Shown piece by piece: positions 1-50,963 of a stretch of DNA of 50,963 bases (positions within the stretch are counted from its first letter, which is position 1; every line of letters starts with the position of its first letter). Source of the DNA: a virus; IMG/VR virus record IMGVR_UViG_3300044825_001111, positions 1 to 50,963 of that record; one strand, written 5' to 3'. The notes under the pieces are model-generated. The model was not told where the DNA came from. It searched no databases and saw only the letters and a list, made by a program, of their open reading frames with translations. Position numbers and translations under genes: made by a program.

Positions 1-233
1 TTATGGTGCAGCTTGCATAGACTCTGCAGGTTGCTCGGATCGGTGAACAGCGACCAGTCGCCTTTGTGGTCCTTGATGTGGTCGACGGCATAGGCTGCGG
101 TCGTCCTGCCCTGTTCGGTGCACATGCGGCAGAGCGGCTCGATGGCAAGGTGGTGGCGCCTGATCGCAAGCCAGTGCTTCGAGGTGTACCACCGCCGATA
201 GGCCTTAGCCTCTTCGCTCCGCTGGTCGCGCAT
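1..233 (-). CDS. HNH endonuclease next to terminase (continues across the window ends)
   Basis: From an ATG at 233, preceded by GAGGA, the minus strand reads 77 codons to base 3. The protein has CRMC near residue 36, then DHIKDHKGDW, DPSNLQSLC and KLHH, which is the HNH zinc-finger nuclease pattern. The last two bases plus the far end of the window (50963 back to 50942) add NRKNHKP and a stop, which completes the H-N-(R)K end of the motif. The full protein would be 84 residues. HNH proteins of this kind sit beside terminase in HK97-like cos phages and assist genome packaging. The terminase genes lie directly downstream across the junction, so a packaging role is likely. Confidence 0.85.
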   Translation of the reverse strand, partial: MRDQRSEEAKAYRRWYTSKHWLAIRRHHLAIEPLCRMCTEQGRTTAAYAVDHIKDHKGDWSLFTDPSNLQSLCKLHH

Positions 234-240
234 GGTCCTC

Positions 241-269
241 AAACGACAAAACCCGCCTTGCGGGCGGGT
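241..269 (-). terminator. Rho-independent terminator at the end of the early leftward operon
   Basis: On the minus strand a 7-bp perfect stem, ACCCGCC pairing with GGCGGGT around a 5-nt loop (258-262), is followed by a T-rich run (TTTTGTCGTTT). It lies between the last early gene (325-591) and the HNH gene that opens the packaging block, only 8 nt before that ATG. Late expression would therefore need read-through, antitermination or a promoter hidden close by. Confidence 0.8.
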
Positions 270-324
270 GTCGGTGTTCGTGATTGTGGATCGTGCGGGA
301 AGGTGTCAGAAAACGTGTCACAAG

Positions 325-591
325 TCAAGGCCACTGGATAATCTGGTAGGTCAGTGTCTCGCAACGCGCCGCATGTTGCGGTTGAACAGCACGCACCTTG
401 CCATCCCACTCCATTTGCTTGGTCTGGCCGGTTCTGAGAATCCGGAATTCCAGCGCCGGCGCACCGTGCGCGATCACCGTGCGACCCATGACCGATCCGT
501 CTTGACCGATCAGCACGACTTTATAGGGACCGGCTTTCTCGTTCGCCACGTTGGCCGCAGCCTCAATCGCCCAGTCGATCGCGTCCGTCAC
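325..591 (-). CDS. Hypothetical protein, 88 aa
   Basis: GTG start at 591, preceded by a purine-rich GGAGGTGGGAGA stretch. The protein begins MTDAIDWAIEAAANVANEK and has a beta-rich middle (PYKVVLIGQDGS, RTVIAHGAPALEFRIL). I recognise no domain. It is the last gene before the terminator at 241-269 and lies 22 nt after the stop of the gene at 614-1066, so it is the tail of the early operon. Confidence 0.6.
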   Translation of the reverse strand: MTDAIDWAIEAAANVANEKAGPYKVVLIGQDGSVMGRTVIAHGAPALEFRILRTGQTKQMEWDGKVRAVQPQHAARCETLTYQIIQWP

Positions 592-613
592 TCTCCCACC
601 TCCATCGGCATGA

Positions 614-1066
614 TTATTTTTTCTCTTTCCAAACCGTCACCCACACTTCACCGGACCGATCAAGCTCGCTCGACCAATGATCTCGGACCGCCTTGAGTTC
701 AGCGATGATTTGATCTAGCGCCTGCGTTTCAGCGCGACTAACTTCCATGCCGTCAAAGTCGTACTTCAATGTCTCGATGAGATCGAATTGCTTCTCTTCC
801 TCATTGTAGTTTGTGTCCAGCCACACAGCGATCTTCACGCGACCATCTAAACCGAACGTCAACTGTGGCTTCGCAGTGTCTCGGATTTCGGAATACAATT
901 CACCGACAAATTGAGCCATTGAATCCGTCCAGTCGCCTTGCAATGTCCCGATGCTCGACTGAAGGGCGGAATTGACGCAATCGACTATGTATTCGAAGGT
1001 CGGCGGCTTAACAAAAAGCCGAGCGTCGGCGATCTTCTTGTCGAGGTAACTCTTCTTGTCAGCCAT
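614..1066 (-). CDS. Hypothetical protein, 150 aa
   Basis: ATG start at 1066 overlaps the end of the upstream gene by 8 nt. The protein is acidic and soluble, with no signal peptide or membrane segment (KKSYLDKKIADARLFVKPPTFEYIVDCVNSAL at the start, then LDQIIAELKAVRDHW near the end). Its base composition looks more AT-rich than its neighbours, which may mean recent acquisition. I recognise no family. Confidence 0.65.
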   Translation of the reverse strand: MADKKSYLDKKIADARLFVKPPTFEYIVDCVNSALQSSIGTLQGDWTDSMAQFVGELYSEIRDTAKPQLTFGLDGRVKIAVWLDTNYNEEEKQFDLIETLKYDFDGMEVSRAETQALDQIIAELKAVRDHWSSELDRSGEVWVTVWKEKK

Positions 1067-1754
1067 TCTGTTCCTCCATCGGCATGATGCCCGGCCGCAT
1101 GTCCGGCCTTCCCTGTGAGACTATGCCACCACGCCTGGGCGGCCAATAGTGGTTCGCCAGCTGGTCAAGAGCCTTGCGGATCAGGTAGCGGCCGAGGAAG
1201 CGGCGCTCGCGCTGGGCCGAGTGCTTGAACCGGGCGTCCGCGAAATCGTTGAGCTCTGTGCCGTTGATGACCACCTCCGTCAGCACCATCAGGGAATCGC
1301 TATCGAGGATCTTGAGCGTCTTGTTGTGAGCGTTGCGGGCCGCGAGCACGGTGTCGGTTATGTCCTTGAACCCGCCGCCATCGACCCGCTCAAGCGACAG
1401 ATCCTGCGCCCGCTCGTTGGAAAGCCCTGCGCGGTAGAACGTGGCGTAGTAGCGGCAGCCAGCGTTGTACTGATCGGCGGTGATGCCGTCCTTGGGGTTC
1501 TTGATGGCAGCCACGCGCAGCTTGTCGAGGGGCGCGTCGAGCATGCGGATCGTGCGATAATGCGCGGCTTCGGCAGGCGTGAAGACCTCGATGTCGTCGC
1601 CGGCATGGGCGAGGCGTTCGGGTGTTGGCCCTTCGCCGGGATCCTTCTGGCCTTTGGCTGTCGACGTCTCGATGCCTGGCGCTTGCTGGCGCTGTTTGGT
1701 GGCGAAGCGCTTGCGGGCGAGGTGGTCGAGATAGTCCTTGTCGTCACCCGTCAC
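1059..1754 (-). CDS. Hypothetical protein, 231 aa; possible late regulator
   Basis: GTG start at 1754 in a GTGA overlap with the 48-codon gene upstream. The first 80 residues are charged and low complexity. The rest is helical, with a conserved-looking block (GCRYYATFYRAGL, AARNAHNKTLKILDS, LGRYLIRKALDQLANHYWP) that loosely resembles the DUF6456-type proteins of Alphaproteobacteria. Its place, last of the larger early genes before the terminator and the packaging block, is where many phages encode a late-gene activator. That role is positional inference only. Confidence 0.65.
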   Translation of the reverse strand: MTGDDKDYLDHLARKRFATKQRQQAPGIETSTAKGQKDPGEGPTPERLAHAGDDIEVFTPAEAAHYRTIRMLDAPLDKLRVAAIKNPKDGITADQYNAGCRYYATFYRAGLSNERAQDLSLERVDGGGFKDITDTVLAARNAHNKTLKILDSDSLMVLTEVVINGTELNDFADARFKHSAQRERRFLGRYLIRKALDQLANHYWPPRRGGIVSQGRPDMRPGIMPMEEQNG

Positions 1755-1897
1755 TTCTCGACCTCCTTAGCGATCTTGCGCAGCTCGTGCGCGATCTCGG
1801 ACTTCTCGGCGTGCCATGCCTCGGGGTTCCGCCGGTCAGGCACGTTGACCACGACGCGCTTTGCAAGGTCGGCCAGCTTGTCGGCGAGGCGGGTCAT
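1751..1897 (-). CDS. Small charged protein, 48 aa
   Basis: ATG at 1897 overlaps the stop of the DUF1376 gene (ATGA), and its own TGA overlaps the GTG of the next gene (GTGA). The product begins MTRLADKLADLAKRVVVN and ends in a charged helix, KIAKEVEK. The overlaps on both sides support real, coupled translation. No family recognised. Confidence 0.65.
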   Translation of the reverse strand: MTRLADKLADLAKRVVVNVPDRRNPEAWHAEKSEIAHELRKIAKEVEK

Positions 1898-2727
1898 GCG
1901 GCAGGCCTCCACAAGGCCCAGCCCTTTCCGTCCGTAGGCTGAACAAGTTCGATCGGCACTTGGCAGCCTGGCTCATTCGGTAGCGCGCCCCATTTCGCGT
2001 CCCACTGCTGGGTTTCTCGAGCAGTAGCCAGGCGCTTGGCCCACTTATCGGGCGGCACGGCGGCCGGTGCAGGGGCAGAGCCATGGACGCTGTCGACGAT
2101 GCCTCGGACAAAGTACCGCCAGCCCTGAATCGATCTGCTCTTCGGAGTTTTGGCGATCTGGGCTTTGATGCTGGGAATTACCTGGGTCTTGAGGTCGTAG
2201 CCGTCTTGCACCAGCTTCCAAATCGGTGCGATGACGGGATCCGCAAATACCGGGTGCGCCGATATTCCAGGGATGGCCCGCAAGGCAGCGTCGACGTCCT
2301 CGAAGGGGTTTGGGGATGATGAGGGTGAGGGTGAGGGTGAGGGTGAGGGGGCATTGCCGGAAGCATGCGCAGACGCATTGCCGCGGCTAATGTCTTTTTC
2401 TTTATTCCACCGTGACTTAGCACGAACGCTTTGCTTTTTCGAGCTTGCGCGGACGAATTGAAACTCTTTTTGTAACCGTTTCTGCAGCAACCAATTGCCG
2501 GTCGAAGAGCAGAACGTGGCGACGATCTTGGACAGAACCAACTTCTCGTCTTCCGTGCATTGCAGACGCTCCGCAATCCACTCCATGTCGTTCGGGACTC
2601 GGCACTCGGGCGACCGCCACATCAGCACCAAGAGGTCATGGTACAGGCCACGATGCGCCCGCGGAAGGAACGCCGTGTCTGCAATCCACGAGTCGGTGAA
2701 GAGCGGCAGCGCGGCAAACTCAGCCAT
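1894..2727 (-). CDS. DUF1376 replication protein (O-like), 277 aa
   Basis: Residues 1-110 match the DUF1376 pattern: LPLFTDSWIADTAFL, then RGLYHDLLVLMWRSPECRVPND and a basic segment. Such proteins sit beside phage helicases and are thought to act in replication initiation, like lambda O. A Pro-Ser repeat at about residues 126-136 is encoded by the hexamer tract at 2321-2350 and links to a C-terminal domain of about 130 residues (QGWRYFVRGIVDS). The ATG at 2727 overlaps the helicase stop by 8 nt. The N-terminal domain is a confident call; the exact role is inferred. Confidence 0.8.
   Translation of the reverse strand: MAEFAALPLFTDSWIADTAFLPRAHRGLYHDLLVLMWRSPECRVPNDMEWIAERLQCTEDEKLVLSKIVATFCSSTGNWLLQKRLQKEFQFVRASSKKQSVRAKSRWNKEKDISRGNASAHASGNAPSPSPSPSPSSSPNPFEDVDAALRAIPGISAHPVFADPVIAPIWKLVQDGYDLKTQVIPSIKAQIAKTPKSRSIQGWRYFVRGIVDSVHGSAPAPAAVPPDKWAKRLATARETQQWDAKWGALPNEPGCQVPIELVQPTDGKGWALWRPAA
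2321..2350 (+). repeat. (GAGGGT)n tract, G-quadruplex motif inside the replication gene
   Basis: Four perfect GAGGGT hexamers and a fifth ending in GGGG. On the plus strand this gives five G3+ runs separated by TGA, a canonical four-stranded G-quadruplex pattern. On the coding strand it specifies the Pro-Ser linker. Lambda-like phages often carry their origin repeats within the initiator gene, so this is the best origin candidate in the window. Confidence 0.6.
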
Positions 2728-4141
2728 GCTGGCGCTCCATGTCCCGGATGACGGCACACCCGAGGTCGCAGTAGAATTCCAGCACCGGACAAGGCCCGCC
2801 TCTGTGTTTCCCGAACATCACCTCAAGGGTGTTTCGCTTCTTCGCCAGTTGCGCCTGGCGGGCGAGTTCCTCCTCCATGTCGTCTTTCTTCTGACGTTCA
2901 AGATAGTATGCCTCGCGGTAGACAAACATCACGACGTCGGCGTCCTGCTCGATGGCTCCCGACCAGCGCAGGTCTGACAGGCCGGGCCTCTTGTCCTCTC
3001 TGCCCTCAACACCGCGGTTGAGCTGCACGAGAGAAATCACAGCAACATCCAATTCCTTGGCAAGTTGCTTCAGCGACATGCTGATCTCTTCGGTTTCCGC
3101 CGCCTTGGATCCGCTATAGCGGCCAGTCGCGGCGATCAGGTTCAGGTGGTCAATGCAGATGACCTCGAGGCGCTTACCATCGGCGGCAAGGCGCTGGGCA
3201 TAGGCTTGGGCAGCAGCGCGGATCTGCGCCACGGTGAGGCCTGGGCGATCGGCAATGTGCAACGGCATGGCATCGAGCCGCGACTGCACCCGGCAGACCG
3301 CCTCGAACTTGCGCTCGAAGCCCAGGGCGCCGACCTGCGAAGCCGATATGTCCCGATACTCGATCCGGCTGTCGCGCGACCAGGCGAGGTCGCAGAGCGC
3401 CATTTCGGTCAACTCGTCGCGCCCCATCTCGAGGCTGAACATCATGACGCCGTGGCCCTTGGCGGCGGTCTTGAGCAGCCATGACAAGGCGGTGGTAGTC
3501 TTGCCCATGCCGGGCCTGCCGGCGATGACGTAGAACCGTCCGCGCCGCCATCCGCCGAGGGTCTTGGCCAGTTCGAGGCTGCCTGGATAGGCGAAGTCCC
3601 GCGGCGCCTCGCCAAGCGTGAATGCCTCCTGCAGCTTCTGCAGCACCTTGTCGGCCACCTTGGCAATCGCCTCGGCGCCCTCGCTTGTCTGCAGGTGCGC
3701 CTTCTTGAGCCGGTCCATTTCAGCGGCCACCGCCTCGATGCGTTCGGAGTCCTCGTTGGCCACGGCCGTCGCCAGCTCGTCGGCCAGGTGGTCGTGCTTG
3801 ACCTGCCGGGCGCAACCGGGAATCGCGATCCCTGGCGCTGCGTGGCGAACGTAGCGCGCAACCAGGGCCCTGCCGGTGATGCCGACCTCTTGGAGCGTTG
3901 AGTCGTCCTCGAGCTGCCGGATCAGCCATTGCACCAGCGGGAAATTGCAGAGGCCCAGTTCGGCGCCCTCGCCCATGAGGCCGAAGAGCCTGCCGTTGAA
4001 GGTATCGCCGAAGTGGCCCCACTCGATTATGGCGGCAACCTCGCGGTAGGTCGCCACGTCTCGAGCAACCATCAGGGCGCCGAGCAACTGCATTTCGTTG
4101 GCGAAGCGCTCGTCGACGAGATTTGCAGCCAGCGCCGTCAT
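2720..4141 (-). CDS. Replicative DNA helicase, DnaB family, 473 aa
   Basis: N-terminal DnaB domain (NEMQLLGALM at residues 15-24) and a RecA-fold core. Walker A is GRPGMGKTT at residues 208-216, Walker B is VICIDHL at about 327-333, followed by LVQLNR at 371-376 and the SGAIEQDADVV segment near 395. The length fits DnaB. It would unwind DNA at the phage fork as a hexamer. ATG at 4141 overlaps the stop of the HNH gene (ATGA). No separate primase gene was seen, so host primase is probably used. Confidence 0.93.
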   Translation of the reverse strand: MTALAANLVDERFANEMQLLGALMVARDVATYREVAAIIEWGHFGDTFNGRLFGLMGEGAELGLCNFPLVQWLIRQLEDDSTLQEVGITGRALVARYVRHAAPGIAIPGCARQVKHDHLADELATAVANEDSERIEAVAAEMDRLKKAHLQTSEGAEAIAKVADKVLQKLQEAFTLGEAPRDFAYPGSLELAKTLGGWRRGRFYVIAGRPGMGKTTTALSWLLKTAAKGHGVMMFSLEMGRDELTEMALCDLAWSRDSRIEYRDISASQVGALGFERKFEAVCRVQSRLDAMPLHIADRPGLTVAQIRAAAQAYAQRLAADGKRLEVICIDHLNLIAATGRYSGSKAAETEEISMSLKQLAKELDVAVISLVQLNRGVEGREDKRPGLSDLRWSGAIEQDADVVMFVYREAYYLERQKKDDMEEELARQAQLAKKRNTLEVMFGKHRGGPCPVLEFYCDLGCAVIRDMERQHG

Positions 4142-4383
4142 GCGACCCTCCGTTTCGTCTTGCGGTGTTCGTGGAAGAGGCTGTGGCAGTCGTGGCAAAG
4201 CACGGTGACGTCTGCCGGCCACTCGCACCCGATTCGCACATAAGTGCGGTGATGGACGTCGAGGCGGTCGGCGCCATTGCAGACCTGACAGCGGTTGCCG
4301 GCGTGGGCGAGCGCCTTGCGCTTGACCTGCGACCAGTGCGCCGATCTGAGGTATGCGGAATAGTCGCCGACCGGGTTGCGCAT
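4138..4383 (-). CDS. HNH-like nuclease, 81 aa
   Basis: Begins MRNPVGDYSAYLRSAHWSQVK. It has CQVC and CHDC zinc ligand pairs around the sequence DRLDVHHRTYVRIG, the common layout of small phage HNH proteins (CxxC, VHH, LCxxCH). It starts in a TGATG overlap with the gene before it and ends in an ATGA overlap with the helicase. A nuclease is likely, but a pure zinc-ribbon accessory protein cannot be ruled out. Confidence 0.75.
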   Translation of the reverse strand: MRNPVGDYSAYLRSAHWSQVKRKALAHAGNRCQVCNGADRLDVHHRTYVRIGCEWPADVTVLCHDCHSLFHEHRKTKRRVA

Positions 4384-4595
4384 CAGCCTGCATCCTTCAG
4401 CGTAAGAATGCTTGCGCGCGTGAAGCGTCGCCTCGACCGTTCCTTCGCCCTGGCCATCATGTGTGCGCCCCGATTGTCCGTCGTAAGATCAACCGGCTTC
4501 TGCCGGTAGCGGCGGCCGTCAGGGACGCCGGGCATCTTCGCCAGCGTGACGGGCGCGAACATCATTTCCAGATATGTGCCTTTCTCGTACCTCAT
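4383..4595 (-). CDS. Small basic protein, 70 aa
   Basis: ATG at 4595 overlaps the upstream stop (ATGA). The product is strongly basic (MMARAKERSRRRFTR near the C-terminus) and could bind nucleic acid, but I recognise no domain. It lies in a cluster of tightly coupled small early genes before the helicase. Confidence 0.6.
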   Translation of the reverse strand: MRYEKGTYLEMMFAPVTLAKMPGVPDGRRYRQKPVDLTTDNRGAHMMARAKERSRRRFTRASILTLKDAG

Positions 4596-4816
4596 CCTTG
4601 CCTCCAGTGCTGCGCGGCCGGGCCGCATTGATCTCCGGGCTTCCGACAATCCAGCTTCGACTGCGGCAGCCTCTCGACGACCGCCTCCCAGCCGTCACGC
4701 GGCGGGCGAAGGGTCTTGCCGTCGGGCAGCAGGCGTTCGCGGAGACAGCCCACACGCTCGCGGCCCTGGACGTAGGTGATGGTGCTATGGAAGCAGCGGG
4801 TGCAGGCTGGGGTCAT
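4592..4816 (-). CDS. Cys-containing small protein, 74 aa
   Basis: Begins MTPACTRCFHSTITYVQG. A CxxC pair at the start and further Cys near residues 25, 57 and 64 suggest a small zinc-binding fold. ATG at 4816 overlaps the stop of the 45-codon gene upstream (ATGA), and its stop overlaps the next ATG. Function unknown. Confidence 0.6.
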   Translation of the reverse strand: MTPACTRCFHSTITYVQGRERVGCLRERLLPDGKTLRPPRDGWEAVVERLPQSKLDCRKPGDQCGPAAQHWRQG

Positions 4817-4950
4817 GGGATGCCACCGTTGCGCTCGACCCAATACATTTCCGGCAGGGTGCGGAACTGCTTGCTGCCGACTTTCAGCGCCAGCATGTGT
4901 AGCGCGAGGTGGTAGCAATCGAGCGCGTCTTCCCGCCAGTCGTAGGTCAA
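4813..4950 (-). CDS. Small protein, 45 aa
   Basis: TTG start at 4950 lies inside the last codons of the HNH-AP2 gene. The product begins (M)TYDWREDALDCYHLALHM and ends ERNGGIP, and its TGA overlaps the ATG of the next gene (ATGA). The coupling at both ends and a non-random composition argue that it is real. No family recognised. Confidence 0.5.
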   Translation of the reverse strand: MTYDWREDALDCYHLALHMLALKVGSKQFRTLPEMYWVERNGGIP

Positions 4951-5465
4951 AGCATCACCTCCTGTTTCGCAGGAGCGGGGCGCTCGATGAAGGGATGCAG
5001 ATTAGCTGCCGCTTTTTCGTATGCTTGGCGGGCCTCGTCCTGAGTGTTGAACCGGCCAAGGAAATGGCGCTTACCATTTGCGCGAATAAGGGCCTGCCAC
5101 TTTTTGTAAGTTTTATGGAGATGCCAGCCGCCGCCATGCCGAATGTTCTGCATGTTTTCGGATCGCGTGGCGTGACGCAGATTGGCTAACCTATTGTCGG
5201 ATGGATTGCCGTTAATGTGATCCACTTCATCGTGCGGCCAAACGCCTGTCGCATAGTAAATTGCAAGCCTGTGTCCGAGATACCAATGGCCGTCGAGAGA
5301 TATAAGTTCGTAGCCCGCGCTATTGAAATAGCCAGCCCGACTCCCCGCGGCCTTTCGTCCGCCACTCTTTAGCCGGGTGAATATGCCAGTTTCCGAATTG
5401 TAGCTGACCAGTTCTTTCAAACGGCCAAGCGGCATCTGCTCCTGTGAGCGGCGCTGCACAGTCAT
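4947..5465 (-). CDS. HNH endonuclease with AP2 domain, 172 aa
   Basis: Central HNH_3 motif (HRLAIYYATG, then DEVDHINGNPSDNRLANLR) followed by an AP2-type DNA-binding domain (YKKWQALIRANGKRHFLGRF, DEARQAYEKAA). This is the classic free-standing phage homing endonuclease, which cuts related phage DNA and promotes its own spread. ATG at 5465 overlaps the stop of the methyltransferase (ATGA). The local base composition looks AT-richer than the helicase region, in line with mobility. Confidence 0.88.
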   Translation of the reverse strand: MTVQRRSQEQMPLGRLKELVSYNSETGIFTRLKSGGRKAAGSRAGYFNSAGYELISLDGHWYLGHRLAIYYATGVWPHDEVDHINGNPSDNRLANLRHATRSENMQNIRHGGGWHLHKTYKKWQALIRANGKRHFLGRFNTQDEARQAYEKAAANLHPFIERPAPAKQEVML

Positions 5466-6157
5466 AACATTTTCTCCTGAACTGGCGGTTTAGGCCGCTC
5501 TTGAAAAAAATCAGGCTGCTTATAGGCTTGCTCGATCCGGCGACACGCTATGTCAAAGTACTTCGGCTCTATCTCAATGCCGATGAACTTGCGGCCTAGC
5601 TTGGCGCAGGCGACTCCAGTGGTGCCGCTGCCCATGAAGGGGTCGAGGATGGTTTCAGCTTTCGGAACCCGCAAAACAAAATGCTCCACGAGCCATGCTG
5701 GCTTTTGATGCGGGTGAACTCTTCCTTTACTTTCCCAAGAAACAACAACTTCGCCTCTCAATACACCTTCGCCGCGCGAGCCTTCCCAGCCCCTTCCTCC
5801 GATGTAAGCTAACTCAAATGAAGGCTTCCACGGCATCGAAAGGTCGCCCATGCCAAATGCCGGGCCTTTGTCCCACACCACACAGGCGCGGGCGTTTGCA
5901 GTCGGAGGTGTCTTCCACGTCCCAAAGAACACAGACGGACGCTCGCCGCACCACTCAACAACCCAATCTCTTGCCTCGGTTGTCTCGTCGTTCTGGATAG
6001 TGGTTTTCTGCCAAGACGCGCCGTGATTACTGGCGTGAGAAATCCCATAAGGCGGATCAGTCACCACGGCATCGACCTTGCCAAGCGTGGGGAGAATGTC
6101 GCGGCAGTCGCCTAAGTAAAGAACGGCATCGCCTATGGTTTCAACGCGCACCGTCAC
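5462..6157 (-). CDS. DNA methyltransferase (N6-adenine/N4-cytosine class), 231 aa
   Basis: Catalytic motif DPPYG is at about residues 34-38 and the SAM-binding motif DPFMGSGTTG is near the C-terminus, with EIEPKYFDIACRRI after it. Catalytic motif first and SAM motif last is the beta-class order. GTG at 6157 overlaps the stop of the winged-helix gene (GTGA). No restriction partner lies nearby, so this is an orphan enzyme that may protect phage DNA or regulate expression. Target site unknown. Confidence 0.88.
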   Translation of the reverse strand: MTVRVETIGDAVLYLGDCRDILPTLGKVDAVVTDPPYGISHASNHGASWQKTTIQNDETTEARDWVVEWCGERPSVFFGTWKTPPTANARACVVWDKGPAFGMGDLSMPWKPSFELAYIGGRGWEGSRGEGVLRGEVVVSWESKGRVHPHQKPAWLVEHFVLRVPKAETILDPFMGSGTTGVACAKLGRKFIGIEIEPKYFDIACRRIEQAYKQPDFFQERPKPPVQEKML

Positions 6158-6522
6158 CGCCAGCCCCCGATCTTCGCCCGCAACAGGTCCAGCGCCTTGC
6201 CTTCGACGCAGTAGCCGATGCCGTAGAGCGTCCTGATGTAGAGCCACGGTAGCTTGCGCCTCACGCGCTTGACCTGGCTGTCGGCAAGCCTGAGATCGCC
6301 GTCCTCGACGTGGCAGCACAGCGCCGCGATCCGCTCCCGCGTCATGGTCTTGCCGGTTGCAAATGCTCGAAGCAGCTTGGCCTCGCCAATGGTGCAGCGC
6401 AGGCCTCGCATGATAGCGGCCAGCTCGTCGGCGTCGCTGTTGACGCGGTAGACCTCAAGCTCGGCTTCGAGCGCCTCGACCTTCTGGCGCAGCTGCGTAA
6501 CCTCTTGCTGGTAGGTGTTCAT
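6154..6522 (-). CDS. Coiled-coil plus winged-helix DNA-binding protein, 122 aa
   Basis: Residues 1-35 form a heptad-like coiled coil (QEVTQLRQKVEALEAELEVY). The C-terminal half (SQVKRVRRKLP, IRTLYGIGYCVEG) resembles the OmpR/PhoB winged helix, where the recognition helix and the YGxGY hairpin contact DNA. There is no receiver domain. Translation is coupled to the VRR-NUC gene (ATGA at 6522). It is probably a phage transcription regulator; its target is unknown. Confidence 0.65.
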   Translation of the reverse strand: MNTYQQEVTQLRQKVEALEAELEVYRVNSDADELAAIMRGLRCTIGEAKLLRAFATGKTMTRERIAALCCHVEDGDLRLADSQVKRVRRKLPWLYIRTLYGIGYCVEGKALDLLRAKIGGWR

Positions 6523-6914
6523 GCGGCCTTCGCCTTCCCCGGCAATGCGCCCCAATCGACCAAGACGCGCAAAGCATCATCGATGTTGTCCGCCCATGTT
6601 GCGTATGCTCCAGCGTCACGCGCATCTGCGAGAAACTGCTTCTGCACATCAGAGGGCTCTTCTCCGCGTGCCTTGAGTTCGAGAAAATGCGCGCGGCCAT
6701 CAACCACGATCAGCAGGTCAGCCGCGCCCGGCTTTAATCCCTGCCGCTTGTATTCGGCACCGAGCGCAGCCGATCTTTTCCCCTCGTTCGTGATCTTGAG
6801 GTACAGAACGCCCGGCAATGCGGTGAGGCGAAGGTGCTCGCAGACGGCGCGCTGCAGCCGGGCTTCGGGGTTGTCCCTGCGGGTGCGGGTGTAGAAGGGA
6901 AGGGCGCCGTTCAC
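6519..6914 (-). CDS. VRR-NUC domain nuclease, 131 aa
   Basis: A PD-(D/E)xK-type core is visible: KPGAADLLIV with the Asp, then HFLELKARG giving the E-x-K pair, then QKQFLADARDAGAY. This matches the VRR-NUC family, found in phage replication modules and linked to branched-DNA or Holliday-junction cleavage. ATG at 6914 overlaps the upstream stop (ATGA). It likely resolves recombination or replication intermediates before packaging. Confidence 0.82.
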   Translation of the reverse strand: MNGALPFYTRTRRDNPEARLQRAVCEHLRLTALPGVLYLKITNEGKRSAALGAEYKRQGLKPGAADLLIVVDGRAHFLELKARGEEPSDVQKQFLADARDAGAYATWADNIDDALRVLVDWGALPGKAKAA

Positions 6915-7483
6915 GCCGCGACCTCCTGGCGCTTCCTCCGGTCAAGCGCCTCGGGAATGTCGCCCATGTCGAGAGAACCGGCGAGCGGCCGCGGGGGGAC
7001 GTCGGACACCTGCTCGCCGGCCGCCGATCGAAGGAGTGTTGCACTACCTTCGTCGCTATCGTCCGGCAGGCAGTGCGCGGACGATATGGGATTGATGGAC
7101 GGCGAGCCAGGCTCCAAAGTCTCGCCGTCCGCACGCGGGCTGGTGGTTACCGTCTCCGCATGGTCTGTGATCTCGCCGGTTTCGGGGTCGTGGGGCTCCG
7201 CGCCCGCGGGCGTGTGCGCGCGGGCAAGTTCCGTGCCAGTTGCCTCAAGCATCGCCAGCACCGCCCAGACGCGGGCGTCGTGAGCCTCAAGAGCGTCCTT
7301 GTCGACGCGCCGCTTCTGCCGCAGCTTCACCGCCTCTTTCCAGGCCTTAAACGTCGGCGGCTCGACGCTTTCCTTGATGTTGTCAAAGACCGCCTTCTTG
7401 TCGTCCTGCAGGGCGCGGATCTCGGCGTCGAGCGCGTCGATCTGCGCGGCGGCGGATTTCAACAGCGCGGCGTTCTCGATCAT
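6911..7483 (-). CDS. DUF2312/GapR-like coiled-coil protein, 190 aa
   Basis: Residues 1-80 are helical and charged (QIDALDAEIRALQDDKKAVFDNIKE, then FKAWKEAVKLRQKRR) and resemble the DUF2312/GapR domain of Alphaproteobacteria. GapR clamps overtwisted DNA in front of replication forks. The last 100 residues are low complexity and Pro/Ser/Glu rich, which is longer than usual for the family. The gene sits in the replication module, which fits a role on phage DNA. Assignment is by pattern only. Confidence 0.55.
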   Translation of the reverse strand: MIENAALLKSAAAQIDALDAEIRALQDDKKAVFDNIKESVEPPTFKAWKEAVKLRQKRRVDKDALEAHDARVWAVLAMLEATGTELARAHTPAGAEPHDPETGEITDHAETVTTSPRADGETLEPGSPSINPISSAHCLPDDSDEGSATLLRSAAGEQVSDVPPRPLAGSLDMGDIPEALDRRKRQEVAA

Positions 7484-7492
7484 GACCGCACC

Positions 7493-7861
7493 TCAATCTT
7501 CGCTGCCGCCAGTGCCGCCATCGTTCCCGCCCTGAAGCAGCAGGTGGCGAACCGCTTCAAGATGCGGCGCATAAAACTCCGGGTCGCTTGCCTCCATGGC
7601 GGCAATTGCCTCTCGCATGGCGACGAATAGTTTCTGACTTTCTGCACGATTGGCCTCGACCTTCTCCGCGCACCACCGCAGGTGCGCTGCTTCGATTTCT
7701 CGCGCCTCTTCGACGGTCGGCCGACGTTCACAGAACATCATGTGGCGGACAGTGCTGGCGGGCTTGCTGTGCCAGTTCAGGCGGACGCGGATACGCCACT
7801 CACGCTCGCGCAGCTTTCCTTCGCCGCCGAGCTCGCGGAGCTTTGTGGCGTAGGCACTCAT
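7493..7861 (-). CDS. Hypothetical protein, 122 aa
   Basis: ATG at 7861, preceded by a weak AGGGG. The protein is charged and mostly helical (REREWRIRVRLNW, PTVEEAREIEAAHLRWC) and ends in a Gly-rich tail. It is the first gene after the hairpin at 7938-7973, so its expression depends on read-through or a local start. No family recognised. Confidence 0.6.
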   Translation of the reverse strand: MSAYATKLRELGGEGKLREREWRIRVRLNWHSKPASTVRHMMFCERRPTVEEAREIEAAHLRWCAEKVEANRAESQKLFVAMREAIAAMEASDPEFYAPHLEAVRHLLLQGGNDGGTGGSED

Positions 7862-7937
7862 GGGTTGCCCCTACGTTGGAGCGCATTTCCAATTCGCTGG
7901 AATGGATGCGCGGTAGTGTCGAGGGCATGGAACAGAA

Positions 7938-7973
7938 GCTGAAAGAAAGAGCCGGGACCACGAAGGCCCCGGC
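7938..7973 (-). terminator. Terminator early in the leftward operon
   Basis: On the minus strand GCCGGGGCC pairs with GGTCCCGGC (9 bp with one G-U pair) around a TTCGT loop, followed by TCTTTCTTTC. It lies after only two genes (Cro-like and GIY-YIG). It could end the immediate-early transcript or serve as an antitermination point like lambda tL1. Confidence 0.75.
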
Positions 7974-8012
7974 CAGGCGTCGCCGCTTCAATGGGAAAAG
8001 CGGCGGGGAGAA

Positions 8013-8456
8013 TCATGCGGTGCGCCCTTCAGCAATCCGGGACTTTCTCCAAGCCAGATTGCCAGACCTTGGGTTTTCAAGAGCGCGTTGCCATGCAGCC
8101 TTCATTGATGCCGAACGCTTGGCTCGCGTGGTCTGCTTACTTGGGCCGCAATTCTTCCAAAGCAGCGCGTCAAATGAGGGTATGGGCTCTGACAAGCCAA
8201 GCCCGCGTTTGCCCTCCACAAACTCGCGCAGCCGTCCCGCAACAATGAACCATTCGTTGTGGTGCCGGTATTCTTCAAACTCGCGGTGCAGCGCAGATTC
8301 TTCTTTTGCAGACGACGCGGGCCAGATCGCTATGATGCGGCACGGAGACGCGCTATGGCGGGTGTAGCTTTCGGCTCGAAACTCGGGATTCGAAGATCGG
8401 CCGATCTTCACCATGCCGTTCATCGCTTCGACCATATAAACGTGAAGCCTGCTCAT
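8013..8456 (-). CDS. GIY-YIG-type nuclease (T5orf172/MUG113-like), 147 aa
   Basis: The N-terminus (VYMVEAMNGMVKIGRSSNP, later KEESALHREFEEYRHHNEWF) matches the MUG113/T5orf172 branch of GIY-YIG-like nucleases, with V-Y-x-V and V-K-I-G in place of the two tripeptides. The C-terminal third (SASMKAAWQRALENP) looks like a NUMOD3-type DNA-binding repeat. ATG at 8456 overlaps the Cro-like stop (ATGA). A free-standing mobile nuclease is the likeliest role. Confidence 0.75.
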   Translation of the reverse strand: MSRLHVYMVEAMNGMVKIGRSSNPEFRAESYTRHSASPCRIIAIWPASSAKEESALHREFEEYRHHNEWFIVAGRLREFVEGKRGLGLSEPIPSFDALLWKNCGPSKQTTRAKRSASMKAAWQRALENPRSGNLAWRKSRIAEGRTA

Positions 8457-8677
8457 GCGGCACTTTCCCGCTTCTTCGCGTGAAGGCTTACCAGCACATC
8501 AAAGTTCACGCCGCGAATGCCGCGATCCTTGCAGGCATCGACAAGCGCCGGCCAATAGACGACCGGAATAGATTGGCGCCGCTTCATTTCAGAAGCGGCA
8601 GATGGCTTGACGCCAAGCAGCGCAGCAACCTTGCCGCTGCCGCCCAATTCGTCAAAAATAGCGTTGATGCTTTCCAT
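8453..8677 (-). CDS. Cro-like DNA-binding protein (YdaS type), 74 aa
   Basis: Starts MESINAIFDELGG, with a helix-turn-helix segment (GKVAALLGVKPSAASEMKRR, residues about 13-32), then VVYWPALVDAC. This is the layout of YdaS/Cro-type regulators. The longer frame to 8695 is less likely because it would begin inside the operator-promoter region. As the first leftward gene, divergent from the repressor, it should shut off repressor synthesis and commit the phage to lytic growth. Confidence 0.8.
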   Translation of the reverse strand: MESINAIFDELGGSGKVAALLGVKPSAASEMKRRQSIPVVYWPALVDACKDRGIRGVNFDVLVSLHAKKRESAA

Positions 8678-8689
8678 GAACACGACCAC

Positions 8690-8715
8690 TAACACGCAGC
8701 GTGTAAGTCTGTCAA
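8690..8715 (-). promoter_or_regulatory. Leftward early promoter with operator 1
   Basis: Minus-strand TTGACA (8715-8710) is a perfect -35 box. About 17 nt further is a weak -10. Between them lies TAACACGCAGCGTGTAAG (8690-8707), whose core ACACGC-A-GCGTGT is a perfect inverted repeat. A repressor bound here would block the promoter. The same operator form recurs at 9131-9148. Confidence 0.7.
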
Positions 8716-8753
8716 CATTATTTGTGGAAGCGTCGGCTGTAACGTTTCAGCCT

Positions 8754-9086
8754 ATGGAAACGATGCACTCCAGGCTGCGCGCGGCCCGCCTCAGCGCGGG
8801 GTTCAAGCCTGCAAAGGGCGCTGCCGAAAGGCACGGCTGGCCTGTCTCGACATACTCGGCACATGAAAACGGCCAGAACGATTACGGGCCGGAAGTCGCT
8901 GAAAACTATGCCAAAGCCTTTAGAACAAGCGCGAAATGGCTGTTGCTTGGCGGCGATTTAGTGGCTGATGAAGTCGCAGAGGTGGCGGCAGACCTGCGCG
9001 AACTCCCGGAAGCCGAGTCGCGGGCGATCTTGGCGGAACTTCGGACCATGATTAAGACGGCCAAGATGCTCGGAAAGGCTCGTTAA
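8754..9086 (+). CDS. CI-like XRE-family repressor, 110 aa
   Basis: Starts METMHSRLRAARLSAGF. An XRE helix-turn-helix follows (PAKGAAERHGWPVSTYSAHE), then YAKAFRTSAKWLLLGG, common in short prophage repressors. There is no LexA/S24 peptidase domain, so induction cannot be by RecA-driven self-cleavage of this protein. No good ribosome site precedes the ATG, so a leaderless or weakly translated message is possible. Two matching operators flank the gene. Confidence 0.8.
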   Translation: METMHSRLRAARLSAGFKPAKGAAERHGWPVSTYSAHENGQNDYGPEVAENYAKAFRTSAKWLLLGGDLVADEVAEVAADLRELPEAESRAILAELRTMIKTAKMLGKAR

Positions 9087-9129
9087 ATCGGCCACATATA
9101 TTCTTTGCTCATTCCTTACACAATTCATG

Positions 9130-9158
9130 TTGACATAAAGCGTGTAAGAGATTAGGTT
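9130..9158 (+). promoter_or_regulatory. Rightward early promoter with operator 2
   Basis: TTGACA at 9130-9135 and TAGGTT at 9153-9158, 17 nt apart, form a plausible sigma-70 promoter for the genes from 9186 on. Overlapping the -35 box, 9131-9148 matches operator 1 at 14 of 18 positions, including GCGTGTAAG in full. A further TTACAC lies at 9116-9121. Confidence 0.7.
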
Positions 9159-9185
9159 CGGACCATCCACTCAGGAGATGCGCCG

Positions 9186-9407
9186 ATGCCTGCAAACCCC
9201 CGCCCCTGGACCTACCGCAAGACCTACGTCGGGTCGTCCCCGTTTCTGACGATCAGCGACGCGAACGGCCAGCCGTTCGCCTATCTCACGCTTTGGCCTG
9301 AGAACGTCGAGGCAAACGCCCGGCTGATCTGCGAGGCGGTGAACGCTGCACCGGTTGAGACGGTGACGGGTTTCAATCTGACCACCGAGCCGAGCGAGGT
9401 GGCGTGA
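9186..9407 (+). CDS. Hypothetical protein, 73 aa; first gene of rightward operon
   Basis: ATG at 9186, with AGGAG about 10 nt upstream. The sequence (PWTYRKTYVGSSPFLTISDA, GQPFAYLTLWPENVEANARL, ICEAVNAA) looks like the small beta-alpha proteins common in phage early regions. No named family. It is the first gene after the operator-controlled promoter at 9130. Confidence 0.65.
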   Translation: MPANPRPWTYRKTYVGSSPFLTISDANGQPFAYLTLWPENVEANARLICEAVNAAPVETVTGFNLTTEPSEVA

Positions 9408-9595
9408 TGATTAGTCGGATAATTATCGTCGGCCCGAACAATCAATTCCCGCGCCTCAGCGGTGAAGCCCACACGGCGAGGGCATGTTCGCCGAGCCCCA
9501 GGAGTGTCCAAGCAGAAACTGCAAACCCTAGCTCAGTCACACATGGCGGCCGGCTTCCTCAGTACAGGCCGGCCGCCGATCGGGGGCGGGGATGA
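9404..9595 (+). CDS. Small hypothetical protein, 63 aa
   Basis: ATG at 9404 overlaps the end of the preceding gene, and its TGA overlaps the ATG of the next (ATGA at 9592). The product has a short hydrophobic start (MMISRIIIVGPNN) and a polar, Ser/Arg-rich tail. The overlaps support translation, but the composition is not strongly protein-like. Confidence 0.4.
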   Translation: MMISRIIIVGPNNQFPRLSGEAHTARACSPSPRSVQAETANPSSVTHGGRLPQYRPAADRGRG

Positions 9596-9771
9596 AGCAG
9601 CTCTTTGCGCTTTTCTTGGCCTGGCCCGGCGGCAGCGAATACCTCGTCGCCACGGACCTCACGATTGAGCAATGCGCGGGAAGGGCGGCGATGGAGCGGA
9701 TGGCCGACGAGAGGTGGTCCGTCCGCTGCGAGCCGCAACGGAAGGTGTTTCGGGTGGTGAGGAGGAAATGA
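9592..9771 (+). CDS. Small hypothetical protein, 59 aa
   Basis: Reads MKQLFALFLAWPGGSEYLVA and then TDLTIEQCAGRAAMERMADE, ending VVRRK. It starts in an ATGA overlap and ends in an ATGA overlap with the 130-aa gene. The N-terminal hydrophobic stretch is short and may be a buried strand or weak signal. Function unknown. Confidence 0.6.
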   Translation: MKQLFALFLAWPGGSEYLVATDLTIEQCAGRAAMERMADERWSVRCEPQRKVFRVVRRK

Positions 9772-10160
9772 GAACCCCCACACCCCACGTCGACCTTTAC
9801 GGCTGGTGGATGGTCGCCCTCGGCGGCGGCGATCCCGAGACGACCCACGAAGTTCAATGTGGCTGGTTTAAGCGCCGACTGGTGAAGGGCGGGCCGTGGG
9901 TGCCGGCACGGATCTGGATGGATCAGCCGGTCGACGAACTGGGCGAACTCTGCGGCGACGAAACCCTGCAATGCGAGGTCGCTGGCCGCTGGGCCGATCC
10001 CGAGGACGCCTGGACCTGGCTCTGCGCCAATCCGATCAGTGAGCAAGAGTTCAAGTATCTGACCGCGCTTGCCGAGCATTGCGAGCGGCACGAGCCGGAC
10101 CATCCGGCGGCCAATCCGCGCAAAGCCATCGACCATTTGTCAACGCCTCTGCATTTCTGA
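9768..10160 (+). CDS. Hypothetical protein upstream of the recT cluster, 130 aa
   Basis: ATG at 9768 has a near-ideal GGAGGAA a few bases upstream, so the longer frame from 9672 is rejected. The protein is Trp-rich and acidic (VDLYGWWMVALGGGDPETTH, WVPARIWMDQPVDELGELC, DAWTWLCANPISEQEF). It is probably a small early protein linked to the recombination genes. No family named. Confidence 0.65.
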   Translation: MRTPTPHVDLYGWWMVALGGGDPETTHEVQCGWFKRRLVKGGPWVPARIWMDQPVDELGELCGDETLQCEVAGRWADPEDAWTWLCANPISEQEFKYLTALAEHCERHEPDHPAANPRKAIDHLSTPLHF

Positions 10161-10171
10161 AAGGAACCACC

Positions 10172-10957
10172 ATGTCGCTTGCCGAAGACCTGCGCGGCCA
10201 CAACCTGCCGCCCCCTGACCTGCTCACCGGCGATGCCCTGCGCGCCAAGCTGCAGGCCGACCACGAGGCCTTGCTGAAACGCCGCGACGAATTGCTCGCG
10301 GCCGAGGCGCGGATCCCGGCGATCGATAACGAGGACGCCGCCCGCAAATGCTCGGATTTCATCAAGCAGATCACGGCCGCCGCCAAGACGGCAGACACCG
10401 CTAGGGTCGGCGCCAAGGAGCCCTACCTGGAAGGCGGGCGCGGGATTGATGGGTTTTTCCGCGCAATCAGCGATCCGCTCACCGATCTCAAGAAGAAGGT
10501 CGAGCGCAAGCTCACCGACTACCTGCGCCAGAAAGAGGCCGAAGAGCGTGAACGCCGCCAGCGCGAAGAGCGGGAAGCCCGCGAGCGGGCCGAACAGGCC
10601 CGCAGGGAAGCCGAAGCCGCCGCCCAGGCCATGCGCGACGCCGCCAGCCTCGACGAAGCGGTGCAGGCCGAGAAGGCCGCCGATGCCGCCGCCGCTGATG
10701 TGGTGAAGGCCGAAGCCGCCGCCACCGCCAAGCCCGCCGAACTGTCGCGGACCCGCGGCGAGTATGGCGCAGTCTCGAGCCTCAGAACCGAATGGGTTTT
10801 CGAAGGCGTCGACCGCGCGACGATCGACCTTGAGACGCTTCGCCCCTACCTGCCGGTCGACGGCATCGAGAAGGCGATCCGATCCTTCATCCGCGCCGGT
10901 GGCCGCGAGCTGCGCGGCACCCGGATCTACGAAACCACAAACGCAGTCGTGAGGTAA
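10172..10957 (+). CDS. Coiled-coil protein paired with RecT, 261 aa
   Basis: ATG at 10172 follows AAAGGAA. The first 90 residues form a helical domain. Residues about 105-190 are a long charged coiled coil (Glu/Arg/Ala rich), and a compact C-terminal domain follows (GVDRATIDLETLRPYLPVDG). Proteins of this kind often sit directly before recT in phages and are presumed recombination partners. The recT ATG is 3 nt past its stop. Confidence 0.65.
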   Translation: MSLAEDLRGHNLPPPDLLTGDALRAKLQADHEALLKRRDELLAAEARIPAIDNEDAARKCSDFIKQITAAAKTADTARVGAKEPYLEGGRGIDGFFRAISDPLTDLKKKVERKLTDYLRQKEAEERERRQREEREARERAEQARREAEAAAQAMRDAASLDEAVQAEKAADAAAADVVKAEAAATAKPAELSRTRGEYGAVSSLRTEWVFEGVDRATIDLETLRPYLPVDGIEKAIRSFIRAGGRELRGTRIYETTNAVVR

Positions 10958-10960
10958 GCC

Positions 10961-12001
10961 ATGAACGAAGTCGCCACGAAAGCCCCGAACCCGCTGGTCG
11001 CTTTGCACGACCAGATGGAACGCCGAACCGGCCAGTTCGCCGCCGCCCTGCCCGCTCACATTCCCGCCGAGAGGTTCAAGCGGGTGCTGCTGACCGCGGT
11101 CCAGAATAACCCGACGTTGGCCACCGCTGACCGGCAGACCTTCTTCAACAGCGCGATGAAGGCGGCCCAGGACGGACTTCTGCCGGACGGCCGCGAAGGC
11201 GCGATGGTGATCTACAAGACCAAGGTCAAAGAGGGCAACCGCGAGTTCTGGGTCGACGCCGTCCAATGGATGCCCATGATCGGCGGGATCCGCAAGAAGG
11301 TCCGCAACTCGGGCGAGATCGAGACATGGGACGCCCATTGCGTCTACGAGAACGACGCCTTCGAGTTCGAGCTCGGCGACAGCCCCTACATCAAGCACAA
11401 GCCCGCACTGAGCGGCGACCGCGGCAAGATCATCGCCGCCTATTCGGTGGCGACTTTGAAGAGCGGCGAGAAGTCCCGCGAGGTCATGTCGATCGACGAG
11501 ATCATGGCGGTCTGGCGGAAGTCGTCGAAGCAGAAGGACAAGGAAGGGAACCCGAGCGGCCCCTGGAAGGACCACCTCGGCGAAATGTGTCGCAAGACGG
11601 TCGCGCGCCGGCACTCCAAGGTGCTGCCGATGTCGACCGATCTGGACGACCTGCTGCGCCGGGACGATGACCTGTACGACATGGAAGGCGCCAGCGACAA
11701 GGCATTGCCGCCGTCTGCGAAGCGCCCGCAGATCAGCGACTTTGCCGAACTGCCACAGAACCCGGTGATGACCGAGGATCCGAAGGCGCCGAAGCCCGAA
11801 CCCGCCGCCGAGAAGGTCGACGAGGAAACCGGCGAGATCACCGAGGTCGGCGTTCCCGAGGCGATGGAGCTGGGCCGCCAGCGTCGCAAGGACAATCGGC
11901 CCAGGCGCCCGATCGACGGGCTGACCGAAGCCGAGGCCTCGGCATTTCTGCAGGGCTGGGACAGCGAAGACGATCTCATACAGCAGGCCGCGAAACGTTG
12001 A
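10961..12001 (+). CDS. recT: RecT-family single-strand annealing protein, 346 aa
   Basis: Shows the RecT core: FFNSAMKAAQDGLLPDGREG, then QWMPMIGGIRKKVRNSGEIE, KGEKSREVMSIDEI-like strands and WKDHLGEMCRKTVARRHSKV. RecT coats single-stranded DNA and anneals it to a complementary strand, which drives phage recombination. The family core ends near residue 230, and a charged, Pro-rich tail of about 110 residues follows. No RecE-type exonuclease gene is adjacent; the VRR-NUC protein is in the other operon. Confidence 0.93.
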   Translation: MNEVATKAPNPLVALHDQMERRTGQFAAALPAHIPAERFKRVLLTAVQNNPTLATADRQTFFNSAMKAAQDGLLPDGREGAMVIYKTKVKEGNREFWVDAVQWMPMIGGIRKKVRNSGEIETWDAHCVYENDAFEFELGDSPYIKHKPALSGDRGKIIAAYSVATLKSGEKSREVMSIDEIMAVWRKSSKQKDKEGNPSGPWKDHLGEMCRKTVARRHSKVLPMSTDLDDLLRRDDDLYDMEGASDKALPPSAKRPQISDFAELPQNPVMTEDPKAPKPEPAAEKVDEETGEITEVGVPEAMELGRQRRKDNRPRRPIDGLTEAEASAFLQGWDSEDDLIQQAAKR

Positions 12002-12033
12002 ACGTGCATAAGCAAACCAGACAGGAGAACGAA

Positions 12034-12786
12034 ATGGCTAAGAACGAAACGACTGCGACACTCCACATCGACCCGCTCAAGCAGGGCCGCGTCAAGATGC
12101 GGATCATTGGCTCCACGCCGATGTTCTTCAACGCGATGAGCGCCAAGGCGAAGCGATCGCTGCTGCTTGGCGGCGGCAAGAAGACTGCGGCCGAGAAGAA
12201 GGAGATCAAGCATGATCCCGAGGCCGAGTTCCGCGACAGCACCTATCGGTCGCAGTCAGGCCCGACGCTGCTGGTGTTCCCGGCGCCCGGCATCAAGAAT
12301 GCGATGGCGACCGCCGCACTCGTCACCGACGGCGTGAAGAAAACCGACGTGCAGCGGCTGATCTTCTTGCCGCAGGAAAAGGTATCGATCTGGGGTCGGC
12401 CGTACCTGCGGATGGACGTGGTTCGCAGCGCCGACATGAACAAAACGCCAGACGTTCGGACGCGCGCTTTCCTGCCGCGCTGGTGCGCCGAGGTGGACTT
12501 CGCCTTTGTGACGCCGAGCCTGTCGGTTCACTCGATCGCCTCGCTGCTGGCGAACGCCGGGCTGGTGTCGGGGATCGGCGACTTCCGGCAGGAAAAGGGC
12601 AAAGGCAGCTATGGAACCTTCCGCATTGTCTCGGACGAGGACGACGAAGCGCTCTGGAAGGAACTAACCGAAAGCGAAGGGCGCGAGTGCCAAGAGGCGG
12701 CGATGGCCGATCCTCATGCGTTTGATTCCGAAACGCAGGAACTGTGGGCGATGCTTCGTCAGGAGCGGATGCGCAGGGCGGCGTGA
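12034..12786 (+). CDS. Conserved-looking protein downstream of recT, 250 aa
   Basis: ATG at 12034 has AGGAGAA upstream and is preferred over 11998. The sequence has a well-ordered middle (MRIIGSTPMFFNAMS, FPAPGIKNAMATAALVTDGV, YLRMDVVRSADMN) and an end of DFRQEKGKGSYGTFRIV before an acidic tail. I recognise it as a type seen beside phage recombination genes but know no function. It ends where the repeat tract begins. Confidence 0.75.
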   Translation: MAKNETTATLHIDPLKQGRVKMRIIGSTPMFFNAMSAKAKRSLLLGGGKKTAAEKKEIKHDPEAEFRDSTYRSQSGPTLLVFPAPGIKNAMATAALVTDGVKKTDVQRLIFLPQEKVSIWGRPYLRMDVVRSADMNKTPDVRTRAFLPRWCAEVDFAFVTPSLSVHSIASLLANAGLVSGIGDFRQEKGKGSYGTFRIVSDEDDEALWKELTESEGRECQEAAMADPHAFDSETQELWAMLRQERMRRAA

Positions 12787-13292
12787 TGAGCTTGGTCGAG
12801 GTGAGGCACGGCCGGTCGAGATCTGGATGGGCGCGGTCAGGCATGGCGGTCGGCGTTAGGAACGGCGGGGTGTGTCCCGCAGAGTTATGGCTTGGCGGTC
12901 GGGGCACGGTTCGGCACGGCGGCGCGGGTCATGGAATGGCGGTCCTGGAGAGGCTGGTTCTGGTCAGGCGCTGCACGTCCGGTCAAGGCGGTCGAGGACG
13001 GACAGGCCCGGCAGGGACCGGCCGGATTGGTCACGGCACGGGTCAGGCGGTCGCGGTTTGGCCTCGCGCTTCGGGGCTGGGTGAGTTGAGGTGCGGCGAG
13101 GTCTGGCGGTCCTGGTCGGGCCGGGCCTGCAGCGGAGAGGCGCGACATGGCGAGTCGCGTTCAGTTCCGGCTGGGCGGTCAAGGTACGTCGTGGCTGTGT
13201 TTGGCGTGGTGGCGAATGGTCTGGCGACGCAAGGCGGTCGAGGACTGGCATCGCGTGGACTGGCAGGGTTTGGCGCGGGCTGGCGGTCATGA
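12786..13292 (+). CDS. Possible low-complexity ORF inside the repeat tract, 168 aa
   Basis: The ATG at 12786 overlaps the preceding TGA (TGATG), so coupled translation is possible. The product is almost only Gly, Arg, Ser, Ala, Val and Trp, with no recognisable fold. Open frames exist on both strands here because the DNA is G-rich and short-periodic. It is probably not a functional protein, but translation through the tract cannot be excluded. Confidence 0.2.
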   Translation: MSLVEVRHGRSRSGWARSGMAVGVRNGGVCPAELWLGGRGTVRHGGAGHGMAVLERLVLVRRCTSGQGGRGRTGPAGTGRIGHGTGQAVAVWPRASGLGELRCGEVWRSWSGRACSGEARHGESRSVPAGRSRYVVAVFGVVANGLATQGGRGLASRGLAGFGAGWRS

Positions 13293-13332
13293 AGGGGAAT
13301 GTTCTGGCGCGGCCCGGAGTGTCGCGGCGGTC
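12845..13332 (+). repeat. Pentamer-periodic G-rich repeat tract with ten GGCGGTC cores
   Basis: GGCGGTC occurs at 12845, 12894, 12938, 12987, 13046, 13105, 13174, 13233, 13282 and 13326. Successive starts are 49, 44, 49, 59, 59, 69, 59, 49 and 44 nt apart, all equal to 5n+4. The DNA between reads as GGTC followed by n pentamers of mainly NNGGN (n = 9, 8, 9, 11, 11, 13, 11, 9, 8). About 55 of 89 pentamers keep GG in phase by hand count. The plus strand is far richer in G than C. The non-coding stretch 12787-13373 holds this tract and nothing else I can support. Confidence 0.8.
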
Positions 13333-13373
13333 AAGGCAAGCATGGAAACGGAACGGCTTGGATAGGACAGACA

Positions 13374-13901
13374 ATGGCGAAGTTTGACAGAACTTACCGA
13401 CAAAAGATCGTCGACGAATACCTCAACGCGACGGGCGAGAACACTTTCGTGCCCGCCGCTTTCATCGACTGGCTGCGCGATCAGCCAGACCATCGGGCTT
13501 ATCCGATCTTCTTCTCCAAATCCGACGAGGACGCGGCTGCAGAATACCGGATCAACCTGGCCCGGCAGTTCGTCAGCGGCTTGCGGGTGAAGATCCGCAT
13601 GACCGCGACGACGATCGACGAGGGCGGGCGCGAGGTGAAGGTGACGGAGAGCGCGGTGACCGCGGTGCGGGTGCCGGCCTTCTATTCACCACTGAGCGAG
13701 CGAAAGGGCGGCGGCGGTTATCACGCCTTCGACTCCGAGGATCCTGCGGCGTTGCGCGAGCTGCGCCGGCAGGCGGCGACCGATCTTCGCCGGTTCATCC
13801 ACCGGCACGAGGGCATCGCCAAGTTGAGCGGGATCTCGCTCGAAGCAATCAAGGTCATTGCTGCAGCGTTTGACGCACTCGACGTCAGCGAGGCGGCGTG
13901 A
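13374..13901 (+). CDS. Hypothetical protein, 175 aa
   Basis: ATG at 13374, just past the repeat tract, with a weak purine-rich leader. Begins MAKFDRTYRQKIVDEYLNAT, followed by FIDWLRDQPDHRAYPIFFSK and a beta strand segment, and ends in helices (DLRRFIHRHEGIAKLSGISL). It appears soluble and well folded. Similar proteins occur in early regions of alphaproteobacterial phages, but I know no function. Confidence 0.7.
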   Translation: MAKFDRTYRQKIVDEYLNATGENTFVPAAFIDWLRDQPDHRAYPIFFSKSDEDAAAEYRINLARQFVSGLRVKIRMTATTIDEGGREVKVTESAVTAVRVPAFYSPLSERKGGGGYHAFDSEDPAALRELRRQAATDLRRFIHRHEGIAKLSGISLEAIKVIAAAFDALDVSEAA

Positions 13902-13984
13902 TGGTCACGGCGGTCATGCCCCGGATGGGTAAGGTGCGGAACGGCGTATCTCGGAATGAACTGGAAGCGGCAAAGGAGGCCACC

Positions 13985-14131
13985 ATGGCGAAAGAGGCAA
14001 CGTCGAAGCGGGTCGCGCGCATCGCGGCGAAGGTGCTCAAGCAGAAGGATCTGTTCGGGCCGGACATCCTGGCGCTGGCGGCGAGCTGCCTGACCCAGCG
14101 CGAGCCGAAGAAGAAGCCAGCCAAGAAGTAG
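13985..14131 (+). CDS. Small basic protein, 48 aa
   Basis: ATG at 13985 is preceded by AAAGGAGG at good spacing, so this start is preferred over the frame opening at 13898. The product, MAKEATSKRVARIAAKVLKQ onward with a KKKPAKK tail, is Lys/Ala rich and could bind DNA. Function unknown. Confidence 0.6.
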   Translation: MAKEATSKRVARIAAKVLKQKDLFGPDILALAASCLTQREPKKKPAKK

Positions 14132-14165
14132 TGCAGTGCAGTAACCCCAACAGGAGAATGAACCG

Positions 14166-14369
14166 ATGAAGTATCTACTTGCAGCAATCGCGATCGCGGC
14201 CATTACGACCCAGTCGCCGGCCTTCGACAAGCCCGCCTATGAAGCCGCGAAGCAGCAATGGAAGTCGGACAAGGCCGACTGGAAGGTCGCCGAGGAAGCC
14301 TGGAAGGCGGACGGCAAGCCGGACCCGAAGCCTGCGAAGCCCGCGAAGCCGGACCGCTCGCTCTACTAA
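14166..14369 (+). CDS. Small exported protein, 67 aa
   Basis: AGGAG lies about 10 nt before the ATG. Residues 1-19 (MKYLLAAIAIAAITTQSPA) form a signal peptide. The mature part is Lys/Trp/Pro rich with repeated KADWK/KADG and KPAKPAKP. It may act in the periplasm or alter the envelope. No known family. Confidence 0.55.
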   Translation: MKYLLAAIAIAAITTQSPAFDKPAYEAAKQQWKSDKADWKVAEEAWKADGKPDPKPAKPAKPDRSLY

Positions 14370-14436
14370 CCCAGCGCGGCGGCGATCGGGTCACGGAATC
14401 CGGTCGCCGCGCACGATCAACACTGAGGGCAAGACG

Positions 14437-14688
14437 ATGACCGAGGAAGAAGCAAAGACGAAGTGGTGCCCGCATGTGCGGTACTCTTGGAGACAAGACC
14501 CGTCATCAAACAGATGGTCGCAATCAGCGACAGAAGGCGATCCCTCCACGACTGCATTCAATCCCGTTGCCTGCCGCTGCATCGGCTCTGAGTGCATGGC
14601 GTGGCGGTGGATTGAGGTCATGTTTCGAGACGCCATTGATAGCAGCAAGGCGCCAGAAGGCTACTGCGGACTGGCAGGCAAGCCATGA
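14437..14688 (+). CDS. Cys-rich small protein, 83 aa
   Basis: Starts MTEEEAKTKWCPHVRYSW. It carries WCPH, then CRCIGSECMAWRWIE and GYCGL. The C-x-C-x(4)-CMAWRW motif recurs in many phage early proteins and suggests a metal site. ATG at 14437; the longer frame upstream is a shadow of the exported-protein gene. Function unknown. Confidence 0.7.
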   Translation: MTEEEAKTKWCPHVRYSWRQDPSSNRWSQSATEGDPSTTAFNPVACRCIGSECMAWRWIEVMFRDAIDSSKAPEGYCGLAGKP

Positions 14689-14885
14689 CCGACCTCTGCT
14701 TCACCAGCGACGCGGACTCTCTGATCTACGCGGCGATCCTTTTCGTGGTCGGCTGCTGCGGCGTGTACCTGCTCTGGCTGGCGAAGCAGCCTCTGCCATC
14801 GGTGCCGCCCGAGCGGACCGAGCTCGACTCCGACGACCCGCGCATCACGAGAATTTACCAAGGCAACAGAAAGACGGAGATCTAA
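14685..14885 (+). CDS. Small single-pass membrane protein, 66 aa
   Basis: ATG overlaps the previous stop (ATGA at 14685). Residues about 12-32 (SLIYAAILFVVGCCGVYLLW) form one membrane segment, followed by a polar C-terminus of about 33 residues. It could be a superinfection-exclusion type protein or a membrane accessory; nothing decides between these. Confidence 0.6.
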   Translation: MTDLCFTSDADSLIYAAILFVVGCCGVYLLWLAKQPLPSVPPERTELDSDDPRITRIYQGNRKTEI

Positions 14886-14887
14886 CC

Positions 14888-15175
14888 ATGTCGACAATTT
14901 TGGAAGCAATGAAGACCATCACCGCCGTCGAGGGCAGGATCCGCGACGGGATCGCAGCCACGGCGCAGGAGCGCGACACGATCCTGGGCGCGATGGACGC
15001 CGAGGCCACGAAGCTGACGCAGGACGTCCTCGAACTGCTCAAGGCCTACCAGATGAGGCTCGGCGAGCTGCGGGCAGACCTGCAGAAATCTTACGACGCC
15101 CAGATCCGGGCTGCGGAAGAGGCGATCGGAGCCACCCCCGCGCCGGCGCCGAAGATCGCACTGGCGGCTGAGTAG
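14888..15175 (+). CDS. Coiled-coil protein, 95 aa
   Basis: ATG at 14888, two bases past the stop of the membrane protein gene. Residues 1-85 are almost all helix with heptad character (MKTITAVEGRIRDGIAATAQ, ELLKAYQMRLGELRADLQKS), then a Pro/Ala tail. Likely an oligomeric small protein of unknown role. Confidence 0.6.
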   Translation: MSTILEAMKTITAVEGRIRDGIAATAQERDTILGAMDAEATKLTQDVLELLKAYQMRLGELRADLQKSYDAQIRAAEEAIGATPAPAPKIALAAE

Positions 15176-15177
15176 CC

Positions 15178-15423
15178 ATGAAGCTGAACAAGGAAGGCGT
15201 GGAGAAGGCTGCGGACGTAAGAAGTAGGCGTTTATTTGGTGCCCCGCTGCAAGACCTTTCCGAAGACGCACAACAAGTGATCACCGGCCTAGTCTCAGAC
15301 GAACTCACAGCATACTTCGATCATCTCCGGCAGGCGGGATTGATGAGGGTTTCCGATGTCAAAGGACGAAACTCGGATGAGGTCGTGGCCCGCCGCATCA
15401 TCATCCGCGCGGACGAGGAGTAG
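15178..15423 (+). CDS. Hypothetical protein, 81 aa
   Basis: ATG at 15178, two bases after the previous stop. The sequence (GAPLQDLSEDAQQVITGLVS, ELTAYFDHLRQAGLMRVSDV) is helical, with a C-terminal strand (ARRIIIRADEE). It is a soluble small protein without a recognised family. Confidence 0.6.
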   Translation: MKLNKEGVEKAADVRSRRLFGAPLQDLSEDAQQVITGLVSDELTAYFDHLRQAGLMRVSDVKGRNSDEVVARRIIIRADEE

Positions 15424-15428
15424 AGCGC

Positions 15429-16064
15429 ATGACCGAGAAGCCGATCTTGTTTTCCGGCCCGATGGTGAAGGCCATCCTCGACGGCCGCAAGACCATGACG
15501 CGGCGGGTGTTGAAGCCGCAGCCGATCTGGAGCGATGGCGGCTCGATCAATGACGGCGGCGGACAGATGGACTACATCGAACCGCATTGGGCGCGAGAGC
15601 CAAAGCTTGCCTACGCCCCCGGCGACCTGCTGTGGGTGCGCGAGACGTGGGCAGAGGCTTGTGAACTGGATGAGAACGACAAGCCCGCAACGGACATGAG
15701 GACATACTATCGCGCCGATGGAGAGCCGTTTTCCCGCTATCTCGATCCTGACACCGATGAATGGCGCGAAGGGATCAAATGGCGGCCCTCCATTTTCATG
15801 CCCCGGTGGGCTTCCCGCATCAGCCTGCGCGTGACCGCCGTGAAGGTCGAGAGGTTGCAGGACATCAGCGAGGACGACGCAAAGGCGGAAGGCATCTTTC
15901 AAACGAAAGCGGGGTCGTGGAGCGCGGTAGAAGATTACTCACCGCTTGCCGGAACATCGCCAGTCGGCGGCTTCTATTGCCTGTGGACCGCCATCAACGG
16001 CGAGGGCGCCTGGGACGCTAACCCCTGGGTGATGGCCGTGTCGTTTGAAAGGGTGAAACCGTAA
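15429..16064 (+). CDS. ASCH/PUA-like phage protein, 211 aa
   Basis: Begins MTEKPILFSGPMVKAILDGR, then KTMTRRVLKPQP, GDLLWVRETWAE and FMPRWASRISLRVTAVKVER, ending with VMAVSFERV. This is the widespread phage family with an ASCH/PUA-like RNA-binding fold. Its usual role is unproven; RNA binding in translation or regulation is suspected. It stops 2 nt before the integrase ATG. Confidence 0.75.
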   Translation: MTEKPILFSGPMVKAILDGRKTMTRRVLKPQPIWSDGGSINDGGGQMDYIEPHWAREPKLAYAPGDLLWVRETWAEACELDENDKPATDMRTYYRADGEPFSRYLDPDTDEWREGIKWRPSIFMPRWASRISLRVTAVKVERLQDISEDDAKAEGIFQTKAGSWSAVEDYSPLAGTSPVGGFYCLWTAINGEGAWDANPWVMAVSFERVKP

Positions 16065-16066
16065 CC

Positions 16067-16708
16067 ATGCGCCGCGCAGCCGTGCCAAAGGTAAGCCTGC
16101 CGCCGGACGGCGAGCGCCGCGAAAGGGTGCTGGAAAGAAATGAAGTCGCCCGCCTGCTATGGGCGGCGCGGAAGCTGAAACTGCCGCACGTCGCGCGGTT
16201 CATCCTGATCGGGATTTATACAGGGACACGTCACAATGCGATGCTTAGCCTTAGATGGACGTCAAATCTCAGTGGGGGAAGCGTTGAGCTTGAGAGAGGC
16301 ATTATCTTCCGCCGTGGAAGCGCTGAACGAGAAACAAGCAAGCGGCGTCCTCCTGTCAGGATACATGAACGGTTGGTGGCTCACCTACATAGATGGCAGC
16401 GGGAAGACAGTGCAGCAGGACTTTCCAGCGTCATCCACTACCAAGGCCAGCGCATCGGCAAAATGAAACGCGCCTGGGCCAGCGTCGTCAAGGAGGCCGG
16501 GCTGGGCCGGGACGTGACGCCGCATGTCTTGCGCCATAGCTGCGCGAGTCATGCCTTGTGGGGGCGCCCGGCAAAAGGTGCGCGACCGGAGACTAGGCCG
16601 ATGACTATTTGGGACGTTGCGGGCGTCGTGGGCGCGGATGCTTCCACAATTGAACGAATTTACGGGCATCATCAGCGCATAGATGAGGGAGACAGGAGAA
16701 CCGCATGA
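16067..16708 (+). CDS. int: Tyrosine integrase, catalytic domain only, 213 aa
   Basis: Catalytic residues visible: R55 in YTGTRHNAML, H153 and R156 in HVLRHSCAS, and Y199 in ERIYGHH. The usual fifth position (His or Trp in LGH) reads GA at 189-190; alphaproteobacterial relatives often have GM here. Family members carry 100-180 more N-terminal residues (arm- and core-binding domains). Here the ORF starts straight at the catalytic domain and the gene before it ends 2 nt upstream, leaving no room. It should recombine attP at 17666 with a host tRNA gene, if functional without the missing domain. Confidence 0.82.
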   Translation: MRRAAVPKVSLPPDGERRERVLERNEVARLLWAARKLKLPHVARFILIGIYTGTRHNAMLSLRWTSNLSGGSVELERGIIFRRGSAERETSKRRPPVRIHERLVAHLHRWQREDSAAGLSSVIHYQGQRIGKMKRAWASVVKEAGLGRDVTPHVLRHSCASHALWGRPAKGARPETRPMTIWDVAGVVGADASTIERIYGHHQRIDEGDRRTA

Positions 16709-17403
16709 AACCCGTTCCACATTGCCCCGGATACTTTGCGAGCGAGGACGGCCATATTTTTCGCAATGGCTCCCAGCGAAAGCCGCGCACGAACGGGCGC
16801 GGGTATCTCAGGATAAAGGTGTCAGTGAACAATGCGCAATGGGATGAGTACGTTCATCGCATGGTCTGTGCGGCCTATCATGGCCCATGCCCTGACGGCT
16901 TTGAGTGCCGCCACCTGGACGGCAATCGCCAGCACAACTCGCCCAGCAATCTGGAGTGGGCCGACAAAGCCACCAACGAACGGGACAAGATAATTCACGG
17001 AACCATTTTGAGCGGCGAACGCAATGGGCAGGCCGAACTAACTGACGCGATTGTGATAGAGGCCAGACGCCGCGCGGCAGCTGGTGAACGCATAGATCAT
17101 ATCGCCGCTTCATTTGGGGTTAACCGCCTCACGCTTGGACAGGCAATAGCAGGGAAGCGTTGGAAACATTTGCCCGGAGGGCTTGGGTCGTTTTCCACGA
17201 GGCGAAAGTTCAAGCCAGATGGCATTGTCAGGATCAGAAGGGAGTATGCGAGCGGTCGGCTTCAAAGGGACATCGCCGCCGAGTATGGCGTCAACCAAAC
17301 CGCCATTGGCGCAATTGTCAGGCGAGAGGCCTATCCTCATATCTCTGATGCGGCGGAGAACACCCACAGAAAGATCGACGCGCCGGAAAGGAAGAAGGCA
17401 TGA
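16705..17403 (+). CDS. HNH endonuclease with NUMOD4-like start and HTH repeats, 232 aa
   Basis: ATG overlaps the integrase stop (ATGA). The N-terminus (PVPHCPGYFASEDGHIFRNG) resembles NUMOD4, followed by an HNH core (VHRMVCAAYHGPCPDGFECR, HLDGNRQHNSPSNLEW). Two helix-turn-helix units follow, around residues 125-145 and 180-205 (AASFGVNRLTLGQAI and AAEYGVNQTAIGAIV). A typical free-standing homing nuclease, placed between int and attP. Confidence 0.85.
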   Translation: MKPVPHCPGYFASEDGHIFRNGSQRKPRTNGRGYLRIKVSVNNAQWDEYVHRMVCAAYHGPCPDGFECRHLDGNRQHNSPSNLEWADKATNERDKIIHGTILSGERNGQAELTDAIVIEARRRAAAGERIDHIAASFGVNRLTLGQAIAGKRWKHLPGGLGSFSTRRKFKPDGIVRIRREYASGRLQRDIAAEYGVNQTAIGAIVRREAYPHISDAAENTHRKIDAPERKKA

Positions 17404-17624
17404 ACGGATGGCAACCGATTGAGACGGCACCGAGGGATGGGACACCCATCTTGCTCGGGCGCTTTGTCAAGAAATGCAAATATGGCCGCGCCAACATTCA
17501 GCGCGTCGATTGGTGGCGTCGTCCAGAGGACAAGCAGACTTATGTAGGATTTGGGCAGTTCAGCAGTTACTGGCCGCCAACCCACTGGATGCATTTGCCG
17601 CCGCCGCCAGAGGCAGCCCCATGA
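17400..17624 (+). CDS. DUF551 protein, 74 aa
   Basis: Begins MNGWQPIETAPRDGTPILLG and ends YWPPTHWMHLPPPPEAAP. The W-x-P-I-x-T-A-P-x-D-G start and the WxPTHWMxLP end are the signature of DUF551, a very common phage protein of unknown function. ATG overlaps the HNH stop (ATGA). Confidence 0.85.
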   Translation: MNGWQPIETAPRDGTPILLGRFVKKCKYGRANIQRVDWWRRPEDKQTYVGFGQFSSYWPPTHWMHLPPPPEAAP

Positions 17625-17665
17625 CCCTCATTCTGGGGCCAATCTGGGGCGGGAAGGTAGAAAGA

Positions 17666-17713
17666 TGGTCGGAGCGGCGGGATTCGAACCCGCGACCCCT
17701 ACCCCCCCCAGAC
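17666..17713 (-). other. attP: attP core: 3' half of a tRNA-Pro gene
   Basis: On the minus strand the sequence ends in CGCTCCG-A-CCA (acceptor strand, discriminator base and CCA, 17666-17676), preceded by a perfect T-arm (GCGGG TTCGAAT CCCGC, 17677-17693), GGGGTC and a run of eight G that includes a GGG anticodon. G72 and anticodon GGG fit tRNA-Pro. No 5' acceptor strand or D-arm follows, and the 5' anticodon-stem bases (CTGTC) do not pair. So this is only the shared core used for integration. It lies in a 159-bp non-coding gap, 1 kb past the integrase gene. Confidence 0.85.
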
Positions 17714-17783
17714 AGTGGATCAGGGGCTTGGCTCCCCGCACTATCGCTTACCGGCCTGAAACACTCATAGGAGAATCCCGCAC

Positions 17784-18107
17784 ATGACCCCTACACCCAC
17801 AACAAGACTGGACAAGCTATTTGCGAGCTACACCTTTGAGGGTGATGTTAGATTGGAGGTTCGGGTGCGCGGGGATTGCTTGATCCCCGCCCTTCAATCT
17901 GTTGTCAGTACCGAAGATGTACTGGAAATGCTCGAAATGCTCATTGCATTGAAGCGCAAGGAATTGGCGAAGTCCGCAAACACCCTCCAATCAGAGGGGC
18001 GACCTCAGGGGATGGGAGTAGGTCCGTTGTTCCCAAAGGCCGAATTTCTGGCGGCGGAGGCCGATAAGATCATAGATGACGCCCCGCCCCTACCCTTGAA
18101 ACCGTAA
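17784..18107 (+). CDS. Hypothetical protein, 107 aa
   Basis: ATG at 17784, with AGGAGAA about 10 nt upstream. It has an N-terminal strand-rich part (SYTFEGDVRLEVRVRGDCLI), a helix (TEDVLEMLEMLIALKRKEL) and a disordered tail. It is the first gene past attP, so it would lie near one prophage end after integration. No family recognised. Confidence 0.6.
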   Translation: MTPTPTTRLDKLFASYTFEGDVRLEVRVRGDCLIPALQSVVSTEDVLEMLEMLIALKRKELAKSANTLQSEGRPQGMGVGPLFPKAEFLAAEADKIIDDAPPLPLKP

Positions 18108-18132
18108 CGGACTTTTGAAGGAGGCCCGCACT

Positions 18133-18438
18133 ATGAGACTGCATGAGCATGAGAAGATTGTGGAGGCGATGGCGAGGGCTTTACATAAGGCTTCATGGCA
18201 AGACGCCAGCGAAGAAATGTGGGCTAGATACCCGTCAGAACATCTAATGTATCTTGAAAGCGCCACCGCCGCCCTTGACGCCCTGCTGGATGCTGCTGTG
18301 CGGCTGAAAGTCAGCAGAGACACCACAGCTTACGCCTTTGCTGGCGATGAAGCATGGGGGGCAGGTCCGCCAGAGTTGGTTGTCGAAGATTGCTTCCCCG
18401 CCCTCATCCTTCGCCTGGAGGCCCGCGATGACGAATGA
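18133..18438 (+). CDS. Hypothetical protein, 101 aa
   Basis: AAGGAGG precedes the ATG at 18133, so this start is preferred over a TTG at 18115. Mostly helical: MRLHEHEKIVEAMARALHKA, SATAALDALLDAAVRLKVSR, then an acidic end. The WxDxxxEMWARYPSEH segment resembles small phage proteins of unknown function. Confidence 0.6.
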   Translation: MRLHEHEKIVEAMARALHKASWQDASEEMWARYPSEHLMYLESATAALDALLDAAVRLKVSRDTTAYAFAGDEAWGAGPPELVVEDCFPALILRLEARDDE

Positions 18439-18718
18439 CGAGCCAATTCAAACTGTCCCGCCGATAGTTGATAACGTCGATTATGTCGCGGCGCATCTTG
18501 ATGTCATGGGCATGGAAGGTGCTGCCCGTTTGATCCGCCGCCTGCGGGATGAACGGGATCAGGCGAGAGCAGCACTGGCCCGGTTCGCAGACGCCAGCAG
18601 AAGTTATGCGGGTGGCGACTTTTCTGGCGATGACTACTGCGACGAAATGCAGACAATCAAGGTCGGCCACCTCCGCACCGCCGCCCGCGTCCATGCTGAG
18701 ACAGGAGAGAAGGGATGA
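18428..18718 (+). CDS. Hypothetical protein, 96 aa
   Basis: ATG at 18428 lies 11 nt inside the previous gene. The centre (VAAHLDVMGMEGAARLIRRL) and the following charged helix are typical of small phage proteins with a short coiled coil. Its TGA overlaps the ATG of the SGNH hydrolase (ATGA). Function unknown. Confidence 0.6.
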   Translation: MTNDEPIQTVPPIVDNVDYVAAHLDVMGMEGAARLIRRLRDERDQARAALARFADASRSYAGGDFSGDDYCDEMQTIKVGHLRTAARVHAETGEKG

Positions 18719-19323
18719 ACACCCGCCTGATCGGAGCCGTCGCCCTTATAGCCATTGCCTTTGGTGGTGGCATGACTGCCCGCCCCTATCTGGCCGCCCC
18801 ATTCAAGGAACACTCCCAAGCCGTCAGCGTCCGCGTAAGCCAGCAAGAGGGCCTGACCGCCCCCGTCGACTTGGTGATGTTCGGGGATAGCCTGACCGAT
18901 CAGGGCCGCTGGGACGAGCTGCTAGGCCTCAAGGTGGCGAACCGCGGCGTGGGCGGCGACACGGTCAAGATGGCTGCGCAGCGGGTTCACACCCTGCCAC
19001 CTGGCCCGGTTTACATCATGCTCGGCATCAATGACCTGAACTGGCTCCAGCGACCCCACGATCGTGTCCTGGCGGATTACGACGCGCTGCTCGCCAGCCT
19101 CAAGGGCCGCAAGATCGTGGTGCAATCGGTGCTCGGGCCGGAAGGTCTTGGGCTCCCGGAATTCAATGCCTCACTCAAGGCCCTGGCCGAGCGGCACGGC
19201 GCTGACTTTCTCGATCTCACTCCGCAGCTGGGATACCCGCTGAAACCCACCTATGACGGCATTCATCTGACCGGCGATGGATACCGCCTGTGGGCGAAGC
19301 AAATCTCAGGCAGCCTCCTTTAA
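18715..19323 (+). CDS. SGNH/GDSL-family hydrolase with N-terminal membrane anchor, 202 aa
   Basis: Residues 5-25 (LIGAVALIAIAFGGGM) form a signal or anchor. SGNH blocks are clear: FGDSLTD with Ser59, NRGVGGDT with the glycine block, GINDL with Asn106, and DGIHLTGDGY with Asp181 and His184. The enzyme is an esterase facing the periplasm, possibly deacylating a surface glycan or lipid. As the last rightward gene beyond attP it may be a lysogenic-conversion gene. Its stop overlaps the convergent tailspike gene by 18 nt. Confidence 0.85.
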   Translation: MNTRLIGAVALIAIAFGGGMTARPYLAAPFKEHSQAVSVRVSQQEGLTAPVDLVMFGDSLTDQGRWDELLGLKVANRGVGGDTVKMAAQRVHTLPPGPVYIMLGINDLNWLQRPHDRVLADYDALLASLKGRKIVVQSVLGPEGLGLPEFNASLKALAERHGADFLDLTPQLGYPLKPTYDGIHLTGDGYRLWAKQISGSLL

Positions 19324-21822
19324 GATTTTTCCCATCACTGGATAGTCCTCTTCGAGCAAGACGCGAGAGGCCAAGATGGTATCGCCGCGCAGCGATATGT
19401 AATTGTTGATGTTCGAGAAGTACGCGGTGCCACTGCTATTGATGTTGTCGAGCGCTACCTGGCCAGGGCCGATCGAGGATATGTCGTCGACAGCGGCGTC
19501 ATGAAGTCCGGTTTGGTCGATCAGGCGTTGCGTGCCGACAACAGAGACATTGCCCACAATGCGCTCGGGGATCCACATCCAGCATTTTACGTTGACCCCG
19601 GACGGATAGGGATTCCGGCGGACAGTTGGGAAGCCATCCAAAAACAGGCGACCGCCCGAGTGGGTGTAATTGAATGTGCCCGACGTCTGCTCGATGACAA
19701 GCATGCCAGACTGATTGAATGGAATTTCCTCACTGACCGGAAGATCGTTGCCAGTCGGTTCGCCTGTCGTTTCATCAATCTCAGGCTCAAATCCATTCTT
19801 GTAAACAATGCCGTTGCCAACAAAGACAAGTGCTCCGACGCCCTGCACTTCGAAGCCCGGCGCATTCGCCCCACTGGCAACGGGTGTGACGTTGTGCATC
19901 ACGATTATGTCGTCGCTGTCGAACAGGTCTTCTCGATCGGCCGCCGCTGAGACCGCGTCCTTGGCGTCGATATAGTCCTGCTCGGTGGGGAGGTATGGCG
20001 CCCGCCACCACTCGGGCCGGATGTTTACGCCATTGACCCTTGCAATTCCGGCGGTCACAACAGTGTCAGAGGGGCCGGTGACAATGTTCAGCAATTCATT
20101 GTCGGTGAACACCGACGGAGTATCAAGCCACAGATGCCCGGTCGTGCCATTGTCCGTGATTAACTTGATAACTCCCTTCCTTCCGGACGTCGCTCCCTTG
20201 ACCGTTGTCCCTAGTGTGAACGCTGCCGTCTGCTCATCAAAGAAGAGCTGAGTATTCTCCCACCGATATTCAGGATACTCAGGTGTTGGCGCCGCATTGG
20301 CAAGACGACGCACCACGCAATAGCTGTCGATCGCATTCTCGTTGCGCATGGCCCACACATGGGACATGAGCACCGGGAACTTGACCCAATAGGGATCGTC
20401 GGCGGTCTTGAACTCCGTCGGGTTCGCGGTTGCCGACATTTTCGCCGGTAGCGTTTCGATCTCGTACCAGATCACGAACAACCGCCTGTACATCGTCTTG
20501 TACCAGCCATCGGCCATGGCATCGATGCACGCTGCCACATTCTCAAGCGACCAGATGTGGAACTTGTTCTGCGGGTTCTCGAAGATCGCGAAGAGGTCAT
20601 CGACGGCCGGATCGTTGTTGAACACGTCGGCGAGAATGCGCGAGCGCGCGGTGGCGTAGGCATCTGCCGCTCCCGTCCGGCACTTGAGCAGGAGCGCATA
20701 GGTGCCGATGATATTGTACCCCCAATTCGCTGACCATTGGCCGTCGGCGGTTCGCGCTCCCGATGCGCGATAGCTGTCGTAACGGCTTACATAGTTCGAG
20801 CGCATCTGGCCATTCTTCATCGGCTGGCAAGTCGTGGCGACCGCGTCATCCCAATAATCGCGGATCGACATGAAGTCGTAGCGGTTGGAGTGAGCGGCGA
20901 CGAGAGCTTCATAGCTGCCATAACCAGCGCTGCCGAATTGAAGCGTGACCGAAACATAGAGGCCAGAATAGTCGCCCGCGATTGGCGGCTTTCGGTGTTG
21001 CGAGTAGGCGAGTATGCCAAGTTGCGCGATGGGATTTGCGGTTTGCGGGGGCAGCGTGTGAATGGCGTTCGTGCCAGTCCACACCTTGTCGACGACGTCC
21101 TTGCTGAAGCTGTAGACAGTATTTGAGTCCCAAACGTTCGTGTCGTCTGGATCAAAGGTCGTCCGAAACCATGTGCCGGCCGCCTCCGATGTGAAGCCGT
21201 CATAGAGAAGCCGTGCCGCAATCAACTCGACGAGCGTGTCGTATTCGGCCGGAGAAAGGCTGCCGCTCAAGTTAAGCGTCGGGGTCGCAGGGTTCCCGCC
21301 TTTTGCAAAGAGGTATTGCGGGTTCGCGTCGAAAAAGCTCTTGGTCGGTTCGCTTGTCCAGAAACTTGCCCACCGATGGCCGGCGGGCGCAGGGAAGCCG
21401 GAGTCCGCGGTGTTGGCGCACCCGTTCAACCATTGCCATTTGCGCAGCTGCTCATCGAAAACATTGAACTCGGAACTGTAGCCGCCGCTCCAATTCGACG
21501 CGTAGTTTCTGGAAACCTTCACACCGGCCGCCATCCACCAGGACTGCTTTGCGCCCGAGATATTGAAGTCAAGGGTGCTCGGGCGTCTGATGTAGTTGCC
21601 GACCGGCCCATAGTGCCGATAGCCGAGGGCATCCAGCATCGTCACCAGGCCGTGCTGCAGCGCGCGGAAGCTGCCAGCATTGACGGTGAAGGTGTCGACG
21701 CCGTTGCCGGAATAGGAGAACTCCGTATCGTTGTGACCAGCCGCCGTCTCGCTTGTTGTCAGTTGCGCGGATCCATCCACCGCCCGCAATTCATCGAGAT
21801 AGTCTGATGGAAGTGTGCCCAC
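19306..21822 (-). CDS. Tailspike-like protein with DUF4838-type glycosidase domain, 838 aa
   Basis: GTG start at 21822, three bases after the previous stop. The N-terminal part (SFRALQHGLVTMLDALGYRH, GPVGNYIRRPSTLDF) resembles the alpha-glucuronidase-like N-domain of DUF4838 proteins. A large region follows with many Trp and Tyr (HRWASFWTSEPTKSFFDANP, KFHIWSLENVAACIDAMADG) that would form the barrel. The C-terminal 300 residues are beta-rich (VKGATSGRKGVIKLITDNGT; ISSIGPGQVALDNINSSGTA). It probably binds or degrades a host surface polysaccharide. Substrate unknown. Confidence 0.65.
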   Translation of the reverse strand: MGTLPSDYLDELRAVDGSAQLTTSETAAGHNDTEFSYSGNGVDTFTVNAGSFRALQHGLVTMLDALGYRHYGPVGNYIRRPSTLDFNISGAKQSWWMAAGVKVSRNYASNWSGGYSSEFNVFDEQLRKWQWLNGCANTADSGFPAPAGHRWASFWTSEPTKSFFDANPQYLFAKGGNPATPTLNLSGSLSPAEYDTLVELIAARLLYDGFTSEAAGTWFRTTFDPDDTNVWDSNTVYSFSKDVVDKVWTGTNAIHTLPPQTANPIAQLGILAYSQHRKPPIAGDYSGLYVSVTLQFGSAGYGSYEALVAAHSNRYDFMSIRDYWDDAVATTCQPMKNGQMRSNYVSRYDSYRASGARTADGQWSANWGYNIIGTYALLLKCRTGAADAYATARSRILADVFNNDPAVDDLFAIFENPQNKFHIWSLENVAACIDAMADGWYKTMYRRLFVIWYEIETLPAKMSATANPTEFKTADDPYWVKFPVLMSHVWAMRNENAIDSYCVVRRLANAAPTPEYPEYRWENTQLFFDEQTAAFTLGTTVKGATSGRKGVIKLITDNGTTGHLWLDTPSVFTDNELLNIVTGPSDTVVTAGIARVNGVNIRPEWWRAPYLPTEQDYIDAKDAVSAAADREDLFDSDDIIVMHNVTPVASGANAPGFEVQGVGALVFVGNGIVYKNGFEPEIDETTGEPTGNDLPVSEEIPFNQSGMLVIEQTSGTFNYTHSGGRLFLDGFPTVRRNPYPSGVNVKCWMWIPERIVGNVSVVGTQRLIDQTGLHDAAVDDISSIGPGQVALDNINSSGTAYFSNINNYISLRGDTILASRVLLEEDYPVMGKILKEAA

Positions 21823-21825
21823 GGT

Positions 21826-23214
21826 TCAGTAGACTCCTTGATAGTCGTGGAACGCGATCTTGTGCAGGCCGGCGACGTTGATCACCGAGCTGCCCGTCGC
21901 GTCCGCCAGATATACCCCGAAAAGCCCGTTCAAGTCGTCGGTGCCATCGTCATAGAGATCGGCATCAAACTGCAAATACCAGAAGCCGTCTTCGAGCGGG
22001 ATTGCGATGTTGTTCGTGATCCGCGGGCTGACCGACGAGAACGCTCCGGTGTCGAGGTTGAACGACATGTTCGGGTTGATGGTGAGGTTTTGTGAAACAA
22101 ATCTGATCCAGGCATTCGGCGACGCCCACTGCAGCTTTTTGACGAAGAAGCGGAAGCGCGGCGCCGCGCTCAATATATCAAGGCTCCGGTAGATTCTGCA
22201 GATCGTGCTGACACCGCCAGGATTAGCCTCAAGCGTGAGGCCATTGGAGTTGCCGAGCGGATCGACTTGCGCTGTCCCGACGGTGATATTGCTGCTGACG
22301 ACCAAGCCGCCCGACAGCGCGCCGTCATGAGCGCCGCGCCACCTGACCGTTTCCGTCGCGGGCGTGGTGAAGTCATAGGTAATCTTGTTGCTGCGGTTGC
22401 CGTTCGCGTCGACCTGAATGATGTGAACCCGGTACGCGATCCCGCCTGTGAGGCCGGTGATGTTCGGGACCGAGACTCGCCCGGTCGCCGTGACCGTCTT
22501 GCTGACGAAGAAGGTCGCCCCGGTGCCCGCCACCACGTCGTCGTCCGAAGGCGAGGACGCGGCGGGATAGACCGCGACCTTGGAGGCGCCGGTCTGATCG
22601 TCGGTCAGCCACGAAGCGATGCCGGTGGTCTGCCCCTTAAACGTCGCAACCAGGCCCGACAGGATCGGCACGGCATCCGGTGTCGTGAAGGCGTAGGTCA
22701 CAACCGGCGCATAGTCGCCAGGCGTCGCGCTGCGCTTAACGGTCGACATTGCGATGTAACTGACCTCTTGCGTCAGACCGTTGATCGGCGGCGTACCATC
22801 GGTCAGCGTGGTCATTTCGAGCGACGTGCGGTGTAGCGTCGGCCCGGTGCCATTGACGGCCCAGTCTTCGAGCGTTTCCGGTGCCGGCGTCGCTGTGCCA
22901 GTCGGGACGACCACGAGGCTGAAGAAGCCGGGTGTGGCAGGCGGCCAGGTGATGGTCCAGCCCGCCCGTTTGCCGTCTGCGTGAGGGTTGACGACGAAGT
23001 TTGACAGCTCGGCGCCGGCCAGCGGCGTCAGCGCGCCAGTTGCAGACACCACCGCATCGGCAAGCACTGCGCCAAGGGCTCCAGTCTGCGGCAGTGGATC
23101 CAGCAGCCCGGCACCAGCCACCACCGCATCGTCTAAACCCAGCGACAGATCACCAACAATCGGCGGCGGCGGGGTCGGTCCTTCCAGGACGAGCGTGTAT
23201 TGCGCGAGAGGCAT
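21826..23214 (-). CDS. Tail fibre-like protein with fibronectin-type modules, 462 aa
   Basis: Short LDDAVVAGAG-type repeats lie at residues 25-62, echoing the repeats in the 458-aa tip protein. Then come Ig/FnIII-like strands (WTITWPPATPGFFSLVVVPT, VPNITGLTGGIAYRVHIIQV) and a C-terminal jelly-roll-like domain (FRFFVKKLQWASPNAWIRFV, DGFWYLQFDADLYDDGTDDL). The end looks like a carbohydrate-binding tip. It belongs to the host-recognition cluster. Confidence 0.65.
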   Translation of the reverse strand: MPLAQYTLVLEGPTPPPPIVGDLSLGLDDAVVAGAGLLDPLPQTGALGAVLADAVVSATGALTPLAGAELSNFVVNPHADGKRAGWTITWPPATPGFFSLVVVPTGTATPAPETLEDWAVNGTGPTLHRTSLEMTTLTDGTPPINGLTQEVSYIAMSTVKRSATPGDYAPVVTYAFTTPDAVPILSGLVATFKGQTTGIASWLTDDQTGASKVAVYPAASSPSDDDVVAGTGATFFVSKTVTATGRVSVPNITGLTGGIAYRVHIIQVDANGNRSNKITYDFTTPATETVRWRGAHDGALSGGLVVSSNITVGTAQVDPLGNSNGLTLEANPGGVSTICRIYRSLDILSAAPRFRFFVKKLQWASPNAWIRFVSQNLTINPNMSFNLDTGAFSSVSPRITNNIAIPLEDGFWYLQFDADLYDDGTDDLNGLFGVYLADATGSSVINVAGLHKIAFHDYQGVY

Positions 23215-23216
23215 CG

Positions 23217-23987
23217 TCAGGTGCCGTAGTGCGCTTTGCGGGCGTCGAGCCAGGTTTTCAACTCAGACAGGTGCGAGGTGATCCTGTCGCCTTTCCACAT
23301 GACGATTTCAAACACGGTGACGAAGTCGGTGGCATTCGCGGTCAGATCGCCAATGGTGCCGGAGTTGTTTCCGAGCCGCAGCCAGCCGCGGCTCGTGTCG
23401 ACGGGCGAGCCGCCGCCTCCGTACATGGGCGCCACAGCGTTTCCGTTGATAGAACTTGCAGTGAGCGCGGCGGTGGTCACCGATACCGCGTCGATCGTGC
23501 CGCGACTATTGCGGTCGCTCTGGTTCGTCGATGCGATGAAGGCCGAAACTGTATTGTTCGGAATGCCGGAAATCTGTGCGCCAGTGACTGCGGGAGTATT
23601 GGAACGCGCAGAGATCACGCTGGAGGACCGTACAAGATGAAAGGGTCTGGCATTCGACGAGACGGTCGCCTGCTTGCCGATCGTCATCGCATTAAGCGTG
23701 ACGTTGTTTGCAAAGGTTGGATAGAAGAGGATGCCAATGGTTCCCTGCCATCCAATCGGAACAAAGCATTTCCAATTGTGGGAATTGTCGAGCTTGAGTC
23801 CGCGGCGGGAATTCGACCCAGCCGTAGCGAACAGCGGCGTTCCATCCGTCTTGACCAAGGCGTTCCGCAAGCCGTAGCCCGCATGATCGAGAAAACGGGT
23901 GTCGCCGGAATCGTAGGCGGCACCGTCCGTGTCGTCGAGGCGCCACTCAGAGCAATAGCCGGGGATTGCCGCTGCTTCTGCTGTCAT
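23217..23987 (-). CDS. Probable tail fibre accessory protein, lectin-like, 256 aa
   Basis: ATG at 23987 in a TAATG overlap with the esterase gene. The sequence is rich in short strands (EWRLDDTDGAAYDSGDTRFL, GTIGILFYPTFANNVTLNAM, VTVFEIVMWKGDRITSHLSE), the look of a LamG/concanavalin-like sandwich. The last motif resembles the segment that ends many phage LamG domains. Role inferred from position among fibre genes. Confidence 0.6.
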   Translation of the reverse strand: MTAEAAAIPGYCSEWRLDDTDGAAYDSGDTRFLDHAGYGLRNALVKTDGTPLFATAGSNSRRGLKLDNSHNWKCFVPIGWQGTIGILFYPTFANNVTLNAMTIGKQATVSSNARPFHLVRSSSVISARSNTPAVTGAQISGIPNNTVSAFIASTNQSDRNSRGTIDAVSVTTAALTASSINGNAVAPMYGGGGSPVDTSRGWLRLGNNSGTIGDLTANATDFVTVFEIVMWKGDRITSHLSELKTWLDARKAHYGT

Positions 23988-25228
23988 TACGTCACCACGA
24001 TTTCTTGAGGGGTTGCCCACTCGTAGTGGGTGAAGGCGCCGTCGTAGACAGACGCCGCGCTGTAGCCGGCCCTTCTGATCTGCGACCCAGACCTGTTTGA
24101 CGCACCGCTGACGAGGCTCGCTGAAGTCGCCTGCATCGCAATCCGAAGCACCTGCGAGCCAGCGCCTGAAGGCGTCGACGCAAGGGTCAACGTCACGCCA
24201 TCTGATCCGAGCGCCACGGCGTTCGTGACCTGCACAGGCGAGCCATTGTCGATGTACTCAAAGCCTGTCGCATGAGCCAACGAGGTGTTGAGATTGGTGC
24301 CGAAGGTGGCGGCCCCGTCGATCGTGATGTTCTTGTTAAAGGTCACCGCGATCGACGCACCGGTGCGAACGGCGGTCAGCATTTTGAGCGGCGGTGCCGT
24401 GTCGCCGTCCTCGAACCACCGCTTGATGCGTAGCCCATAAGCCTCGCCGCGCTGAACGAATCCGAGCGGGGTCTGATGAATGCGGTCGGACTCGCTGTCG
24501 TAGGGGTAGCTCGGCCCGATCGACATGGCGTTGGGCACGTCCTCTGACAAACGAAGGATTGCCTTCTGGATGCCAACGGCATTGGCAATGACGGGCTGCA
24601 TTTGCATATGATGGGCGAACAGGATGGGTGGAACATAGCTCGGCCGACCGACAGCCTGGGCCGCGTAAAGCTGGAGCGCCGTGCAATAGTCCATTCCGTT
24701 GGCGTAGTATTGCGCTTCGCTGGTCGCGTCGGAGACGGCTTTCTCGCCGTGGTGATAGACGAACACATAGTCGAGCTCGTGGCCATCAGCTGCAGCGAAT
24801 GCCGCGAACCGCTCGATGATTGCAAGCGTCGTGGCCATCGGACCACCACCTGCGAGGACTTCGAGGTTTCGGGAGCCGATAGCGACGGACGCCATGTAGC
24901 CCTTCACATGGGTCGACGGCAGGCCGATGAGATCCAGGCCACCGCCCGGCCCCTGGATCGTGCCCTCTTCGGCGTAGGTTGCAGCCGTTGCGGCGTCAGA
25001 CCAATGCAGCGTGTTTTCCTCGTTGCTGCCGCCGCTCGCTGGGTCAAACAACCAGTGCGGGCTTGCGCAACCGCCAACAGGCATATTCATGGGACCGCTG
25101 CTCGTGCCGGTTAGGCGCGAGGAACCCCTAGGCCGATTGTTCGACTGCCCGACAAGGATGATCGCCAGCGCCCTCGGCGTCGGCGGTGTCGTCCGCATGA
25201 AGCCGCCGATTGAGAACGGAAACGTCAT
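23987..25228 (-). CDS. Tail-associated GQSN-type carbohydrate esterase (CE6/SASA-like), 413 aa
   Basis: VGQSNNRP with Ser29 is the GQSN nucleophile block of sialate-O-acetylesterase/CE6 proteins. [12 protein letters not shown] (158-169) resembles the QGE-SD block, and [11 protein letters not shown] supplies Asp248 and His251. Residues from about 290 on form a beta domain ([20 protein letters not shown]). It likely removes acetyl groups from a surface glycan during adsorption. ATG at 25228 overlaps the fibre stop (ATGA). Confidence 0.75.
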
Positions 25229-26520
25229 TGCATTGCCACCACGTTGAGAAGGGAGCCAGTGTCGCCGACATGAATGAAGCACTTGAATTCATGTCCGTTG
25301 GTCGTCGTGAAGGAGTCGCCGCTGACCTTGGTAAAGCCCGAGGTCGTGATCGCACCGGCCGAAGCGCCGTTCGTGATCTCGACCGTGAGAGACGTGGCGC
25401 GGCCCGCGGTCACCGTCGGCGGCGCCAGGGTGTGCGCACCATTGTTCGTATACTTGTGCTCGTTGCCGTTGGCGAAGGCTGGCGTCACCGTGCCGGACGA
25501 CACGACGCCGGCCGTGCCATAAGTGTTGTACTGCGTTGACGAGAAGCCTGCGGTCAGGTTCGCGGAAACGTCCGACTTGAGCGTGTCGGCATCGTAGGCC
25601 TGCACGTCGGTTCCGATCACGAGGCCCAGGGTCGTCCGCCCGGCCGCCGCATCTGCGTCGTCGACCAAGCTGCGGCCGAACGACGTGAACGTGGCGAGGG
25701 CCGCAGTCCCAGAGCCGGTGAAGTATGGCAAGCGGTCGGCAGCACTGGTGAGGCCCGCGATTGCGGCGAGTTCCGCGTCATAGGCCTGCACGTTGGTTCC
25801 GATGACCAGCCCCAGCGTGGTCCGCTGCGCTGCGGCGTCGGCATCATCCAGAAGTGCCCGGCCGGCGGCGGTGAAGGTCGCCAGGGCGGCCGTGCCGGCT
25901 CCGGTGAAGTACGGCAGGCGATCCGCGGCGGACGTCAGCCCGGCAATAGCTGCCAGCTCTGCGTCGTATGCCTGGACGTCCGTACCGATGACAAGTCCGA
26001 GCGTGGTGCGGGCAGCCGATGCGCTCGCGTCGTCGATCAGGGTTCGCCCGTAGGCCGACAGCGTGGTCAGCGCCGCCGAACCCGCGCCGGTGAAGTATGG
26101 GAGCTGATCTGCCGCCGACACCAGGCCGGACAGCGCGGAGAGTTCGGCGTCCTGTGCCTGCACGTTGGTGCCAATAACCAGGCCGAGGGTCGTCCGCATG
26201 GCCGAGGCGTCGGCGTCGTCCATGACCGTGAGCGCGAAGGCCGAGGCGGCGCTGGCGTCAAGCTTGGCGTTGAGCGCCGAGGAAAGGTCGGTCTGCGAGG
26301 CAATGCTGCCGGTGATCGTGCCCCATGCCGCGCTGCCGCCACCGCCGCCGCCACCGCCGACGACGAAGTAGCCGAGAGACGCCCAGGCCGTGACGCCGTC
26401 GCCGATCTTGAACTTGCCCGAGTCGGTCTCGTAACCATGCTCACCCGATGCGAGAATCGGGTTGGCCGAGGTCCAGTTCGCGGTTGTGTCGCGGCGAACT
26501 TGTAGACGGATGAATGACAT
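25225..26520 (-). CDS. Tail fibre with 62-residue repeats, 431 aa
   Basis: The N-terminus ([40 protein letters not shown]) is the structural-tail attachment module common to many phage fibres. After a Gly-rich linker (residues 55-63) come three full copies and one part copy of a 62-residue unit ([25 protein letters not shown]). The C-terminal domain is beta-rich ([20 protein letters not shown]) and ends [20 protein letters not shown]. Start at 26520 in a TAATG overlap. Confidence 0.8.
25591..26220 (-). repeat. 186-bp tandem coding repeat in the tail fibre gene
   Basis: Units begin at 26220, 26034, 25848 and 25662 (minus strand), each 186 bp, the last truncated after about 24 codons. The third unit and the start of the fourth are the most alike, which points to recent duplication. 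Copy number could change by recombination and alter fibre length. Confidence 0.8.
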
Positions 26521-27056
26521 TACGAGGATCCTCCGAGAGTAAGCCCAGGGTTGCCGTTGCCGAGATCCCAAAGCGGGATGCTGGTGAAATCAGTTGCCGC
26601 GGAGCCGGCATCAAATGACGTGATGCCGTCGCTGGTGCCGCCGACGATGATCGGCAGGACCACGGCCGCGTTGACCGTGCGGGTCCGGTTGCCGTCCATT
26701 TTCAAGTATGTCTCGCGGTCGCCGGGCGAGCCGATCAGCAGGGTGCCCTCGGCCGTCCAGATGTCGTCGGTCAGGTCGCGGAACAGGTGGAGGCGGTAGA
26801 CGCCCGCGCGCACACCCGCGTGCTGCACCTCCGTCGCCGTAAGCCTCAGAATGCCGGTCGCCGCATTGGTCGTCTCGATCAGCCCCTCGTCGGCCGCCGC
26901 GCCGACGCTGCGGAAAGTGAAGACCAGGACCCCGTTGTTGTAGACCTCGGCGACATACTCGGCACCCGACAGGTTGATCGCCGCGCCAGCCGCGTCGACA
27001 AAGGTGATCGGCACCGACCACAGCGTGTCAGTGTAAAGGCCATGATTTAGAGGCAT
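26520..27056 (-). CDS. Tail fibre-associated hypothetical protein, 178 aa
   Basis: Begins [20 protein letters not shown], followed by [20 protein letters not shown] and [20 protein letters not shown]. The beta-sandwich pattern resembles baseplate/fibre adaptor proteins of the BppU N-terminal type, but similarity is weak. Its stop overlaps the fibre ATG, so it may join the fibre to the tail tip or help it fold. Confidence 0.6.
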
Positions 27057-27060
27057 TGTG

Positions 27061-27429
27061 CTACTTTCTGAAAGTGGCGGTCAGAAACATTCCGGCGAAG
27101 ATCGTCGCCATGAGACCGGCCTCGGCAACCGGAAGAGCGGCCACAGTCCCGTCGAGGTTCCAGATCGAGTCGACGACGATGGACAGGAAGTAGACGACGG
27201 CCGTCATTTCGGCCAGGAACCGCGGAACCCACGCGACCGGGTGCCCGAGCTGCAGCTTGACGATCTGCGCCTGCTCCTGCCGGGTGGCGAGCTCGGCCTT
27301 GATCTCCGAGATCGTGACCTCGGTCTTCAGCTTCTCGCGGTCGTTCTCGATCGCCGCCCGCTTTTCGAGGTGGCCCAGGACGGAGGTCAGGACGCCCCCG
27401 CCCAGCCAGTTCAGGATCATGGCGAGCAT
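27061..27429 (-). CDS. Holin of the 3-TM family, 122 aa
   Basis: A short hydrophobic start (MLAMILNWLGGGVLTSVLGH), a charged helix (EKLKTEVTISEIKAELATRQ), then LGHPVAWVPRFLAEMTAVVY and two more membrane segments up to FAGMFLTATFRK. This arrangement, with QLGHPVAW and VVDSIWNLDGT, is that of phage and GTA 3-TM holins. It would form the inner-membrane lesion that times lysis. ATG at 27429 in a TGATG overlap. Confidence 0.8.
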   Translation of the reverse strand: MLAMILNWLGGGVLTSVLGHLEKRAAIENDREKLKTEVTISEIKAELATRQEQAQIVKLQLGHPVAWVPRFLAEMTAVVYFLSIVVDSIWNLDGTVAALPVAEAGLMATIFAGMFLTATFRK

Positions 27430-27725
27430 CACTGATCTCCGTATGGCCAAGGCGGTAGATCGACTGTCTGCCCGGCAAGCGCGTGGGTGCTGTCGCTCAG
27501 GAACTCGATGCGGCCGTCGCGGACGAAGCAATGGCAGATCGGGGCAGTCGAGTGCGCCTTGCCCGCATTGGTGAGCAGCGATGGCGAGAGCGTCGGCTTC
27601 TCGACATCGCCGTTCCATGTCCAACCCAGCGGATCGGTGGTAACACCGTGGACCGCATCGCAGCCGGGACACCACAAGTGAAGGCCGCGCTTCCCGCCGC
27701 CGGTCCATTGCTTAACCTTTGCCAT
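27429..27725 (-). CDS. DUF6527-like protein, 98 aa
   Basis: Contains WCPGCDAVHGV, WTWNGDVEKPTLSPSLL, CHCFVRDGRIEFLSDSTHAL and AGQTVDLPPWP. These are the blocks of the small phage family now called DUF6527, with a likely CxxC/CxC metal site. Function unknown; it commonly sits near lysis and tail genes. Confidence 0.8.
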   Translation of the reverse strand: MAKVKQWTGGGKRGLHLWCPGCDAVHGVTTDPLGWTWNGDVEKPTLSPSLLTNAGKAHSTAPICHCFVRDGRIEFLSDSTHALAGQTVDLPPWPYGDQ

Positions 27726-27729
27726 GGCG

Positions 27730-27951
27730 TCACCACCAGCCCTGAATGATCGTCTGCGCCTTCTTGCGGAACCACATCACGCCCAGGACCATGACGGGGA
27801 TCGAGACGCTCAGGACTTCGGTCAGCGCGACCTGCAGCTCGGCCGGCGCGAGCGGAACGCCCCAGGTCTTGACCGCATAGGCGGCGAGGATGGCGATGCA
27901 CATTTGCGTGGTGCGGGATTTCAGAAAGCCCTCGACGTTTTGCTGATCCAT
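27730..27951 (-). CDS. Small membrane protein, holin-like, 73 aa
   Basis: Two hydrophobic segments (QMCIAILAAYAVKTWGV and VLSVSIPVMVLGVMWF) and a basic end. It starts one base after the endolysin stop. Position and topology suggest a holin, antiholin or lysis accessory. It is one of three candidate holins in this cassette. Confidence 0.65.
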   Translation of the reverse strand: MDQQNVEGFLKSRTTQMCIAILAAYAVKTWGVPLAPAELQVALTEVLSVSIPVMVLGVMWFRKKAQTIIQGWW

Positions 27952-27952
27952 G

Positions 27953-28624
27953 TCACTTGCCTCCGAAGAACACAGCCGCGATGCCGGCTAGAAGGGCGCC
28001 GACGATCCAGAACATGACCTCGCCGATCGAGCGCTTGGCGCTGATGGGCTCCGGTGGCGGGCTGGGCAGCGGCGGAACGGTCGGCGCGACATCGGGCTGC
28101 GACGGGTTGATCGAAGCCATAGACAGCGCCTTGGAGCGCACGCCGTCGACGCGGCGGGTCCAGCCTTTGCCGAACGTGTCCCAGGTGCTGAGGTCTTCCA
28201 GGAACTTCATGCGGCGGTCGCAGAGCTTGGCAATGACGCCCTCCGCGGGCTTGGCCGCCGCTGTGGCAATTGTCACATTGCCCATGAGGCCGTCGACGGC
28301 AACGCCGAGCACTTCCTGCAGATGCTCGATTGCCCGACGCGGCCCTGAATTGACCGCATAGTCGAACACCGCATAGTCGAGGCCAGATGGCAGGTTGTCG
28401 GCGCGAACCGCCATCCAGTATTGCTGATAGTAGATTGCCTCGATCTCGGCGTCGCTGATGCGCGCCACCGACTGTTGATCCTTGCCGGCATTCCGGCGGT
28501 AAGCGTCATAGACGCGCTGCGTGACGCCGCGCATGGTGGCGCCGCCGGGATCCCGCGGGTGATTGGAAAAGCCGCCCTCGTGGACAAGGACGGCCGCCAG
28601 CGATGATTTGAAGTTGGCCTTCAT
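27953..28624 (-). CDS. GH108 endolysin with C-terminal membrane segment, 223 aa
   Basis: VLVHEGGFSNHPRDPGGATM (Glu16 as predicted catalytic acid) is the GH108 N-acetylmuramidase signature. A peptidoglycan-binding_3-type region follows (AIEHLQEVLGVAVDGLMGNV). A Pro-rich linker (PTVPPLPSPPPEP) leads to a hydrophobic end at about 203-222 (VMFWIVGALLAGIAAVFFGG). Endolysins usually lack a C-terminal membrane anchor. The ATG at 28624 overlaps the previous TGA (TGATG); a GTG one codon earlier is possible. Confidence 0.87.
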   Translation of the reverse strand: MKANFKSSLAAVLVHEGGFSNHPRDPGGATMRGVTQRVYDAYRRNAGKDQQSVARISDAEIEAIYYQQYWMAVRADNLPSGLDYAVFDYAVNSGPRRAIEHLQEVLGVAVDGLMGNVTIATAAAKPAEGVIAKLCDRRMKFLEDLSTWDTFGKGWTRRVDGVRSKALSMASINPSQPDVAPTVPPLPSPPPEPISAKRSIGEVMFWIVGALLAGIAAVFFGGK

Positions 28625-29004
28625 CACATACCTCTCGGCTCAAAGATGCAGTAGTAGCCGCGGCGCGGGTCCGACGAGACGGTGTCGCCCATCAGGCAAA
28701 TGTGCCACAGGTTGTCTTCGCTCGGCTGCAGGCGGGCGTAGTCAATGAACTCGTCGAAGCCCGTCCGGCGGTTGTAGTTGATCGCCTGCGCCTGCTCTGG
28801 CGTGAGCGTCACGCGAATGCCGCGCGGGTCCGAGAAGTCGATGAACCGGACATCGAGCGGCGCGCAGTCTGAGCCGCCGCAGCATGACGTCATCTTCCCG
28901 AAGATCGGGTCGCGCTTCTGGCTGTACCAGCTATGAGCCCAGACAACCGGCGCCAGAAACACGAAAGCCGCCACGAGGGCGGCCACGGCGAGCAGATGGC
29001 GCAT
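28624..29004 (-). CDS. Secreted Cys-rich protein, 126 aa
   Basis: Residues 1-23 (MRHLLAVAALVAAFVFLAPV, cut after VWA) are a signal peptide. The mature start HSWYSQKRDPIFGKMTSCCG with GSDCAPL is a pattern I associate with small secreted proteins of Rhizobiales and their phages. Disulphides are likely. Its place inside the lysis cassette suggests a periplasmic role, possibly outer-membrane disruption, but this is inference. Confidence 0.75.
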   Translation of the reverse strand: MRHLLAVAALVAAFVFLAPVVWAHSWYSQKRDPIFGKMTSCCGGSDCAPLDVRFIDFSDPRGIRVTLTPEQAQAINYNRRTGFDEFIDYARLQPSEDNLWHICLMGDTVSSDPRRGYYCIFEPRGM

Positions 29005-29008
29005 GGGA

Positions 29009-29179
29009 CTAGACCGGCGGTGCGGACGAGAAGAGGCCGGCGATCCATGCCCAGATTGCGGCGCCGAGAGCGACCAGGGCGGCCATGCCCTTCTTCCAGT
29101 CCATGCCGGTCGGGGTCATTGCGCTGTACATGAAGATCGCCGCGAGGGCGACAAGCACGCCGATAAGAATGTAGCTCAT
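29009..29179 (-). CDS. Small two-TM membrane protein, 56 aa
   Basis: Reads MSYILIGVLVALAAIFMYSA, a polar turn (MTPTGMDWKKG), then MAALVALGAAIWAWIAGLF. Two membrane helices with a short loop fit a small holin or antiholin. ATG at 29179 overlaps the preceding stop (ATGA). The longer frame reading in from 29890 is a shadow of the J-like gene. Confidence 0.65.
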   Translation of the reverse strand: MSYILIGVLVALAAIFMYSAMTPTGMDWKKGMAALVALGAAIWAWIAGLFSSAPPV

Positions 29180-29463
29180 TGGACTTCCTTTCCGATGGTG
29201 GTTGTTCTGTCCGTTTTGCCCGCGTCCGAACGCCGGTCGAGCAAGGTCTCGATCCGCTGTGTCAGCCGGTCGAGGTTCTTCAACTGTTCGCGGATCTGGA
29301 CGATGTCCTCGCGCAGCGTGACTTGAGTTTCGAGCGTCTTCTCGATGACCGTAACGCGGGCATTGGTGGCGCTCGCGTACCAGATGCCGCTTCCGACAGA
29401 GCACAAGATCGTTATGATCAACGCGAGCGGGATTTCTCGCCCTACGTGCCAGCGTTCGGCCAT
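29176..29463 (-). CDS. Membrane-anchored coiled-coil protein, spanin-like, 95 aa
   Basis: A preceding GGAGAAGG gives a good ribosome site. One membrane segment (IPLALIITILCSVGSGIWYA, residues 11-30) is followed by a long coiled coil (EKTLETQVTLREDIVQIREQ, LKNLDRLTQRIETLLDRR). This N-in, coil-out form resembles an inner-membrane spanin. No clear lipoprotein partner is seen. Confidence 0.6.
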   Translation of the reverse strand: MAERWHVGREIPLALIITILCSVGSGIWYASATNARVTVIEKTLETQVTLREDIVQIREQLKNLDRLTQRIETLLDRRSDAGKTDRTTTIGKEVQ

Positions 29464-29475
29464 TTCCTTCTCCCA

Positions 29476-32070
29476 TCAAGCATGAATTTCCGGCGCTTCG
29501 TCGAGAAGCGTGACGCGGGCTTCCAGGTTCGGCAGCCGCTCGATGTTGAACACCTTGCAGCGACGCGCCGTTGATACAAATGACCCGATGGCGACGGTCT
29601 TGCCCGCGACGACAGTCTCGGGATCCGTGACGGCAAACGGCGTTGTGAATAGGATCGTCTGGCTGTCGACCACGGACGCGATCTGCTTGGTCAGCGTCAA
29701 GCCGGTGTCGAGCTGGATCGTCACCCCTGCCCCGGTCGTCGGCGTCGTCACGGCGGCATCGAGGCGCAGGCCGGTGACATTGCCGGCGGACTTCAAGACT
29801 TCGACGATCACCGCCGACGCGATCGTGCTGTCGAGTTCGTCGACTGCCAGCGCTACCAGCGTGCCGCGCCCGCTGACCAGGTGCGCCCAATCCATTTCAA
29901 AAGAATAGGTGTTCTTGCGATAGATCATCTGGCGCAGGTCGAAGGTTGCCCGCGCCTGCACCTTGGTCCGGTTCGTGAACAGATTGTAGCGGATCGCCTG
30001 GAACAGCGTGGCGTTGCCGCTGTTGTAGCCGGGCGCATAGACAATCGTTTCCGTCGCCCGGAAGTCGTCGGCTTCGTCAAGGAACTCGGCGCGGATCGCG
30101 TGCGGAATCTTTGTGAAGGACCGCTCGACCGAAAGGTTACGGATGATCCGGGAACTCAGGAGCTGCGTCGTCGCTTCGGAGGTCGTGTCACGTTCCAGAA
30201 GGATCGACCACTTTTCCTCTTGCCTAGGAACGCCGCGGCAGGTGGCGGCCAGTTCCTGCAAAGCCTGCTCGACCGAGTAGCCCTGGATGATGCCGTTCGC
30301 CTCGTAGCCATTCGCCTCGCAGTCTAGATATGCGTCGCCCAGCGCGCGGTCGTCGACGAGACTCGCCGACAATGGCTGCGCGTTTAGCGAGCCGATCAGA
30401 ACCTCCCGATAGAGCGCGGCGGGGTTGTTGGTGGGATTGTAGGACGTGACCCAGGTCGTGCCGCTAAACGTGCGCGCCCGGCTGGTGAAACTGCCGCTGA
30501 TGCTTTCGATCTTGGTCTTGCGCGCCTTGACCGCGATCAGGCAAAGGTCGGTGCGGACGCCAATCGGGTGATCGTTCTTGATGCAGGTGAAGGCCTCGAC
30601 CTGAGCGGCGCCGACGAGTTTCTTCTGATTGACCGTGACCTTGTAGGTCGAAGAATCGAGGAAGTAATCGAAGAAGCGCGCCTTGGTCGGGCTGCCGTTG
30701 TATTCGTAGGTCGAGGCCGAAAACGACGAGAGATCGTAGCCAGTGCCGCGGCGGATCCTGATGTCGTACTTGTCCTTCGGAAACGTGGTCCCGCTGAGAT
30801 AGAGCGTCACGCCGTCGCGGTCGATCTGGACGTTTTTGGCTGGCTTGAGCGTGCCAGTCTGCCGGAAGTGGCTATTGGCCTGCCAGCTCTGGGTATCGCC
30901 GCCGGTGTAGCCGTAGGCGTAGAACGTCGCCTCGCTGCTCGTCGGAGTGGCCGAGCCAGAGATCGCGCTCCACACCAGTTTGATATGCTGGCGCAGCGGC
31001 TTTGCCCAATCGTCAAGCGGGCTGATGTGGATCTCCGGGCCCTTGATCCATGTCGGTGAGCCGTGGCGCTTGATCTCGATGCGGAACGGGATCGCGGCAC
31101 GTTGCGTGCTGCCGTCACCGCCTTGAAAATAGTAGCCAGCCGGTAGGGCCAGCCGCAGGATCGCCTCGTCGGGCTCGCTGACCGTCTGGAACAGGTGATA
31201 GACCGACTTGGAGTCGTCCGGCGATGACTGGTCGACGAGACGGTCGAGCCGGCCGTCATTGCCCTCTTCGAGATCGAACTCTGACAAGGCCTCGCCCTGG
31301 CGCTCGACACCCATGCGGGTGACCAGCGTGAGCGCCGAGCTTGAGCTCGTCCCTCCCTCGCGGGTTTCGATCTCCACGTCGGGGAACTCGCTGTATGGCA
31401 CCCCGTTGATCAGCACTTCGTTGATCTGCGTGAACCCGGCCAGACCGACGATCGCGTAGACCTCGACCGTCCCGTCGAGCAGCAGGCTATAGGGCTGCAT
31501 GACGAATGGCGGCGAGGCGGTGACCGTGCCCATGACCTTCGGCAGATACTCGAAAGGCGCCATTGCGTTGCCGTTGATCCCGGCGACCGCCTCGGGCCGA
31601 AAATTCCGGTTCTTGGCGTTCCCTGCCACCGGCGGCGGTGCCAGGGCCCGCAGCGCCAGTTGTCCGGCGATGCCGAAGGCGGCCCCGGCCAATTGAGCGC
31701 CGAGCGTAGCAGGCCCGAAAGCGGCGCCCAGGAACGGCGCCAGCGTGCCGCCCGAGATCAGCGCAGCGCCCGCGATGATGGCAATGGTCGCCACGATCGT
31801 GATGACCTGCTTCGTGCTGCCCTGCTGCCCGCCGTGGAGCGTCGGAGGGTAAACCGTCACGACCATGCCGTCTTTCGGCCTCACCAGCCGCCAGAACCGG
31901 CACGGGACGACGTGGCCATTGATCGCCACCTCGCCAGTCTCGAGAACCCATTGCGGCACCTCGGCCAGCGCCACGATGTCGGCCAGGGTCGCGTTGCCGG
32001 GCACGGTCACGCGCCGCGCTGGCTCGAACCAGTCATTGCGGGATATGACGTTAACGGCTGGCAATGACAT
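29476..32070 (-). CDS. Tail tip host-specificity protein, J-like, 864 aa
   Basis: ATG at 32070, 20 nt inside the NlpC/P60 gene. Residues about 25-75 form a ubiquitin-like domain (LADIVALAEVPQWVLETGEV, NGHVVPCRFWRLVRPKDGMV) as in lambda tail protein I. Next is a hydrophobic stretch (about 90-155), then the J core (LPKVMGTVTASPPFVMQPYS and onward, GYSVEQALQELAATCRGVP). It ends ARVTLLDEAPEIHA. It forms the tail tip and probably contacts the receptor. In lambda the I and J functions are separate genes. Confidence 0.85.
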   Translation of the reverse strand: MSLPAVNVISRNDWFEPARRVTVPGNATLADIVALAEVPQWVLETGEVAINGHVVPCRFWRLVRPKDGMVVTVYPPTLHGGQQGSTKQVITIVATIAIIAGAALISGGTLAPFLGAAFGPATLGAQLAGAAFGIAGQLALRALAPPPVAGNAKNRNFRPEAVAGINGNAMAPFEYLPKVMGTVTASPPFVMQPYSLLLDGTVEVYAIVGLAGFTQINEVLINGVPYSEFPDVEIETREGGTSSSSALTLVTRMGVERQGEALSEFDLEEGNDGRLDRLVDQSSPDDSKSVYHLFQTVSEPDEAILRLALPAGYYFQGGDGSTQRAAIPFRIEIKRHGSPTWIKGPEIHISPLDDWAKPLRQHIKLVWSAISGSATPTSSEATFYAYGYTGGDTQSWQANSHFRQTGTLKPAKNVQIDRDGVTLYLSGTTFPKDKYDIRIRRGTGYDLSSFSASTYEYNGSPTKARFFDYFLDSSTYKVTVNQKKLVGAAQVEAFTCIKNDHPIGVRTDLCLIAVKARKTKIESISGSFTSRARTFSGTTWVTSYNPTNNPAALYREVLIGSLNAQPLSASLVDDRALGDAYLDCEANGYEANGIIQGYSVEQALQELAATCRGVPRQEEKWSILLERDTTSEATTQLLSSRIIRNLSVERSFTKIPHAIRAEFLDEADDFRATETIVYAPGYNSGNATLFQAIRYNLFTNRTKVQARATFDLRQMIYRKNTYSFEMDWAHLVSGRGTLVALAVDELDSTIASAVIVEVLKSAGNVTGLRLDAAVTTPTTGAGVTIQLDTGLTLTKQIASVVDSQTILFTTPFAVTDPETVVAGKTVAIGSFVSTARRCKVFNIERLPNLEARVTLLDEAPEIHA

Positions 32071-32482
32071 GGTGCCTGTAAATCCCGCAGATCCGATCTT
32101 TGACGGTATGGCTCGTGAGCTTCGGCGCGACCGCGTCAATCCCATGTTCCACGTGTAACACTGTGGCAAAAGGCGCCACGATCCCGACATGCGCCGGAAC
32201 CCCGACCCCGCCCGCGTGGCCGCGCATGACCACGACGTCGAACTCTTGCTCGGCGCCCCGGATCACCGGCAGCCATTCCCGGCTGTCGATGCTCGATACA
32301 ATCGCCCGCGCGACGCCTCGAATGTCGGTCGCCTTGATTGCCGCGAAGTCGTCCAGCGGCATCTTGAGCCGTTCCCAGAAGACCAGCCGGACCAGCCCCC
32401 AGCAATCGACGCCCGTCCGGTCCCGGCCTCCGTCGACGAAGGGCAGCCCGACATAGTCGGACGCCCAGGAGATTTCAGTCAT
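32051..32482 (-). CDS. NlpC/P60-type tail peptidase, 143 aa
   Basis: GVDCWGLVRLVF carries the catalytic Cys (residue 26) and GVPAHVGIVAP the His (about 97). This is the cysteine peptidase found in lambda K-type tail assembly proteins. It may cut peptidoglycan during DNA entry. ATG at 32482 lies 8 nt inside the preceding gene. Confidence 0.88.
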   Translation of the reverse strand: MTEISWASDYVGLPFVDGGRDRTGVDCWGLVRLVFWERLKMPLDDFAAIKATDIRGVARAIVSSIDSREWLPVIRGAEQEFDVVVMRGHAGGVGVPAHVGIVAPFATVLHVEHGIDAVAPKLTSHTVKDRICGIYRHHVIASR

Positions 32483-32945
32483 CGAAGAAGAGGCCAGGCA
32501 GGCGGCTCGGCGTCGCCCGCAAGTGTGGGTATGGCTCGCCGGTGAACGATTGCAACGTGAGGTCGCCCTCGACCGTCAAGGCGTTGGCGACCACGTTCCG
32601 CAATTCCAGACCCGAGAATGATTTTTCCGGCGTGTCCGCTGAGGACGCCAGGACAAGCACGATGTCGACCGTGATCTGCCCGGTGGCCGCCTCGATCGCT
32701 TCCCAGATCTCGCGGCTGACGTTCCCGATCCGAAGCCTTGCCAGCGGCGCGTCGTCGCCGTCACCCGGTAGCTCGATCTCGAAGGGATAGGCCAAGAAGT
32801 CGTGACCGTTCGAGACAATCTTTTCGCTGTTGTTGCAGACCCGGAACGTCTCAAACCCGGTGCCGCTGATGGTCAGCAAGACGATCGCCACCTCGTCCGT
32901 GCGGTGGCCGAGTATTGCCCGCGCCATTTCCTCCGAGATTGCCAT
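32475..32945 (-). CDS. Tail tip protein, DUF1833-like, 156 aa
   Basis: Begins MAISEEMARAILGHRTDEVA, then VCNNSEKIVSNGHDFLAYPF, PLARLRIGNVSREIWEAIEA and PYPHLRATPSRLPGLFFDD. These blocks match the DUF1833/lambda L-M-like tail-tip family. It lies directly before the NlpC/P60 gene, the standard order. ATG at 32945 in a TGATG overlap. Confidence 0.8.
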   Translation of the reverse strand: MAISEEMARAILGHRTDEVAIVLLTISGTGFETFRVCNNSEKIVSNGHDFLAYPFEIELPGDGDDAPLARLRIGNVSREIWEAIEAATGQITVDIVLVLASSADTPEKSFSGLELRNVVANALTVEGDLTLQSFTGEPYPHLRATPSRLPGLFFDD

Positions 32946-33151
32946 CAGGCGGCCGGTTTTCTTTCAAGCAAGGCGTTAACCCGCGCCACCTCTTCGGTGA
33001 CCAGGTCTGCGAGCGGCGCCTCTAGCTTAACTTTCAGCCAGTAGCGAATGTTTGAGTGCTGATAGGCGCTCAAAAGGATGTGCTGATTGTCACCCTCAAT
33101 GGGAGCGGCGCGCCATTGGTCGCGCGGTATCAGTTCAAGCGGTGGTAGCAT
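32945..33151 (-). CDS. Small tail-cluster protein, 68 aa
   Basis: ATG at 33151 overlaps the stop of the 458-aa tip protein (TAATG). The product reads MLPPLELIPRDQWRAAPIEG, then SNIRYWLKVKLEAPLADLVT and a helix. It is conserved in place between tip genes; its function is unknown. The longer frame to 33232 is discarded. Confidence 0.65.
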   Translation of the reverse strand: MLPPLELIPRDQWRAAPIEGDNQHILLSAYQHSNIRYWLKVKLEAPLADLVTEEVARVNALLERKPAA

Positions 33152-34527
33152 TATGCAGCCTCTCTCAGCAGCGCGCACTCGACGCGCCAGACCTGCGGCG
33201 CCACATACTGGATCTGCGGCGGCGCGGCCCATAGCCAGGCCTTGATCGCTTCGGTCTCCGGGTCGGTCCAGTAGAACGGCGTCGCCCCGTTGGCGCAGTC
33301 GTCCCGATAGAAGCGGTCGAGCATATCCTTCGCCACGTTGCTCTTGAGCATGAGCGCGAAGGTCACGTCGGCGTAGTTGCCTCCGCTCCTGGCGCGATAC
33401 TGCCGTGCACCGACTTCCGAATCCGTCCGCAGCGTGTCGTCGCCGGGCGTCGGCTTATAGGTGCCGTCGAGCGGCGATTGCGGAAAGTCATACGCAGCCG
33501 GCCAGAGCGGGCCGAACTGACCCGCTTGCACCGTCGCGTCGTCCAGCGTGGCAGACAGGCTGCCAGTGATGCCGCTTGCGGTCGTAGCGCCGACCACCGC
33601 GTCGTCGAGGGTAATCGAAGCCGAGCCGGTGAAGTCCCATGCAACGACGCCAGCTGCCACCGCGTCATCGAGCGTGACAGCCGCTTCGCCGTCGATGTCG
33701 ACCAGAACTTCCGTGTAGACCGTGGCGTCGTCGAGTGTGACGTCCAGATAGCCAAAAGTCTCAACGTCGATGGTGCCGGCCGCGGTGGCGTCTGCGAGCG
33801 TCTGGCTGAGAACGCCGTCCGCAACGCCGGATAGGTTAGCCGCCCCAGTTACGGTTGCATCCGCTGCAGTGAGCGCCAGCGCCCCCGCAATCGCCAAAGT
33901 GGCGGCGGCTGAAACCGTAGCGTTGGACAGCGACTTTGACATCGAGCCAGAAATCGAGCCGCTGGTCGTGATGACAAGCTGTGGCGGATTGGCCTGCGAT
34001 GGAGACTGCCACCACGCGATCTCTTCTTCGTTCGTGCCTGGTGCCGTCCCTGCCGCAAACAAGTCGGTGGTAACGTAGAACCGGGTGCTTCCCGACGGGT
34101 TGATGTTTGCCGGGAACGCGACGTTAGTAAACGAGTTGTATGCGCCAATCGACATCGCGCCAGATGCAAGAGTGGCAAGCAATGTGTCGCCGGCTACGTC
34201 AGCACCCGGCACCCAATCTGCTGTCGTGACCGAAGTGCTAAAGTCGTAAAGCCGAGCCTGCGCCACGAAGGGATTGTCGGCGACCACGTTGCCTAAATAG
34301 ACCTTGAGCTCGACGCTGGTGATGGTGCCGGTCACACCCGAGGTGTCAAACTCTAAGAACGACTCGTAGAGGTAGTTTGTGCCGGTTATAAGCTGCTGGC
34401 CGATGATCTGCGCTGTCGAGGAAAATGCAGTCTTCGTTCCGCTCGTCCCACGCGCATTGGCATAATTGCTTGCCTGAGAGCGCACATAGCCAAAATTTGT
34501 TGACGCATTGATGGTGTAGACAGGCAC
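33151..34527 (-). CDS. Tail tip protein with LDDA repeats, 458 aa
   Basis: GTG start at 34527, with GAGGTGG upstream. Residues 1-190 are a beta-rich domain. A run of degenerate units follows (residues about 195-345: SKSLSNATVSAAATL, LTLDDATVY-, ITLDDAVVGA-, ATLDDATVQA-type). The last 115 residues (WPAAYDFPQSPLDGTY, FYRDDCANGATPFYWTDPET, QVWRVECALLREA) resemble the end of the 448-aa protein at 34959-36305. Likely a distal tail protein with repeat-based decoration. Confidence 0.7.
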   Translation of the reverse strand: MPVYTINASTNFGYVRSQASNYANARGTSGTKTAFSSTAQIIGQQLITGTNYLYESFLEFDTSGVTGTITSVELKVYLGNVVADNPFVAQARLYDFSTSVTTADWVPGADVAGDTLLATLASGAMSIGAYNSFTNVAFPANINPSGSTRFYVTTDLFAAGTAPGTNEEEIAWWQSPSQANPPQLVITTSGSISGSMSKSLSNATVSAAATLAIAGALALTAADATVTGAANLSGVADGVLSQTLADATAAGTIDVETFGYLDVTLDDATVYTEVLVDIDGEAAVTLDDAVAAGVVAWDFTGSASITLDDAVVGATTASGITGSLSATLDDATVQAGQFGPLWPAAYDFPQSPLDGTYKPTPGDDTLRTDSEVGARQYRARSGGNYADVTFALMLKSNVAKDMLDRFYRDDCANGATPFYWTDPETEAIKAWLWAAPPQIQYVAPQVWRVECALLREAA

Positions 34528-34541
34528 CGATCCACCTCAGA

Positions 34542-34949
34542 TCAGGCGTTGCCGGCTGTGATCTGGAAGGCTGACACCGAGAAGGCCTGGCCGGCGTTGA
34601 ACGTCACCGAGTCAACAGTGAGGTCGCCGCCGCCGCCGGTGACAGTGACGGTGCCTTGCGCGCGGCAGGTTGTGCCATCGCTTTTGTACAGACGCCAGTG
34701 CGCCGCCGTGCCGCTATTGTCCGCCGAGCCGTCTGACCAGGTGCCGTTTTTGGTAATAGCGCCCGATGACGCCGCGTTGAATGCGGTCGCCGGAAGGCTG
34801 AGGGTTGCCAATACAGTGCCGGAATCCGCTGTGGCGACGTTGGCTGGCGCCGACCCGGTGCGGATCTTGAGAACCGGCGAAGCGCCAAGCTCCGAGACAA
34901 ACGCATCAAGCATCGCATTGCGCGATGCGACTGCAAGCTGAAGTGCCAT
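34542..34949 (-). CDS. Conserved phage structural-type protein, 135 aa
   Basis: AGGAGA precedes the ATG at 34949. The blocks MALQLAVASRNAMLDAFVSE, ASPVLKIRTGSAPANVATAD, TWSDGSADNSGTAAHWRLYK and DLTVDSVTFNAGQAFSVSAF are those of a very common phage protein of unknown function found among tail and decoration genes. A role on the virion surface is likely. Confidence 0.75.
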   Translation of the reverse strand: MALQLAVASRNAMLDAFVSELGASPVLKIRTGSAPANVATADSGTVLATLSLPATAFNAASSGAITKNGTWSDGSADNSGTAAHWRLYKSDGTTCRAQGTVTVTGGGGDLTVDSVTFNAGQAFSVSAFQITAGNA

Positions 34950-34958
34950 GATCTTCTC

Positions 34959-36305
34959 CTAAGATTGTCGGATGAGCCGAACGGCGACGTCCCAAACGTC
35001 GGCCGAGTAGTGTTGCGGATCGGGCGCCTCGGCCCATTCCCAGATGCGCGAGGTGACGCCGCCATCCTCGGGATCGTGCATGACGAAGGTCAGCGCGCCT
35101 TGGTCGCAGGTGTCGAACCAGAACGCGATCAGCGCGTCTTTCTGCGCCGAGGTCAGGCGGAACGAGCCGCTGCAATTGTATTGAGCCGTTGTCACCATGC
35201 GGCGGACTCGCGGCGTTCCGATCGACGGCTGAAACTCGGCAACGGTGTCTGCTGCCGCGCGCTGCCAGGTCTGAGGGAAGCCGACCAGCTCGGGCCAGTG
35301 ACGTGCCTCGATGCCGCCGCTGTAGATCAGCGACGCCGAGGTGCCGGTGAGCGTGTAAAAGCCGGAATCAGCCGACACGCCATTAAGGCGCGTCAGGTTC
35401 GCGGTTGCCCCGGTGAGGGCGTAGGAACCAGCAGACGCAACGACTTCCCGCCCGTAGAGCAGGCTCGCCGCCGCGCCGGTGAGCGTATAGACGCCGGTTT
35501 CCGCGCCGACGACCTTTGCCCCGCTGCCCTGCTTGATCAGGCTGGCAGGCGTCCCTGTCAGCGCGTAGGCGCCAGCGGCACCGGTGATGATGACAGCGTG
35601 CAACAGGCTTGCCGCGACGCCAGTCAAGGCGTAGGCGCCGGGATCGGCGGTGATGATCTTGGTTTCAAGAGGGCGGATCGCCAGCGTGAAAGACGCCCAA
35701 TTCCGCGCCGACGCGGAGATCGTGAATGCGCCAGGATCTTCGCTCGTCCCGGTTGCCAGCTTGCACGCTACAGAGACGGCGTTCCCAACATTTGTGTTGG
35801 TCTGCACGGTGTTGACGCCAAGGGCGAAGCCGGTCGGATAGGAACCGAAGGTAAAGTCGCCGTTTTCGCAGAAGGCCACCGCGAGCCAAAGGTTTTCAGC
35901 ACTTCCCCAGGACGGCGTCAGCGACGGCGGGTCTGGCGCCAGCGTTGACGTCTGCTGGTTTGCCGACGAGACGGCGATCTCTGAGGTCGAGACGCCGTTG
36001 CGGTGACCGTTGATCAGCAGCGTCACCGCGCTCGCTCGCTTCGGTGCGTCAATGGTAACAGTCTGCGTCGACCCCTCAGACCCCGCCGCAATCTTGGCAA
36101 AGATCGCGCAGGAGTCCTTGGCATTGACGTCCGCAGACGCCAGCAGCGTCCAACCGCTCGGCGTCGTGATGCCGCCTTGGTCGTGGCGAATGAAACACAT
36201 CAGCAGCAGATCGCCCGACGAGATGCCGGTCGGCAGCGTCACCGCATGTGAGGTCGTTGACGAGTCCTGCGAATAGGTCGCCGTCGATTCGATTGCGACG
36301 GCCAT
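34959..36305 (-). CDS. Tail tip protein with GAYALTG repeats, 448 aa
   Basis: ATG at 36305, immediately after the previous stop. Residues 1-215 form a beta domain (TYSQDSSTTSHAVTLPTGIS onward). Five repeats of about 24-27 residues follow at about 215-345, each with a [GS].Y.LTG..A.L core (GAYALTGVAASLL, GVYTLTGAAASLL). The last 110 residues (HWPELVGFPQTWQRAAADTV, DTCDQGALTFVMHDPEDGG, DVWDVAVRLIRQ) look homologous to the end of the 458-aa protein. Confidence 0.7.
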   Translation of the reverse strand: MAVAIESTATYSQDSSTTSHAVTLPTGISSGDLLLMCFIRHDQGGITTPSGWTLLASADVNAKDSCAIFAKIAAGSEGSTQTVTIDAPKRASAVTLLINGHRNGVSTSEIAVSSANQQTSTLAPDPPSLTPSWGSAENLWLAVAFCENGDFTFGSYPTGFALGVNTVQTNTNVGNAVSVACKLATGTSEDPGAFTISASARNWASFTLAIRPLETKIITADPGAYALTGVAASLLHAVIITGAAGAYALTGTPASLIKQGSGAKVVGAETGVYTLTGAAASLLYGREVVASAGSYALTGATANLTRLNGVSADSGFYTLTGTSASLIYSGGIEARHWPELVGFPQTWQRAAADTVAEFQPSIGTPRVRRMVTTAQYNCSGSFRLTSAQKDALIAFWFDTCDQGALTFVMHDPEDGGVTSRIWEWAEAPDPQHYSADVWDVAVRLIRQS

Positions 36306-36713
36306 TTACCTGACGTCCCAGAACGGCCGCAGATCGAAGAGCTCGGGTCGCTCGCGGCGGTCAAAGTTCTTGGCGAGCGGATGATCGCCGCCGACGCAGA
36401 ACTTCACATGGCAGCGCCCGCAGGTGTTGCAATAGATCTTGTAGATGTCAGGCTTGCCCTTGGCGGCGTCGGTCGGGCACGAATACCAGGCCTCGATGTC
36501 GTGAGCGTTGAGGTCGCGGCAGCATTCCGCGATCTTGTCATTCGTGGCGAACTGTTCAAACCACTTCTGCTTGCCCCAGAGGACGTGTTTGATCTTCTTC
36601 ACCGCGATGCGGGCGCAGGCGAGAATGTGCAGGCTGTCCGGCGGCTCATAGGCAAGCGTCCGGCTTTCCGGCGGCTGATTATGGCCGATCTGCGGAGGCT
36701 GATGGTCCATCAT
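36306..36713 (-). CDS. Cys-rich conserved phage protein, 135 aa
   Basis: ATG overlaps the HNH stop (ATGA at 36713). It has a Pro-rich start (HQPPQIGHNQPPESRTLAYE), a helical middle (KKIKHVLWGKQKWFEQFATN) and a metal-binding-type end (IYCNTCGRCHVKFCVGGDH). The Cys/His cluster suggests a zinc site. It sits among tail-tip genes; its function is unknown. Confidence 0.65.
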   Translation of the reverse strand: MMDHQPPQIGHNQPPESRTLAYEPPDSLHILACARIAVKKIKHVLWGKQKWFEQFATNDKIAECCRDLNAHDIEAWYSCPTDAAKGKPDIYKIYCNTCGRCHVKFCVGGDHPLAKNFDRRERPELFDLRPFWDVR

Positions 36714-37156
36714 GCGCAGGGCGTCGTCAGTGTGCGTTCAACCGACCATCCGCGGTTGAGGCGGACCCGGAGAAGGCGAGATTTCACGCCGAGACTTTCG
36801 GACCATTCCACAATCGTCATGCGGCGCCCGCCAAGTTCGAGATAGCGGTTCATCCGGCGATTGCGGCTCTGCTCCTTGCGCGAAGCCCAGCGACAGTTTG
36901 CTTTACAATAAGGACCGTCATTGTCGATGCGGTCGAGGGTCATGCCTTCCGGCGGCTCGCCCATGTCAGCGGCGAAATTCTCGAACACAGCCCAACGCGG
37001 ATCGTAAGCGATCCCCCGTCCGCCCCAATCCTTGAATTGTTTGTTGTTTGGGTTGTCGCATCGAGACTTCATGCCAAGCCAGCAAACATGCAGGCGCCAC
37101 TTGGGGTTTTCCTTTGAGCGCAGTGATTTCAATGAGAAACCGTGCTTGTAATTCAC
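36710..37156 (-). CDS. Free-standing HNH-type endonuclease in the tail cluster, 148 aa
   Basis: GTG at 37156 follows AAGGAG (37163-37168) at 6 nt; the longer frame is rejected. The pattern GRGIAYDPRWAVFENFAADM, TLDRIDNDGPYCKANCRWAS and EQSRNRRMN is a widely found homing-nuclease form, with an HTH-like end (MTIVEWSESLGVKSRLLRVR). It interrupts the otherwise structural gene order between the 139-aa protein and the tip genes, which fits mobile insertion. Confidence 0.85.
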   Translation of the reverse strand: MNYKHGFSLKSLRSKENPKWRLHVCWLGMKSRCDNPNNKQFKDWGGRGIAYDPRWAVFENFAADMGEPPEGMTLDRIDNDGPYCKANCRWASRKEQSRNRRMNRYLELGGRRMTIVEWSESLGVKSRLLRVRLNRGWSVERTLTTPCA

Positions 37157-37166
37157 GATCAACTCC

Positions 37167-37586
37167 TTATGCGGCAGTACAGAGAGATGCGCCCACATCC
37201 AAAGTAAATGTCTCGCCGTTGCCGACCGTGAACGTCGAGCCGTAGTCAAACGAACACATCAGAATATCGGTGGTCGCCGTGTCGTCGTGGATCGAGATGT
37301 ACCGAGCCGATGCGGACCAGTCGGCGGCGCTCGCGGTCCACACGCAATCGACGGCAGTCATTGTGACCGTGCCACCGCTGCGGGTGCCGTCGTTCTGAAT
37401 GTCCATGCCACCGGCCGTGTAGCCGGTGCCGGTGATCTGCGTCAGGTCGGCCAGCTCGTCGTCGGTCGCCACAACCGGCGCGTCGGTATGGATCACCGCG
37501 CGGAAGGTGTCGGTGGTGCCGAAGATGTCGACTTCCTCGTTGACCAGCGCCTCGATGAAATGCTCGTACTTGACGAAAGATGCCAT
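37167..37586 (-). CDS. Conserved virion-type protein, 139 aa
   Basis: Blocks: MASFVKYEHFIEALVNEEVD, ADLTQITGTGYTAGGMDIQN, ASARYISIHDDTATTDILMC and FDYGSTFTVGNGETFTLDVG. This family is common in siphophages near tail genes, and a structural role is assumed. It lies just downstream of the tape measure gene. Confidence 0.78.
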   Translation of the reverse strand: MASFVKYEHFIEALVNEEVDIFGTTDTFRAVIHTDAPVVATDDELADLTQITGTGYTAGGMDIQNDGTRSGGTVTMTAVDCVWTASAADWSASARYISIHDDTATTDILMCSFDYGSTFTVGNGETFTLDVGASLCTAA

Positions 37587-37595
37587 TGTCTGCCT

Positions 37596-39266
37596 CTACC
37601 TCTGAGTGAGCGCGGCGGGCGTTGCGTACATGCCCGGCAGCGTCTTGCGATTGGTTTTCATGGCCTCGTCGCGGGCGATGCCGCGCACAATGACGTCGAG
37701 GATCTGCTCTCCGTTTGACCCGCGGCGCTTGCGCTGCTCGACCTGGCCGCCGCCCTGGTTGATGACGTTGACAGTCATGCCGCCGCCTGCGCCCATTGGC
37801 GTGACGCCTGCTGGACCGTGGATGATCTCGGGACCGTTCTCGCCAGCGATACCCCACTTGCCTGCGCCCAGGGTGCCGCCCTCGGCATAGAAGCCGCCGA
37901 AGCCTGCGATGCCTTGCGCGCCGCCTAGTTGGGTGCCGCCGAAGTTCAGAAGGTTCATCAAGCCGGACTGAACCAGTTGCGACAGAATGTCGGAGAGCGA
38001 GGATTTCAGGCTTTCCGCCATGTCCATCCATGCGTCCTTGAAAGACATCGTGCCGCTTGCCAGGCCAACGATTGCGTTGCCGAGATTGTCTGAGATGGAG
38101 GTGACGAGCTGGGTTGCCGCAGCATTGGCATCGTCAAAGCTGGTCGTCAGCTCCTGCACCTCGATGCCATATCCCCGAATGTCGTAGGCAGTGATTGATG
38201 GGACAGACCCGGAAGAGGTTCGCGGCAGCGTTCCCGTGCCCCTGGTGGCATTTGGCAGCGTTGGCGCCGGCTGGGTGCGCTGCGAAGAGGGAAGGTTCGT
38301 CTTGCCGCCTGCGGGTGTCTGCGGCCCGCCTGGACCCCATAGGGCGTCGAAATCAGATTGGAGCTTTGGAATGCTCTTTTCGACCAGCCCAAGATTCTGC
38401 AGGGCGGTGGTTAGAAGTTCGATTTCCTTGCGGGTGCTTTCGATATAGGGCGAGAGTTCTGCAAACCACGATGTGAGCGCCTCGACCCATTCCGTCACCG
38501 GCGGGCCGCTTTTGACCAATTCCACGAAACGGTTTGTGAGATCCACAAGACTCGGCAGCAGGGCTTCCATCACCTGCATGGTCAGGGCCTCGCCCGCCGT
38601 CTGCAGGCGGGTCAAGTTGTCGTTGAAGTTCTCGGCGGCAACCGCGGTCTGCTCGCTGACCACGCCACCGAAGCGTTCCAGTTCGTCGCCTGCTGCCGCA
38701 ATCGCTTCCCGGCCGCCGTTCAGCAGCGGGATCAACTCCGCGCCCGAACGGCCAAACAGCGCCATTGCAATTGCCGTCTTGCCCGCGCCGTCCTGCATGA
38801 CCGCGAACTTTGCGGCGATGTCGGCCATGATGTCGGACGTTGGACGCAGTTTGCCTTGCGCGTCGACGGCGGCGATGTTGAGCGCTTGCAGGGCTTCGGC
38901 AACCGAACCCTTGCCGCTCGACTGCATTTCGGCGAGGCCTTTGGAGAACTTGCCGACGCTGCCCGCAAGCTGATCGAGCGACACATCGGCCAACTTCGCG
39001 GCGTATTCCAGCTTCGACAGTTCGGCCACCGGAATGCCGATCTTCTGGGCCGCCTTGCCCAGATCATCCATGCGATTGGCGGCAGACTTCAGCGCCCCGC
39101 CAATGGTAGACAGCGACAGCGCACCGGCGGCGCCGATGGCAAACGCTTTAAGCCCCTTGCCGAGCGTCCCAAGCTGGCTCTGCACCGTCTTGACGCCCGC
39201 GCTAAACTGCGCGGTATCAATTCCGAGCCGAACCTGCAGGTTGCCAATTTGAGCAGATCCAGCCAC
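37596..39266 (-). CDS. Tape measure protein, 556 aa
   Basis: GTG at 39266 overlaps the preceding stop (TAGTG). The N-terminus (LQVRLGIDTAQFSAGVKTVQ, SQLGTLGKGLKAFAIGAAGA) and long helices (RMDDLGKAAQKIGIPVAELS) are typical. A Gly-rich end (FYAEGGTLGAGKWGIAGENG, GAGGGMTVNVINQGGGQV) matches the FxxGGxV-type C-terminus of lambda H-like proteins. At about 1.5 angstrom per residue a tail near 80 nm is expected. Confidence 0.9.
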   Translation of the reverse strand: MAGSAQIGNLQVRLGIDTAQFSAGVKTVQSQLGTLGKGLKAFAIGAAGALSLSTIGGALKSAANRMDDLGKAAQKIGIPVAELSKLEYAAKLADVSLDQLAGSVGKFSKGLAEMQSSGKGSVAEALQALNIAAVDAQGKLRPTSDIMADIAAKFAVMQDGAGKTAIAMALFGRSGAELIPLLNGGREAIAAAGDELERFGGVVSEQTAVAAENFNDNLTRLQTAGEALTMQVMEALLPSLVDLTNRFVELVKSGPPVTEWVEALTSWFAELSPYIESTRKEIELLTTALQNLGLVEKSIPKLQSDFDALWGPGGPQTPAGGKTNLPSSQRTQPAPTLPNATRGTGTLPRTSSGSVPSITAYDIRGYGIEVQELTTSFDDANAAATQLVTSISDNLGNAIVGLASGTMSFKDAWMDMAESLKSSLSDILSQLVQSGLMNLLNFGGTQLGGAQGIAGFGGFYAEGGTLGAGKWGIAGENGPEIIHGPAGVTPMGAGGGMTVNVINQGGGQVEQRKRRGSNGEQILDVIVRGIARDEAMKTNRKTLPGMYATPAALTQR

Positions 39267-39598
39267 TACCCTTTGTTCCTTTTTTGCAAGACTGCGTGCC
39301 AGTTGTAGGCGGCCGCGATTTGCTCGGCGCGGCTCTGTCGGTGCTTTTCACCGCGAACCGCCCGCAAAAATTCGGGCAGTTTCGGAAACTTCTTGGCCTC
39401 GACGCGGTTCAGTTGTGCCCCCGTCCATGCGCACCACGCTTGGAACTCGCGGTCACTTCGCATCCGTGCCACCATTGCGCGGGCCTCACGGTCCATCTCG
39501 CCCGGCGTCAGACGCCAGAAACGGTCAGGCTCACCGCCCGCCTCGATCCACTTGCCGTGGATGGCGGCCCAATCCCATCGGGCGAGCGGGTCTAAGGG
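39266..39598 (-). CDS. Tail assembly chaperone extension, probably made by frameshift
   Basis: The frame is open from 39616 to the stop at 39266. It reads PLDPLARWDWAAIHGKWIEA, then GGEPDRFWRLTPGE before its first ATG (39496, MDREARAMVARMRSD). The protein-like stretch before any start codon shows that translation enters from upstream. It is in the -1 frame relative to the preceding chaperone, whose stop (TAG 39594-39592) follows a Pro codon CCT that can re-pair as CCC. This parallels lambda G/GT. Confidence 0.65.
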   Translation of the reverse strand, partial: PLDPLARWDWAAIHGKWIEAGGEPDRFWRLTPGEMDREARAMVARMRSDREFQAWCAWTGAQLNRVEAKKFPKLPEFLRAVRGEKHRQSRAEQIAAAYNWHAVLQKRNKG

Positions 39599-39915
39599 TG
39601 GGCGCCATCGGCACCTTCAGCCGGGGCGGGAAAGGCCGCGTTGAATGCGTCGGTCAGAACCTCAACCGACCTCTTTGGCCCGAGGGCGTCCATGATCTCG
39701 CCGGCGGATTCGAGGCTGGTGCCCGGCTGCTTTGGCAGGAGCGCAGCCCAGAGCAGAACGCGGCGAACCGAAACCCATTCGATCTCGGCCATGATGGCCA
39801 CAATCGACTTGCGCAGAATGTTCTCGGCCTCACAGATGGCGTTGGTCGAGAACTTGATTGTGTAGGTCTTGCCGCCAGCGTCGAAGCCGACCTCTCCCTT
39901 GATGTCGTTTGCCAT
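39592..39915 (-). CDS. Tail assembly chaperone, 107 aa
   Basis: ATG at 39915 in a TAATG overlap with the tail tube gene. Blocks: GGKTYTIKFSTNAICEAENI, VSVRRVLLWAALLPKQPGTS, EVLTDAFNAAF. These match GTA/lambda G-like chaperones that coat the tape measure during tail assembly. Location between tube and tape measure is standard. Confidence 0.82.
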   Translation of the reverse strand: MANDIKGEVGFDAGGKTYTIKFSTNAICEAENILRKSIVAIMAEIEWVSVRRVLLWAALLPKQPGTSLESAGEIMDALGPKRSVEVLTDAFNAAFPAPAEGADGAHP

Positions 39916-40337
39916 TAGGAGATCGTCGTCGCGCCGCTGGTCTTCATCTGCCATGTCGCAGACAGCTTGTCGTCTGGCGCCGCGCTGATGGTGTAGGATT
40001 CGGTCGAAGCCTCAAATGTCCAAACCACGGTCGGACTGCCGGGCCACGTAACCCTGCACATGATGTTGACCGCAGCATCAATGATCTGGCGAATGAGCTG
40101 ATCGGTTGTGCTGCCGGGCACAAAGTTCATCTCCACCGTACAGTTGCCGCCGTCCGTCAGCCCCTGAATGAACTCGCGGCGACGGTTTGGAGACCGCATG
40201 TGCGTCACGTCGATCTGATCGATCGTGTCAGAAGGCGGCTCAAAATTTGTGACCTCGGCCAGCTCGGTCCAGCTCGATCCCGAATTGGTCGAAACCTCGA
40301 CAATCGTTCCCAAGCCAATTCTTGCAGAAGTAGCCAT
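39915..40337 (-). CDS. Major tail tube protein, 140 aa
   Basis: Blocks: MATSARIGLGTIVEVSTNSG, WTELAEVTNFEPPSDTIDQI, DVTHMRSPNRRREFIQGLTD and TVEMNFVPGSTTDQLIRQII. This is the tail tube fold of siphophages (VTxMxSPxxxREFI..GL.DGG). It polymerises into the tube through which DNA passes. The gene is 3 nt past the stop of the DUF3168 gene. Confidence 0.88.
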   Translation of the reverse strand: MATSARIGLGTIVEVSTNSGSSWTELAEVTNFEPPSDTIDQIDVTHMRSPNRRREFIQGLTDGGNCTVEMNFVPGSTTDQLIRQIIDAAVNIMCRVTWPGSPTVVWTFEASTESYTISAAPDDKLSATWQMKTSGATTIS

Positions 40338-40340
40338 GAC

Positions 40341-40751
40341 TTAAACTCCGTTGTGGAAAATGATGAAGTCGAGCGAGGTGCGGAAAAGCTTGTCCGGCGA
40401 GGCCTCCGGCTCGTAGCCATCGCGCTCGGTGTCCAGAAAGCAGCCTTGAAACTCGATGCCGTCAGTCGTGACCTTGAGGCCCGAAAGGCAGGCCTCGATC
40501 GCCCGCGCCAGGCCCTTTGCCGAGGCGAAGGTCAGGCCGTAGCAGTCGATTTGAATGCGCGACTCCTGGAAGCCAGAGGGGCCATCCATCGGCGTGTCGC
40601 GGAGGCCCGTGACCTTGTGCAGCGTGGCGTAGGGCTTCGAGACGCCTTGCGGGGCGAGCGTCCAGTGCAGGCGACCGGGCTGCGATCCCGTTTGGACAAG
40701 CGCCGCCACCCCGCTGTCTGCCAGCAGGTAACCGATCAGGGCTTCTTCCAT
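40341..40751 (-). CDS. Tail completion protein, DUF3168 family, 136 aa
   Basis: Starts MEEALIGYLLADSGVAALVQ and continues LAPQGVSKPYATLHKVTGLR, RIQIDCYGLTFASAKGLARA. These are DUF3168 blocks (tail terminator type). The protein would cap the tail and join it to the head. ATG at 40751, two bases after the preceding stop; the longer frame is a shadow. Confidence 0.85.
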   Translation of the reverse strand: MEEALIGYLLADSGVAALVQTGSQPGRLHWTLAPQGVSKPYATLHKVTGLRDTPMDGPSGFQESRIQIDCYGLTFASAKGLARAIEACLSGLKVTTDGIEFQGCFLDTERDGYEPEASPDKLFRTSLDFIIFHNGV

Positions 40752-40753
40752 TG

Positions 40754-41344
40754 TCAGCCGGCCTCGAAAGCCATCAGGGCCGCAAGCGAGGCCCGATACT
40801 TGATGTCGGCGCCGTATCGCTTGCTCCGGCCTATGCGCCGGGCAGCTGCGATGATCTCGTTGCCGAGTTCGCGCCGGATGATCGACAGCGCGTAATCCTT
40901 CTGGCCGTCCCAAGCCGGGCGCATGTATGGGTGCGGCGGATGGTTAACGGTTCCGAATTCTTGCAGGTGGGCGTAGCGGATGACGCCCTTACCCCGCGCG
41001 GGTCCGATATACATTTCAGCGAAAGAACTTGGCCCGGCAGCGCGTCGCGCGTCGCGCAAGGCGGCTCGGGCACCACTGATGTTCAGGCCGCCAGACGCTT
41101 TCATGACGGCTGCGAACTCGGCCATGCCGACCTTGTTCTTGATGCGGGCCGACACAGCGATGCTGTCGCGTAGTTGCCCGCCGTTAACGGCAGCAACCGG
41201 GGCTGCATTCCGTGCCGCGGCTGCGATCGGTTCGCCCGCCTTCTTCAATGTGCGAACAAGCGTGGCCTTTGCAATGCTCTTCGGCAATTCGCCGAGCGCC
41301 CGGTCCAGTTCCTTTAAGCCCGAGATCTGGACAGACACGCTCAC
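40754..41344 (-). CDS. HK97 gp10-like tail/neck protein, 196 aa
   Basis: GTG start in a GTGA overlap at 41344. Blocks: VQISGLKELDRALGELPKSI, ARNAAPVAAVNGGQLRDSIA, RYAHLQEFGTVNHPPHPYMR, WDGQKDYALSIIRRELGNEI. The LEFGT-x-PHPYMRPAW motif identifies the HK97 gp10 family, a tail-completion or neck factor. Confidence 0.88.
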   Translation of the reverse strand: MSVSVQISGLKELDRALGELPKSIAKATLVRTLKKAGEPIAAAARNAAPVAAVNGGQLRDSIAVSARIKNKVGMAEFAAVMKASGGLNISGARAALRDARRAAGPSSFAEMYIGPARGKGVIRYAHLQEFGTVNHPPHPYMRPAWDGQKDYALSIIRRELGNEIIAAARRIGRSKRYGADIKYRASLAALMAFEAG

Positions 41345-41673
41345 GGCGTTTCCGCCCTTGCTGTTGCGGTGATTTCCAGCCCTTCCCGACGCCCCACCTC
41401 TTTGACATTTTGCACATCGTATGTGCGGCCGTCGAAGGTCAGGCGATCGCGCGGATCAATGTCCGCGACGTCGGATGAGTAACGGATCGTGAACCGATAG
41501 GACTTGAGCGCCAGCGTCTCGCCCGCTCGGATCTTCTCGCCGTCCATGACGGGCTTTGCCTCGGCCCATACCGTGGCGATGTCCGTCCAGGTCTGGACGA
41601 GTTCGTTGAAGTCGTTCGCCGCCGTGGTTGCGCGCAGGATTGTGATGCGGCGGTCAAGGCGGCCGGCGTGCAT
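41341..41673 (-). CDS. Head closure/head-tail adaptor protein, 110 aa
   Basis: MHAGRLDRRITILRATTAAN, then WTDIATVWAEAKPVMDGEKI, YSSDVADIDPRDRLTFDGRT, YDVQNVKEVGRREGLEITAT. This is the Phage_H_T_join (SPP1 gp16-like) family. It seals the head after packaging and docks the tail. ATG at 41673 overlaps the neighbouring stop by one base. Confidence 0.9.
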   Translation of the reverse strand: MHAGRLDRRITILRATTAANDFNELVQTWTDIATVWAEAKPVMDGEKIRAGETLALKSYRFTIRYSSDVADIDPRDRLTFDGRTYDVQNVKEVGRREGLEITATARAETP

Positions 41674-42086
41674 TAGATGGCGACTTCCGCAGCTAGGGGG
41701 CCGATCTTGATTGCGGTGGTGCTGACGCCGATGCCGATAATCGTCGGATAGTCACCGGACTCAAGGTCAGCGAACGGACAGATGCCGCCGGCGGTGTCGG
41801 ACAGGTAGTAAGCCACGCCGACCGCCACCGTTGCGCCGATGGCGATGATGCCGCCGGTCTGGACGACGACGGGCTGGCCAGATGCAGCGCCGTTAAGGGC
41901 GATGCCATAGAACACGCGCGCCGCTGCGGTCGCGGAGTCGGCATCCGTCAGCTTCGCCTTGTTGCTGTCGCTGGCGTCCTTGTAAAGAGACTGGCCGGCG
42001 GTGATGGCGGCGCCCGCGATCAGGCTTTCAGTTTTGGCGCCGGTGCCCTTGAGGACGCTGGTTGCAGTGATTGAGAGATCGGCCAT
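41673..42086 (-). CDS. Small beta-rich head protein, possibly DUF2190-like decoration, 137 aa
   Basis: Blocks: KTESLIAGAAITAGQSLYKD, FYGIALNGAASGQPVVVQTG, TVAVGVAYYLSDTAGGICPF, TTAIKIGPLAAEVAI. The Gly/Ala/Thr-rich beta pattern resembles DUF2190-type capsid decoration proteins. Its place between connector genes is slightly odd for a decoration gene. Moderate confidence in a structural role. Confidence 0.65.
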   Translation of the reverse strand: MADLSITATSVLKGTGAKTESLIAGAAITAGQSLYKDASDSNKAKLTDADSATAAARVFYGIALNGAASGQPVVVQTGGIIAIGATVAVGVAYYLSDTAGGICPFADLESGDYPTIIGIGVSTTAIKIGPLAAEVAI

Positions 42087-42105
42087 GAGGTTTCTCCTAT
42101 GGGTG

Positions 42106-42660
42106 TCAGCAGGTCATGCGGCGCGAGGCGCCCATGAGTGAAAGCGCCGAACGAGCATTCGCATCGTTCTCGGGTGCGTCGTAGAGGTCTTTCAAAACCT
42201 GAATGATCGCCGCTTTGTCGTTTGCCGGAACAGCAGCGGCGGTCGTTCCGTCGCCGGCGACCCAAGTCACGCGCACCGCATCGGCGCGCTCGTAGGTGCT
42301 AGGCCATTCCTGATCGGGCTTGAGGTAGACATACGGCCCGAGTTCATCCTGCGCGTGCGCGTAGACGGTCGACGCAAGCGTCTGCGTTGCATTGTCGGCG
42401 TCGTAGTACGTGATCGAGGTGATCGAAATGACCTTGCCGATCGGCAGGCGCATGACGTCGTCGAACCCGTCGAAATCCTGCCGCCAGGTCTGCGCCAGTA
42501 GCGCGCGCCCCAGCAGCTTCTGGACGTGTTCTGTCGCAGCCGCGACCAGCACGGTGATGCGCTCGTCGTCGTCGCTGTGATCGACGTGAAGCTGCATCTT
42601 CGCTTCGTTGAGCGATACTGCCGCAACCGTCGGCGCCACCGTCCTGACCGGATCAAGCAT
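42106..42660 (-). CDS. Head-tail connector, gp6-like, 184 aa
   Basis: Starts MLDPVRTVAPTVAAVSLNEA, then KMQLHVDHSDDDERITVLVA, LLAQTWRQDFDGFDDVMRLP and VISITSITYYDADNATQTL. This is the gp6/phiE125 gp8-type connector family (LxxAKxxLxVD..DDxxI, then QTWR). It attaches to the portal ring. ATG at 42660 shares one base with the stop before it (TGATG). Confidence 0.88.
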   Translation of the reverse strand: MLDPVRTVAPTVAAVSLNEAKMQLHVDHSDDDERITVLVAAATEHVQKLLGRALLAQTWRQDFDGFDDVMRLPIGKVISITSITYYDADNATQTLASTVYAHAQDELGPYVYLKPDQEWPSTYERADAVRVTWVAGDGTTAAAVPANDKAAIIQVLKDLYDAPENDANARSALSLMGASRRMTC

Positions 42661-43559
42661 CAGCGCATCATCCTGCTCAGTACGGGATAGAAGTCGCAAG
42701 TCACCGCGGAGCCGTCTCCCATTGTCAGCGTCAGAAGTCCCTGATCGTCGAACGACGCAGACCGAACAGCCAGGCCGGGCGCGCCCTGGGCGCCACGCTC
42801 GCCGCGGTCCCCCTTCTCGCCCTGCTTGCCGCGCTTGCCCTGGGCGGCGATCAGCTGCCAGCCCTCGCCGGGACATGGGCCGGGGTCGTCATAGCGGGCT
42901 GCGAAGGACGCGCCGTTGAAGGCCACGACGTCCAGCGCCTGATAGGATTCCTCGGCAGACCATGTGCCGCGAACCGCGAAGCCGCGGCCATCCTGACCGT
43001 CGACGCCCCGCTCAGCAATGCAGGTCCAGTCCAGGTGCGGCGGCGCCTTGCCGGTGTCGCGCTGCGCCTGGTAGGTCCGGCCGTCGAAGGTGACGACGTC
43101 GCCCTCGTAGTGGACGGCATCGGCCCAGGCGCGGACCAGCGGCAACTTGCCGGGCGGTCCTTCCGGGCCGCGGTCGCCCTTTTCACCGGGCAGGCCGGGT
43201 TCGCCGTCCTTGCCGGCCGGTCCAGGCTCTCCCCGTTCGCCGGGGTCGCCTTTTTCGCCCTGCAGCCCCTGCTCGCCAGGCAGACCATCCTTGCCTGCTG
43301 GTCCGGCCTCACCTTGCGCCCCAGGCTCGCCAGGAGCGCCGTCGGCGCCCTTTTCGCCAGGCAAGCCCTGCGGCCCTTGCAAGCCATCAGCACCGCGCTC
43401 ACCGGCCACGCCCGGCTCGCCACGCTCGCCCTTTTCGGGCTGGCGGGCTTCGAGGGCGGCAAGGCGGGCGATAACCGGGTTCAATAGGCCGTCGACATGG
43501 TCGCGGACAAACTCGGCGACCGCTCGCATCAGCCCGGCCGCCTCAGACCTTTTCAACAT
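42660..43559 (-). CDS. Collagen-like head fibre with carbohydrate-binding modules, 299 aa
   Basis: ATG at 43559 overlaps the portal end by 17 nt. A helical N-terminus (residues 1-40) precedes 31 Gly-X-Y triplets (about 44-136). Two CBM5/12-like units follow (AWADAVHYEGDVVTFDGRTY; GTWSAEESYQALDVVAFNGA), then seven more Gly-X-Y triplets and a short end domain. This would be a triple-helical fibre, probably on the capsid or neck because of gene position, able to bind a glycan. The role is inferred. Confidence 0.75.
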   Translation of the reverse strand: MLKRSEAAGLMRAVAEFVRDHVDGLLNPVIARLAALEARQPEKGERGEPGVAGERGADGLQGPQGLPGEKGADGAPGEPGAQGEAGPAGKDGLPGEQGLQGEKGDPGERGEPGPAGKDGEPGLPGEKGDRGPEGPPGKLPLVRAWADAVHYEGDVVTFDGRTYQAQRDTGKAPPHLDWTCIAERGVDGQDGRGFAVRGTWSAEESYQALDVVAFNGASFAARYDDPGPCPGEGWQLIAAQGKRGKQGEKGDRGERGAQGAPGLAVRSASFDDQGLLTLTMGDGSAVTCDFYPVLSRMMR

Positions 43560-44934
43560 AGGCGGCCTCTTTGAGAACTGTTGAGAAAACGCCAAAGGCT
43601 CTTGCCTCTGCCGTTTCTTCGTCTTCGGGTTCTTCTTCGGGCGGCGCAAAAGGGGCCGCCGGCGCCGCATTCGTGTTTGGCGGCTTCATTTCCGAGCCGA
43701 AGGACAGCGGCACAACCTGCTGCTGAACGCGCGGCTCCTTGCCATGACCGCCCGGCACCGCCGGCTTGTCGAATTCGTCGCGGGCTTCATCGGGCGACAG
43801 GATCCCCGAGATCACCGCCCGCGCCATGCCCTCGATCCGGTCCTTGAAAGCAGAACGCAGGAGCGCGCCGGTGTTAAACTCGAGATATTCGTCGGGCAGC
43901 CCCTTGAGGCCGAACAGGTTGCCCATCGCCTCCTCGATGTGATTGAGGCAGAAGCCGAGGCCTGAGGCGATCCATAGCTGCATCAGCTGCTCGGTCGAAC
44001 CCGGCATCGAGGTGCCGATACCCAGAACCTGCAGCGGCATGCGGAAGGCAAGCGCCACGTTCTGGTCGGTCATCTTGAGCAGGTCGGCCAGCTGTGCGTC
44101 GGCAGCCTTGCCCGTCACCGGCTTGGCCTTGAGGCCCCAGGTAAGGATCGGAGTGCCGCCTGCGCCCTCGCCCTGCGTCTGCATGTTCCAGGCTTCGCGG
44201 AGCTGCTTGACCTGCTCGATCGACAGCTGCTGGTCGGTTTCCAGCATGAACGACGGGCGGGCCTCGTTGATATAGTAGGACACCTGCTGATTAAGCGCGG
44301 CGCCGGCCATCGCTCGGTCGAGGACCGTGGAAAGAATCGGGCTTTCGCCCTTGAGCGGGTGCCTGGGCGTGTGAAGTCGCACATGAAGGACGTCGCGCGC
44401 CGGGATCGGATACTCCATCGACAGGCGGCGCTCGATGATGTCGTTGCCTGACAGCTGGTAGAAGATGGAGCCGTCGACGGCGACCATCGGGTAGCCGGTG
44501 CGCATCAGGTGTAGTTCTTCAACCTCGCCGCGGGCATTCCGAACCGCCAGCGCGAAGGCCTCGCCGTTCTCGTAGAGGCGGCGGGTCAGATTCAGCAGCC
44601 AGTCCGAGATCGACTGGTAATCGTTCGGGCGCTTGATGATGCGGGACAGCGCAGATGTCTTGACGCGCTCGCGCCCGCCATTGTCGAGCTTGCGCCAGTG
44701 ATCTCCGGGGCACATGGCAACCGTCTGCGCATAGGCTGAAACGCAGGCCTCGACCATCGCGCTCGACTGGCCGTAGGGCGACAGCGAGTAGCCGGCCTGC
44801 CACCAGTTCATCAGGCGGCCGGCCGCGGCTGAGAGCCAGCCATCCGACAGCGCATAGGGGCCAGGGCGATATTCGCCTTCCGCCGGCGCGCGCTTCACAA
44901 GTGAAGACGTCACGCGGGCGAGCCAGTTCGCCAC
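43543..44934 (-). CDS. Portal protein, HK97 family, 463 aa
   Basis: Blocks: YGQSSAMVEACVSAYAQTVA, LNLTRRLYENGEAFALAVRN, EYPIPARDVLHVRLHTPRHP, MTDQNVALAFRMPLQVLGIG and STEQLMQLWIASGLGFCLNH are those of HK97-type portals. The protein forms the 12-fold ring for DNA entry and exit. Its order after the capsid gene, instead of directly after terminase, is unusual. Confidence 0.9.
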   Translation of the reverse strand: MANWLARVTSSLVKRAPAEGEYRPGPYALSDGWLSAAAGRLMNWWQAGYSLSPYGQSSAMVEACVSAYAQTVAMCPGDHWRKLDNGGRERVKTSALSRIIKRPNDYQSISDWLLNLTRRLYENGEAFALAVRNARGEVEELHLMRTGYPMVAVDGSIFYQLSGNDIIERRLSMEYPIPARDVLHVRLHTPRHPLKGESPILSTVLDRAMAGAALNQQVSYYINEARPSFMLETDQQLSIEQVKQLREAWNMQTQGEGAGGTPILTWGLKAKPVTGKAADAQLADLLKMTDQNVALAFRMPLQVLGIGTSMPGSTEQLMQLWIASGLGFCLNHIEEAMGNLFGLKGLPDEYLEFNTGALLRSAFKDRIEGMARAVISGILSPDEARDEFDKPAVPGGHGKEPRVQQQVVPLSFGSEMKPPNTNAAPAAPFAPPEEEPEDEETAEARAFGVFSTVLKEAAYVEKV

Positions 44935-44936
44935 GC

Positions 44937-45158
44937 TCAGTCCTTGGCCTTCGCCTGACGAGTCTTGTAGCCGGCTTTCGGCGCTTCGGGTTCGGTCTGG
45001 CGCTCGCTCAAATCGACGCCGCGGCTGCTGTAGGCATCAGGTGCCCGCTTTGCGACGGCGACGCCGCCCTTGTGGCGTAGAACGCCCTTATCGTCGAAGT
45101 CACATTCGACCGGGTCAACCACCGAGCCGTCCTCGAGAACGTACCATGTCGCGCGCAT
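44937..45158 (-). CDS. Small protein before the portal gene, 73 aa
   Basis: MRATWYVLEDGSVVDPVECD onward, then GVLRHKGGVAVAKRAPDAYS and a charged tail. It ends 2 nt before the portal ATG and is preceded by a GGAGAA. Probably a head-associated small protein. No family named. Confidence 0.65.
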   Translation of the reverse strand: MRATWYVLEDGSVVDPVECDFDDKGVLRHKGGVAVAKRAPDAYSSRGVDLSERQTEPEAPKAGYKTRQAKAKD

Positions 45159-45218
45159 CGGTTTCTCCTGAATTAACGAAAAGCGGAGCGGCCGAAGCCG
45201 CCCCGCCTAGAGTTTGCG

Positions 45219-45590
45219 TCAGTCTTCGACGACGATGTGGAACGCGCCGGTCGTGGCGTTACCGCCCGAGGCCAGCACGATCTTCACGCGATCGCGTCCG
45301 AGCGCATAGGTGTCATTGACGGCGGTGCCGCCAGACGCATAGAGCGCAGCGACGCCAGCATTTGAATGCGTGGCGATGCGCGGCGCACAGACCTTGGCGG
45401 CATTGACGTTTGCTTCGGTCCAGAGCGTTGCCCCGGTTGCCTCGGCGGTGATGGTGAAATCAACACCGTCCGTGAAGTTGTTCTTGACATATTCGATCTG
45501 GAGCAACTTTCCAGACAGATACGGAGAATAGCCCGTATAGCTTCCATCGGAAGCGGTGGTGACGTTGACGACGAACCTGCGAACAGCCAT
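45219..45590 (-). CDS. Small head-region protein, 123 aa
   Basis: Blocks: RRFVVNVTTASDGSYTGYSP, LSGKLLQIEYVKNNFTDGVD, FTITAEATGATLWTEANVNA and DRVKIVLASGGNATTGAFHI. The beta-rich composition and the place right after the capsid gene suggest a capsid-associated protein. It is a recurrent phage type of unknown function. Confidence 0.7.
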   Translation of the reverse strand: MAVRRFVVNVTTASDGSYTGYSPYLSGKLLQIEYVKNNFTDGVDFTITAEATGATLWTEANVNAAKVCAPRIATHSNAGVAALYASGGTAVNDTYALGRDRVKIVLASGGNATTGAFHIVVED

Positions 45591-45668
45591 TGGGCACTCC
45601 TATAATTGCAGGGTTCAAACGAAAACGGCGGGCCGTCATTGGCCCGCCGCGCTATTGTTCGATCGGCG

Positions 45669-47555
45669 TTACCAGGTGGTGCCGTCGATCCACGCCACCA
45701 TGCCGGTGCGGCGCATCTTCCAGGTCAGAGGCAGGATCATGCGCAGCGCGAGGCTGTTCGTCTGGAACATGCTGCGGATCGGGTCGTTGACCGAGCCGGC
45801 CGCCGTCACGATTTCGCCCGGCGCATCGCTCATGTGGAGCGTGGCCTGCTCGCTGACGTCGAACTCCGGCGTGTCGCCAGTGGCGGTGCAGAAGTCCTCG
45901 GCGTCGACCGCGATAAGGCGGCCAGAGGTCGCGCTCGTCGAGGTGAGGATGCGGAACTGCGACATGAACTGCGAAGCCCAGCCGAAGGTACCCTCGGGTC
46001 CGGGCATCATCGCCAGCTTGCGGGCCTGTGCCGGGTTCATGATAAGAACCAGACGGCGGCCAGCATTGGCAGCGTCGAACACCGCGAACAGCGTGTTGAG
46101 ATCGGCAAGCACAGCCTGCCAATCGCCGCCGCCGTAGCCGGTTGCAGTCGCCGAGACGCCGTTCAGCAAGCCAGCCGGACGAGTGGTCGAACCCGCCGTC
46201 GAGTCGAGCAGAAGGCCGTCTAGGGTGATGGCTGTCCGGCGCAGAATCGAGTTGCGCAGAACGGCTTCCAGCGCCGGGGTCGTGTACTTCGCCGCCTCTT
46301 TCGACATCGTGGTGATGATGCCGAACTTGTGCGGGGCCATCGTGATCGACGTGGTCGTGAAGCGGCCGACCGGAATCGGGTCGCCTTCCAGAACGAAGCC
46401 GCCGGCAAGGGCCGCATCGGTGGAAATCGACGGGATGGTGATCGATCCCTGGCTGTTGTTGAAGGTCACGCCAATGCCGGCTTCACGCAGGCCCGGATAG
46501 ACCGAGTCCGGGCTAAGAAGCCCGAGCAGTTCCTGGGTGGCATTGTTGACGAGCTGCGAAGCCCAGCCGGAAGTCGTGGTCGTGGCAATCGTGGCGTCAG
46601 CCTTGGTCACCAGAGCCGTGGCTTCGTGACCGGGATAGCGCTCGTTGAGAACGACGTCGATCTCCTTGCCGCTCACCTTGGAGACGAAGTGGCAGAGAGC
46701 CGACCGGAAGATCAGGTCAGCGGCCTTGACTTCGTCCTGCGGGAATCCGAGCGGACGGCGAGCGACCGCCGGGGCGGCAACGCCAGCAGCCGCGCGGGCA
46801 TTGACGCCGATCTTCGCTTCAGCCGCCTTGAGCGCGCCAAGCGACTTTTCGGCCGCATCGATCTGGCCCGTCAGCTCTTCGACGGCAACCGTATCGATGT
46901 CCTCCACGCCCGTCAGCTCCGCAAGGCGGTCCTTCTTGGAATTTAGTTCGTTCTGCGCATCCTCGATGCGCTGTGCCAGAGTTTTCATGGCAGGTGTCCT
47001 CTTGTTGGGTTGGGTTTGCGAGGCGTTCCCGCCCTTGGTCGTGGCCATGTCGCGTCGCTGGATCCCGGCGGACTCGCCGAAAGCGATCGACATGGTTTCG
47101 GAAGAAAGGTTGAGCGACTTGGCAAGCGCCAGCGCCGCAGGATTGGCAGGCACCGCCACGAGCGAGCACTCGCGCAAGTCCTGCTTGATGAATTTCATCG
47201 GCCCGTAAGGCTTCTCGGGGTCCAGCGGTTCGGACTTGATCGGCATGAAACCGACCGAAACCGCCCGCAGAATGCCCTGCTCCACCAGCGAGATCAGTTC
47301 GTCGATCCGCGCACTGGTTCCCTTGGCCGCCAGCTTGAGTTTGCCCACCAGCTTGCCGCCTTCGACGCGCACCGATTCCCAGGTGCCGATCGCAAAGTCT
47401 GACTTGTGGCCGAAGAGTGCAATCGGGTTCTGTTTGAACCACCGCAAATCCCAGCCCTTGGGGTCTATCACGTCGCCATAGGTGTCGACCGTGTCGTCAG
47501 ACATGACGAATTCCAGGCCGTCGCCACGCATGGCGACAGTTTTCTTGACCAGCAT
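45669..47555 (-). CDS. Prohead protease-major capsid protein fusion, 628 aa
   Basis: Residues 1-150 are an S78-type prohead protease: DTYGDVIDPKGWDLRWFKQN, ALFGHKSDF with His50, RAVSVGFMP with Ser100, ECSLVAVPANPAALALAKSL. Residues 190-260 form a delta-type coiled coil, and 270-628 the HK97-fold capsid (SGWASQLVNNATQELLGLLS, FNNSQGSITIPSISTDAALA, LPLTWKMRRTGMVAWIDGTT). The ATG at 47555 is chosen over the longer frame, whose start would lie inside terL. An internal ATG at 46988 with AGAGGA upstream could also make capsid protein alone (439 aa). Confidence 0.9.
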   Translation of the reverse strand: MLVKKTVAMRGDGLEFVMSDDTVDTYGDVIDPKGWDLRWFKQNPIALFGHKSDFAIGTWESVRVEGGKLVGKLKLAAKGTSARIDELISLVEQGILRAVSVGFMPIKSEPLDPEKPYGPMKFIKQDLRECSLVAVPANPAALALAKSLNLSSETMSIAFGESAGIQRRDMATTKGGNASQTQPNKRTPAMKTLAQRIEDAQNELNSKKDRLAELTGVEDIDTVAVEELTGQIDAAEKSLGALKAAEAKIGVNARAAAGVAAPAVARRPLGFPQDEVKAADLIFRSALCHFVSKVSGKEIDVVLNERYPGHEATALVTKADATIATTTTSGWASQLVNNATQELLGLLSPDSVYPGLREAGIGVTFNNSQGSITIPSISTDAALAGGFVLEGDPIPVGRFTTTSITMAPHKFGIITTMSKEAAKYTTPALEAVLRNSILRRTAITLDGLLLDSTAGSTTRPAGLLNGVSATATGYGGGDWQAVLADLNTLFAVFDAANAGRRLVLIMNPAQARKLAMMPGPEGTFGWASQFMSQFRILTSTSATSGRLIAVDAEDFCTATGDTPEFDVSEQATLHMSDAPGEIVTAAGSVNDPIRSMFQTNSLALRMILPLTWKMRRTGMVAWIDGTTW

Positions 47556-47566
47556 CGGCGCCTCCT

Positions 47567-49144
47567 TCAGGCGATCATTGCGTGAATGTCGAGCGGCACC
47601 GGGCCGGGCATATCGGCGCCCGAGACACCCGTCGCCATCGCCAGAGCGACCATCCCGTCGATGCGTCCGTGCGATTTCATCTTGTCCAGCTTTCGATTCC
47701 CAGACGGGTCGGTCTTGACGGTTGCGTTCGCGGCGCACCAGGTCAGGACCGGGTGCCCGCCGTGGGCGATCTGTGCATTGAGCAGCAGCGTTTCGAGCGT
47801 CCGAAGCGCCGGCGACATGGACTGGAAGCCCTGGCCGAACTCTTCGAAGATTGCGGTGTCGCCCTCGATCTCTTCTTCGAGAAAGCCCGCTTTCAGCAGC
47901 CAGGGCCGCAGGTGCTTCATGTTCCAGCGGTCGAAGGCGATCTTCTTGAACGGGTTCTCGCGGTGTTCCTCGAAGATCAGATTGGCGACGTACTCATACT
48001 CGATCGACTTGCCGGGCGTGGTTTCGAGAAAGTTCTGCGCCTTCCATGTGTCGTAGGGCACCCGGTCCTTGACCGCCTTGTCGCGGAGGCCGTGGTCGGG
48101 CAGCCAGAACGTCGGACGGACGTGCCAGACGCCCTCATGCCGGGCGATGCGGACGAAGGCAGTCAAGTCCTGCGTCGAGGACAGGTCGAGGCCGGCATAG
48201 ACGTCGAGGCCTTCGAAGTCGTCGATCGGCGCCCGGTTGCAGCTGTTCCACAGAATGCGGGACACGAACGGCGAACTCGCCGACACGCGCCGGTTCAAGA
48301 TCAGGTTCTCGAAGCCAGGCTGCTGCGACGGCATCCGTCGCGCATCCTCCATCATCGAGAGGACTTCGGCTTTGTTCATGAACAGGTCGAAGGCCGGATT
48401 GGCGGCGCGGATCGCCTCTTCCGAGAACGGGTCCATGTCGTCGGGCGCGGTGTCGAACCGCAGGACGGTCTTGGGATCCGCACCCGTCAGGGCGTCGTCG
48501 ATCAGGGTCGAGAGCAGGTCGCCGTCGGTCGGCGCCTGGGTCGAGATAATCACCGACAGCGGCTCGTCCTGTGCGGCGGTGGCAGTCTCGAGCGCCTCGT
48601 AGAGTTCCGACCGCGGCCCCTTGACCTGGCCGAGTTCGTCATGGATCGACACCGCCGGGCTGAGACCGTAGGACGTCGAGGCGTCGGCCGAGAGCGCCTT
48701 GTAGAGCGTGCCGAGCTGCGGGCAGGCCAGCTGCTTTGCCGTGTCGCGGATCACCGTCACCGCCGACAGGTCCGGCGACATGCGGATCATCTTGGCGGCC
48801 AGGCTGAACAGGACCGCCGCCTGCTCGCGCGACTGCGCCGCCGAGTTCAACTGCGCGTTCGGCCGGGCCTCGGGACCGCAGAGGTGCAACAGCACGATCA
48901 GCGCCGCCTCGACCGTCTTGGCGTTCTTGCGGCCGCGCGAGATAATCGCCCGCCTGGTGCCCGCCGGGTTGTCGTAGATCGCCCGGAAGTCCTCGACCAT
49001 GTATGGCGCGACCTTGAGCGGTTTGCCGACGAACCGGCCCTCGGGCACCCTGATGTAGCGTTCGATCCAGGCGACGTTGCGCTCGGCCCGGGTCGGCTTC
49101 TTGACCCTCGGCTTTGCAGCCTTGGCCTTCTTCACTCTTCCCAC
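47567..49144 (-). CDS. terL: Terminase large subunit, 525 aa
   Basis: Walker A-like SRGRKNAKT at 69-77 and Walker B VSIHDEL at 165-171 form the packaging ATPase. The nuclease domain has Asp320 (YAGLDLSSTQDLTAF), Asp405 (IAFDRWN) and a late Asp in GRIDGMVALAMA. This is the Terminase_1 family of HK97-like phages. It cuts concatemers and pumps DNA into the prohead. ATG at 49144 overlaps the small subunit by 13 nt. Confidence 0.94.
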   Translation of the reverse strand: MGRVKKAKAAKPRVKKPTRAERNVAWIERYIRVPEGRFVGKPLKVAPYMVEDFRAIYDNPAGTRRAIISRGRKNAKTVEAALIVLLHLCGPEARPNAQLNSAAQSREQAAVLFSLAAKMIRMSPDLSAVTVIRDTAKQLACPQLGTLYKALSADASTSYGLSPAVSIHDELGQVKGPRSELYEALETATAAQDEPLSVIISTQAPTDGDLLSTLIDDALTGADPKTVLRFDTAPDDMDPFSEEAIRAANPAFDLFMNKAEVLSMMEDARRMPSQQPGFENLILNRRVSASSPFVSRILWNSCNRAPIDDFEGLDVYAGLDLSSTQDLTAFVRIARHEGVWHVRPTFWLPDHGLRDKAVKDRVPYDTWKAQNFLETTPGKSIEYEYVANLIFEEHRENPFKKIAFDRWNMKHLRPWLLKAGFLEEEIEGDTAIFEEFGQGFQSMSPALRTLETLLLNAQIAHGGHPVLTWCAANATVKTDPSGNRKLDKMKSHGRIDGMVALAMATGVSGADMPGPVPLDIHAMIA

Positions 49145-49566
49145 GGCAATTTGCCTCTGGCCGCGCTCTTCGAGGCGGTGGCCGCAGCCTGCGGCGTGTA
49201 GCGCGCCTGATTGGTCAGCCGCAGCTTCGTCGCCTTGTCGGCGGCGCCCTTCGTCTCGAGGTCGCGCATCTTGAGCAAGTCGGAGTAACGCTTCACGCCG
49301 TCCTTGTTCTTGAGCCAGTCCGTTTCGAACATGTTGATGATGACGGTGATCTTGTCGGCCGCGGCCCGGTGCCGGCAGTAGTCTTTCAGCAGTGCCCGCA
49401 GCGCCGCGGTGTTGAAGAACTCGATCGCCTCACTCGCCACGATTTCGCGCCAGATCGCCACCTCGGCTTCCGTCATGTCGGCCGGCGGCTGCGCCCGCTG
49501 CCCGAAGGCGCCCTGGATGACGTTGGTTTCGACGGAGGCGGCCGACTTGCGTCCGCGTTTCTGCAT
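49132..49566 (-). CDS. terS: Terminase small subunit (P27-like), 144 aa
   Basis: MQKRGRKSAASVETNVIQGA at the start, then TEAEVAIWREIVASEAIEFF, ALRALLKDYCRHRAAADKIT and a basic end. This matches P27-type small terminases, which recognise the packaging site and recruit the large subunit. Location between the ParB-methyltransferase and terL is consistent. Confidence 0.85.
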   Translation of the reverse strand: MQKRGRKSAASVETNVIQGAFGQRAQPPADMTEAEVAIWREIVASEAIEFFNTAALRALLKDYCRHRAAADKITVIINMFETDWLKNKDGVKRYSDLLKMRDLETKGAADKATKLRLTNQARYTPQAAATASKSAARGKLPWEE

Positions 49567-49583
49567 GGTTGATCCTGTTTAGG

Positions 49584-50939
49584 TCAGGCGGCCTTGCCAG
49601 CCTTGACCAGTTCTTCGCGCTTGCTGGCGCACCACAGCTCGTAGGACTCGAAGCCGTCCTTGCGCCAGTCGTACCGGGCATCGGCCACGTCCTCGAAGGT
49701 CTGGCCGGTGGACTCGAGCGTGGCCTTTTTCCCCGAGAAATCCTGCCAGCGCTTGATGGCGACGTCGACGTAGATCGGGTTCAGTTCGATCGCTAGCACC
49801 CGGCGGCCGGACTGCTCGCCCGCGATGATGGTCGTGCCGGATCCCGAGAACGGCTCATAGACCGCGTTGCCGGGGACGGAGTTGTTCTCCATCGGGCGGC
49901 GCATGCACTCGACGGGCTTCTGGGTGGAGTGGCCCGTTTCGGATTTCTTCGGCTTTGCTATGTCCCACAAGGTGGACTGCTTGCGGTCGCCAGCCCAATG
50001 GCCGGTCGCCTTCTCGCGCACCGCGTACCAACACGTCTCGTGCTGCGAGTGGTAGTTCCCGCGCCCCACGACAAGCGCGCTCTTGCCCCACACAATCAGG
50101 TTGCGGAGCTTGAAGCCGCAGTCCGTGAGCTGATTGGCGACGCTGACAAGCTGCTTTTCGCCGTGCCACACATAGGCCACGTCGCCCGGAAACAGCGCCC
50201 ACGCCTCGCGCCAGTCCGACTTGTCGTCATTCTCGACCTTGCCCTTGGCCCGGCCCTTGCCCGTGCTCAACAGGCTGCCATCGGCGTTCTTGGCCGTGGT
50301 CCGCCAGTCGGCGTCGTACTCGACCCCATATGGAGGATCGGTCACCATCAGGTGGGGCCGTTCCTGCCCCAGACAGGCCCCAACAGCGGCAGCGTCGGTC
50401 GAGTCGCCACACACCAGCCGGTGCCCGCCCAGAAGCCACACGTCGCCAAGCGTGGCCACCGCGCGGGCGCCTGCCTCGGGGACGGCGTCAGGGTCGGTGA
50501 GGCCGGCAGTGCCTTTGCCCGCCAGCAGGGCGTCGATGTCCGAGAATCCCAGCAGGTCGAGGTCGAAGCCGGATCCCTTGAGGTCGGCCAGCTCGTTCGT
50601 CAGCATGTCGGCATCCCACCCGGCGTTGAGCGCCAGCTGGTTGTCGGCCAGGACGTAAGCCTTCTTCTGGGCGTCGGACCAGCCCTCGGCCACCATGACC
50701 GGCACTTCGGCCAGGCCCAGCTTGCGGGCGGCAAGGACGCGGCCGTGGCCGGCGATGATCTGCCCGCCCTCGTCCACGAGGACCGGGTTCGTCCAGCCCC
50801 ACTCCTGCATCGACGCCGCGATCTGCGCCACCTGGGCGTCGCTATGGGTGCGGGCGTTCCGGGCGTAGGGGATCAGCGCCTCGATCGGCCGGCGCTCCAC
50901 GCGATCTGCAGGCCACTTTTGTTGCAAGAAAGCCCTCAA
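49584..50939 (-). CDS. ParB-like nuclease/DNA methyltransferase fusion, 451 aa
   Basis: TTG start at 50939; an in-frame TAA lies just upstream, so no earlier start is possible. Residues 15-140 form a ParB/Spo0J-like domain (PYARNARTHSDAQVAQIAAS, GGQIIAGHGRVLAARKLG). The rest is a beta-class methyltransferase: DPPYGVEY at 201-208 and YEPFSGSGTTIIAGEQSG at 361-378. Such fusions are frequent next to terminase genes and may mark or protect DNA to be packaged. The gene begins 2 nt after the HNH stop. Confidence 0.92.
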   Translation of the reverse strand: MRAFLQQKWPADRVERRPIEALIPYARNARTHSDAQVAQIAASMQEWGWTNPVLVDEGGQIIAGHGRVLAARKLGLAEVPVMVAEGWSDAQKKAYVLADNQLALNAGWDADMLTNELADLKGSGFDLDLLGFSDIDALLAGKGTAGLTDPDAVPEAGARAVATLGDVWLLGGHRLVCGDSTDAAAVGACLGQERPHLMVTDPPYGVEYDADWRTTAKNADGSLLSTGKGRAKGKVENDDKSDWREAWALFPGDVAYVWHGEKQLVSVANQLTDCGFKLRNLIVWGKSALVVGRGNYHSQHETCWYAVREKATGHWAGDRKQSTLWDIAKPKKSETGHSTQKPVECMRRPMENNSVPGNAVYEPFSGSGTTIIAGEQSGRRVLAIELNPIYVDVAIKRWQDFSGKKATLESTGQTFEDVADARYDWRKDGFESYELWCASKREELVKAGKAA

Positions 50940-50941
50940 TG

Positions 50942-50963
50942 TTACGGTTTATGGTTTTTGCGG
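50942..50963 (-). CDS. C-terminal end of the packaging HNH gene
   Basis: Read on the minus strand after bases 2-1, these 22 bases complete the codon AAC and add CGC AAA AAC CAT AAA CCG TAA. This gives the ending LHHNRKNHKP of the HNH protein that starts at 233. It makes sense only if the two window ends are joined. Confidence 0.8.

Follow-up and report, generated by a model that had tools for sequence, protein, structure and literature searches.

As listed in Table 1, the window (the whole stretch of 50,963 nucleotides analysed here, IMG/VR virus record IMGVR_UViG_3300044825_001111) has a G-rich pentamer tract that begins at the stop codon of the vipr gene and runs on the same strand as this gene. 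The names used in the table anticipate the interpretation developed below. A repressor-like gene at 8607-9086 and an integrase-like match at 16067-16708 suggest that the virus is a temperate phage. At 4947-6319, an HNH endonuclease is accompanied by a DNA methyltransferase.

Table 1. Features of the putative VIPR locus in the window, with predicted guides
Feature	Position	Strand	Basis or target
recT, RecT-like annealing protein, phrog_148; a neighbour outside the system	10961..12001	+	
vipr, 250-aa Vipr protein (predicted RAMP fold) with a C-terminal G-loop GIGDFRQEKGKGSYGTF	12034..12786	+	PHROG, BLASTP, AF2 model
Putative vrRNA-type guide array, ten units of 8-13 NN-GGY pentamers, GGTC closing each	12794..13332	+	
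Guide 1, reads E-E-T-R-E-L-W-A over the first 8 NN	12798..12847	+	Rival vipr C-terminus
Guide 2, reads G-Y-T-G-V-P-[DE]-[IM]	12852..12896	+	Without convincing exact target
Guide 3	12901..12940	+	None found in target search
Guide 4	12945..12989	+	Exact 16-nt IMG/VR matches taken as chance
Guide 5, perhaps degraded, with the GG phase inside the unit off by one	12994..13048	+	
Guide 6, reads A-F-L-A-G-W-D-E-A-D	13053..13107	+	Exact 20/20 phrog_1366 target
Guide 7, reads L-R-R-L-A-[DE]-A-[IM]-[DE]-A-[HQ]-P	13112..13176	+	No exact IMG/VR match
Guide 8, reads K-T-V-W-F-V-G-I-L-D	13181..13235	+	Sak4-like recombinase genes
Guide 9	13240..13284	+	None found in target search
Guide 10	13289..13328	+	None found in target search
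Partial trailing pentamer unit, extending into the following gene's ribosome-binding site	13333..13367	+	
vap candidate, 175-aa protein, kept beside vipr in relatives	13374..13901	+	
Second short array downstream of vap, GGTC at 13912 and about ten pentamers	about 13906..13975	+	

The first-pass annotation had reported ten GGCGGTC cores separated by spacings of the form 5n+4, and this was found to be exactly so. The cores lie at 12845, 12894, 12938, 12987, 13046, 13105, 13174, 13233, 13282, and 13326, and all nine spacings (49, 44, 49, 59, 59, 69, 59, 49, and 44) equal 4 modulo 5. An extra unit upstream obeys the same rule, as the distance from the GGTC at 12794 to that at 12848 is 54 (5x10+4). 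The regularity also withstood comparison with shuffled sequence. In 2000 dinucleotide-preserving shuffles of 12787-13373, none reached the 48 pairs of GG at a lag of 5 nt (shuffle mean 21.3, z 6.6), none matched the pairs at lags of 10 and 15 nt, and GGCGGTC occurred 0.4 times on average and 5 times at most, against 10 in the tract. Within GGTC, the pitch of the GG dinucleotides is 3 and then 6, not 5 and 5. Thus, each unit end resets the pentamer phase by -1, which gives the 5n+4 rule. BLASTN of the tract against phages gave no match, the Rfam 15 covariance models gave no significant match over 12000-14300, and a tandem array of identical repeats, as in the repeat-spacer arrangement of CRISPR, was absent from the tract.

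Is the rule kept in other phages? An IMG/VR scan yielded 236 relatives of the window vipr gene, and in most of the 80 loci that were kept, GGYGGTC cores lie near vipr on the same strand with 5n+4 spacing. A scan of genome contigs yielded only four loci. In a homology check of the collected loci, 84 had vipr, and 81 of these proved to have array units. Among 331 unique spacings between GGYGGTC cores in the 84 related loci and the window, 274 equal 4 modulo 5, while 41 equal 3 modulo 5, the value expected where one separator between two units has degenerated. The pentamer consensus, compiled from 315 unique units with 2862 pentamers, is N-N-G(0.97)-G(0.84)/T(0.11)-Y(0.94), with highly variable NN. 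Thus, the core-spacing rule is common to related phages, and the earlier view was right that the units diverge in sequence under a spacing that is selected.

These comparisons bear on whether the tract is a functionless minisatellite or slippage product in decay. Some units and pentamers are indeed imperfect. The unit at 12994-13048 retains its total length, but inside it the GG phase is shifted by one. In several pentamers the second G is replaced by T or C, and GTGTC and CCGCA are among the imperfect ones. (The unit at 12994-13048 looks like the product of a 1-nt deletion offset by an insertion, so that the 5n+4 length is retained.) However, the units are unrelated to each other in sequence, 97% of the pentamers have G as their third base, the phase rule is kept across relatives, and the decoded units match rival genes in frame, as described below. 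Decay of a repeat can therefore be practically dismissed. In 58 near-identical unit pairs, the differences at pentamer positions 1 to 5 number 27, 16, 6, 42, and 56. Hence, in retained guides, base 3 is nearly fixed and bases 4 and 5 vary most; the lesser change of NN is expected if NN carries information. In the relative L001, vipr and vap are 92% and 91% identical to those of the window, but the array region is 54% identical. L001 carries variants of window guides 6, 7, and 8. Its guide 6 is longer by two pentamers, and as the difference is 10 nt, the rule is still obeyed.

The first-pass annotation had offered, as one idea, a loading or annealing tract for the neighboring RecT. In this explanation, which would also cover a recombination hotspot, the 5-nt steps are matched to the spacing of RecT monomers. 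The reported number of nucleotides per RecT monomer is close to a pitch of 5, and recT lies upstream of the array. The distribution of the genes is against it. All 90 loci with at least two array units have vipr, while recT is detectable in only one of them and ten have a Sak4 recombinase in its place; no association of arrays with recT independent of vipr was found in these loci. Arrays adjoin vipr homologs in actinophages as well, and the RecT explanation leaves both the GGTC phase reset and the in-frame NN matches to rival genes unaccounted for. I consider it very improbable. The constant neighbor of the tract is vipr.

What does vipr encode? VIPR (Viral Interference Programmable Repeat) systems were first reported in 2026 in a preprint (PMC13142463). 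As described there, they consist of a phage protein of the RAMP family, Vipr, and guide RNAs (vrRNAs) with about 9-16 tandem YNNGG (GGY/NN) repeats flanking vipr. On the DNA that the NN pairs read, one base is skipped at each step, as determined experimentally for Escherichia phage SUSP1 (KT454805), and the skipped base is mostly at the wobble position. The targets lie in phages or mobile elements that compete with the carrier, and other VIPRs are among them. The loci also carry a gene for a vipr-accessory protein (vap). A conserved structured 3′ tail is described for SUSP1-type vrRNAs, with array architecture differing among the seven types. From the preprint's description of a pair of neighboring genes with pentamer arrays on either side, the SUSP1 vipr was located in KT454805, and the 195-aa gene of the pair was taken as vipr. 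The window Vipr matches phrog_4652 at 3.6e-12, the same family that the SUSP1 Vipr matches at 1.4e-96. The two proteins match each other directly at 4e-5 in BLASTP and at 4.4e-7 in an hhalign profile comparison. An AlphaFold2 model of the window Vipr (mean pLDDT 72.6) has Csm3/Cas7-type subunits as its best PDB matches. Each of the 24 PDB matches at E<=0.001 is a CRISPR subunit of type III or VII, and a BFVD match bears the name "Cas system-associated RAMP superfamily protein". With modest TM-scores (about 0.3-0.4), the fold comparison supports this identity without deciding it, and the sequence family is the stronger test. The gene at 12034-12786 thus encodes a RAMP homolog with a G-loop, as the VIPR definition asks of the protein. 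The 175-aa gene adjoins vipr in most of the collected loci and occupies the vap position, while a fold search with its predicted model gave no match. No other cas gene was found among the neighboring genes searched.

Judging from these sequence comparisons, the tract and vipr very probably form a VIPR locus with an array of about ten gapped guide RNAs. This reading explains the 5n+4 rule, and a functional RNA had been among the options of the first-pass annotation. If the array consists of guides, the NN strings should spell sequences in other genomes with one base skipped per step. The NN strings of the units were searched against both strands of pooled phage DNA with arrays masked, and skip lengths were compared, using E-values that assume random bases. 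In the first pool, 7 of 191 guides had a match at E<0.01 with a skip of 1, while skips of 0, 2, and 4 gave 0, 0, and 1 guides and four permutations of the order gave 0, 0, 1, and 0. In a pool enlarged with added relatives and genome regions, the corresponding numbers were 11 of 217 guides with a skip of 1 and 0, 0, and 1 with skips of 0, 2, and 4, and ten permutations averaged 0.9. At the stricter threshold of E<0.001, they were 9 guides, 0, 0, and 0, and a permutation mean of 0.2. Since the genome regions of this pool were chosen with guide 8, and some loci were added because a Sak4 gene had come up as a match before, the E-value of guide 8 in the enlarged pool is not independent; the first pool is free of this bias. 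Matches with a skip of 3 were mostly similarity between unmasked arrays, and after masking this skip length was no longer considered.

All 11 best sites are in frame, with the skipped base at the third codon (wobble) position and the guide in the coding-strand sense. The 11 guides converge on five sites. One (KVVRMEADIR) is in the terminase small subunit (phrog_5601), and another (EVGQVRGP) is in the ORF that immediately follows, apparently the terminase large subunit. The other three, KTGKPDVRGA, K[TN]V[WI]FVGIL[DE], and GIVD[EQ]VITM, are in Sak4-like genes (phrog_124). For example, a guide of locus L009 matches sak4 at 22 of 22 bases, a guide of L067 matches the terminase small subunit at 20 of 20, and a guide of L047 matches the terminase large subunit. 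Altogether, the targets in other phages and bacterial genomes are in terS, terL, sak4, vipr, and ATPase-like genes. The origin of replication and the packaging signal, two further options of the first-pass annotation, were rejected like the RecT tract; they predict no such gapped matches to genes of other phages. The credible matches start at the first pentamer after a GGTC and end at or before the last pentamer preceding the next one; since they are confined in this way, the units look like discrete guides. As a side observation, the loci form a chain of conflict. A guide of L067 has its match in the small terminase subunit of L024, the VIPR guides of L024 match Sak4 genes, and some of the Sak4-bearing loci (among L093-L112) have vipr and arrays themselves.

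In the window, three of the ten guides (1, 6, and 8) have credible targets. The first eight NN of guide 1 agree in all 16 bases with the conserved vipr C-terminus of L001, L003, L005, L006, and L008-L011, where these genes encode EETRELWA, DETRELWA, or DDTRELWA; the last two NN of the guide mismatch. The window's own vipr reads SETQELWA there and differs at three of the 16 bases. For guide 6, two IMG/VR contigs that represent one and the same sequence contain an exact 20/20 match. The site, AFLAGWDEAD, is in frame at the C-terminus of a 440-aa P-loop ATPase-like protein (phrog_1366). By a rough estimate, less than one exact match is expected by chance, and the match carries weight since it is in frame and homologous to the tail of the window RecT. 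This RecT ends with AFLQGWDSED and agrees with guide 6 at 15 of 20 bases, with five mismatches. Thus, the window's own copies of these guide sites differ by 3-5 bases, and exact guides against rivals beside mismatched own copies suggest self-avoidance, for which two cases are no proof. A C-terminal module, NRPRR...AFLxGWDxxD, is common to the window RecT (11880-12001) and the otherwise different phrog_1366 P-loop protein (L226 4023-5345), which suggests that it may be a swappable tail of recombination proteins. Guide 8 matches Sak4-like genes at 19 of 20 bases in KNVWFVGILD and at 18 of 20 in KTVIFVGILE. When 385 alphaproteobacterial genomes were scanned with at most two mismatches, its pattern was found at 13 places in 12 genomes and the reversed pattern at one, a controlled comparison that is also free of the selection by guide 8. 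Ten of the 13 places were verified to be in frame in Sak4-like genes.

For the remaining seven guides, no convincing target was found. Exact IMG/VR scans with guides 7 and 8 gave no match, and guides 3, 5, 7, 9, and 10 have no convincing target. Guide 2 resembles a VRR-NUC-like endonuclease gene in frame at 15 of 18 bases. Its exact IMG/VR scan returned 7 stretches, in unrelated phages or with stop codons in the guide frame, which is chance level for 16 fixed bases, and its matches in the 385 genomes are mostly in host genes or short frames. The exact 16-nt matches of guide 4 are not in frame in a long ORF.

On these sequence grounds, the phage probably uses the guides against competing viruses, whose genes, those for recombination among them, it would recognize and silence. 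The array, vipr, and vap would probably be transcribed together, and each GGTC-delimited unit may be processed into one guide. The GGY of each pentamer would be the scaffold gripped by one RAMP subunit of Vipr. The two variable bases would pair with double-stranded DNA with one target base skipped per step, as demonstrated by experiment for the SUSP1 VIPR (PMC13142463) and supported here by the in-frame target matches. The -1 phase shift at GGTC would mark the unit end and terminate a Vipr filament. The bound Vipr probably represses transcription of the rival gene, by analogy to SUSP1 (PMC13142463). Could such guides act instead on mRNA, as antisense or in RNA targeting? The closest solved folds, the type III Csm3/Cas7 subunits, do bind RNA targets. 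However, guides in the coding-strand sense, as at all credible targets, cannot pair with the target mRNA, so that DNA is the likely target, and the SUSP1 VIPR is reported to bind double-stranded DNA in vitro (PMC13142463). Action on mRNA is therefore unlikely.

In a lineage of alphaproteobacterial phages, the locus adds independent sequence support for the gapped, RNA-guided code for reading DNA that was proposed very recently. In competing phages, the guides apparently aim at genes for recombination and packaging and at rival VIPR genes. Guide-target-self triplets for self/non-self tests are at hand for guide 1 (rival vipr and own vipr) and guide 6 (rival ATPase and own RecT).

How does the locus compare with known systems? 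Class 1 CRISPR-Cas (type III Csm3/Cas7) shares the RAMP fold, periodic unpaired guide positions, and RNA guidance with VIPR. In contrast, the window has neither CRISPR repeats nor other cas genes among the searched neighbors, and its system reads gapped two-base steps. The type II VIPR of SUSP1, as far as the preprint describes it (PMC13142463), shares with the window a Vipr of the same PHROG, NN/GGY pentamers, the 1-nt skip with the skipped base at the wobble position, a small gene at the vap position, and targets in competing mobile elements including other VIPRs. The vap candidate of the window has no recognizable homology to that of SUSP1, as the two match different PHROGs. The SUSP1 arrays, located at L081 27495-28035 and 29055-29515, encode four RNAs of about 100 nt with a 3′ tail each, whereas the window has ten or more units of 40-65 nt. 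These lie head to tail and abut through GGTC, with no structured 3′ tail. Thus, the tail-less GGTC-punctuated arrays differ from the SUSP1 type as the preprint describes it. The preprint also mentions "staggered arrays with overlapping vrRNAs" (PMC13142463, fig. S18), which resemble the window in being dense multi-guide arrays and possibly have the same architecture; unlike overlapping vrRNAs, however, the units of the window clade look discrete, with target matches that stop at GGTC boundaries. A bolder proposal, which I hold with somewhat less than even confidence, is that the window represents a distinct tail-less VIPR architecture. Its sole punctuation would be a -1 phase slip, the 4-nt GGTC here and GGCAGG in actinophages, which shows Vipr filaments the guide end, and its guides would be directed against conserved motifs in the recombination and packaging genes of rivals, from which the corresponding sites in the phage's own homologs deviate by a few bases.

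The vipr homologs of actinophages are in 27 Mycobacterium and 5 Gordonia phage records. Dense NN-GGC arrays were seen in Mycobacterium phage Brocalys (L224 2627-2860, gp45 region), Gordonia phage Ecliptus (L225 3625-3850), and Gordonia phage UmaThurman (L223 3615-3975). Their units are set off by GGCAGG (pitch 4), which shifts the phase by -1 as GGTC does. The sequenced phages of Mycobacterium smegmatis and Gordonia with related loci can be grown and may serve as convenient laboratory models. A 3.4-kb contig binned as Candidatus Nealsonbacteria (L082) also carries vipr and an array; most likely, it is a misbinned alphaproteobacterial phage contig.
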